In this document: positions 1 through 36,816 of the stretch, one piece after another | How positions within the stretch are numbered: the stretch's first letter is position 1 | How the letters are laid out: every line of letters starts with the position of its first letter | Origin: Thermoplasmata archaeon | Lineage (GTDB): Archaea > Thermoplasmatota > Thermoplasmata > WALJ01 | DNA length: 36,816 nt | NCBI GenBank assembly: GCA_027006785.1 | Contig: JALTFR010000003.1 | Coordinates: forward strand, 1 to 36,816 | Direction of reading: 5' to 3' | Program-made: the position numbers and the translations under genes | The notes under the pieces: generated by a model | Told to the model about the DNA's origin: nothing | The model's database searches: none | Seen by the model: only the letters and a program-made list of their open reading frames with translations

Positions 1-2008
<2,008 letters not shown>

Positions 2009-2158
2009 GCAGTCGACTCGACGCACGTCCAGATTGCGTATGACTGACAGTCATTGCTCGCATGATTTTTCTATCGAGCTCTGTCCTTCCCCGGCGAGTT
2101 TTCGCCTCGACGGGTGCACTTTACACCGTTTTTAATCACCGTTGCCGGTGCGTAGTTC
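2009..2158 (-). other. 23S rRNA precursor leader with three hairpins
   Basis: This is the predicted transcribed leader between the rRNA promoter and the mature 5' end. Read on the minus strand it holds three compact inverted repeats: CACCG-GCAA-CGGTG with a GNRA-type tetraloop (2137-2150), GGCGA-aaac-TCGCC (2093-2106), and TGACT-gtc-AGTCA (2041-2053). Such structures fit pre-rRNA folding or processing. The usual processing stem that pairs the 5' and 3' flanks of 23S cannot be judged because the 3' flank is outside the window. No protein gene is supported here. Confidence 0.5.
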
Positions 2159-2177
2159 CCGCTAAAACCAGAGGGTG

Positions 2178-2189
2178 TATATATACTTT
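2178..2189 (-). promoter_or_regulatory. 23S rRNA promoter (TATA box) inside an 8-bp inverted repeat
   Basis: Minus-strand AAAGTATATATA is a strong archaeal TATA box and predicts transcription starting near 2158. It is flanked by a perfect inverted repeat, AGAGGGTG at 2170-2177 and CACCCTCT at 2199-2206, whose right arm abuts the TATA box of the divergent permease gene. The repeat could be an operator or a coincidence. Confidence 0.65.
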
Positions 2190-2205
2190 GAGGACAGGCA
2201 CCCTC

Positions 2206-2214
2206 TTTATATTT
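2206..2214 (+). promoter_or_regulatory. TATA box of the TauE-like permease gene
   Basis: TTTATATTT is centred about 25 nt upstream of the ATG at 2234, which predicts a leaderless transcript. It is divergent from, and within about 30 bp of, the 23S rRNA TATA box. Confidence 0.5.
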
Positions 2215-2233
2215 CATCACATTAAGGCGGGTG

Positions 2234-2968
2234 ATGCTCACTTACATCATCCTGCTTATAATCCTTGCGCTCTCAGTGGCTATCATTGCACCCATGGTAG
2301 GAATAGGTGGTGCTCTCATTCTGGTTCCAGCACTCATACTGGTATTTCATATGGAGCCTTTGCAGGCAGTCGGGCTCGGCGCGGTGACGAGTGCATTCGT
2401 TGCGGGGTTTTCCACATTTTTCAACAAAAAATACGGAAACATAAGCAGAAAAGAAGGCATCTATCTTGGAATCGGCGCAGTTCCTGGCGCTTTCCTCGGT
2501 GCACTTATGACATCATGGGTCCCTGTAAAAACCATCATGCTCTTTCTTTCGGTCTTCATGCTCTTCTCTTCAGTGCTTATTCTTTCAAAGATAAAGGCTG
2601 AAATATGGGTCTCGCTCTATCTCCTTCCGATAATAGGTCTTTTAGTGGGCGTTACTGCAGGTATGCTGGGTATAAGTGGAGGCATAATATATGTGCCCAT
2701 ACTGATTCTCATCGGTCTTCCTCCAAAAAATGCCGTGGCAACATCCTCCTTCGTCGTGCTGTTCAAAGCGAGCACGGCCGCACTGACCCATGCCGCACTG
2801 GGCCATGTCAACGGATACTTCACCGTTCTCATCCTTGTATGCGCCCTCCCCGGAACCTATATAGGAACGAAGCTCACCAACAATATCAATGAAAAATACC
2901 TGAAATACATCGTATCGGGGTTCCTTATTCTCATGGCATTTCGACTCATGCTTCTCTCAATCGGATAG
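2234..2968 (+). CDS. TauE/SafE-family (DUF81) membrane permease
   Basis: A 244-residue polytopic membrane protein of the TauE/SafE family, which exports or imports sulfite, sulfoacetate or other small anions. The substrate here cannot be told from sequence. The family's two internal repeats are visible, each with a glycine-rich start: MVGIGGALILVPALIL near residue 18 and AGMLGISGGIIYVPILILIG near residue 140, with about eight hydrophobic segments. GTG at 2231 directly precedes ATG at 2234; the ATG is preferred because the TATA box is 25 nt upstream and there is no Shine-Dalgarno. It is transcribed alone, divergently from 23S rRNA. Confidence 0.85.
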   Translation: MLTYIILLIILALSVAIIAPMVGIGGALILVPALILVFHMEPLQAVGLGAVTSAFVAGFSTFFNKKYGNISRKEGIYLGIGAVPGAFLGALMTSWVPVKTIMLFLSVFMLFSSVLILSKIKAEIWVSLYLLPIIGLLVGVTAGMLGISGGIIYVPILILIGLPPKNAVATSSFVVLFKASTAALTHAALGHVNGYFTVLILVCALPGTYIGTKLTNNINEKYLKYIVSGFLILMAFRLMLLSIG

Positions 2969-2982
2969 ACATTCCTGAAAAA

Positions 2983-2990
2983 CCTTTAAG
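2983..2990 (+). promoter_or_regulatory. TATA box of the malic enzyme gene
   Basis: CCTTTAAG lies directly after the permease stop and predicts a start near 3012. That gives a leader of about 15 nt containing AAGGTGAT, complementary to the archaeal 16S 3' end (ATCACCTCC). Confidence 0.5.
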
Positions 2991-3026
2991 TCATGTTGAT
3001 ACTTCCGCAACAACAAAGGTGATTTG

Positions 3027-4391
3027 ATGTCCGAAGAAAGGAAACCAACCGTTGAAGAGCTGAAAAAAAAGGCTGACTGGCCGAATAAAGTTGCTCCGGG
3101 AAGACACAGATTCTATGGTGGGAAGCTGGAAACACTGCCGAAATGCTCCATAAAGAGCTTCGACGACTTCGGCATATGGTACACTCCGGGAGTGGCTGCA
3201 CCGTGCAGGGAGATACATGCCGACCCTGAAAAGGTGTATGAATACACGAACAAGGGGAATCTCGTTGCAGTGATAAGCGACGGAACAAGGGTTCTCGGGC
3301 TGGGCGATATTGGCCCTCTGGCCGGATACCCTGTTATGGAAGGCAAGTCCATACTCTTCAAATACCTCGGAGGCGTTGATTCTGTGCCGATAATGCTCGA
3401 TACAAAGGATCCGGATAAGTTCATAGAGACCGTGAAGATACTGGAGCCAAGTTTCGGAGGAGTTAATCTGGAGGATATATCCAATCCCAAGTGCTTCTAC
3501 ATACTGGACAGGCTCAGAGAGGAGATGAACATACCTGTGTGGCACGACGACCAGCAGGGAACGGCATCGGTTGAACTGGCAGGCACTATCAACGCCCTGA
3601 AAATAGTGGGAAAGAGGATGGAAGATGCAAAGTTCGCCATAATCGGTACGGGTGCTGCAAACATCGCATTCGTACGCATACTTATCTCTGCCGGCGTACC
3701 TCCGAAGCATATAGTCATGGTGGACAGCAAGGGCACCCTTCACCCGGGAAGGAAGGACCTTGAAGATAAGAAAGAATCCAATCCATACAAATGGCATTAT
3801 GCACAGATAACAAACGGTGAAGGCATCGTGGGCGGCATAAAAGAGGCGCTGAAAGGAGCAGACATAATGGTCTCCGCTTCAAAGTCCGAACCCGGAACCA
3901 TAAAGAAAGAGTGGGTGGCAGGAATGGCAGACGATGCCATAGTGTTCGCAGTTGCCAACCCTCTGCCTGAGATTTGGCCCTGGGATGCCAAAGAGGCAGG
4001 GGCGAAGATAATAGGCACTGGAAGGAGTGACTTCCCGAATCAGGTGAACAACTCCCTAGGCTTCCCCGGAATCTTCAGGGGAACTCTGGATGTAAGGGCC
4101 AAGACAATCACGGACGGAATGGCCATCGCCGCTGCATACGAGCTTGCTAAGGTAGCCGAGGAGAAGGGGCTCAGCCCGGACTACATCATACCCAACATGG
4201 ACCAGTGGGAGGTCTTTCCGAGAGAGGCCACCGCAGTTGGTATGAAAGCCATAGAGGAAGGGGTCGCCCGCAGGAAACTGAGCAGGGACGAACTCTACGA
4301 GATGGCGGCAGAGAGGATAAAGAAGACCCGCGAGAAGGTCAAACACCTGATGGAAGTCGGTTACATACCTGAACTTCCAGAAGGGATGTAA
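3027..4391 (+). CDS. NAD(P)-dependent malic enzyme
   Basis: Oxidatively decarboxylates malate to pyruvate with reduction of NAD(P)+, linking the TCA cycle (sucCD is 7 kb away) with pyruvate metabolism. The 454 residues match the short prokaryotic MaeB-type core without a phosphotransacetylase extension. Visible motifs are YTPGVAAPC near residue 51, SDGTRVLGLGDIG near residue 84, WHDDQQGTASVELAGTINAL near residue 172, the Rossmann motif IIGTGAANIA near residue 206, and GTGRSDFPNQVNNSLGFPGI near residue 330. The common HDDQHGTA motif reads HDDQQGTA here. An upstream TTG at 3024 is possible, but ATG 3027 has the better-placed Shine-Dalgarno (AAGGTGAT). Monocistronic: the next gene has its own TATA box. 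Confidence 0.93.
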   Translation: MSEERKPTVEELKKKADWPNKVAPGRHRFYGGKLETLPKCSIKSFDDFGIWYTPGVAAPCREIHADPEKVYEYTNKGNLVAVISDGTRVLGLGDIGPLAGYPVMEGKSILFKYLGGVDSVPIMLDTKDPDKFIETVKILEPSFGGVNLEDISNPKCFYILDRLREEMNIPVWHDDQQGTASVELAGTINALKIVGKRMEDAKFAIIGTGAANIAFVRILISAGVPPKHIVMVDSKGTLHPGRKDLEDKKESNPYKWHYAQITNGEGIVGGIKEALKGADIMVSASKSEPGTIKKEWVAGMADDAIVFAVANPLPEIWPWDAKEAGAKIIGTGRSDFPNQVNNSLGFPGIFRGTLDVRAKTITDGMAIAAAYELAKVAEEKGLSPDYIIPNMDQWEVFPREATAVGMKAIEEGVARRKLSRDELYEMAAERIKKTREKVKHLMEVGYIPELPEGM

Positions 4392-4393
4392 AA

Positions 4394-4403
4394 CCTTTAA
4401 TAA
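4394..4403 (+). promoter_or_regulatory. TATA box of radB
   Basis: CCTTTAATAA begins 3 nt after the malic enzyme stop and is centred 26 nt upstream of the radB ATG, which predicts leaderless initiation. A pyrimidine-rich tract (4408-4424) lies between and may also help terminate the upstream transcript. Confidence 0.55.
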
Positions 4404-4425
4404 CAATCCCTTTTCTTTTCTTTCG

Positions 4426-5112
4426 ATGCTTGAACACATACCTACCGGTTTTCCTCCTCTGGATGGAATTCTCGGAGGCGGACTTGATTCGGAAACAATA
4501 ACCGAGGTCTACGGAGAGGCAGGAAGCGGGAAGACGAACATGGCCATGATGCTTACCCGCTCTGTTGTTCAGGGTGGAAAAAAAGCAGTGTATATAGATA
4601 CGGAAGGTATAAGCGTAGAGCGCCTCAGGCAGATATGCGGGAAGGACTTTGAGTGGATGATAGAGGAGATGATGATAAGACATGTATATACCCTGGCTGA
4701 GCAGGAAAGGGCAGTTGAAAGGGCGGTCAGCGCTGCAGAGACAGGCAAGGTCGGAATCATTGTGGTCGATTCCATGACCGGGCTTTACCGCCTTGACATA
4801 GGCACCGACATGGAGAGCGGAAGCATGCGCTCCCTGACAAAACAGATGATCAACCTTCTCAATGCAGCCAGAAAAAACGAGATTGCCGTTCTTATAACGA
4901 ATCAGGTCTATACCGACAGGCAGAGGGGAGAGTACAGGCCTATGGGGGGCCATGTGGTTGACCACTATGCTAAGACCATAATCCGACTTGATAAGCTCAG
5001 GGATGGTAAAAGGCGGGCTGTGATCCTCAAGCACAGGTCTGTACCCGAAGGAAGGTATGCGGAGTTCAGGATAGTTGAGGACGGATTCGGGCCTGTGGAT
5101 GGGAAATCTTAA
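4426..5112 (+). CDS. radB: DNA repair and recombination protein RadB
   Basis: Euryarchaeal RadA/RecA paralogue, an accessory of homologous recombination made of the core ATPase domain only. It opens with IPTGFPPLDGILGGGL, the typical RadB/KaiC start, followed by Walker A GEAGSGKT (about residues 29-36) and Walker B VGIIVVDSMTGLYRLD near residue 108. The L2-like region has ITNQVYTD. At 228 residues it has the usual RadB length and lacks the N-terminal helix-hairpin-helix domain of RadA. The ATG is taken because a TATA box sits 26 nt upstream. Its stop overlaps the TATA box of the next gene. Confidence 0.9.
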   Translation: MLEHIPTGFPPLDGILGGGLDSETITEVYGEAGSGKTNMAMMLTRSVVQGGKKAVYIDTEGISVERLRQICGKDFEWMIEEMMIRHVYTLAEQERAVERAVSAAETGKVGIIVVDSMTGLYRLDIGTDMESGSMRSLTKQMINLLNAARKNEIAVLITNQVYTDRQRGEYRPMGGHVVDHYAKTIIRLDKLRDGKRRAVILKHRSVPEGRYAEFRIVEDGFGPVDGKS

Positions 5113-5117
5113 AATAT
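5108..5117 (+). promoter_or_regulatory. TATA box of the HD-domain gene
   Basis: CTTAAAATAT overlaps the radB stop codon and is centred 25 nt before the ATG at 5137, which predicts a leaderless message. Confidence 0.5.
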
Positions 5118-5136
5118 CCTCTGAAAATCCATTTCC

Positions 5137-5649
5137 ATGTACAGAGAAAAGATTCTGGAGGCATTTCCGGAGATAATGAACATAAAGGACGATGAGCTCA
5201 GGGATAAGGTGGTGAAGACCTGGGAGATGGCCATGGAGCGCGGTGGATGGACGGACCTGAAAGGGATCCCATACACACTTGTGATAGAAACAAACAGGGA
5301 GTTCGTGGAGCACACGAAGATGGTTACCAGGACGGCAATAGGTGCCGCCGAGGCAAGGGGCGACCTTGACATTGACCTGGTCATCGCGGCGGCGCTCCTC
5401 CACGATGTTGGAAAACTTCTGGAGTTCACGGTGAAGGATGGAAAGGTCGTGAAGAGCGACTATGGTAAGATGATAAGGCACCCGGTTTCCGGTGCCATTC
5501 TCGCATCTGAAGCCGGGCTTCCCGACGAGGTCGTCCATGCGATAGTCGCACACTCCAAGGAAGGAGAGGCCGTAAAGAGAACGCCGCTGGCCGTCCTGAT
5601 ACACCATGCGGACTTCATAGACTTCGAGATTGACAAGGCGAGAAAGTGA
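5137..5649 (+). CDS. HD-domain metal-dependent phosphohydrolase
   Basis: A 170-residue HD-superfamily protein. The metal-binding pattern is visible: H near residue 55 (VEHTKMV), the HD pair in AAALLHDVGKLLEF near residue 89, HP in IRHPVSGA near residue 112, and H residues in AIVAHSKEG and LIHHADFIDFE. HD proteins hydrolyse phosphate esters, often of nucleotides; the substrate here is unknown. The ATG has a TATA box 25 nt upstream. It overlaps the following tRNA thiolase gene by 4 bp (GTGA), so the two are probably translated together, which hints at a nucleotide- or RNA-related role but does not prove it. Confidence 0.85.
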   Translation: MYREKILEAFPEIMNIKDDELRDKVVKTWEMAMERGGWTDLKGIPYTLVIETNREFVEHTKMVTRTAIGAAEARGDLDIDLVIAAALLHDVGKLLEFTVKDGKVVKSDYGKMIRHPVSGAILASEAGLPDEVVHAIVAHSKEGEAVKRTPLAVLIHHADFIDFEIDKARK

Positions 5650-6575
5650 GGTGCTCTGCCTGTTCAAGGGACGCCGTCATATTCATACCCTACAGCGGAC
5701 GCTATCTATGTGAAAGACACTTCATGGAATTCTTCGAGAAGAGGGTAAGGGCGGAGTTCAGGAAGCAGGCGGATATAAGGAAGGGCTCGAAGATAGCGGT
5801 GGCGGTATCGGGAGGAAAGGACAGCGTGACCACAATGCATCTCACGGCCGAGATAATGCTTCCCAGAGGTGTTGAGGTCGAGGCGATAAGCGTTGATGAG
5901 GGTGTGCCTGGATACCGTGAGCTTTCCATCGAAAAGGCGAAGAAGGAGGCCGAGAAGGCCAGAATAACCCACCACATCGCATCCTTCAAGGATATGTTCG
6001 GAGTGACAACCACGGAGATCGCAATGATGGAGAGAGAGAAGAGCCCGTGCTCGTACTGCGGTGTTCTCAGAAGGCAGGCGCTCAACCTTAAAGCGAAGGA
6101 GATAGGGGCAGACTTCCTTGCAACAGGCCTGAACCTGGATGATACGGCCCAGTCAATACTGATGAACTTCACGAAAGGGGATGTGGAAAGGCTTGCGAGA
6201 CTGGGGCCTCATAAACAGGTCCAGCCCGGGTTGATACCCCGCATACAGCCGCTCCGCTCGATACCCGAGAGGGAGATATTCCTCTACGCATCACTTCGAG
6301 GCTTCTCATTCCATGAATCCAGATGCCCGCACGCCGGAGAGGCCCTGAGGAACGAGTACAGGGCCATCATCAACGACCTTGAGGAGAGGCATCCGGGAAC
6401 AAGGCATTCCATAATTAACAGCTACGATGCGATAAAGCCGGCGCTGGAGATGACCTTTAAGCCTGCAAAGCTTAATAGGTGCGAGAGGTGCGGAGAGCCC
6501 ACGCCCGGAAGATTATGTATGGCGTGCAGGATGCTTGAGGAAATAAAGAAAAAGAGAAATGCCAGAGAAAAGTAA
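5646..6575 (+). CDS. tRNA thiolation protein, NcsA/Ncs6 (CTU1) family
   Basis: PP-loop ATP pyrophosphatase that activates tRNA uridine (or cytidine) for 2-thiolation. A zinc-binding N terminus (CSAC near residues 3-6, then CERH near residue 24) is followed by the PP-loop AVAVSGGKDSVTTMHL near residue 53. A central CSYC, FLATGLNLDDTAQSILMNF near residue 159, and a C-terminal zinc knuckle CERCGEPTPGRLCMAC near residue 284 complete the family layout at 309 residues. Archaeal homologues make 2-thiouridine at tRNA position 34. The TtcA-type 2-thiocytidine enzyme is the alternative, but the paired zinc fingers favour Ncs6/CTU1. The GTG start overlaps the upstream stop by 4 bp. Confidence 0.85.
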   Translation: MRCSACSRDAVIFIPYSGRYLCERHFMEFFEKRVRAEFRKQADIRKGSKIAVAVSGGKDSVTTMHLTAEIMLPRGVEVEAISVDEGVPGYRELSIEKAKKEAEKARITHHIASFKDMFGVTTTEIAMMEREKSPCSYCGVLRRQALNLKAKEIGADFLATGLNLDDTAQSILMNFTKGDVERLARLGPHKQVQPGLIPRIQPLRSIPEREIFLYASLRGFSFHESRCPHAGEALRNEYRAIINDLEERHPGTRHSIINSYDAIKPALEMTFKPAKLNRCERCGEPTPGRLCMACRMLEEIKKKRNAREK

Positions 6576-6582
6576 TATAGTA
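6573..6582 (+). promoter_or_regulatory. TATA-like box of the TPR gene
   Basis: TAATATAGTA overlaps the preceding stop codon and is centred about 24 nt before the ATG at 6601, in line with leaderless initiation. Confidence 0.4.
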
Positions 6583-6600
6583 TTGCAGGATTGAAGGCCG

Positions 6601-8598
6601 ATGAACGAGATAGATTCCGTCCTGTCTGAGGGAGACGCCCTGTTTGAGAGAGGAGAGTATACAGATGCACTTGAAAAGTACAGGATGGCCATATCTCTGG
6701 ACCCGTCCCTTGAGGTCGCACACAACAATGCCGGTGTCTGCCTTGAGACTATGGGCAATTACGAAGAGGCAATAGAAGAATACAGGAAAGCCATCTCTAT
6801 AAACCCGAGATACGAGATGGCATGGTTCAATCTTGGAAATTCCCTTTTTGCAACCGGACACAGAAAGGAGGCCATGGAAGCCTATGAAAGAGCCGTTGAG
6901 ATAAACCCGGATTACCTGGAGGCTCATGTGGCCAAATGCTCTGTTCTTCTATCCATGAAGAGAAAAAGGGCCGCTCTGTCCTACTGCGAAGACGTTGTTG
7001 AAGGTCATGAAAGCCCTGATTATCTCGAGGCAAAGGCATATGTACTTCAGGAGCTTGGAAAATACGAAGATGCACTGAAGACCATAGAGTATGCGCTCTC
7101 TTGGGGGCCTTCTGCAGAACTGCACAATGCACGGGGCAATGTTCTGGTCCTCATGGAAAGATTCGAGGAGGCCGTTGAGAGCTATAACCTCGCACTTGAA
7201 CTTGATCCGAATAATGAAGAATACTGGAATAACAAAGGATACGCCTTCTTCATGATAGGGCTGTACGAAGAGGCAATAGAATGCTACGAAAAAGCCCTGA
7301 TGTTGAATCCGAGATACAAACCTGCATGGTATAACAAGGCCTATGCGCTACACGCCATGGGAAGACTGGAAGAAGCCGTGGAGTTCTACAGAGAAGCTTT
7401 GAAGTACGACCAGTACGACGAGGTACTCTGGAACAATATAGGGAATGCGCTCTATAATCTGGGGAAATACGAGGAGAGCATACCATATTTCGTTAAGTCC
7501 GTCGAGGTGAACCCGAACTATGAGATTGCGTGGAACAACATAGGGAATGCATTGGACCGCATGGGAAGGCATGAAGAAGCTATTGAATATCACGATAAAG
7601 CTCTCTCCATAAACAAAAAATTCGACTACGCACTATATGCAAAAGGCTATGCCCTGGCAAGATCCGGAAATCCGGAAGAAGGGCTGGAATGGATAGAACG
7701 CTCTCTTTCAATAAACCCGAGATATGATCATGCATGGTTCGCGAAGGGACATACACTTGAGATGCTGGGGGAATTGAATTACGCAATAGAAGCCCTCTCA
7801 AAAGCCGTGGAACTGAACCCGGATTATCCTGAGGCATGGGAGAAACTCTCCGAGATATACCGTGAACTTGAACGTGATCAATGGGCGGAATTCTGCGAGT
7901 TGAGGGTCATTGACTCGTACAGAAACCTGCTTAGATACGACCCTATGGACTTTCAGATGAGGGTGGAAGAGATAGAATATCTCATGAAAAAGGAGCAATA
8001 TGAGGAAGTGGTGGAGCGGTGCGATGAGTGGATGATAATAAGGCCACTTGATAAAAGGCCGTGGAAGGCCATGATAGATGCATTGCTCGAGCTTTCAAAG
8101 GGTAAAGATGCCCTTGTATATATGAGGCGTGCCGAGAACAATGGCATGAAAATCGATAATATCAGAAAAGCCCGTATATTCCTTGCGATGGAAAAACCCG
8201 AAGAGGCACTCAAGGCCCTTGAAGCTCATGAAGGCGGAGGCTTCTGGAGAGCCAGAGCATACTATGAGCTTGAAAGATATCCGGAGGCCCTGAAAGAGGT
8301 GGATGCTGCAGAGCCCTCGATTGAAAAATGGATACTTCAGGGACGCATACTCGAGGCACTCGGAAGATATCAGGATGCTAGAATGGCATACGAAAATGCG
8401 AACATATACGAGGAGACATCGACAGCATGGGCTGGAATAGCCAGATGTAGACGGGCTGCCGCCCAGATAAAAAAAGCAAAGAAGGCCCTTGAAATAGCTC
8501 TTGCGGTTAATCCCGAGGACGATGAGGCTTGGTTCCTTCTCATGGAACTTGAAGGGAATGAATCTCCCACGGAAATAGGGGAAAGAGCATCTCCGTGA
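6601..8598 (+). CDS. Tetratricopeptide-repeat protein
   Basis: A 665-residue protein built almost wholly of TPR units, a protein-protein interaction scaffold. At least twelve clean 34-residue repeats can be read between residues 5 and 420; typical units are GNYEEAIEEYRKAISINPRY and NLGKYEESIPYFVKSVEVNP. Residues 430-640 hold weaker, degenerate repeats, and one more clear unit sits near residue 625. No signal peptide, membrane segment or enzymatic domain is seen, so it is probably cytoplasmic. Partners cannot be inferred. Its 3' end overlaps the convergent CCA-adding enzyme gene by 59 bp. Similar multi-TPR proteins are common in methanogens and Thermoplasmatota. Confidence 0.88.
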   Translation: MNEIDSVLSEGDALFERGEYTDALEKYRMAISLDPSLEVAHNNAGVCLETMGNYEEAIEEYRKAISINPRYEMAWFNLGNSLFATGHRKEAMEAYERAVEINPDYLEAHVAKCSVLLSMKRKRAALSYCEDVVEGHESPDYLEAKAYVLQELGKYEDALKTIEYALSWGPSAELHNARGNVLVLMERFEEAVESYNLALELDPNNEEYWNNKGYAFFMIGLYEEAIECYEKALMLNPRYKPAWYNKAYALHAMGRLEEAVEFYREALKYDQYDEVLWNNIGNALYNLGKYEESIPYFVKSVEVNPNYEIAWNNIGNALDRMGRHEEAIEYHDKALSINKKFDYALYAKGYALARSGNPEEGLEWIERSLSINPRYDHAWFAKGHTLEMLGELNYAIEALSKAVELNPDYPEAWEKLSEIYRELERDQWAEFCELRVIDSYRNLLRYDPMDFQMRVEEIEYLMKKEQYEEVVERCDEWMIIRPLDKRPWKAMIDALLELSKGKDALVYMRRAENNGMKIDNIRKARIFLAMEKPEEALKALEAHEGGGFWRARAYYELERYPEALKEVDAAEPSIEKWILQGRILEALGRYQDARMAYENANIYEETSTAWAGIARCRRAAAQIKKAKKALEIALAVNPEDDEAWFLLMELEGNESPTEIGERASP

Positions 8599-9883
8599 GA
8601 GGAAGGGCATGGCTCGATGTGAGTTCCTTCAGAGATAGGATTTTGAAGCCCTGCTTTGCCGAGTCGCTCAGGTCCTTTCCGAGATTGTGCTCCGTAATGG
8701 TCGCCTTAAGGTATTCTTCGGGAGTTATATGCTCCCTTTCTATGTATGCGACCCATCTGCCCGAGTCTATCTTCATCGGATATCCCTCCCATTTCTCCCT
8801 GAACCTCGGGCTGTTCTCGTTCCAGACAGGAGGCCCGAAGTGGCGCTTCACTGCCGGCAAGCGCCCTATTTCAAGCTCGAATATGTAGAGTATCTCCGAA
8901 CCATATGCACGGTATTTTGAATCTATGACATTGAAGCCCATATCGTTGAGCCTCTGGGAAAGCGTCCTCCTTCCCTTCTTTATCTGCGGGAAAAGGACAT
9001 CGGGCACAAGGTCCGGCCTGGGTATCGAGACGCCGAATATGTGCGTACCTCTGCGCTCCACCTCAGCCATTATTTCATCCCGCTCCTTCGCCTTCCTTTC
9101 CTTCGGGAAGAAGAACTGCATTCCCGGTCCTTTCAGGTACTCTGATGCGGCGTATATGAACAGGGCATAGGTCTCGGGGGAGAGCGCGGATGCCACATTC
9201 CTCTTCGGGTCAACGGGGTCAATGAAGATGAGGGGCGTATCGAACCTGTTCCCTGCATCGTTGCCAAGGTGCAGCCTCGTGCCTCTCTTCCATGACCGCG
9301 CTCCCCTGAGAACCTCGATGAATGAGCCGTAATATATTGTCAGCAGTTCCACGAGATATCCTGAGAAGCCCTCTATCTCCGCCTCGGCCCCATAGGTGCC
9401 TACTCCTTTCATGAACGCCTTGAGAAGCCTTGCCTCGTCCCTCTGCCCCTCGCTCATGTTCTCCATCACATACTTCGTGTGGAATGGTGTCCGGTCCACG
9501 GCGCTCATCTTATGCGAGCCATCGGTTATGTGATAGCACGGCACCACATCCACCTCATATCCTTTGAATGTGCCGTGTATGTACGGATGCTCGGCATAGT
9601 TCTCCCTTCCGTCGGGCACGAGCCTCTTTCCTATCTCAAGGCCCTTCTTCTCCAGTTCCTCCCTTGGAGTTTCCACAGGGAACATGATGAATATATCGAG
9701 GTCAGGGTCCTTCAGGAAGGTGCCCTTGGCCACGGAGCCGACTATGGTTGGCTCTGCCTTCAATCCCATCTCAGATATCACTGCCCTGGCCCTTTCCACA
9801 AGTTCCTGCGCCGCCTCCTTTATCTTTCTTTCCTCTTCTGGCGTGGGCTTTATCTTCCGGAGCACCTCTTCCTCGATATCCAT
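8540..9883 (-). CDS. cca: CCA-adding enzyme, archaeal class I tRNA nucleotidyltransferase
   Basis: Adds or repairs the 3' CCA of tRNAs; the tRNA-Leu gene in this window does not encode CCA, so the enzyme is needed. The nucleotidyltransferase core has VGSVAKGTFLKDPDLDIFIM near residue 37 (GS motif plus DxD carboxylates) and the third carboxylate in YEVDVVPCYH near residue 100. The archaeal tRNA-binding segments VDRTPFHTKYV and IDPVDPKRNVASALS follow. At 447 residues it has the normal length. The frame stays open upstream to 10126, but that extension has no homology and would overlap the divergent RDD gene. ATG 9883 has a TATA box 24 nt upstream, so leaderless initiation is likely. Confidence 0.93.
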   Translation of the reverse strand: MDIEEEVLRKIKPTPEEERKIKEAAQELVERARAVISEMGLKAEPTIVGSVAKGTFLKDPDLDIFIMFPVETPREELEKKGLEIGKRLVPDGRENYAEHPYIHGTFKGYEVDVVPCYHITDGSHKMSAVDRTPFHTKYVMENMSEGQRDEARLLKAFMKGVGTYGAEAEIEGFSGYLVELLTIYYGSFIEVLRGARSWKRGTRLHLGNDAGNRFDTPLIFIDPVDPKRNVASALSPETYALFIYAASEYLKGPGMQFFFPKERKAKERDEIMAEVERRGTHIFGVSIPRPDLVPDVLFPQIKKGRRTLSQRLNDMGFNVIDSKYRAYGSEILYIFELEIGRLPAVKRHFGPPVWNENSPRFREKWEGYPMKIDSGRWVAYIEREHITPEEYLKATITEHNLGKDLSDSAKQGFKILSLKELTSSHALPLTEMLFPLFPWEIHSLQVP

Positions 9884-9901
9884 GAGAGGCCATAGGAAGG
9901 G

Positions 9902-9912
9902 GATTAAAAAGC
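9902..9912 (-). promoter_or_regulatory. TATA box of cca
   Basis: Minus-strand GCTTTTTAATC is centred 24 nt upstream of ATG 9883. It lies back to back with the RDD gene promoter in a 72-bp divergent region. Confidence 0.5.
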
Positions 9913-9923
9913 TTTCATGCGAT

Positions 9924-9935
9924 ACCTTTTTTATG
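9924..9935 (+). promoter_or_regulatory. TATA box of the RDD/exchanger operon
   Basis: ACCTTTTTTATG is centred about 26 nt before ATG 9956, which predicts a leaderless first gene. Confidence 0.45.
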
Positions 9936-9955
9936 CGCAATGCCATCGGGGTGTC

Positions 9956-10444
9956 ATGGACGAGGAAGCTGCAGTGAGGCACAAGCTGAGCGCTCTTGAG
10001 ATGATGGAGCACAACCGCCCGCTGAGAAGGCACTGGATAGCGCGCTTCATAGCCATGCTTCTCGACTTCCTCATAGTCCTCGTGGTCAGCGGGCTCATCG
10101 GTTTCCTCATAGGCGGCGGAATGCATGCCTTTCTCATCATAAGCAACATAATCCTGGCCCTTTTCTGGGTCTTCTACTCAGCGATAATGGAGTATTACTT
10201 CGGCTTCACCCTTGGAAAGAAGGTCATGGGGCTCAGGGTTCAGTCACTGAAGGGCCCGCTCCTCCTCTGGAAGACGATCCTGAGGAATGTCAGCAAGGTG
10301 CAGATAATCGTACTCGTGATAGACACCCTCATCGGAATGGCCACAGGCGGCGACCCGAGGCAGAGGTTCCTTGACAGGATAGCCGATACCACCGTGGTCC
10401 GCGAGGGAAGGCCGCAGCACAGGGAAGAAGAGGAAGAGATATGA
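9956..10444 (+). CDS. RDD-family membrane protein
   Basis: A 162-residue membrane protein of the RDD family (named for a conserved Arg-Asp-Asp). Visible are RHWIARFIAMLLDFLIVLVV near residue 24, with the family's R...D pair in the first helix, and GFTLGKKVMGLRVQS near residue 75. About three to four transmembrane segments precede a charged C-terminal tail (REEEEEI-like). RDD proteins are linked to ion or small-molecule transport in some bacteria, but the function is generally unknown. The frame is open to 9917 upstream; ATG 9956 is chosen because the TATA box sits 26 nt before it. It overlaps the Ca2+/cation exchanger gene by 4 bp (ATGA), suggesting a joint role in ion homeostasis. Confidence 0.82.
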   Translation: MDEEAAVRHKLSALEMMEHNRPLRRHWIARFIAMLLDFLIVLVVSGLIGFLIGGGMHAFLIISNIILALFWVFYSAIMEYYFGFTLGKKVMGLRVQSLKGPLLLWKTILRNVSKVQIIVLVIDTLIGMATGGDPRQRFLDRIADTTVVREGRPQHREEEEEI

Positions 10445-11409
10445 TGGAACTCGCGCTCTATTCCCTGGCGCTCATCTTCGGCATACTGCTCCTTGCAAAG
10501 GGGGCGGACACCCTTGTCTCAGGCTCAACGAAGCTTGCCCTCGCATACGGGATACCTGTTCTCATAATCTCCCTGATAATCGTTTCATTCGGTACGTCAC
10601 TTCCCGAGCTTCTGGTGAGCGGCTTCTCCTCGGCCCAGGGAGAGAAGGACATAGCCCTCGGCAATGTTCTTGGCTCAAATGTGGCCAACATACTCCTCGT
10701 CCTCGGCATAGCCTCTCTTATACAGCCGGTGGATATGAACGATCCCCTTGCAGGAAGGGAGATGCTCATACTGGCCGCGGTCAGCGTGATAATCTTCGCT
10801 CTGGTCTACATAGGCGGTATTGGCAGGATGCTCGGCGCTCTCTTCCTTCTCGGATACGGTATCTATGTCATATCTCTCATGAGGATAGCATCCAGGGAGA
10901 AGAGGATAAAGGAGGAGCTCGAGGCCGAGGCGCTGGAGAATGTGGATGATGAAGAGGGGGAAAGGAAGTGGAAGAGCTGGGCGAAGGTCATCATCGGCCT
11001 TTTGGTGGTGGTCATAGGCTCCAAGGCCCTGATATACTCGGCCGTCGGACTTGCCACATTATTCGGAGTCCCCTCCGGGATAATAGCCCTGTCGCTCATA
11101 GCCTTCGGGACATCCCTGCCCGAACTGGCCACCGCGGTGGTGGCATCCCTGAAAGGCGAGGACTCCGTGTCTCTCGGGACCATCATCGGCTCGAACAACT
11201 TCAACGCACTCGTCGTCCTCGGGACCGCTGCGCTCATCGCACCCATTTACACGGGCGTGGGAATGGTCATGGCCTCCCTTTTCATGCTGCTTGCGGTGGG
11301 AATCCTCTATGTCTTCTTCAAATTCCTGAAGATACCCAGATGGGGCGGTGTGCTCATGCTGGTGATATACGCCGTATACATCGGAGTGGAGTACACGATA
11401 CAGTACTGA
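10441..11409 (+). CDS. Cation/Ca2+ exchanger family protein (CaCA, YrbG-like)
   Basis: Sodium/calcium exchanger-type antiporter of 322 residues with about ten membrane segments. The two inverted alpha repeats that form the ion site are plain: SFGTSLPELLVSGFSSAQGE near residue 50 with LGNVLGSNVANILLVLGIAS, and AFGTSLPELATAVVASLKGE near residue 221 with LGTIIGSNNFNALVVLGTAA. The glutamates of both PEL motifs are present, so the transporter should be functional. A charged cytoplasmic loop (about residues 155-180) separates the halves. It is translationally coupled to the RDD gene by an ATGA overlap. Which ions are exchanged (Na+ or H+ for Ca2+) cannot be read from sequence. Confidence 0.92.
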   Translation: MMELALYSLALIFGILLLAKGADTLVSGSTKLALAYGIPVLIISLIIVSFGTSLPELLVSGFSSAQGEKDIALGNVLGSNVANILLVLGIASLIQPVDMNDPLAGREMLILAAVSVIIFALVYIGGIGRMLGALFLLGYGIYVISLMRIASREKRIKEELEAEALENVDDEEGERKWKSWAKVIIGLLVVVIGSKALIYSAVGLATLFGVPSGIIALSLIAFGTSLPELATAVVASLKGEDSVSLGTIIGSNNFNALVVLGTAALIAPIYTGVGMVMASLFMLLAVGILYVFFKFLKIPRWGGVLMLVIYAVYIGVEYTIQY

Positions 11410-11418
11410 CGGAAACCA

Positions 11419-11427
11419 TTTAAATAC
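11419..11427 (+). promoter_or_regulatory. TATA box of sucCD
   Basis: TTTAAATAC predicts a transcription start near 11448 and a leader of about 9 nt ending in GATAAC directly before ATG 11457. The same GATAAC-ATG junction occurs before lsm and sec61 beta. Confidence 0.55.
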
Positions 11428-11456
11428 GGGAGATTTTGCGGAGCGCAGGCGATAAC

Positions 11457-12560
11457 ATGAAACTCTACGAGTACATGGCTAAGGACATATTTCGTAAGCA
11501 CGGGATACCCGTACCTGAGGGATATGTGATAGAGAGGCCGGATGAGATAAGGCCATTCGAGGGCGAGATAGTCCTGAAATCCCAGGTCCTCATCGGCGGA
11601 AGAGGGAAGGCCGGCGGAATAAAGTTCGCATCCAGCATGGATGAGGCGAAGAAGGTTGCGGAACAGCTGCTCGGCATGGACATCAAGGGGTATAAGGTGA
11701 AGAAGCTCCTCATAGAGCCAAAGATAAAGATCCTGAAGGAGTACTACATGAGCATCATCGTGGACCGCTCGTCCAGAGAGGCGATGCTGATAGCGAGCGC
11801 GGAGGGAGGTGTTGAAATAGAGAGCGTGCCGGATGAAAAGATATTCAAGCGCACGATAAACCCGCTCATAGGAGTGCAGCCCAATGTGGTCAGGGCCTTG
11901 GGATACTTCCTCGGTCTCGATAAGGAACAGACGAAGGGCATAGGGAAGTTCGTGTATGCGCTCTGGGATGCCTTCACGAAGATGGATGCGGACCTCGCCG
12001 AGATAAACCCTCTGGTCCTTACGCCGGAGGGCTTCATGGCGGCCGATGCCAAGTTCATAATCAACGACGACTCCATGTTCAGGCACAGGGACATAGAACT
12101 GGTCGAGGAGGAATACACGCCCCTCGAAAGGGAAGCGAGGGAGAAGGGCATAGCCTTCGTTCAGCTGGATGGCAACATAGGGGTCATAGCCAACGGAGCG
12201 GGGCTCACCATGGCAACTCTGGATGTGCTCTCGCTCTACGGAGGAAAGGCAGGTACCTTCCTCGACCTCGGAGGCACGGACGACCCGGAGAAGGTGAGCC
12301 AGGCCTTCGGGATAATCGGCGAGGCGCCCATAGATGTGGTCTTCCTCAACATATTCGGCGGAATAACCAAGTGCGACACCGTTGCCAAGGGCGTCGTGCA
12401 GGCAATTGAGAAGAAGCCCCTGAAGGTGCCCATCGTCGCAAGGATAAAGGGAGTGAACGAGGAAGAGGGCAAGGAGATACTGAAGAACGCTGGAATAAGC
12501 GCTTTCTCCACACTGGAGGATGCCGCGAAAGAGGCCGTTAAGCAGGGAGGAGGTGCGTGA
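11457..12560 (+). CDS. sucC: Succinyl-CoA ligase beta subunit
   Basis: ATP-grasp beta subunit of succinyl-CoA synthetase, which makes succinate and ATP (or GTP) from succinyl-CoA in the TCA cycle. The start [20 protein letters not shown] is typical. Further on are [14 protein letters not shown] near residue 46 (nucleotide binding), [16 protein letters not shown] near residue 181 (metal ligands), [20 protein letters not shown] near residue 247, [12 protein letters not shown], and [16 protein letters not shown] near residue 301. At 367 residues it is full length. A TTG at 11436 would add seven residues; ATG 11457 is preferred from the conserved N terminus. It is separated from sucD by 1 nt. Confidence 0.96.
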
Positions 12561-12561
12561 G

Positions 12562-13428
12562 ATGGCCGTTCTCGTGAATAAGGACACGAAACTGCTGGTG
12601 CAGGGGATAACAGGGCACCAGGGAAGGTATCACACCATGGCGATGAAGGAGTTCGGAACGAATGTAGTCGCAGGAGTGACGCCCGGAAAGGCGGGTGAGA
12701 CCGTTGAGGGAGTGCCTGTCTTCAACACCGTTCAGGATGCTGTGGATTCAACAGGAGCGAACACGAGCATAGTCTTCGTTCCTGCGCCCTTCACAATGGA
12801 CGCCGTGCTGGAGGCCATAGATGCAGGGATAGAACTGGTGGTCACGATAACAGAGCATGTGCCTGTCCACGATGCGATGAAGATGGTCTCATACGCGAAG
12901 ATGAAGGGAGCGCGCATAATCGGGCCCAACTGCCCGGGCCTCGCATCGCCGGGAAAGGCGAAGGTCGGCATACTTCCGAACATGGTCTTCAAAGAGGGAA
13001 ATGTTGGCGTCGTTTCAAAATCAGGGACGCTCACATACGAGATAGTGAATTCGCTCACTGAAGCGGGAATAGGGCAGAGCACCACCGTGGGAATAGGCGG
13101 CGACCCTGTCACAGGCACCAGCTTCATTGATATGCTCGAACTCTTCGAGAAAGACCCTGAGACGGAGCGCATCGTGATGGTTGGCGAGATAGGAGGCACC
13201 GCCGAGGAAGAGGCCGCTGAGTACATCAAAGAGCATGTGACGAAGCCGGTGTACGCATACATCGCAGGAAGGACCGCACCCCCCGGAAAGAGGATGGGGC
13301 ACGCAGGCGCCATAGTCAGCAGGGGAAGAGGCACTGCCGAGAGCAAGATAAAGGCGCTCCGGTCCGTCGGTGTGAAGGTCGCAAAGATACCCACGGAGAT
13401 AGCGGAATTGATAAAGGAAGACCTTTAA
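12562..13428 (+). CDS. sucD: Succinyl-CoA ligase alpha subunit
   Basis: CoA-binding, phosphohistidine-carrying subunit of succinyl-CoA synthetase; forms a heterotetramer with SucC. Visible motifs are [20 protein letters not shown] near residue 13 (CoA-binding Rossmann domain), [13 protein letters not shown] near residue 97, [20 protein letters not shown] near residue 121, [11 protein letters not shown] near residue 152, and the active-site loop [18 protein letters not shown] near residue 249, whose histidine is phosphorylated. 288 residues, normal length. The ATG lies downstream of a strong Shine-Dalgarno (GGAGGTG at 12548-12554) at the end of sucC. An in-frame upstream extension to 12520 is rejected because it would lie inside sucC. 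Confidence 0.96.
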
Positions 13429-13445
13429 ACCCCTTTAACACCCTT

Positions 13446-14915
13446 TCATTTCAACCTTCTTTTCCTCATGGAGAGCGCTCCAAGAACAGCGGTGAAGAGC
13501 ACCGGAATGAGAATGCCGCGGAACTCGGGCACAGGCGTCGTTGCCCTGAAGACTTCCGTCTTAGATGTGTTCATATCCGTATCCCTGGGATTATCAATGA
13601 ATGTCAATCCCGTGTAGTTCACGGTTATGTTGTAGGGTGTGTAAGATATCTTTGTGGTCTTGTTCGCCCAGTATTCAGTCAGGACTATCCATTTGATATA
13701 TCCATTTCCATCGGTTGTGAAATTCTTATCGTAGGTTCCGTTTGCATTGTCTTTAACCCTGACCTCTGCCGCAGGAATCGCCTGATGATTTGAATCCTCA
13801 ACATACACATGAAGATACCATCTGACTGTCAGATTGCTGTATTGGTCTATCGTGATTTTGCTCTCATTAAAAAATGAGTTTGTGGCAACCATATATGTGC
13901 CAGGGTTTCCTACAATAGACATGTCATAAAGGCTTGTGTTGGTTATCGTTGTGTTGTAAATATAGATGTATCGTGTTGATGATGTGGATATACCGTATCT
14001 TGCATGGTCTATCGTGACATTTATCAGCGTTGGTGTGGAGTGATATGAATAAACCCCATCCTCTGTGCTCCTCAAAATCTTCGTATTCTTTATAATTGGC
14101 TTGCAGTTATAGGTTATCTGGATTCCTACTGCCGTATCCTTTCCCCTTCCGGTGTCAGTTATAACATTCCCTATGACTAACGGATTGCTCGGCCAAGGTC
14201 CGTTTGTGTTGTCCCAGCCGTCTATCCATATCCCATAATCATGGCTCCATGTTATCCAGTTGTTCTCTATGGTTGCGTTGGACCATGTTGTGGCCATTAT
14301 TCCCGTGTCATCGTTCCATGTTATCGTGTTGTTGGATACGGTGGCATCGGAACCGTAGAGAACCACGCCCATGTAATTGTTGGAAATCAGGTTGTGGTCT
14401 ATGGTGGCGTTGTCCGTATAAATCATTATACCTGCACCGCCAAGGCTCACAGATGCACCGCCACAATGATGCAATTCACTGTTTTTCATGGTGAAATTGC
14501 TCCCATCCCTTACCCAGAACCAATAATATGCTGCGGTGTTGTTTATGGTGATGTTAGAAGCGTCATAACTGGTTGTGTTATCGTTATCCCAATCAAGTAT
14601 GTTCATCGTTGCCCCTCTTTTTACTTCGATATGATAGAAATCATCCATTGTCGTACCGCCTACGGGGCTGTCCACAATCAGGGTTACATTCTTGAAAGTT
14701 AGAGTGGCACCGTATTCCACGGTTAGATTGCCTTTGAGGATTATGGTTTCATTCCACACCACGGTGTCTGTGGTGATTGTCCAATCACCACTTGCAGGTG
14801 GCGGATAATCCCCTGAACCTCCACCTCTCACATTATCGGGAACCATCCCTATAACTACGAAAACCAGAAGCATAAGCAGTATTGCACCCGTCAATTTCAT
14901 GTTCCTCGCTTTCAT
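13446..14915 (-). CDS. Surface right-handed beta-helix protein (NosD-like) with PEF-CTERM-like anchor
   Basis: A 489-residue exported protein. The N terminus has a signal peptide (MKLTGAILLMLLVFVVIGMV). Residues 60-370 are parallel beta-helix repeats of the NosD/PbH1 type, recognisable as N-x-I-x-x-N units such as NNTITWNDDTGIMATTWSNA, very rich in Asn and Thr with many N-glycosylation sequons. A carboxypeptidase-regulatory-like beta sandwich follows (VEDSNHQAIPAAEVRVKD near residue 378). The C terminus, PVPEFRGILIPVLF, then a hydrophobic stretch and RKRRLK, matches PEF-CTERM sorting signals that archaeosortases process in Methanosarcina and relatives. It is probably a surface or S-layer-associated protein. 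Its codon use is more A/T-rich than its neighbours. Transcribed alone, convergent to sucD. Confidence 0.82.
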   Translation of the reverse strand: MKARNMKLTGAILLMLLVFVVIGMVPDNVRGGGSGDYPPPASGDWTITTDTVVWNETIILKGNLTVEYGATLTFKNVTLIVDSPVGGTTMDDFYHIEVKRGATMNILDWDNDNTTSYDASNITINNTAAYYWFWVRDGSNFTMKNSELHHCGGASVSLGGAGIMIYTDNATIDHNLISNNYMGVVLYGSDATVSNNTITWNDDTGIMATTWSNATIENNWITWSHDYGIWIDGWDNTNGPWPSNPLVIGNVITDTGRGKDTAVGIQITYNCKPIIKNTKILRSTEDGVYSYHSTPTLINVTIDHARYGISTSSTRYIYIYNTTITNTSLYDMSIVGNPGTYMVATNSFFNESKITIDQYSNLTVRWYLHVYVEDSNHQAIPAAEVRVKDNANGTYDKNFTTDGNGYIKWIVLTEYWANKTTKISYTPYNITVNYTGLTFIDNPRDTDMNTSKTEVFRATTPVPEFRGILIPVLFTAVLGALSMRKRRLK

Positions 14916-14940
14916 GCCGGTTGATGGGATGGATTATTAG

Positions 14941-14950
14941 AATAAATATC
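14941..14950 (-). promoter_or_regulatory. TATA box of the beta-helix protein gene
   Basis: Minus-strand GATATTTATT is centred about 30 nt before ATG 14915, giving a leader of about 5 nt. It also lies just downstream of the KaiC-like operon. Confidence 0.45.
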
Positions 14951-14975
14951 TTTGTGTCCTGTTGTCCCGTGAGCG

Positions 14976-15269
14976 CTACGGGCCCGCGGCCCTCTCTATC
15001 TTACTTTGAATGCTTGCGTCCTTGTCCGTCCTGTGGTCTATCTTCACCAGTATGCTAATTCTTTTGGAACCCATCTCCAGCAGCCTTTCGTCAGCCTTCT
15101 TAACGATTTCAAAGATGCTATCCAGGTCCTCTGCCTCGACCTCCGTGGACATGGAGCATACCCTGTAGTTCAACCCGCTCTCATCTATTGTTCGGATAAC
15201 CTCCTTCACATAGTCCCCAACGCTTATCCCCTTGTCCAGCGGGCTTATCACCAGGGATGCTATGATCAT
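14976..15269 (-). CDS. MTH1187-family (DUF77, YqgV) thiamine-binding-like protein
   Basis: A 97-residue ferredoxin-like-fold protein. IIASLVISPLDKGISVGDYV at the start, then YRVCSMSTEVEAEDLDSIFE near residue 36 and RISILVKIDHRTDKDASI near residue 70 match the MTH1187 family. Some members bind hydroxymethylpyrimidine or thiamine; others have no known role. It is the last gene of the four-gene KaiC-like operon. It starts at an ATG preceded by GGAGG (15277-15281), which reaches back to the stop of the upstream gene. The shared operon suggests work alongside the KaiC-like ATPases rather than in thiamine synthesis, since no thi gene is nearby; this is inference. Confidence 0.8.
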   Translation of the reverse strand: MIIASLVISPLDKGISVGDYVKEVIRTIDESGLNYRVCSMSTEVEAEDLDSIFEIVKKADERLLEMGSKRISILVKIDHRTDKDASIQSKIERAAGP

Positions 15270-15270
15270 G

Positions 15271-15624
15271 CTATCCCTCCGGCGTCATCTCGTACGAGAA
15301 CAGGCGGAGCACCCCGCTCTCTATGTTGCTGGTCCCCAGCGACTTGATTATGGCCGTTGTCTGCTCGTCCGGCTCCCTTATCCTTATCAGTTCGTCGCGC
15401 TCGTCGAGAAGCCATATCCCCGTGACCGTCCCTTTCTCGCATTCAGCCTCTATCACCCCGTATCTTACATAAGGATACCAGCTGTTGAAGACCCTGCAGT
15501 CAGGGAACCTCTCCTTCCACTCATTCTCCAGGGATGAAGGCCCTGCGCTCGTCCTGAAAAAGACATGGATGTCCCCAATGTCGTCGAGCGCGCTCAGCAC
15601 CTTCTCCCACTCTCCATCGTCCAA
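15271..15624 (-). CDS. Unrecognised 117-residue protein of the KaiC-like operon
   Basis: I do not recognise a family. The protein is soluble and acidic, with predicted alternating beta strands and helices: GDIHVFFRTSAGPSSL near residue 16, CRVFNSWYPYVRYGVIEAEC near residue 43, and TVTGIWLLDERDELIRIREP near residue 66. The start is a TTG preceded by GAGGTG, two nt after the stop of the KaiC-like ATPase gene and spaced as expected for translational coupling; no ATG is available at that position. Its fixed place between an ATPase and an MTH1187-like protein suggests a partner or sensory subunit. It could be a small ligand-binding domain, but nothing in the sequence shows which ligand. Confidence 0.7.
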   Translation of the reverse strand: MDDGEWEKVLSALDDIGDIHVFFRTSAGPSSLENEWKERFPDCRVFNSWYPYVRYGVIEAECEKGTVTGIWLLDERDELIRIREPDEQTTAIIKSLGTSNIESGVLRLFSYEMTPEG

Positions 15625-15625
15625 A

Positions 15626-16318
15626 TCAGAACACCTCGCTCTGGGTCTTCACCACTATTCCTGAATCGGTTATCTCGTATGGCTTCCTTGTCCTCGAATG
15701 CGAGGTCCTCCTCATCTTGACCACCCTGACGGACAACTGCACCTCTCCGCCAGATATCTCGTATGTGAGCCTTATGACTCCATCAGCGGTGTATTCCACG
15801 ATGCCGTCCCTTGAATAATCCGGATTCGTGGTGTCCGCCTCTGCGGTGAATATCCCTGTTGCCCCTGCGCTCTTCACCATCCTCGCCATCTCGAAGAGCT
15901 TCATCCTCGCTTCCTGCCTGCTGTCGAAGGTCATCTCCAGAAGTGAGGCGGAATCCAGCACGAACCTCTGGACACCGAACTGCTCTATGACCTTCTTCAT
16001 CTCGTCTATCCTGCGGAGCGCCTCCCCTGCCTGTCCCGGGTCGCTCTTGATGATGGACAGCATGTTGTTCTCCATGTATGACTGGAGGTCCCAGCCGAAG
16101 GACCTCGCGGTCTCAAGTATTGATTCGACATCCTCTTCAAGGCTGAAGAACATCCCCTTCTCACCGTTCTTCAGGCCTTCATACAGGAACTGCATGCCGA
16201 AGGTGGTCTTTCCCGTTCCGAAGGAACCGACCACTGCCACCACATGCCCTTTCGGTATTCCACCGTTCAGGAGCTCGTCCAGCCCCTCTATTCCTGTGCT
16301 GAGTTTTTCCATGCTCAT
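15626..16318 (-). CDS. KaiC/RAD55-like RecA-superfamily ATPase
   Basis: A 230-residue single-domain KaiC-like ATPase. LSTGIEGLDELLNGGIPKGH opens the fold, followed by Walker A GSFGTGKTT (about residues 31-39), the KaiC-type FFSLEEDVESILETARSFGW near residue 57 and Walker B VQRFVLDSASLLEM near residue 115, so catalysis should be intact. Archaeal single-domain KaiC homologues act in signal transduction and motility control rather than circadian timing. Its ATG overlaps the stop of the upstream degenerate paralogue by 4 bp (ATGA) and is preceded by GGAGATGATC, so the two are co-translated and may form a mixed oligomer. The C-terminal tail is basic (SHSRTRKP). Confidence 0.88.
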   Translation of the reverse strand: MSMEKLSTGIEGLDELLNGGIPKGHVVAVVGSFGTGKTTFGMQFLYEGLKNGEKGMFFSLEEDVESILETARSFGWDLQSYMENNMLSIIKSDPGQAGEALRRIDEMKKVIEQFGVQRFVLDSASLLEMTFDSRQEARMKLFEMARMVKSAGATGIFTAEADTTNPDYSRDGIVEYTADGVIRLTYEISGGEVQLSVRVVKMRRTSHSRTRKPYEITDSGIVVKTQSEVF

Positions 16319-17145
16319 GAGATCATCTCCATGTTTATAACTGTATAGCCTGTTTCATGGTCAACGGTGGTCACGAACCTTCTTATTCCATGGGAGCGGA
16401 GATGCGGGAACAGGCTTGTGAACTTCTCCACATAGAGGTAGCGCCTGCGCGTTGATGACCTCTCGTGCTTTGACCATGTGAATGTCAGAACTCCGTCCAC
16501 GGAATCCACTATCATGTGCTCCACCCTCGAATCCACTATATCCCGGGAGAGCAGGAGATATACTATGCCTCCCTTCCTCTTTGAGACCCTCTGCAGGCCC
16601 TTCAGCACCATCACGATGTCCGCATCCTTTATCTTCTCGTTTATCAGAAGGTCGGTGAGAGAGTCCACAATTATCATGGAGTTGTCCGGAACGCTGTCCA
16701 TGTAGTCCACGAAGGCCTTCAGAAGGTCCTTGTTCCCTGAGCCGAAGAGCGCCTGGCCCGGGTCCATTCCGGACCAAGACGAAGGCACGATGGTCCCGCT
16801 GAAATATTCCGTGGAAAAATCCATGAACTCCACATTGTCCCTTATTGCCTCGAAAAAGTCCTTTGAGAACGCCATCTCTATCTCGGTAAGTATGTCCTGC
16901 TTCGACCTTGAGAAGCTTATGTAGATGACCTTGTCCGGAAGGGTTGATATCTTATAGGTGTATCCGAGAAGGCTCTCCCTTCTCTCAGGGTTCAACTTTG
17001 CAAGTATTATCTTTGCCGCGGAGGTGTAGACGAACTCCGTGTTCCCCGCACCCAGTTCCCCGAGCAGAAGGACCGTCGAGCCTGCCGGCAGGCCCCCTTC
17101 AACAATTCCATCCAGGTCAGACACAGCTGTCGGTATCCGTTTCAC
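16315..17145 (-). CDS. Degenerate KaiC-like protein lacking the Walker A lysine
   Basis: A 276-residue RecA/KaiC-fold protein that starts like its neighbour (VSDLDGIVEGGLPAGSTVLL), but the phosphate-binding loop reads GELGAGNTE: the invariant lysine of GxxGxGK[ST] is Asn (codon AAC at about 17041-17060). The Walker B-like strand is kept (NSMIIVDSLTDLLINEKI near residue 155). Loss of the lysine normally abolishes ATP hydrolysis, so it may be a regulatory pseudo-ATPase partner of the intact KaiC-like protein encoded next. First gene of a four-gene operon. The start is GTG at 17145 with a TATA box 24 nt upstream and no Shine-Dalgarno; the nearby ATG at 17149 is out of frame. Confidence 0.82.
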   Translation of the reverse strand: MKRIPTAVSDLDGIVEGGLPAGSTVLLLGELGAGNTEFVYTSAAKIILAKLNPERRESLLGYTYKISTLPDKVIYISFSRSKQDILTEIEMAFSKDFFEAIRDNVEFMDFSTEYFSGTIVPSSWSGMDPGQALFGSGNKDLLKAFVDYMDSVPDNSMIIVDSLTDLLINEKIKDADIVMVLKGLQRVSKRKGGIVYLLLSRDIVDSRVEHMIVDSVDGVLTFTWSKHERSSTRRRYLYVEKFTSLFPHLRSHGIRRFVTTVDHETGYTVINMEMIS

Positions 17146-17163
17146 GCATGGATATCCGCCGGA

Positions 17164-17174
17164 GGCTTAAAAAG
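17164..17174 (-). promoter_or_regulatory. TATA box of the KaiC-like operon
   Basis: Minus-strand CTTTTTAAGCC is centred 24 nt before the GTG start, which predicts a leaderless transcript. It shares a 95-bp divergent region with the promoter of the membrane protein and regulator pair. Confidence 0.5.
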
Positions 17175-17197
17175 ATGATGGAGAGTTCCGGGAAAAT

Positions 17198-17207
17198 CTT
17201 ATTTAAG
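17198..17207 (+). promoter_or_regulatory. TATA box of the small membrane protein and winged-helix pair
   Basis: CTTATTTAAG predicts transcription from about 17227, leaving a short leader with GGTGA before ATG 17241. Confidence 0.45.
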
Positions 17208-17240
17208 CGTGTTAATTGGGGAAGGTGGTGAATTGACTTG

Positions 17241-17492
17241 ATGCTCGAGATATTCCTGATGGTACTCCTTGCAGGGCTGTCCGCGGTGCTCGCCCTCATA
17301 GGCTTCGTTTCATGGAAGAGGAGTGGTAGCCTGAAGATAGGGCTGGTGGCAATAGCCCTGCTGATATTTGCGGTAAAAGGCTCATACATGGCATATAATG
17401 CCGTGAGCAGCGGAGTTCTCATGGAGAGCACGGGCCTTCTTTTGATGGATGTTCTTGTGGTCGGACTGCTGTACCTTTCCGTACTAAAATGA
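17241..17492 (+). CDS. Small three-helix membrane protein
   Basis: An 83-residue, highly hydrophobic protein with three predicted transmembrane segments: residues 2-23, 33-53 and 61-82, the latter including LLLMDVLVVGLLYLSVLK. A single basic loop (SWKRSGSLK) suggests the orientation. I recognise no enzymatic motif. It is 4 nt upstream of a winged-helix regulator gene; pairs of a small membrane protein and such a regulator are frequent in archaea and may form a membrane-sensing unit, which is inference. The preceding GGTGGTGA (17224-17231) favours ATG 17241 over the adjacent TTG at 17238. Confidence 0.72.
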   Translation: MLEIFLMVLLAGLSAVLALIGFVSWKRSGSLKIGLVAIALLIFAVKGSYMAYNAVSSGVLMESTGLLLMDVLVVGLLYLSVLK

Positions 17493-17496
17493 TAGC

Positions 17497-18003
17497 ATGA
17501 AAAAGGATGCCCTTGCCCTGGAGAAGAGAAGAACGATATATCAGTATGTTAAAGAACACCCCGGGGTCTATATGCGGGAGATACAGAAGGAACTGAGCAT
17601 GGCCACAGGCGTCCTGGAATACCATCTGGACTACCTTGTCAAAGAAGGATTACTGACAACGCACATGGACGGGAGGAAGAAGAGGTTCTATTCCTCGGAG
17701 GTGAGTGCTCCCCACAAGGAACTCCTCTCATTCCTGAGGCAGAGGCAGAGCCGGAGGATACTCGTCACGGCACTTAAACCCAAAGGTGCATCCTTAGATG
17801 AGCTGAAAGAGGGGTGCTCCTGTTCCAGAGGTACACTGCTGGTGTATATCAGCAGGCTTTTGAAGACAGGATACCTTGAAAAAAGGGGTGAAAGATATTT
17901 CGCGGTGAATCCTGATGAACTGACGAAGATGCTCATAAGCTACCGTGAGAGCTATCTGGACGATGTGGTGGACCGCTTCCTCGATTCATTCGGAAACCTG
18001 TGA
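17497..18003 (+). CDS. Two-domain winged helix-turn-helix transcriptional regulator
   Basis: A 168-residue DNA-binding protein with two winged helices. The N-terminal one is ArsR/MarR-like: KRRTIYQYVKEHPGVYMREI near residue 10, then MATGVLEYHLDYLVKEGLLT and a basic wing (DGRKKRFY). The second spans about residues 85-150 (LKPKGASLDELKEGCSCSRG, then SRLLKTGYLEKRGERYFAVN). The second domain has a Cys pair (CSC) that might sense redox or metal, though that is speculative. No ligand domain is present. Co-transcribed with the small membrane protein and divergent from the KaiC-like operon, which it may regulate together with its own promoter. Confidence 0.83.
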   Translation: MKKDALALEKRRTIYQYVKEHPGVYMREIQKELSMATGVLEYHLDYLVKEGLLTTHMDGRKKRFYSSEVSAPHKELLSFLRQRQSRRILVTALKPKGASLDELKEGCSCSRGTLLVYISRLLKTGYLEKRGERYFAVNPDELTKMLISYRESYLDDVVDRFLDSFGNL

Positions 18004-18008
18004 TAAAG

Positions 18009-18016
18009 CTTTAATA
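18009..18016 (+). promoter_or_regulatory. TATA box of lsm-rpl37e-purF
   Basis: CTTTAATA predicts a start near 18037 and a leader of about 9 nt ending in GTGATAAC before ATG 18046. This argues against the in-frame ATG at 18031. Confidence 0.5.
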
Positions 18017-18045
18017 AGTGATGTAAATGGATGGGGTGTGATAAC

Positions 18046-18264
18046 ATGCAGGGACTGAAACCCTTGACGGTATTGAATCAGGCAATAAACAGCCCGGTGA
18101 TAGTTGAGCTCAGAGGAAACAAGGAGTACCACGGAATACTCGACGGATACGACCCCCACATGAACCTTGTTCTGCGCAATGCGGAGCAGATAATCGGAGA
18201 TAAGGTAACTCGATATGAGAGGATCATCGTGAGAGGGGATAACGTTATATACATCTCGCCGTAA
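18046..18264 (+). CDS. lsm: Sm-like RNA-binding protein (Lsm/SmAP)
   Basis: A 72-residue archaeal Sm protein that forms a heptameric ring binding U-rich RNA. The Sm1 motif is [20 protein letters not shown] with [10 protein letters not shown] after it; Sm2 is [17 protein letters not shown] at the C terminus. Start ATG 18046 is chosen over 18031 from the TATA spacing and from the usual length and N terminus of the family ([14 protein letters not shown]). It heads an operon with rpl37e and purF, an arrangement widely conserved in euryarchaea (established), with an 11-nt gap to rpl37e. Confidence 0.94.
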
Positions 18265-18275
18265 GGGGGGAAACC

Positions 18276-18443
18276 ATGTCAAAAGGCACACCATCAATGG
18301 GTAAAAGAGGAAGTAAGAAGACCCATATCAGGTGCAGAAGATGCGGAAGACACACGTATCATGTTCGCCATAAGGTATGCTCCTACTGCGGCTACGGAAA
18401 GAGCGCAAAGAAAAGGAGTTATAACTGGGCGAAGGTGCACTAA
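18276..18443 (+). CDS. rpl37e: Large ribosomal subunit protein eL37
   Basis: A 55-residue basic zinc-ribbon ribosomal protein. It starts [20 protein letters not shown] and carries two CxxC pairs (CRRC about residues 20-23, CSYC about residues 35-38) that bind zinc, then [17 protein letters not shown] at the end, as in other archaeal eL37 proteins. Strong Shine-Dalgarno-like GGGGGG (18265-18270) precedes the ATG. The stop TAA overlaps the purF ATG by one base (TAATG), giving translational coupling. Genes this short are easily missed by ORF cut-offs. Confidence 0.96.
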
Positions 18444-19855
18444 TGGGATTGAAGGAAGCATGCGGTATAGTCGGCATTGCCTCGGACACCGATGTTTCCT
18501 ATGAGATTTTCACAGCGCTCCGGGCCCTTCAGCACAGGGGCCAGGAGAGCGCCGGCATATCTGTTTTCACTGAGTCCTCCGGAATTGTCACATTGAAGGG
18601 GATGGGACTTGTCACAGAAGCATTTTCAGAGGAGGATCTCTCGGAGATAAAGGGCAATACCGGAATAGGGCATGTGCGCTATTCAACAGCCGGAGAATCA
18701 AGCATAAAGAATGCACAGCCCATTGAAATGCATATAGTATCCGGAATGATTGCCCTTGCCCACAACGGTGAGCTTGTGAATGCCGAATCACTGAGGAACT
18801 ATTACAAGGAAAAGGGATGGGCCTTTTTCACAACCAGTGACTCCGAGGTCATAATCCGGCTTCTTTCAAAGGAGCTCCACGACGGGAGAGACGAAGTCAC
18901 AGCAATAAAGGATGTAATGAGGAGCATCAACGGCTCATACGCACTTGTTATTCTGATAAACGGGAGACTGTATGCGGCACGCGACCCCATGGGAATAAAG
19001 CCCCTGGCCCTCGGAAGGAAGGGAGATACATGGATGGTGGCCTCCGAGAGCGTGGCCTTCGATGCCCTGGGGTTGGAGCTTGTGAGGGATGTGCAGCCCG
19101 GGGAGATAATAGAGCTGAAAAATGGCTCTGTGGTCTCACACAGGACGGAAGTGCCTGAAAAGAGCGCTCACTGTTTCTTCGAATGGGTCTATTTCGCCAG
19201 GTCCGACTCAATACTTGATAATGTTCTGGTATATGACGTCAGAAAAAGGATTGGAGAGTTCCTTGCACATGAAGCCCCGGTAGATGCGGATATAGTGGTG
19301 CCGGTTCCAGATTCGGGAAGGGCCCATGCCATAGGGTTCTCCGAGGCTTCTGGCATAAGGTATGCCGAGGGGCTGATGAAGAACAGGTACGTTGATCGCA
19401 CGTTCATCATGCCTGACCAGAAGATGAGGGAGTATAACGTTTCCGTAAAACTGAACCCGATTCGCTCCATGATCGAGGGGAAGAGGGTCGTGCTGGTGGA
19501 CGATTCAATAGTCCGCGGTACCACGATGAAGAAGATAGTCTCCATGCTGAAGGAAGCAGGCGCCAGTGAGGTTCATGTGCGAATAGGGTGCCCACCCATT
19601 GTGGCTCCATGCTATCTGGGTATAGACATGAAGACTAGGGCTCAGCTGATAGCATCCGATCGAAGTGTGGACGAAATCAGGGAACACATAGGTGCCGACT
19701 CTCTGGCATACATAAGCATTGAAGGTCTTGTAAAGGCCATAGGAAAGGACAGAAACGAGCTCTGTATGGGCTGCATAACTGGAGAATACCCTGTGAAAAT
19801 AGAGGGAGAAAGGCTGAGGGGCCAATCGACTCTGGAAGAATACTTGCATTTCTGA
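18443..19855 (+). CDS. purF: Amidophosphoribosyltransferase
   Basis: Catalyses the first committed step of purine synthesis, PRPP plus glutamine to phosphoribosylamine. After the short propeptide MGLKEA, Cys7 (CGIVGIA) is the N-terminal nucleophile of the glutaminase domain. The glutaminase motifs LQHRGQESAGI and IGHVRYST follow, and the PRPP loop is VVLVDDSIVRGTT near residue 351. The four cysteines that bind a [4Fe-4S] cluster in the B. subtilis-type enzyme are all present: AHCFFEWVYFAR near residue 235, APCYLGID near residue 390, and CMGC near residue 436. Full length at 470 residues. It suggests de novo purine synthesis and an anoxic or low-oxygen habit. Confidence 0.95.
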   Translation: MGLKEACGIVGIASDTDVSYEIFTALRALQHRGQESAGISVFTESSGIVTLKGMGLVTEAFSEEDLSEIKGNTGIGHVRYSTAGESSIKNAQPIEMHIVSGMIALAHNGELVNAESLRNYYKEKGWAFFTTSDSEVIIRLLSKELHDGRDEVTAIKDVMRSINGSYALVILINGRLYAARDPMGIKPLALGRKGDTWMVASESVAFDALGLELVRDVQPGEIIELKNGSVVSHRTEVPEKSAHCFFEWVYFARSDSILDNVLVYDVRKRIGEFLAHEAPVDADIVVPVPDSGRAHAIGFSEASGIRYAEGLMKNRYVDRTFIMPDQKMREYNVSVKLNPIRSMIEGKRVVLVDDSIVRGTTMKKIVSMLKEAGASEVHVRIGCPPIVAPCYLGIDMKTRAQLIASDRSVDEIREHIGADSLAYISIEGLVKAIGKDRNELCMGCITGEYPVKIEGERLRGQSTLEEYLHF

Positions 19856-19888
19856 GCAAAATAGAAAAAAATAAGTGCTTTGCGAAAA

Positions 19889-19898
19889 CTTTAAATAG
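19889..19898 (+). promoter_or_regulatory. TATA box of gar1-tfb
   Basis: CTTTAAATAG predicts a start near 19918, leaving a 30-nt leader with CAGGAGGAT (19938-19946) before the TTG. A second TATA-like site, CATATTTAAG (19919-19929), is centred 25 nt from the TTG and could give a leaderless alternative transcript. Confidence 0.5.
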
Positions 19899-19949
19899 TA
19901 GTCAAAGTAGAGGAAAAATCATATTTAAGGATAACCCAGGAGGATTCCC

Positions 19950-20291
19950 TTGAAAGAGATAGGCGTCATTAAAACCGGAACACGCAATGGCCTCTTAGTC
20001 CTGAGATGCGCCTCTCCCATCAGGCCAGGGATGGAAGTCTTCACCGGAGAAGGCATATACCTCGGAAGAGCCGTGAGAACCTTCGGACCGGAAAAGACAC
20101 CCTATGTCACCGTCAAACCGGACTCCGATATGGACGTGCTGGAACTCCTGGGTAAAAAAGTCTATACAAAGGGGGATAGATATGGCAAAAAAGAAGGAAG
20201 ATCTCGTCATAAAGGACGAAGTGATAAGATGCCCGGAATGCGGAAGCACCCACATAGTAAGGGATTACCAGCGCGGAGAGCTCATATGTGA
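19950..20291 (+). CDS. H/ACA RNP protein Gar1, tail overlapping tfb
   Basis: Component of the H/ACA ribonucleoprotein that guides pseudouridylation; contacts Cbf5. The beta-barrel core is residues 1-75: [40 protein letters not shown], then [11 protein letters not shown]. The start is TTG with AGGAGG placed correctly upstream. Translation continues out of frame through the first 110 bp of tfb and adds a 35-residue basic tail rich in Lys, Arg and His ([16 protein letters not shown] and on). Archaeal Gar1 proteins often have such basic tails, so the overlap is probably genuine dual coding. The gar1-tfb neighbourhood is known in other archaea. Confidence 0.85.
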
Positions 20292-21123
20292 AGACTGCGG
20301 AATGGTCATAGAGGACAATTTCATAGACCTCGGGCCAGAATGGAGGGCCTTTGACATGGAACAGGGTGAGAGAAGGGCCAGAACAGGTGCTCCCATGACG
20401 ATGACTGTTCACGATAAGGGGCTCAGCACCGAGATCGGATGGAAGAACAAGGACTCTTACGGAAAGAACATACCCACCAAGAACAGGTCACAGCTATACA
20501 GGCTCAGAAAGTGGCAGAGAAGGATAAGGGTGAGCAATGCAACCGAGAGAAACCTCGCTTATGCGCTCACCGAACTTGAGAGGATGGCCGGAGCTCTCGG
20601 CCTTCCAAGGAATGTAAGAGAGACTGCCGCTGTTATATACAGGAAGGCCGTTGAGAAGAACCTCATACGCGGAAGAAGCATACAGGGGGTTGTGGCAGCA
20701 TCGCTATACGGTGCGTGCAGACGGGTCGGAGTCCCGAGAACCCTTGATGAAATTGCCGCCGTTGCAAATGTCGGAAGAAAGGAGATAGGCAGGACGTACA
20801 GGTTCATGGCAAGGGAACTCCAGCTCAAGCTCATGCCCACCAAACCGGATGATTACATAGCAAGGTTCTGCAGCGAGCTCGAGCTTCCCGGAGAGGTTCA
20901 GGCAAAGGCCGAGGAACTGCTCAGGATGGCCGCAGAGAAGGAACTGACATCAGGAAGAGGGCCCACAGGGGTTGCAGCGGCCGCGATATACATTGCATCC
21001 ATACTCACAGGCCACAGAAGGACGCAGAGAGAGGTGGCAGAGGTCGCAGGAGTTACCGAGGTCACCATAAGGAACAGGTACAAGGAGATAACCGAGAAAC
21101 TGGGCATAGTCGTTCCGATGTGA
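20182..21123 (+). CDS. tfb: Transcription initiation factor TFB
   Basis: Archaeal TFIIB homologue; bridges TBP at the promoter and RNA polymerase. A zinc ribbon (CPEC near residue 14, CEDC near residue 33) is followed by a B-finger/linker ([20 protein letters not shown]) and two cyclin repeats, the first near residue 120 ([20 protein letters not shown]) and the second near residue 215 ([20 protein letters not shown]), ending with a helix-turn-helix for BRE recognition ([19 protein letters not shown]). 313 residues. Start ATG 20182 has GGGGGAT at 20170-20176; the 26-residue in-frame upstream extension has no family similarity. It is embedded at its 5' end in gar1. Confidence 0.96.
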
Positions 21124-21133
21124 GCGTGAGGTC

Positions 21134-21643
21134 ATGGAAAGGGCCCTGATAATCGGCAGGTTCCAGCCAATACACAACGGCCATATGGAGATGATAAGAC
21201 GGGCTGCAAAGAGATATGAACTGATAATAGCCATAGGCAGCCCTCTCAAATCACATACTGTGGACAACCCCTTCACAGGCGGAGAAAGGTATGAGATGAT
21301 ATTGAGAGCGCTCAGAGATGAGGGCATTGAGGCACACATCATCCCCGTGCCTGACATAGAGTATAACGGTGTGTGGGCCTCCCATGTGATGTCTCTCTGC
21401 CCGCCATTCGATGTGGTCCTTTCCAATAACCCTCTTACCATCGAGCTTTTCTCACCTTACAAAAGGGTGATGGAGACCTCCATGTTCTCCAGAAAGGAGT
21501 ACTCCGGAAAGGAGATACGGAGAAGGATGATAGAAGGGGAGCCATGGGAAGAACTTGTTCCGAATGCAGTTGCGGAATATATCAAGGAAATAGGCGGAGA
21601 CGAGAGGATTTCCTATCTTTCACGAACTGATGAGTATGTTTAA
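21134..21643 (+). CDS. Nicotinamide-nucleotide adenylyltransferase
   Basis: Joins NMN and ATP to NAD+. The nucleotidyltransferase signature is GRFQPIHNGHMEMIRRA near residue 8 (HxGH), with the archaeal NMNAT features IAIGSPLKSHTVDNPFTGGE near residue 32 and EYSGKEIRRRMIEGEPWEEL near residue 122 (ISGTxIR-equivalent). The 169 residues are usual for archaea. It lies 10 nt after tfb with GTGAGGTC as Shine-Dalgarno, so it is probably cotranscribed with gar1-tfb. Confidence 0.93.
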   Translation: MERALIIGRFQPIHNGHMEMIRRAAKRYELIIAIGSPLKSHTVDNPFTGGERYEMILRALRDEGIEAHIIPVPDIEYNGVWASHVMSLCPPFDVVLSNNPLTIELFSPYKRVMETSMFSRKEYSGKEIRRRMIEGEPWEELVPNAVAEYIKEIGGDERISYLSRTDEYV

Positions 21644-21650
21644 CGGAAGT

Positions 21651-21658
21651 TACTTATA
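21651..21658 (+). promoter_or_regulatory. TATA box of the membrane protein pair
   Basis: TACTTATA is centred about 26 nt before ATG 21681, predicting leaderless initiation of a two-gene unit. Confidence 0.4.
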
Positions 21659-21680
21659 GCGGCATGATGGTGCAAATGTT

Positions 21681-22235
21681 ATGAGCGCAATCTCGAAGGC
21701 GATTGCAGTAACCCTGATTGTGATGGCCGTGGTGGCCACCGGATATACGGGATATTTTGCAAAAGAATACTCCGACTCGCTTGCCGCTCTGGCGGATTTC
21801 ACCGCTTATGCCGAATTTGACCCGGAAAATGTCGAACTGTATGAGAACCAGTCATATATAGAAGTGATTATAAGCATGCAGAATCCCTCGAACATAGAGA
21901 TCAAAGCATATGAAATCGATCTTGCGCTCTTCCTCCAGAACAGTACAACGGGTAAATTCACAAGGATTGGAAAACCGCTGATATTCTACAGCGATTACAA
22001 CCCAATCGTGGTAAAGCCGAATTCCGATGGAAAAGCGAGATTCTATCTTCATATAGAGGACCCTCAGGATTATGCCTGGAATATAGAGAAGATGCACGAA
22101 AAAAATGAGAGCATCAGGGTAGATCCTTATATGGAGATAAGGTACAGGGTTGCAAACTATGACTTCACAAACATGTATGCCTGGGGCATCTGGCACTGGA
22201 CGTGCAAAGAATGCGGGAGGGGTCCGTTTGATTGA
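21681..22235 (+). CDS. Unrecognised membrane-anchored extracytoplasmic protein
   Basis: A 184-residue protein with one N-terminal hydrophobic helix (AIAVTLIVMAVVATGYTGYF, residues 7-26) and a predicted outer beta-rich domain. The stretch SYIEVIISMQNPSNIEIKAY near residue 58 and the following strands recall immunoglobulin-like/LEA14-type folds, as far as can be judged by eye. The C terminus has CKECGRG, a CxxC that could bind metal or form a disulfide. No family was recognised with certainty. The next gene overlaps its 3' end by 8 nt, so the two probably form one membrane complex. Confidence 0.7.
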   Translation: MSAISKAIAVTLIVMAVVATGYTGYFAKEYSDSLAALADFTAYAEFDPENVELYENQSYIEVIISMQNPSNIEIKAYEIDLALFLQNSTTGKFTRIGKPLIFYSDYNPIVVKPNSDGKARFYLHIEDPQDYAWNIEKMHEKNESIRVDPYMEIRYRVANYDFTNMYAWGIWHWTCKECGRGPFD

Positions 22236-22860
22236 AATGAATGAACATCTGAAAAAAGACATTCTCTCCCCGGTGTTCTGGGGATTCATAGTTGCTCTTA
22301 TCTGCCTCCCTTTCTATCTGTTCATGGCAGTACCCCAGATTGGCAGAAGCTTCAATGTTGCGACTGTCCATGCATTTTTAATGCCAATAATAGCTGCATT
22401 CCTCGCCTCTGCCATGATGGGTGACCGGGACATGAAAAGTTCCCTTATAATGCTGCTTTCAAGCGCCATCTTCCTTACGGTAGGCATTCTCATCGTGCTG
22501 CTTCTTCCCCAGAGCATGCATGTGGTCTTTTTCGTGGATACGTACTATATCAACGTGGCTCAAAAGATGATTATGGCATTCATAATGTTCTTCCCGAGCC
22601 TGCTTATAGGCAGCATAACAGGGAAGGTCTTCGGAGATGCCTATGTCTCCGATATAACCCGTGCCGAGAGAAGGGAGCTGAATGAAGAGATGAGGGAATG
22701 GAAGGAGACCCTTGAAAAAGCCATAGATGAGAGTGACAAAGGGAACAGCTCTGATGAAAATACAGAGGGCAAAAACACAGTGGAAGCGGAAGAGGAACGC
22801 AGGGCGGAAGAAAAACCTAGGAAAGAGAGTGAATCCACTGCTTTGAAGAAAGAAGATTAA
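22228..22860 (+). CDS. Unrecognised four-helix membrane protein with acidic tail
   Basis: A 210-residue protein with four predicted transmembrane helices (about residues 16-36, 48-64, 71-94 and 112-135) and a highly charged cytoplasmic C-terminal third rich in Glu, Lys and Asn (EEERRAEEKPRKESE), probably a coiled coil or disordered. TTG 22228 is preferred as the start because GGGAGGGG (22215-22222) is 5 nt upstream; ATG 22237, three codons later, is too far from it but remains possible. No enzymatic motif is seen. Its partner upstream is a single-pass extracytoplasmic protein. Confidence 0.68.
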   Translation: MIEMNEHLKKDILSPVFWGFIVALICLPFYLFMAVPQIGRSFNVATVHAFLMPIIAAFLASAMMGDRDMKSSLIMLLSSAIFLTVGILIVLLLPQSMHVVFFVDTYYINVAQKMIMAFIMFFPSLLIGSITGKVFGDAYVSDITRAERRELNEEMREWKETLEKAIDESDKGNSSDENTEGKNTVEAEEERRAEEKPRKESESTALKKED

Positions 22861-22861
22861 G

Positions 22862-22870
22862 TTTATATAC
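22862..22870 (+). promoter_or_regulatory. TATA box of the uS13-uS4-uS11-RpoD operon
   Basis: TTTATATAC predicts a start near 22891 and a 24-nt leader that holds GGAGG (22903-22907) before the TTG at 22915. This ribosomal operon is therefore leadered and uses a Shine-Dalgarno. Confidence 0.55.
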
Positions 22871-22914
22871 CTCTCCTTGTGTGAGGCAGGATACCCGAAC
22901 ATGGAGGCTATATT

Positions 22915-23385
22915 TTGACACCTGAAGCAGAGAAAAACGAAAACCCCGACTTCAAATACATGGTCCGCATAATCGAGACGGACATAGACGGGAACCTCCC
23001 GTTAGTGCTGGCACTGCAGAGAATAGGGGGTATCGGACAGAGGATTGCAGAATCCGCCGCAAAGAAGGAGGGCATTTCACCTGTGGAAAAGATAGGAAAC
23101 CTGTCTGATGAGGACATAGAGCGGCTGGATGTCACTCTCAGGGAACTTCAAAAAGACATGCCCGTATGGATGCTCAACCGGAGGAAAGACTACGATACGG
23201 GCGCTGACCTGCATCTCGTAGGAAATGACCTTAAGATGAGGCATGAGGACGACATAAATCGCCTTAGAAAGATAAGGTCTTACAGAGGAATGAGACACGA
23301 GACAGGACACAAGGTAAGGGGACAGAGGACACGGTCCAACGGAAGAAAGGGACTCACTCTTGGAGTTTCAAGGAAAAAGAGCTGA
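22915..23385 (+). CDS. rps13: Small ribosomal subunit protein uS13
   Basis: A 156-residue uS13 of the small-subunit head, contacting the 50S and P-site tRNA. Visible: YMVRIIETDIDGNLPLVLAL near residue 15, QRIGGIGQRIAESAAKKEGI near residue 35 (helix-two-turns-helix), and the RNA-binding tail YRGMRHETGHKVRGQRTRSN near residue 123. The start is a TTG, supported by GGAGG 7 nt upstream and by the family's N terminus. It opens the uS13-uS4-uS11-RpoD operon. Confidence 0.96.
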   Translation: MTPEAEKNENPDFKYMVRIIETDIDGNLPLVLALQRIGGIGQRIAESAAKKEGISPVEKIGNLSDEDIERLDVTLRELQKDMPVWMLNRRKDYDTGADLHLVGNDLKMRHEDDINRLRKIRSYRGMRHETGHKVRGQRTRSNGRKGLTLGVSRKKS

Positions 23386-23394
23386 GGTGAGTAA

Positions 23395-24018
23395 GTGGGA
23401 GACCCTAAGAAGAACAGGAAGAAATACTCAAGGCCGTCTCATCCTTGGGAAGGCGAAAGGATAAAAGCAGAGAAGGAGCTGAGAAAGAAGTACGGGCTGA
23501 AGAACAAGACGGAGATATGGAAGGCCAAGGCTGAGCTCAGAAGGTACAGGAGACATGCAAGAGAACTTCAGGCAAAACTTAGATACGGTGACCCTCAGGC
23601 CGTAAAAGAGTCAGAAGAGCTCCTTGAAAAGCTTTCTCGCCTCGGAATTCTCTATGGCGAGGATGTCGCACTTGACAGCATACTGGGCCTCGAGGTCGAG
23701 AGCATACTTGCAAGAAGGCTTCAGACCATAGTTTATCTGAAAGGCATGGCGAACAGTATGCAGCAGGCGAGACAGTTCATAGTACACGGACATATCTCCG
23801 TAAACGGAAGGAAGGTCACTGTGCCCGGCTATCTCGTGAAGAAATCCGAGGAAGATGCCATAGATTACTTCTACAAGTCCCCGTTGAAAGATGACCTCCA
23901 TCCCGAAAGGATGAAAAAGAGGCAGAAAGCCGAGGGTTTCGGCAGAGAATCCGTAAATGAGAATGCCGCACCGGATTCCATTGCGAACAAAACGCCGGAG
24001 GTGAATGCAAATGGTTAA
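23395..24018 (+). CDS. rps4: Small ribosomal subunit protein uS4
   Basis: A 207-residue primary 16S-binding protein. The N terminus [17 protein letters not shown] and [20 protein letters not shown] are archaeal uS4 hallmarks, and the S4 RNA-binding domain spans about residues 104-165 ([20 protein letters not shown], then [20 protein letters not shown]). A C-terminal extension of about 25 residues ([19 protein letters not shown]) looks disordered. It starts at GTG, with GAGGTGA overlapping the uS13 stop as Shine-Dalgarno. It overlaps rps11 by 8 bp. Confidence 0.96.
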
Positions 24019-24394
24019 GACAGCTGTTGCCCACATATATGCTTCCCATAACAACATCATAATCACTCTCACAGACATAACCGGCTCGGAGACCATCGCC
24101 AAATGCAGCGGAGGAATGGTGGTCAAGGCTGCAAAGGACGAGGGAAGCCCCTATGCTGCCATGAGAGCCGCTGACGTGATAGCAGATGCCGCAAAGGAGA
24201 AGGACATAAACACGATATACGTGAAAGTTAGGGCTCCGGGTGGAAACAAATCCACATCTCCCGGTCCGGGCGCGCAGGCAGCTATCAGAGCCCTCTCAAG
24301 GTCAGGCCTCAGGATAAAGAAGATAGAGGATGTGACGCCCATACCCCACGATGGTACTAAAAAGAAGGGTGGACGCCGTGGAAGAAGGGTGTAA
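24011..24394 (+). CDS. rps11: Small ribosomal subunit protein uS11
   Basis: A 127-residue platform protein of the 30S subunit. Visible: [20 protein letters not shown] near residue 6, [20 protein letters not shown] near residue 33, [20 protein letters not shown] near residue 74, and the conserved tail [20 protein letters not shown]. Two ATGs are available (24005, 24011). GGAGGTGA at 23997-24004 is 6 nt from 24011 but touches 24005, so 24011 is the functional start. The gene therefore begins inside the last codons of rps4. Confidence 0.96.
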
Positions 24395-24397
24395 CAT

Positions 24398-25231
24398 TTG
24401 AACATAGAAATACTTGAAATGGAAGAAACGAGGGCGAAACTGCTCATATACAACGCAGAGCCTCAGACAGTGAATGCTCTCAGGCGCACGCTGATAGCGG
24501 ATATCCCAAAAATGGCCATAGAATACGTTGACTTCCACCTCGGACCTATAGGCAGTGGAGAGGGAGGAAGGGTGGCTGACGGAGCATCTCCTCTGTTTGA
24601 CGAGATAATCGCCCACAGGCTCGGCCTGATACCGATACCCACGGACCTAGACGTGTTCAGGTTCAGAAACGAATGCGAACACGGGCCGGAGGAATCCTGC
24701 GAACTGTGCACGATAACATATACCCTCCATAAGGTCGGGCCGTGCACAGTATATTCAGGAGACCTTGAACCTGTAAATGGAGAGCGATACAGGCCGAAAG
24801 ACCCTCTCATACCCATAGTTAAACTGGATGAAGGTCAGGCTATATACATTACCGCATACGCAATACTCGGAACCGCAAAGGAGCATGCCAAATGGCAGGT
24901 CACCAGCGGCGTAGGATATCAGTACTATCCGATAGTGAGCCTTGACAGCAGTAAGTGCAGGAACTGCGACAGATGCCTTGAAGTCTGTCCGAAAAAGGTC
25001 TTCGAGAAGGTGGACGGACAGCTAGTCGTGAAGAACCCTGAGAACTGCAACCTCTGCGGCGCATGTGTGAAGGAATGTGAGGGTGTCAGTGTTGAAGGCG
25101 ACCCGACCAAGTTCATACTCCAGTATGAGACCGACGGTTCGCTGAGCGCAAGGGAGACCCTTGAAAAGGCGCTGGAAATACTTGCCCAGAGGTTCGAGGA
25201 CTTCAGGGAATCCATATCCGAGATGAAGTAA
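24398..25231 (+). CDS. rpoD: RNA polymerase subunit D with two [4Fe-4S] motifs
   Basis: Alpha/Rpb3-like assembly subunit of archaeal RNA polymerase, partner of RpoL. Dimerisation motifs are ETRAKLLIYNAEPQTVNALR near residue 10 and DEIIAHRLGLIPIPTDL near residue 67. A Cys cluster near residues 92-103 (ECEHGPEESCELC) resembles the Rpb3 zinc site. Residues 187-227 form a ferredoxin-like insert with eight cysteines in two complete sets, CRNCDRCLEVCP and CNLCGACVKEC, so two [4Fe-4S] clusters are likely. The start is TTG, 3 nt after the rps11 stop. No rpl18e, rpl13, rps9 or rpoN follows, unlike the usual archaeal order. Confidence 0.96.
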   Translation: MNIEILEMEETRAKLLIYNAEPQTVNALRRTLIADIPKMAIEYVDFHLGPIGSGEGGRVADGASPLFDEIIAHRLGLIPIPTDLDVFRFRNECEHGPEESCELCTITYTLHKVGPCTVYSGDLEPVNGERYRPKDPLIPIVKLDEGQAIYITAYAILGTAKEHAKWQVTSGVGYQYYPIVSLDSSKCRNCDRCLEVCPKKVFEKVDGQLVVKNPENCNLCGACVKECEGVSVEGDPTKFILQYETDGSLSARETLEKALEILAQRFEDFRESISEMK

Positions 25232-25233
25232 TC

Positions 25234-25243
25234 CTTTAAATAG
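25234..25243 (+). promoter_or_regulatory. TATA box of the GGGP synthase gene
   Basis: CTTTAAATAG, identical to the gar1 box, begins just after the rpoD stop and predicts a start near 25263, a leader of about 10 nt. Confidence 0.55.
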
Positions 25244-25246
25244 AGC

Positions 25247-25264
25247 CTCTTTTTCTCTTTTTTT
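25247..25264 (+). terminator. T-rich tract, possible terminator of the ribosomal/RpoD operon
   Basis: Two runs of T (five and seven) separated by CTC lie 15 nt after the rpoD stop. Archaeal termination commonly occurs at such U-rich tracts. It also lies within the promoter-proximal region of the next gene, so its role is uncertain. Confidence 0.35.
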
Positions 25265-25272
25265 GTGGTTCA

Positions 25273-26007
25273 ATGAAGGTTATGGATTTCATCGAAAAGA
25301 CCCTGAAAAACAATAAAATGCACATGACACTTCTGGATCCTGACAAACAGGAACCTGAGAAAGCGGCTGCTCTGGCTGAAAAAGCAGTTGAATACGGCAG
25401 CGATGCGATAATGATAGGTGGCTCAACGGGCGTGACCAGCAAGAATATGGATGCCACCATAAGAGCCATAAAATCGAGGATCGAAAAACCTGTAATAATA
25501 TTTCCAACATCGGCAGGCGCTCTGAGCCCCAGTGCCGATGCCATATACTTCATGAGCCTCATGAACTCGAAAAGCCCAGTATTTCTCGTAAGGCAGCAGA
25601 TGATAGGTGCTCCGATAATAAAAAATATGGGTATAGAGCCAATACCTATGGGATATATCGTCATTGAGCCTGGAATGAAAGTAGGTGAGATAGGTATGGC
25701 AGATGTTATTCCCAGAACAAAACCGGAGCTGGCTGCCGCATATGCGATAGCTGCTGAGATGTTCGGACTGAGGCTCGTGTATCTAGAAGCGGGAAGCGGC
25801 GCACCGGAGCCCGTTCCTTCTGAGATGATAAAGGCCGTGCATGAATCGGTCAATATACCTCTGATAGTGGGTGGCGGCATAAGGGACGCAGAGAGCGCCA
25901 GAATCGCAGTGAATGCCGGCGCTGACATAGTGGTGACGGGCACTGTTGCGGAGGATCATAAAAAGCTCTATGTTCTCAGAGATATCATCAAAGCCGTGAA
26001 ATCATGA
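25273..26007 (+). CDS. Geranylgeranylglyceryl phosphate synthase
   Basis: Makes the first ether bond of archaeal membrane lipids by joining sn-glycerol-1-phosphate and geranylgeranyl diphosphate. TIM-barrel enzyme of 244 residues in the PcrB/GGGPS family: HMTLLDPDKQ near residue 17, AIMIGGSTGVTSKNMDATI near residue 47, IIFPTSAGALSPSADAIYFM near residue 76, YLEAGSGAPEPVP near residue 173, and the phosphate-binding IVGGGIRDAESARIAVNAGA near residue 199. It is coupled by a 4-bp ATGA overlap to a DUF2070 membrane protein and followed by sec61 beta. Confidence 0.94.
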   Translation: MKVMDFIEKTLKNNKMHMTLLDPDKQEPEKAAALAEKAVEYGSDAIMIGGSTGVTSKNMDATIRAIKSRIEKPVIIFPTSAGALSPSADAIYFMSLMNSKSPVFLVRQQMIGAPIIKNMGIEPIPMGYIVIEPGMKVGEIGMADVIPRTKPELAAAYAIAAEMFGLRLVYLEAGSGAPEPVPSEMIKAVHESVNIPLIVGGGIRDAESARIAVNAGADIVVTGTVAEDHKKLYVLRDIIKAVKS

Positions 26008-27761
26008 GATATAATGATGTAAAGAGCATAACTGGAAAGACGAGGTTCGTGTTCGACTCTCCTAAATGGTATGTGAGCGCAACCGCAGTTGCAATAATAT
26101 CGATTCTTTTCGGAATTATAATCTTGGGATTCTCTGAAGATTCCATTATAGCTGGCTTTGTTCTAACAGGCATACCTGCTTACTTTTCGGCTCTCCTGAG
26201 TCTCGGCTATGCGCGTGCGGTCAAGAACAGGTACTGGGCGAAAACAGACCTCCTGATATCCGTGAGCGGAATAAGCATATCTCTCGTTCTGTATGTGCTC
26301 GCACTTGCGATCTCAAGATTTGTGAACATTGACATGAAATATGCCCTGGTCATATCTCTGAGCGTGCCACTATGGGTGAGACACATGTATTTTTCATCTG
26401 TGACCGTGAGCGGACAGATAAAAGCCCTGCCACTGTCCATAAGCTACCCCACAATGATTTTCATATCGATGTACCTCTATTTCCCCTCACTGTATGACTG
26501 CATCTCTCTGTTTCTGGCGTCGTGTGCATCGGCTCTTTTCTTCTCGGCAATACTTCTCGCAGCTCTCGATGCTCCGATGAGAAATGTTCTCGGAGTCGGC
26601 GGCTTGGAATTCACGCGGTGGACGCTGGAACACTACAAAGAGAAGAGCGGCCAAGGGCATGACAGGCTTGAAGAGATATTTGACAGATTCGGAGAAGAGA
26701 GCATTGTGCACTTCGACACAGTGAGCTTTATGAAGGATGGGGAGATTGACGCCGCCATCGCTGTTCATACGGCACATCCCGGACCTGTCGGAGATGTTGG
26801 TGGCGGAGACCTTCCTGGAAAACTGTCAAAAATAACCGGCATAGACCGCCTTATAACTCCACACGGTGCGTCAACACACGATACAAACCCGACAACGGAG
26901 AAAGAGGTTGTGAAGCTTGGCAGGGCCATCAAAAAGGGCCTGAAAGGTAAGGAATCGCGGGTTTCAGAGGCAATAAGGTTGAAAGAGGGCGAAATAAGCC
27001 TGATGGCGGAGAGATTCGGCGATGCTCTGCTCATCGTTGAAACATCAAGCCCTGAAGGCACAGAAGATATAGATCCGGGAATAGCCATGGCTCTGAATGA
27101 AAAAGTGAAGCAGATGGGCTATGAAAGACTGATATTCATAGATGCACACAATTCTTTTGATTCCAATACACCGGAAACAAAGATACAATCACCGAAATAT
27201 TTTGAAATAGAAAGAGCGGTCATCAGGGCTGCGGAAATCCTGAAAGATGCAAAATTGCATCCTGTTAGAGCCGGCTTCGGACAGGACCGCAGTCTCGGTA
27301 TGGAAGACGGCGTTGCTGGTATGGGTGTACAGACCCTTGTTCTTGATGTGAACGGGAAGAAGGTCGCATATGTGACCATAGACGGAAACAACATGGAACC
27401 CGGCCTCAGAGAGAAGATATTATCCGAACTCAAAATCTATGTGGATCATATCGAGGTCATGACGAGCGACAATCACTATGTAAACTGGACCGACACTGGA
27501 AAGAACCCTGTTGGTTACAGGGGGAGGCATAAAGAGATAATAGCATCGTGCAAAAAGTCGCTGGAAGCCGCTATTGATGACATGCACCCGGTGAAGGTTT
27601 TCGTGGCCGGAGGAAGTGTGATGATACGGGTCTTCGGCCCGAGCCGCTCATCCTATATGTACTGCGTTCCAAGGGCAATAGACGGATTCGGCAAGTATGT
27701 CGCATTCCTATCACTCGCAGGTATGCTGTTGACAGATATCCTGTTAGCAATGCTTATATAG
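26004..27761 (+). CDS. DUF2070-family archaeal membrane protein
   Basis: A 585-residue protein of the archaea-specific DUF2070 family, function unknown. About seven transmembrane helices fill residues 25-200, and a further hydrophobic segment ends the protein (SLAGMLLTDILLAMLI). In between is a large soluble domain with conserved, possibly metal-binding motifs: HTAHPGPVGDVGGGDLPGKL near residue 252, ITPHGASTHDTNPTTEKEV near residue 283, and IFIDAHNSFDS near residue 376. His and Asp richness suggests a hydrolase, but that is unproven. It overlaps the GGGP synthase gene (ATGA) and precedes sec61 beta, so a membrane lipid or membrane protein role is plausible. Confidence 0.88.
   Translation: MRYNDVKSITGKTRFVFDSPKWYVSATAVAIISILFGIIILGFSEDSIIAGFVLTGIPAYFSALLSLGYARAVKNRYWAKTDLLISVSGISISLVLYVLALAISRFVNIDMKYALVISLSVPLWVRHMYFSSVTVSGQIKALPLSISYPTMIFISMYLYFPSLYDCISLFLASCASALFFSAILLAALDAPMRNVLGVGGLEFTRWTLEHYKEKSGQGHDRLEEIFDRFGEESIVHFDTVSFMKDGEIDAAIAVHTAHPGPVGDVGGGDLPGKLSKITGIDRLITPHGASTHDTNPTTEKEVVKLGRAIKKGLKGKESRVSEAIRLKEGEISLMAERFGDALLIVETSSPEGTEDIDPGIAMALNEKVKQMGYERLIFIDAHNSFDSNTPETKIQSPKYFEIERAVIRAAEILKDAKLHPVRAGFGQDRSLGMEDGVAGMGVQTLVLDVNGKKVAYVTIDGNNMEPGLREKILSELKIYVDHIEVMTSDNHYVNWTDTGKNPVGYRGRHKEIIASCKKSLEAAIDDMHPVKVFVAGGSVMIRVFGPSRSSYMYCVPRAIDGFGKYVAFLSLAGMLLTDILLAMLI
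27753..27761 (+). promoter_or_regulatory. TATA-like box before sec61 beta
   Basis: CTTATATAG sits at the DUF2070 stop and predicts a start near 27782, a 6-nt leader GATAAC before the ATG. It could give sec61 beta independent transcription. Confidence 0.4.
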
Positions 27762-27787
27762 TGAAATGATTAGAGGGATTCGATAAC

Positions 27788-27949
27788 ATGGCAAAGAAGA
27801 ACGAGGGATTTCACTCAGCGGCCGGGCTTATACGTTACTTCGATTCGGAGGACGAAAAAGCCCCCAAAATACCCGCACTTGCGGTGCTAGCCACAGCAAT
27901 CATACTGGCCATAGTCGTTGAACTGGCCCATTATATGTGGCATATGTAA
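27788..27949 (+). CDS. Preprotein translocase Sec61 beta subunit
   Basis: A 53-residue tail-anchored subunit of the SecYE-beta translocon. The N terminus MAKKNEGFHSAAGLIRYFDS with KAPKIP is the archaeal Sec61 beta signature, and residues 30-49 form the single transmembrane helix (ALAVLATAIILAIVVELAHY). The gene is only 162 bp. It lies 26 nt after DUF2070 and 8 nt before a BASS-type permease gene. Confidence 0.95.
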   Translation: MAKKNEGFHSAAGLIRYFDSEDEKAPKIPALAVLATAIILAIVVELAHYMWHM

Positions 27950-27957
27950 GGGTTCTC

Positions 27958-28872
27958 ATGAGGCTCAGGGGGCTTGTATCGAATAGTGGCTTCATAATAG
28001 TAGCAGCCCTTATACTCGGCATACTTTCCGGTTTCAGCTTTTATCCGAAAGAGGCCACTTACTTCATTTTAGGGAGTATAATGACTCTCTCTCTTACAAA
28101 AATTGATTTTGAAAAGATAAAAATGACTGGGAAGAAGGAACTTGGACTGCCGGTCCTGCTGGTATATGTATTCTCTCCTCTGATGGCCCTCATCCCTGCA
28201 TATATCCTTGTTCATAATCAGGATTATCTGAAAGGCATAGTCATACTTGCCCTTGTCCCGTCCGCCGTCGGTGTCGTCGCATTCTCCGGAATACTTGAAG
28301 GCGACACTGAAGTGGCCCTGGCAGGCACCGCTTCGGTCTACATCGCATCCCTTGCCCTTACTCCCCTGCTCTCAAAGGCATTTCTCGGTGAAGGCGTCAG
28401 CGTTCTTTCGATACTGAAATCCCTCGTGATACTCGTCCTCATACCGCTCATAATATCGCAGGGCCTTGCGAGGCTGGACATAGACCGAAAGATGGGGCAC
28501 ACCAAAGGAGAGGTCATAAACATACTCTTCTTCTTCCTGATACTGAACATAGTGGGAAGCAACCGGAGCGCCTTCTTCCTGCCTGCGTGGTCGCTGTTCT
28601 CCATATCCTTCGTGTGCTTCATGAAGACATTCATAGCGGGCAGCATAGTCTTCTTCCTTATGATGAGAAGGCACAGCTATGAGGAGAGCATGACATACAC
28701 CCTTTTCGGCGCATTCAAGAACGGGGGCCTCGCCGTTGCGCTCTCCATGGTCCTTTTCGGCCCTGCCGCAACGGTTCCCGCCGCGATATCCGTCGTCTTC
28801 GACTTCGGCAGCCTGACATACTACCAGTATGCCTTCAGGAACAGGTACGGGAGAAAGCCCCTGAACTCGTAA
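27958..28872 (+). CDS. BASS-family (bile acid:Na+ symporter-like) permease
   Basis: A 304-residue protein with about nine to ten transmembrane helices in the BASS/ACR3/arsenite-permease superfamily. Recognisable parts are LVPSAVGVVAFSGILEGDTE near residue 100 (discontinuous core helix with a polar break) and FGAFKNGGLAVALSMVLFGP near residue 253, the family's NGG-x-A motif. The substrate (an organic anion with Na+ or H+) cannot be set. ATG 27958 is 8 nt after the sec61 beta stop with AAGGG upstream; an in-frame GTG at 27937 inside sec61 beta is less likely. Another superfamily member lies at 31040. Confidence 0.82.
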   Translation: MRLRGLVSNSGFIIVAALILGILSGFSFYPKEATYFILGSIMTLSLTKIDFEKIKMTGKKELGLPVLLVYVFSPLMALIPAYILVHNQDYLKGIVILALVPSAVGVVAFSGILEGDTEVALAGTASVYIASLALTPLLSKAFLGEGVSVLSILKSLVILVLIPLIISQGLARLDIDRKMGHTKGEVINILFFFLILNIVGSNRSAFFLPAWSLFSISFVCFMKTFIAGSIVFFLMMRRHSYEESMTYTLFGAFKNGGLAVALSMVLFGPAATVPAAISVVFDFGSLTYYQYAFRNRYGRKPLNS

Positions 28873-28892
28873 AATGATGTTTAAAATGGAAG

Positions 28893-28976
28893 TGCAGGGG
28901 TTGGGATTTGAACCCAAGGACCACTGAGGACCAGACCCTCAATCTGGCGCCGTTGACCTGGCTTGGCTACCCCTGC
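28893..28976 (-). tRNA. tRNA-Leu (anticodon GAG)
   Basis: An 84-nt class II tRNA. The acceptor stem pairs GCAGGGG with CCCCTGC; discriminator base A, with no encoded CCA. The anticodon stem CCAGA/TCTGG encloses the loop TTGAGGG, giving anticodon GAG (reads CUC and CUU). A long variable arm (CTCAGTGG region) marks it as leucine, and the T arm has TTGGG-TTCAAAT-CCCAA. No intron. A minus-strand TATA-like CGGATATATG (29021-29030) lies 45 nt upstream. Confidence 0.96.
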
Positions 28977-29020
28977 ATATTGCAGTAATCGGTTTATTGG
29001 CCGGCGAGCAGGTGTACCCG

Positions 29021-29030
29021 CATATATCCG
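29021..29030 (-). promoter_or_regulatory. Putative tRNA-Leu promoter (TATA box)
   Basis: Minus-strand CGGATATATG predicts transcription from about 29000, 24 nt before the mature tRNA 5' end. The region 28977-29087 holds no gene. Confidence 0.4.
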
Positions 29031-29087
29031 GTCAATTCTGCATTCTACTGCTTGGAAATTGATGTGTTATTTAAGGATTTTCTGATT

Positions 29088-29606
29088 TCAGAACCTTTCG
29101 TAATGCAGTCTCTCTTTCTCAACCTCTGCTTCAGTGTGTGGCTCCTTCGTTCTTTTAGGCACGCCAACGGCTATCATGTTGAGAACCCTCAGGTCGTCCG
29201 GGATGTTGAGGAGCGCCTTCACCGTTGATTCCGGGTCCATGTCTTCGGCTATGCTCCTGACCTGCACCCAGCAGGCACCGAGGCCCATATCTGCTACCTC
29301 GAGAAGTATGTTCTCCGATGCAACGCTGCAGTCCTCCACCCACCAGGGCGATCTTTTCTCATCGCCGACTATGACGAAGGCCGCTCCCGCCTTTTCTATC
29401 ATCTTCGCCCACGGTGTCGCTCTGGAGAGCTTTTCGAGCATCTCCTTATCGAGCACGACTATTATGTGGCACGGGCGGTAGTGCATAGCGCTCGGGGCGT
29501 ACATGAACGCCTTTACGATGTTCTCGACCTGCCACTCCTCCAATGGCTCTCCCGTGTAACTGCGGAGGCTTCTCCTTGTCTCAATGGGTTTCAGGACGGG
29601 TTGCAT
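29088..29606 (-). CDS. Nitroreductase-family flavoprotein
   Basis: A 172-residue FMN-binding oxidoreductase of the nitroreductase fold. The N-terminal IETRRSLRSYTGEPLEEWQV carries the RRSxR FMN-binding motif. AFMYAPSAMHYRPCHIIVV near residue 34 is the second flavin contact, and ADMGLGACWVQVRS near residue 108 with RVLNMIAVGVPKRTKEPH near residue 138 completes the fold. Natural substrates of this family are rarely known. The start ATG has a minus-strand TATA-like CTTAATTAC (29627-29635) centred 25 nt upstream, so it should be leaderless. Divergent from aspS. Confidence 0.88.
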   Translation of the reverse strand: MQPVLKPIETRRSLRSYTGEPLEEWQVENIVKAFMYAPSAMHYRPCHIIVVLDKEMLEKLSRATPWAKMIEKAGAAFVIVGDEKRSPWWVEDCSVASENILLEVADMGLGACWVQVRSIAEDMDPESTVKALLNIPDDLRVLNMIAVGVPKRTKEPHTEAEVEKERLHYERF

Positions 29607-29626
29607 GGGAATGGAATGGCAGGGAG

Positions 29627-29635
29627 TAATTAAGG
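29627..29635 (-). promoter_or_regulatory. TATA box of the nitroreductase gene
   Basis: Minus-strand CTTAATTAC is centred 25 nt before ATG 29606. It lies inside the apparent N-terminal extension of the aspS frame, which supports a downstream aspS start. Confidence 0.4.
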
Positions 29636-29650
29636 AAATCGGTCCTTATC

Positions 29651-29658
29651 TTTATATC
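29651..29658 (+). promoter_or_regulatory. Putative aspS TATA box
   Basis: TTTATATC is about 32 nt upstream of the GTG at 29686, giving a leader of about 7 nt. If the upstream ATGs were used, this box would lie inside the gene. Confidence 0.4.
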
Positions 29659-29685
29659 TCTGATGAATTCCCACACGGTGTTTCC

Positions 29686-30993
29686 GTGAATCTGAAAGAA
29701 AGAAAGCGCTCCGATGATATAGATCCTGAGACCGATGAAGAGGTCATAGTCGCAGGATGGGTTCAGACCATCAGAAAGAAGGGAAAGATAGCATTCATTC
29801 TCCTAAGGGACAGGGGAGGTGTCGTACAGGTAACGGCCCTCAAAAATGAGATGGGCGAGGAGGATTACGGCAGGCTCACGAAGGTGCAGAGAGAGTCCGT
29901 GATAGCGGTCAGGGGAAAGGTGCAGAAGAGCGAGTATGTGAAGCGCGGCTTCGAGATACTGCCGATAGAATGGGAACTTCTGAACGAGGCCGATGCCCCG
30001 CTGCCAATGGGTGTCGTGGACAAGGTGAATGTGGAACTGGACACCCGCCTTGACAACCGCTTCATGGACCTGAGAAGGGAGGAGGTCATGGCCATCTTCG
30101 CGCTCAAATCCACCATGCTCTCTGCTATACGGAATAACCTGGAAGAGAAGGGATTCCTTGAGGTGCAGACCCCGAAGATATTGAAGGCAGGAGCGGAAGG
30201 AGGGGCCACACTGTTCAAACTGGACTATTTCGGTGAGAACGCGTATCTCGCACAGAGCCCGCAGCTGTTCAAGCAGATTCTCATGTCCACAGGGCTGGAA
30301 AGGGTGTATGAGATAGCGCCTGCTTTCAGAGCCGAACTCTCGGATACCACGAGGCACCTGAGCGAATTCACATCCCTTGACTTCGAGATGTCCTTCATAG
30401 AATCACAGGACGATGTGATGGATGCCGTGGAGGAGATGCTGGACAGCGCAATAAAGGCCGCCATTGAGGATGGGGAAAAATACCTTGAGATACTGGGCAT
30501 CGAGCTAAAGGCACCGAAGAGGCCGTATCCGAGGATAAGCTTCGAGGAAGCAAAGAAGATGCTGGCCGAGAAGGGAAAGCAGGTGGAGAACGACCTTGAC
30601 ACCGAAGGCGAGAAGATCCTGGGCGAGATAATGGCCGAGAAGGGATATGATGCCTATTTCGTGGTCGAATATCCTGAGGAGGAAAAGCCATTCTATATCA
30701 TGGAAAAGGATGGGACACCTTGGTCATATTCCTTTGACCTTGAGTTCAGGGGGCAGGAACTGGCATCAGGGGGCCAGAGGGAGCACAGGCCCGATGTCCT
30801 TGAGGAGAGGATGCGGAAGAAAGGCCTTGACCCATCGGACTTCGAGTTCTACCTCAAGGCGTTCAAATACGGCATGCCGCCCCACGGAGGCGTCGGAATA
30901 GGCGTTGAAAGGCTCATCCAGAAGGCTCTCCGCCTCGAGAATGTCAGGGAAACAACGATATTCCCGAGGGACAGGTTCAGGCTGGTACCTTGA
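29686..30993 (+). CDS. aspS: Aspartyl-tRNA synthetase (archaeal type)
   Basis: Class II synthetase charging tRNA-Asp. The N-terminal OB domain has VIVAGWVQTIRKKGKIAFIL (about residues 20-39). Motif 2 lies in FRAELSDTTRHLSEFTSLDF near residue 206, and motif 3 in PHGGVGIGVERLIQKALRLE near residue 400. The frame opens earlier (ATGs at 29605 and 29611), but GTG 29686 is preferred: it leaves about 20 residues before the OB domain, as in other archaeal enzymes, gives 435 residues, and places both divergent promoters between the genes. The upstream ATGs remain possible. No GatCAB genes are in view to tell whether it also charges tRNA-Asn. Confidence 0.92.
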   Translation: MNLKERKRSDDIDPETDEEVIVAGWVQTIRKKGKIAFILLRDRGGVVQVTALKNEMGEEDYGRLTKVQRESVIAVRGKVQKSEYVKRGFEILPIEWELLNEADAPLPMGVVDKVNVELDTRLDNRFMDLRREEVMAIFALKSTMLSAIRNNLEEKGFLEVQTPKILKAGAEGGATLFKLDYFGENAYLAQSPQLFKQILMSTGLERVYEIAPAFRAELSDTTRHLSEFTSLDFEMSFIESQDDVMDAVEEMLDSAIKAAIEDGEKYLEILGIELKAPKRPYPRISFEEAKKMLAEKGKQVENDLDTEGEKILGEIMAEKGYDAYFVVEYPEEEKPFYIMEKDGTPWSYSFDLEFRGQELASGGQREHRPDVLEERMRKKGLDPSDFEFYLKAFKYGMPPHGGVGIGVERLIQKALRLENVRETTIFPRDRFRLVP

Positions 30994-31010
30994 GCATATC
31001 TGTCCAATAC

Positions 31011-31020
31011 CTTAATAAAA
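31011..31020 (+). promoter_or_regulatory. TATA box of the ACR3-like permease gene
   Basis: CTTAATAAAA is centred 25 nt before ATG 31040, predicting a leaderless message. Confidence 0.45.
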
Positions 31021-31039
31021 CAGGTCCGAATGGTCACAT

Positions 31040-32008
31040 ATGAAGAAGCTCCTGATGAACATAAAGAAGCGGCTCTACCTCTATGTTCTCGCTGACTTCA
31101 TAGTGGCGCTCGCAGCCGGTTATTTCATCGATTTCACGGCTCTCAACATAAAGCCGATAAGCATGGCCGCCGTATTCCTCATGCTCTACCCCATGCTGAC
31201 CGGAATGGTTGTGGAGAAGGTCAAAAAGGCGGGAAGGAACTTCAAGCTCATCGCGATCACCCTCCTGTTCGCATATGGTATTGCCTCCATCACGGCCTAC
31301 TTCCTTTCAAGGAGCGTGCTGGTGGATTACCCTGAGATCGCATTTGCCATGATAATGGTGGGTGCCATACCATGCTCAAACATGCTCATCGGCTGGTCCG
31401 GTATCGCGGATGCCAGCGTTGAGGACGCCCTCGTCATCGCCGTTGTCGGGCTTCTCCTGATACCCATCGTATCTCCTGTGATACTCTGGGTCAGCGGCGG
31501 CACCCTCGTTGCCTTCGACCCGGCTGTTGTCGCATCCCTGCTCCTCCTTTACATCCTGATACCCCTTGCGTTCGGCATGCTCACCAGGAGGGCCATCATA
31601 AGGAGAAAGGGCATGGACTATTTCATGGAGGTGAAGAAGGTCTTTCCGGGCATATCAGCCATCGGAATACTGCTGATCGTCTTCTTCTCCGTGGCAAAGG
31701 TATCCAGGGCGGTTCTGGGCCACCCCGAGGTCTTCGTCCTCATCTTCTTCGCGCTCATGCTCTACTACCTGATACAGACAGGGCTCTCGCTGGTCGTGGC
31801 GAAGCTGATGAAGTTCAGGTACGAGCAGGGAATGATCTTCATACTCGGCGCCACTGCAAGCTCACAGGCAATATCCCTGAGCATAGCCGCGACACTCTTT
31901 GGGCCTCTGACAGTATTTGCGCTCTCCTTCAAGCCAATACTCCAGGTGCTATACATAATGGCGCTCATCTATGGCGCTGGCCCGAAGATAAGGGAATTCC
32001 TGGGTTAG
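31040..32008 (+). CDS. ACR3/BASS-superfamily permease
   Basis: A 322-residue membrane protein with about ten helices. MVGAIPCSNMLIGWSGIADA near residue 110 carries the cysteine found in arsenite permeases of the ACR3 family within the first discontinuous helix, and LGATASSQAISLSIAATLFG near residue 272 is the second core element. It may export arsenite or carry an organic anion; no ars regulator or reductase is adjacent, so arsenite is only a possibility. It ends convergently with the SIS gene, overlapping it by 4 bp. Distantly related to the permease at 27958. Confidence 0.78.
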   Translation: MKKLLMNIKKRLYLYVLADFIVALAAGYFIDFTALNIKPISMAAVFLMLYPMLTGMVVEKVKKAGRNFKLIAITLLFAYGIASITAYFLSRSVLVDYPEIAFAMIMVGAIPCSNMLIGWSGIADASVEDALVIAVVGLLLIPIVSPVILWVSGGTLVAFDPAVVASLLLLYILIPLAFGMLTRRAIIRRKGMDYFMEVKKVFPGISAIGILLIVFFSVAKVSRAVLGHPEVFVLIFFALMLYYLIQTGLSLVVAKLMKFRYEQGMIFILGATASSQAISLSIAATLFGPLTVFALSFKPILQVLYIMALIYGAGPKIREFLG

Positions 32009-32556
32009 ACCCATATCGCATGTCTGGAGCGCATGCTCTCGTCGTTCTCTCCCTTCCTTTCCATTATCTCTGAGATTATGCCATCCAGAACTATCATGGC
32101 AGTGTCCTCGAAAAGCGTTCCCAGGGGAGCGCAGTCGGTGTTAAGGTCATCGGGCATCTTCAGGATTATCAGTACCTCGGCCAACTTTGCAAGGGAGGAT
32201 TCCGGCTCGGATGTGACGACTATGGAGTGAGCGCCCACCCGATTGACTATCTCAGCGGTCTGAATGGCCGACGAGGTCTCACCTGTGTTGGATATAAGTA
32301 TCACCGTATCTCCTTTCTCCACTATTGGGGTTGTGCTTTCTCCGATGAAATAGGCCTTCAGGCCGAGCTGTACGAGGCGCATAGCGAATGCCTTTCCCAC
32401 TATGCCGGAGCGCCCAACTCCATATACAAAGGTCTGCTTTGAACGTAGTATGCTGTCGCTTGCAAGCTTCATGGAATGGACATCCACGCTCTCTATTATC
32501 TTGCTGGCTTCCTTGAGTATGTAGCTCGTAGATGTGAAAAACCTGTCTCCGTTCAG
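32005..32556 (-). CDS. 6-phospho-3-hexuloisomerase-like SIS protein with apparent CTG start
   Basis: Interconverts 3-hexulose-6-phosphate and fructose-6-phosphate in the ribulose monophosphate pathway, used by many archaea to make pentoses. SIS motifs: TFVYGVGRSGIVGKAFAMRL, FIGESTTP, ILISNTGETSSAI, then PLGTLFEDTAMIVLD (catalytic Glu) and the final RHAIWV with the conserved His, all lining up with my recollection of M. jannaschii MJ1247. The first canonical start (GTG 32487) would cut off a helix, but the frame stays homologous upstream (SYILKEASKIIESVD). CTG at 32556, overlapping the upstream stop as CTGA and preceded by GGGGGAG, gives 183 residues, the family length. No hexulose-phosphate synthase is adjacent. 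Confidence 0.78.
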   Translation of the reverse strand: MNGDRFFTSTSYILKEASKIIESVDVHSMKLASDSILRSKQTFVYGVGRSGIVGKAFAMRLVQLGLKAYFIGESTTPIVEKGDTVILISNTGETSSAIQTAEIVNRVGAHSIVVTSEPESSLAKLAEVLIILKMPDDLNTDCAPLGTLFEDTAMIVLDGIISEIMERKGENDESMRSRHAIWV

Positions 32557-33716
32557 GATTTCTCCCCCTTTGACTTTTTCTTATCTTTATTCTGGCTATT
32601 CTTCTGTGTCTTCGTAGCACCGGACTTTGGGGCTTTCTTTGTGCTCTTAACCTGCTTTTGTGTCTTGGAATTCTGAGCCTTCTTTTTATCGCTCTTCTTC
32701 TCCTTATCCTCAATCCTCTTATGATAGCGCTTGAGCATCTGACGCTCCACAAGTATCTTCATATAGATTGCATCGTGCTCTATAAGAGGAGAACTCGATA
32801 TTATGGTTATGTCGAACTGATTGTCCAGAATTACATCCGCAAGGGGCTCGAACTTCAGGTCTCCTCTCTTTATGGGTGTGTACTGGCGCTCGTATCCCGC
32901 ACTGTGCTCAACACCTGTAAAATGCGTGTAATAACCATCTCTTGCGTATTTCTTGGTCATATCGAATATCCTCTGGAAATCCTCCTTTGTGTTGAGGCTT
33001 CCTCCTTCTCTGGAATGTATATGCCCGAAGTTCAGGACAGGCTGTGTGTTAGGTACCTTACTGCATATCTCAAGTATCTCGTCCATGCTTCCGAGGACGT
33101 CCTGCCAGCCACTCGCCTCTATTCCGAGTTTCATCCTTATCTTGTTGCGTTTCATCCAGTTGCGGACCTTTTTAAGGTTCTCTATGGCGTTTTCAAGGCT
33201 TTCATCTTTGTCATCCCCGTATATGCCCAGATATGTTGTCACTCTGGTGGCACCCATGGAATTTCCCATCAATGCCGCCCATTTTAGCCATCTTACGGAT
33301 TCCTCTCCTGCCTTTCCACTGTCAGTGAGCTCCATGTAATGCGGCGTATGTATGCTGAGGTCGACATCCAGCTCCCTTGCGACCTCGCCTATGAATCTGA
33401 GTTTATGGTAGTCGGATGCTATAGGTATGGAAAGGACTTTCAGGCGCTCTCCCTCTTCAAGCGGGTGTTGCAGGGCATATGTTCCCGAGTTCCAGTCGCC
33501 TGTCTTCTTCGTGAAAACCTCAGCAACCATGAGACCGGGAATTTCTCCGGCAGATGCGCCTATCTCCTCATGAAATATCTCCCTTTCAAATGTATTCACC
33601 CTTAGAAACTGGACTTCCAATGCCCTCAGGCCCAGATTATGTGCGTCTTTCACACCATCGTAGAGTGTGCGCCCTTTGCTGGACAGAGGGATGCCAGCTA
33701 TACCGAATCGTATCAT
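32553..33716 (-). CDS. Endonuclease IV-like TIM-barrel protein with lysine-rich tail
   Basis: A 387-residue protein of the AP endonuclease 2/xylose isomerase-like TIM-barrel superfamily. Metal-site-like motifs are in order: SIHTPHYMELTDSGKAGEES near residue 120, LGIEASGWQDVLGSMDEI near residue 197, NFGHIHSREGGSLNT near residue 229, HFTGVEHSAGYERQYTP near residue 261 and SSPLIEHDAIYMK near residue 306. Residues 330-387 are a Lys/Ser/Gln low-complexity tail (KKSDKKKAQNSK and on), typical of nucleic-acid-binding extensions. It may be a DNA repair nuclease or a sugar isomerase. TATA AGTATATATG lies near 33755-33764 and AAGGAGAACC is the Shine-Dalgarno. Coupled to the SIS gene by a 4-bp overlap. 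Confidence 0.78.
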   Translation of the reverse strand: MIRFGIAGIPLSSKGRTLYDGVKDAHNLGLRALEVQFLRVNTFEREIFHEEIGASAGEIPGLMVAEVFTKKTGDWNSGTYALQHPLEEGERLKVLSIPIASDYHKLRFIGEVARELDVDLSIHTPHYMELTDSGKAGEESVRWLKWAALMGNSMGATRVTTYLGIYGDDKDESLENAIENLKKVRNWMKRNKIRMKLGIEASGWQDVLGSMDEILEICSKVPNTQPVLNFGHIHSREGGSLNTKEDFQRIFDMTKKYARDGYYTHFTGVEHSAGYERQYTPIKRGDLKFEPLADVILDNQFDITIISSSPLIEHDAIYMKILVERQMLKRYHKRIEDKEKKSDKKKAQNSKTQKQVKSTKKAPKSGATKTQKNSQNKDKKKSKGEKS

Positions 33717-33751
33717 TTCCCGGTTCTCCTTTCAGCCGGCGGGCATAATCT

Positions 33752-33764
33752 GGCACATATATAC
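33752..33764 (-). promoter_or_regulatory. TATA box of the TIM-barrel/SIS operon
   Basis: Minus-strand AGTATATATGTG predicts a start near 33733 and a short leader with AAGGAGA before ATG 33716. The 170-bp region up to 33886 otherwise holds only the divergent permease promoter. Confidence 0.5.
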
Positions 33765-33860
33765 TGCTTATGCAGGAATGCCCGCTTTTCTTCTCCCATG
33801 TATTTCTGTTCCCCGACCTATTTAAAGTTTTGGACGGATGTTACATGCAACAGAAATAGG

Positions 33861-33868
33861 CTTTAAAG
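33861..33868 (+). promoter_or_regulatory. TATA box of the TctA-like permease gene
   Basis: CTTTAAAG is centred 22 nt before ATG 33887, so the message is probably leaderless. Confidence 0.45.
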
Positions 33869-33886
33869 ATAGCCTGATGAATTGAC

Positions 33887-35206
33887 ATGGTCCTTGACAT
33901 GCTGATACTGGCCCTCCTTTTCACACTTATGGGTGTGGGCTTCGGGATAATCACCGGACTGATACCGGGTATACACGTTAACACCGTGGCTCTTCTGCTC
34001 ATGGTGTCTGCTCCTCTATCAATAGGCTTTGCATCTCATGTCTCCGAAATGATGTCCGTACCCTCCGAATATGCCGTCTTCCTGATTTCCTGCCTGATAG
34101 TTGCCAACCTTATAACCCATACGTTTCTGGACTTCATACCTTCCGCTCTTTTCGGTGCACCGGATGAGGACATGTCCCTCTCTGTTCTGCCGGCACACCG
34201 CATGGTACTTGAAGGAAGAGGCATGGATGCGATCAGGCTCTCGGCAGGGGGGAGCATAAGGGCGGTTCTCATGGCCCTGCTTCTGCTCTTTCCCGCCTTC
34301 CTCTTCTTCGGTCCTGCAGGTGGATATCTCTTCCTGAGGCCATACACCGCATACATCCTGATTCTCATTGTTTCCGTGCTCATAATAGGTGAATACAAAA
34401 AAGGACGGATGTTTCCGGTATATGCCGCCGCCATCTTCCTGCTGTCAGGGATATTCGGATGGGTTGTGCTCACCGGCAACCTGTTTGGAGGCGAGCCGCT
34501 TATAGCCGAGCCCATGAGGGAGAGCGCTCCACTCTTCTCGGGGCTTACGGGTCTATTCGGACTTGCATCTCTGCTTCAGAGCCTGGGTGTGGCAGGACTT
34601 AAGCCGGGAGACGAGAGAGACAGGAAGGTCGAAAAAAGCATGCTGAAGAGCTCCCTCATAGGAACCCTTGCGGGCGCTCTGGTCGGGTGGTTTCCGGGTG
34701 TGACCTCCGCATCCGCAACTGTTCTGGCATCTGACATCTCGCGAAAGACGGACGGAGAGGACTTCATAGTCTCAATGAGCGCTGTGAACACCTCCAACGC
34801 ATTCTTCGTAATACTCGCTCTTTTCGTCATAGGTAAGGCGAGAAGCGGGGCAATAGGCGTCGTTAAGGCTCTCACCATGCCCGGGATGTGGACCGGGTCA
34901 GGAGCTCCTCCGGCCTTCCTGTTCCTTCTTCTCTTTTCTGGAGTGGTGGCGGGAGCTTTTGCCTATCCTCTCACTCTTCTATTCGGATCCTTTTTCCTTC
35001 GCCGAATGGAAAGGTGGGATTATTCCCGTCTGAACGGCTACATTCTTCTCTTCGTGCTATCACTTATACTGATACTGGCTGGTCCCGTTGGACTTTTTGT
35101 GGCATCGATTGCAGCCATGATGGGACTGATACCTCCGCTGTCGGGTGTAAGCAGGGTGCATCTCATGGGATTTCTACTCCTTCCGACCATACTCTATTTC
35201 ATCTGA
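33887..35206 (+). CDS. TctA/DUF112-family membrane permease
   Basis: A 439-residue polytopic protein related to the large subunit (TctA) of tripartite tricarboxylate transporters. The family's two signature loops are GIITGLIPGIHVNTVALLL near residue 20 and LVGWFPGVTSASATVLASDI near residue 264, each at the start of an inverted repeat; about eleven to twelve helices are predicted. Bacterial systems also need TctB and a periplasmic TctC, which are not present next to it. Stand-alone archaeal members exist, so it may work alone on an unknown substrate. Monocistronic, flanked by divergent and convergent genes. Confidence 0.82.
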   Translation: MVLDMLILALLFTLMGVGFGIITGLIPGIHVNTVALLLMVSAPLSIGFASHVSEMMSVPSEYAVFLISCLIVANLITHTFLDFIPSALFGAPDEDMSLSVLPAHRMVLEGRGMDAIRLSAGGSIRAVLMALLLLFPAFLFFGPAGGYLFLRPYTAYILILIVSVLIIGEYKKGRMFPVYAAAIFLLSGIFGWVVLTGNLFGGEPLIAEPMRESAPLFSGLTGLFGLASLLQSLGVAGLKPGDERDRKVEKSMLKSSLIGTLAGALVGWFPGVTSASATVLASDISRKTDGEDFIVSMSAVNTSNAFFVILALFVIGKARSGAIGVVKALTMPGMWTGSGAPPAFLFLLLFSGVVAGAFAYPLTLLFGSFFLRRMERWDYSRLNGYILLFVLSLILILAGPVGLFVASIAAMMGLIPPLSGVSRVHLMGFLLLPTILYFI

Positions 35207-35223
35207 AAATTGAAGAAATGGGT

Positions 35224-36816
35224 TTATAGAGCTTTCCTGCGGCGTATCACAAGGAGCGTGAACACAGCCATGATGGATATCAGAAACATCGGCACCTGCT
35301 CGTAACCTGTGCTGTTGCTGCCTGAACCGCTGTCATCCGGCGCCTGTTCATCAGATGGGGTGTTTCCCCTCATGCTCCCATCCGGATTGGGAATGAGGTC
35401 TCTCTGTCCGTCGTCGTAGTAATTTTTATCATTCTGCTCATTATCGTCGCCGCTATCATCTCCCTGCACCTTTATCAGCATGGATGTGTATGGGGTTACG
35501 AATCCGTATTCAATGGCGAGGGCGGTTATATTGTCCACGAGTTCCGGTGTCTCCCCGTCAACGGCAATCCGGTCCATTAAGTCATTTATCACGGCATAGG
35601 CCCAGAGCCTCGGGATGAATGAGTGGTTCTCATCCGTGCTCACGGGAAACTCCTGTGCAAAGCTCATGTTCCCGCTCCATGTTGTGGCACTTATGTTTGA
35701 GGTGATGCTTTTCCCGCTGTATTTTCCGACGATGAGGACCTCAGTACCTGAGAACATCTGCCTGACATATGTCGGATATATGTCGTGCACATTGTCCGAA
35801 TATGATATCATTATGTCCTTCAGAAGCGGCGTGGATATGGTGTCGTAGAAACCGGTTATCTGCTCGCTGGCATCCTCGTTCACCGCTATCTTCACAGCCA
35901 CCCCGTTGTTCTCGAAGGCCATGGCGGTGAGGAAGTCAAAGTCAACATCGTTACCGAATCCAAGGGTAAATATGGAGACCTCCGCCTCGTTGGCGTCCAG
36001 CACATTGCTCCTTATGGCTCCTGTGTTCGTCACACCCTCTGTTGGAAGGCCGTCTGTTAGCATGACTATCACGGGAAGTCGCTCTTCACTATAGTTGAAC
36101 ATATGCAGGGCGGTGAGCATGGCAGCGTTTATGTTGGTGGTGCCCTCAGCAGTTATGCTATTTATGTATCTGACAGCGATGTTCCTGTTGTCCTCGGTTG
36201 CAGGAAGCAGGCTCGGGCTGTACTGCTGTATCTCGTCGTTGAAGACAATGATATTGAACCTGTCCTGCTCCGGAAGTTCACCTATTATCGTGGAGAATGC
36301 CTCCTTCAACTGCTCTATCTTGGTCCCACTCATGGAGCCGGACCTATCAAGGACGAATATTATGTCCTTGGGGAGCGCTCTTCCGAGATATCCAACCTGA
36401 GGTGAGAATATATGCATGAAATACCCGTCATAAGCCAGAAGGGTTCCATTTACCGGCGGGGCATCGGTCTCGTAGATGACGTGCATGTCCACGGACGGCT
36501 GGAAATTGTATGCTCCGTATGTCACAATAGCATATTCTCCGTTGTTCACCACGCTCGCACCATCGTAGTTCCTCACGCTTACCGAGCTTATTCCGTCAGA
36601 TGAGGATATGGTGACCGTGGTATGCATCTCATCCGCCTTGGGCATATACATTCCGGAGAAAGGCACCTTATACTCATATCCTCCGAGCCTCTTCTCTATG
36701 TATCCCTCGTACCTTATGCGCAGTTCCATGCTCTGGTGGGCTGACATACTCAGGGAATAGTCGAATCTCCCGTCTTCGGAAAGGCTGAGAAGTGCTGCAT
36801 CGGTACCGTTCTTAGC
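35224..36816 (-). CDS. VIT/von Willebrand A surface protein, 5' end outside window
   Basis: The frame stays open to the window edge, so the start and any signal peptide are not seen; at least 530 residues are visible. A VIT-like domain (YEYKVPFSGMYMPKADEMHT) precedes a VWA domain with a complete metal site: FVLDRSGSMSGTKIEQL (DxSxS), AEGTTNINAAML (Thr) and VIVMLTDGLPTEGV (Asp), as in inter-alpha-trypsin-inhibitor heavy-chain-like proteins. After a linker rich in Asp, Asn, Ser and Gly, the C terminus has EQVPMFLISIMAVFTLLVI then RRRKAL, a membrane anchor or an archaeosortase-type signal. Probably a cell-surface adhesion protein. Confidence 0.85.
   Translation of the reverse strand, partial: AKNGTDAALLSLSEDGRFDYSLSMSAHQSMELRIRYEGYIEKRLGGYEYKVPFSGMYMPKADEMHTTVTISSSDGISSVSVRNYDGASVVNNGEYAIVTYGAYNFQPSVDMHVIYETDAPPVNGTLLAYDGYFMHIFSPQVGYLGRALPKDIIFVLDRSGSMSGTKIEQLKEAFSTIIGELPEQDRFNIIVFNDEIQQYSPSLLPATEDNRNIAVRYINSITAEGTTNINAAMLTALHMFNYSEERLPVIVMLTDGLPTEGVTNTGAIRSNVLDANEAEVSIFTLGFGNDVDFDFLTAMAFENNGVAVKIAVNEDASEQITGFYDTISTPLLKDIMISYSDNVHDIYPTYVRQMFSGTEVLIVGKYSGKSITSNISATTWSGNMSFAQEFPVSTDENHSFIPRLWAYAVINDLMDRIAVDGETPELVDNITALAIEYGFVTPYTSMLIKVQGDDSGDDNEQNDKNYYDDGQRDLIPNPDGSMRGNTPSDEQAPDDSGSGSNSTGYEQVPMFLISIMAVFTLLVIRRRKAL

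Follow-up and report, generated by a model that had tools for sequence, protein, structure and literature searches.

A conserved gene pair of an intact KaiC-like ATPase and a predicted pseudo-KaiC in the Thermoplasmata

A four-gene locus in a Thermoplasmata genome

The window analyzed here, a stretch of 36,816 nucleotides from a Thermoplasmata archaeon, carries four head-to-tail open reading frames on the minus strand, running from 17145 to 14976. The leading gene, kps (17145-16315; 276 aa, GTG start), encodes a predicted pseudo-KaiC and is followed by kai (16318-15626; 230 aa, ATG start) for an intact KaiC-like ATPase, unk (15624-15271; 117 aa, TTG start) for an alpha/beta protein, and thi (15269-14976; 97 aa, ATG start) for an MTH1187/DUF77-type protein. 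Each of these frames has homologues and the GTG start of kps coincides with the Met of its relatives, which argues that the four did not arise by chance. The kps and kai genes overlap in an ATGA; a Shine-Dalgarno-like GAGGTG 5' of unk sits inside the 3' end of kai, and a GGAGG of the same kind 5' of thi sits inside the 3' end of unk. A sequence-only reading of the same DNA had described this layout, with its ATGA coupling and its Shine-Dalgarno elements reaching back into the preceding gene, and both the reading frames and the sequence bear it out. Of the interval that it had assigned to the unit, 14976-17240, the start holds, while the end lies beyond kps, where positions 17146-17237 form the divergent intergenic region between kps and the gene of an 84-aa membrane protein. 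A candidate TATA-like element, CTTAAATA, was read by eye near 17199-17208 on the minus strand.

The genes on either side were also considered. A gene for a secreted NosD/beta-helix protein (13446-14915, minus strand) begins 60 bases past thi, and in a related genome (G003), as in the window, a NosD-like secreted protein gene of the same orientation lies 3' of the four genes. Upstream, a divergent pair on the plus strand (17238-18003) encodes the 84-aa membrane protein, with a weak match to DUF7471, and a wHTH regulator (17497-18003) with an HVO_0163-type N-terminal domain. A link between kps and this regulator was rejected, as there were no wHTH matches in 80 kps loci, and the divergent pair was not found beside kps elsewhere. 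The window also holds a RadA/RadB-like gene of the RecA superfamily with a Rad51 domain (4426-5112, plus strand), which is unrelated to kps and kai.

An intact KaiC and a partner with a degenerate ATPase site

The Kai protein has a complete set of ATPase motifs. Its Walker A reads GSFGTGKTT with the Lys in place, it matches Pfam PF06745 over residues 7-227 with 214.6 bits (cut-off 26.6), and it passes the TIGR03880 model KaiC_arch_3 with 251.4 bits against a cut-off of 249.45. These features are held across its relatives, with the Lys, the Glu-Glu pair and the Walker B Asp kept in all 99 homologues compared, and the Lys and Arg of the KMR motif in all 98 that have residues at the trans site.

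Kps, by contrast, lacks an intact ATPase motif set, of which the Walker B Asp alone remains. Its Walker A reads GELGAGNTE, and the Lys position is filled in 103 distinct homologues, taken from the fetched loci, by Gln (49), Gly (22), Asn (10), Met (10), His (4), Thr (3), Phe (2), Ala (2) and Tyr (1), and in none of them by Lys. The Mg-coordinating Thr is mostly replaced (Thr in 4 of 103), and two positions past the lost Lys stands an acidic residue (Glu in 99, Asp in 4). The Glu-Glu pair is missing from all 103, its substitutes being mainly Ser or Ala followed by Arg or Lys, most often Ser-Arg. At the trans Arg finger, KMR has become KFM, KFT or KFI, so that the Lys is kept and the Arg is absent throughout (103/103), as constantly as the Walker B Asp is present (103/103). 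A further set of residues, D109, S111, P121, W124, F222 and W224, is invariant and specific to Kps. The equivalence of the motifs past Walker A was read motif by motif from the flanking pattern, because an hhalign alignment of Kps with Kai was misaligned there owing to insertions in Kps.

Profile matches of Kps are correspondingly faint: PF06745 is matched with 35.7 bits (cut-off 26.6), the best stretch covering residues 4-39 only, and no NCBIfam cut-off is passed. Its predicted structure (pLDDT 87.6) nevertheless has KaiC and archaeal KaiC-like proteins as its top fold matches in the PDB, with E values of about 1e-11. The motifs and the model together indicate a KaiC fold with a predicted loss of any usable ATPase site. 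Since the Walker A Lys is found in none of the 103 homologues, the inactivation is ancient, and a private mutation of the Lys is rejected. Decay of kps as a pseudogene was likewise rejected on the strength of its full-length open frames and strong conservation. The sequence-only reading had taken the first protein for a KaiC/RecA-fold protein with a Lys-less Walker A (GAGNT) and the second for an intact KaiC-like ATPase, and both assignments stand; its proposed search for the Lys-to-Asn change gave Asn in 10 homologues amid the wider loss of Lys.

The window genome carries a second KaiC cluster, with its genes on one strand (G000:C42:72905-74921). It comprises an intact KaiC (GSCGTGKTT) and two degenerate KaiC-like frames, one of 234 aa without a P-loop and the other a KaiC-like protein reading GSPGSGTE, with the Lys changed to Thr.

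Distribution of the pair and of its downstream genes

The family of the window is represented by five genomes, all of them with kps, whose relatives there are 65-67% identical. A strong kps match was found in 193 of 300 genomes of the class, spread over 28 families, and a TIGR03880 protein at E<=1e-45 in 190, with one copy each. Both genes are present in 189 genomes, kps alone in four (G071, G108, G134 and G153) and kai alone in one (G123). In all five exceptions the known gene lies at a contig end, or too near to one for its partner to be visible, and in G123 a 34-residue kps fragment stands beside kai; apart from contig ends, the co-occurrence of kps and kai in the 300 class genomes is perfect. 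Two families (f5 and f17) had neither gene among the matches listed, and in a wider sample of the phylum (243 genomes) kps occurred outside the class in a single genome, G330.

The two genes are also fixed in position. A script placed kai directly after kps at 99 of 103 loci; in three of the remaining four kai lies within a long overlapping open frame and the fourth is at a contig edge, which brings the adjacency to 102 of 102 assessable loci. A fusion of kps and kai at three loci (L036, L076 and L110) was rejected, the long shared frames being out of frame with kps. Adjacency at every assessable locus, together with co-occurrence that is perfect apart from contig ends, argues from genome comparison that the pair is a conserved unit, as the sequence-only reading had proposed for its pseudo-KaiC and intact KaiC. 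Distances among kps and among kai sequences are correlated (r 0.88), which mostly reflects shared species history and is in keeping with joint inheritance rather than proof of contact. Mean tree distances are similar (1.45 for kps and 1.25 for kai), and the dead copy is thus conserved nearly as well as the live one.

The surroundings of the pair vary: it stands after lonB-nadM-cinA and near purC in many genomes and elsewhere in others, with a cinA match in 30 of 80 loci and a purC match also in 30 of 80. The pair thus moves as a unit through changing surroundings. The order lonB-nadM-cinA-(kps-kai), often followed or closely accompanied by purC, was seen at six loci (L050, L051, L052, L054, L057 and L058) and in several families. 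These recurrent NAD-metabolism and LonB neighbors may hint at the function of the pair, and we regard them as a lead only.

The two downstream genes are not part of this conserved unit. Unk matches no Pfam family and passes no NCBIfam cut-off; its model is an alpha/beta protein (pLDDT 85.4) with no PDB match below E 1e-3 and a best TM of about 0.4. Remote relatives are scattered in the Thermoplasmata, in families f3, f4, f12 and f26 (L150-L157), where they adjoin CCA-adding-enzyme-like, thioredoxin-reductase-like and aminotransferase-like genes, names given by reading and not by family search. Thi passes PF01910 (92.6 bits) and the MTH1187 family TIGR00106 (76.5 bits, cut-off 54.7), and its closest solved structure is PDB 1lxn. 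It is the sole copy in the window genome, and of the 129 genomes that have thi nearly all have a single copy; outside the family of the window it sits about 90 kb or farther from the pair, or on a different contig. The order kai-unk-thi is confined to the window genome (G000), G001, G002 and G003; in the fifth genome of the family, G004, the contig ends inside kai. Among 80 independently fetched loci the arrangement appeared in three, from the same organisms as the G000-G003 set. Members of the family identified by name are Thermoplasmata MAGs (S014_43, Dive96 bins and 356-284).

The failure of the sequence-only reading to place the third protein, and its view of the fourth as DUF77/thiamine-binding-like, were both upheld, ligand binding by the latter being putative. 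The conservation of the four-gene order across the Thermoplasmatota, which it had proposed to test, was not, since unk and thi follow the pair only in the family of the window, and outside it a four-gene unit was rejected. Of its idea that the four genes form one system, the kps-kai part stood and the part that would make unk and thi class-wide partners did not. The locus is a class-wide core pair with a lineage-specific tail, in which unk and thi are a local addition.

Known KaiC systems and a model for the pair

Makarova, Galperin and Koonin reportedly proposed archaeal KaiC-like ATPases as signal-transduction hubs in mBio in 2017. PMC5847659 describes such signaling hubs and the iKaiC, an inactivated KaiC-like ATPase domain, with credit to Makarova et al. 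2017. Kps is a homologue of this kind, as judged from its degenerate site and the loss of activity predicted from it, and the association of a KaiC ATPase with a degenerate KaiC homologue is shared with the archaeal theme; the present genes differ in being separate, in being fixed as neighbors across most of the class and in carrying no fused input or output domain. The earlier statement that no described system has this composition was therefore too strong, given the archaeal KaiC ATPases and inactivated homologues described in PMC5847659. In the literature searched we found no paper on the kps-kai pair itself, and its novelty is provisional, the tables of Makarova et al. 2017 lying outside that search.

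Other known members of the superfamily resemble the pair in part. Kai belongs to TIGR03880, a model that covers the active protein alone and for which we found no mention of an obligate pseudo-KaiC partner. With cyanobacterial KaiC (circ_KaiC, TIGR02655) Kai shares the fold and the full ATPase motif set, and there too two KaiC domains are encoded in tandem; here, however, they are two separate genes of which the first is predicted to be catalytically dead, and both products miss the circ_KaiC cut-off of 546.25 (Kai 117.9 bits, Kps 13.5 bits). ArlH/FlaH (NF052589) is the best NCBIfam match of Kps, at 30.1 bits against 68.1 for Kai and a cut-off of 215. ArlH is a KaiC-like oligomeric regulator of a partner ATPase that binds ATP and does not hydrolyze it (PMC8978795), whereas kps lies outside any archaellum locus and ArlH has retained ATP binding. 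The Haloferax KaiC homologues CirA and CirD affect motility and cell shape (PMC13286277). Thi belongs to MTH1187/DUF77 (TIGR00106; PDB 1lxn), and its position behind a KaiC pair is peculiar to the family of the window.

A full-length kps homologue, 35% identical, is found in Natrinema thermotolerans (QCC61401.1), where the name 'HTR-like protein' is annotation only and the function putative. Like Kps it lacks the Walker A Lys (GAGAREF instead of GxGKT); unlike kps it has no KaiC gene adjacent, and the 987-kb replicon that carries it has no TIGR03880 protein above cut-off, so that an operonic kai may not be needed for kps to act. The two small genes 3' of it show no relationship to the wHTH gene at 17497-18003. 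Haloferax volcanii passes TIGR03880, and kps and kai may thus coexist unlinked in haloarchaea.

We propose, as the probable though far from certain reading, that Kps and Kai belong together as the two subunits of a single regulatory ATPase of the KaiC type. KaiC and ArlH are capable of autophosphorylation. Kai would bind and hydrolyze ATP, or autophosphorylate, and form the moving part of the switch; Kps, having lost its catalytic groups and kept the KaiC fold, would be a structural and regulatory subunit. It would assemble with Kai into one ring or a stack of rings, set the stoichiometry and cap the inter-subunit ATP sites, and its family-specific conserved residues D109/S111/Y114, P121/W124, F222/W224 and R233/R235 would offer surfaces to a partner. 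A strictly alternating ring would contain no complete ATP site, because Kps supplies neither P-loop nor Arg finger and the finger of Kai would face a dead site; the ring model therefore needs unequal stoichiometry or stacking. Workable forms would be rings of unequal composition that include Kai-Kai interfaces, or a ring of Kps stacked onto one of Kai by analogy with the CI and CII rings in KaiC. The pair might then work as a cytosolic switch that passes the ATP state of Kai on to a downstream target. Thi, as a possible ligand binder, and Unk would have come under the transcription unit of the pair in the lineage of the window, and may be accessory.

Other explanations would account for part of these observations. 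That the two genes are left over from an ancient tandem duplication and stay together through shared transcription, with their proteins acting separately, would suit the KaiC fold of both products and the unlinked haloarchaeal homologue, but co-occurrence and adjacency persist through many changes of surroundings and none of the 300 class genomes was shown to have one gene alone, which makes this rather unlikely. We hold it distinctly unlikely that all four products form one dedicated complex, a mixed active/inactive ATPase ring with two small regulatory or ligand-binding subunits. Tight coupling of the four genes, their shared order in the window genome and G001-G003, and a single thi copy in each of these genomes speak for it; yet thi is unlinked elsewhere and relatives of unk stand beside unrelated genes, and other families keep kps-kai without either, so that both seem dispensable for the pair.

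Unequal heteromers are a common working form of RecA paralogues, and Kps and Kai might on that ground be DNA repair mediators of the Rad55/Rad57 or archaeal aRadC kind, with no signaling switch. The RecA-superfamily fold and weak RadA/Rad51 matches of Kps agree with this; against it, KaiC is a better match than RadA for both proteins, the top fold matches are KaiC, and no DNA repair gene was seen recurring beside the pair in the kps-kai loci examined. We consider such a role very unlikely.

Our best reading is thus an obligate pair of active ATPase and pseudo-ATPase, which falls under the described archaeal theme of KaiC hubs accompanied by inactivated homologues, and the comparative sequence evidence suggests that the pair is probably one hetero-oligomeric ATP switch. 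A bolder version, which we offer tentatively and at somewhat less than an even chance, is a two-gene 'split' KaiC: an obligate hetero-oligomer in which a dead ring or subunit, Kps, has become evolutionarily tied to the live Kai, in most Thermoplasmata families and with a dead homologue in haloarchaea, that would constitute an undescribed core cellular switch. Archaeal KaiC-type ATPases are abundant and, to our knowledge, mostly without an assigned function. Genomes of Methanomassiliicoccus, which contain kps, and the single-contig genome G016 (1,486,778 bases), which contains the pair, would be tractable sources. An active and a dead KaiC fixed one-to-one in about 190 genomes would offer a clean system in which to learn what an inactivated KaiC is for.
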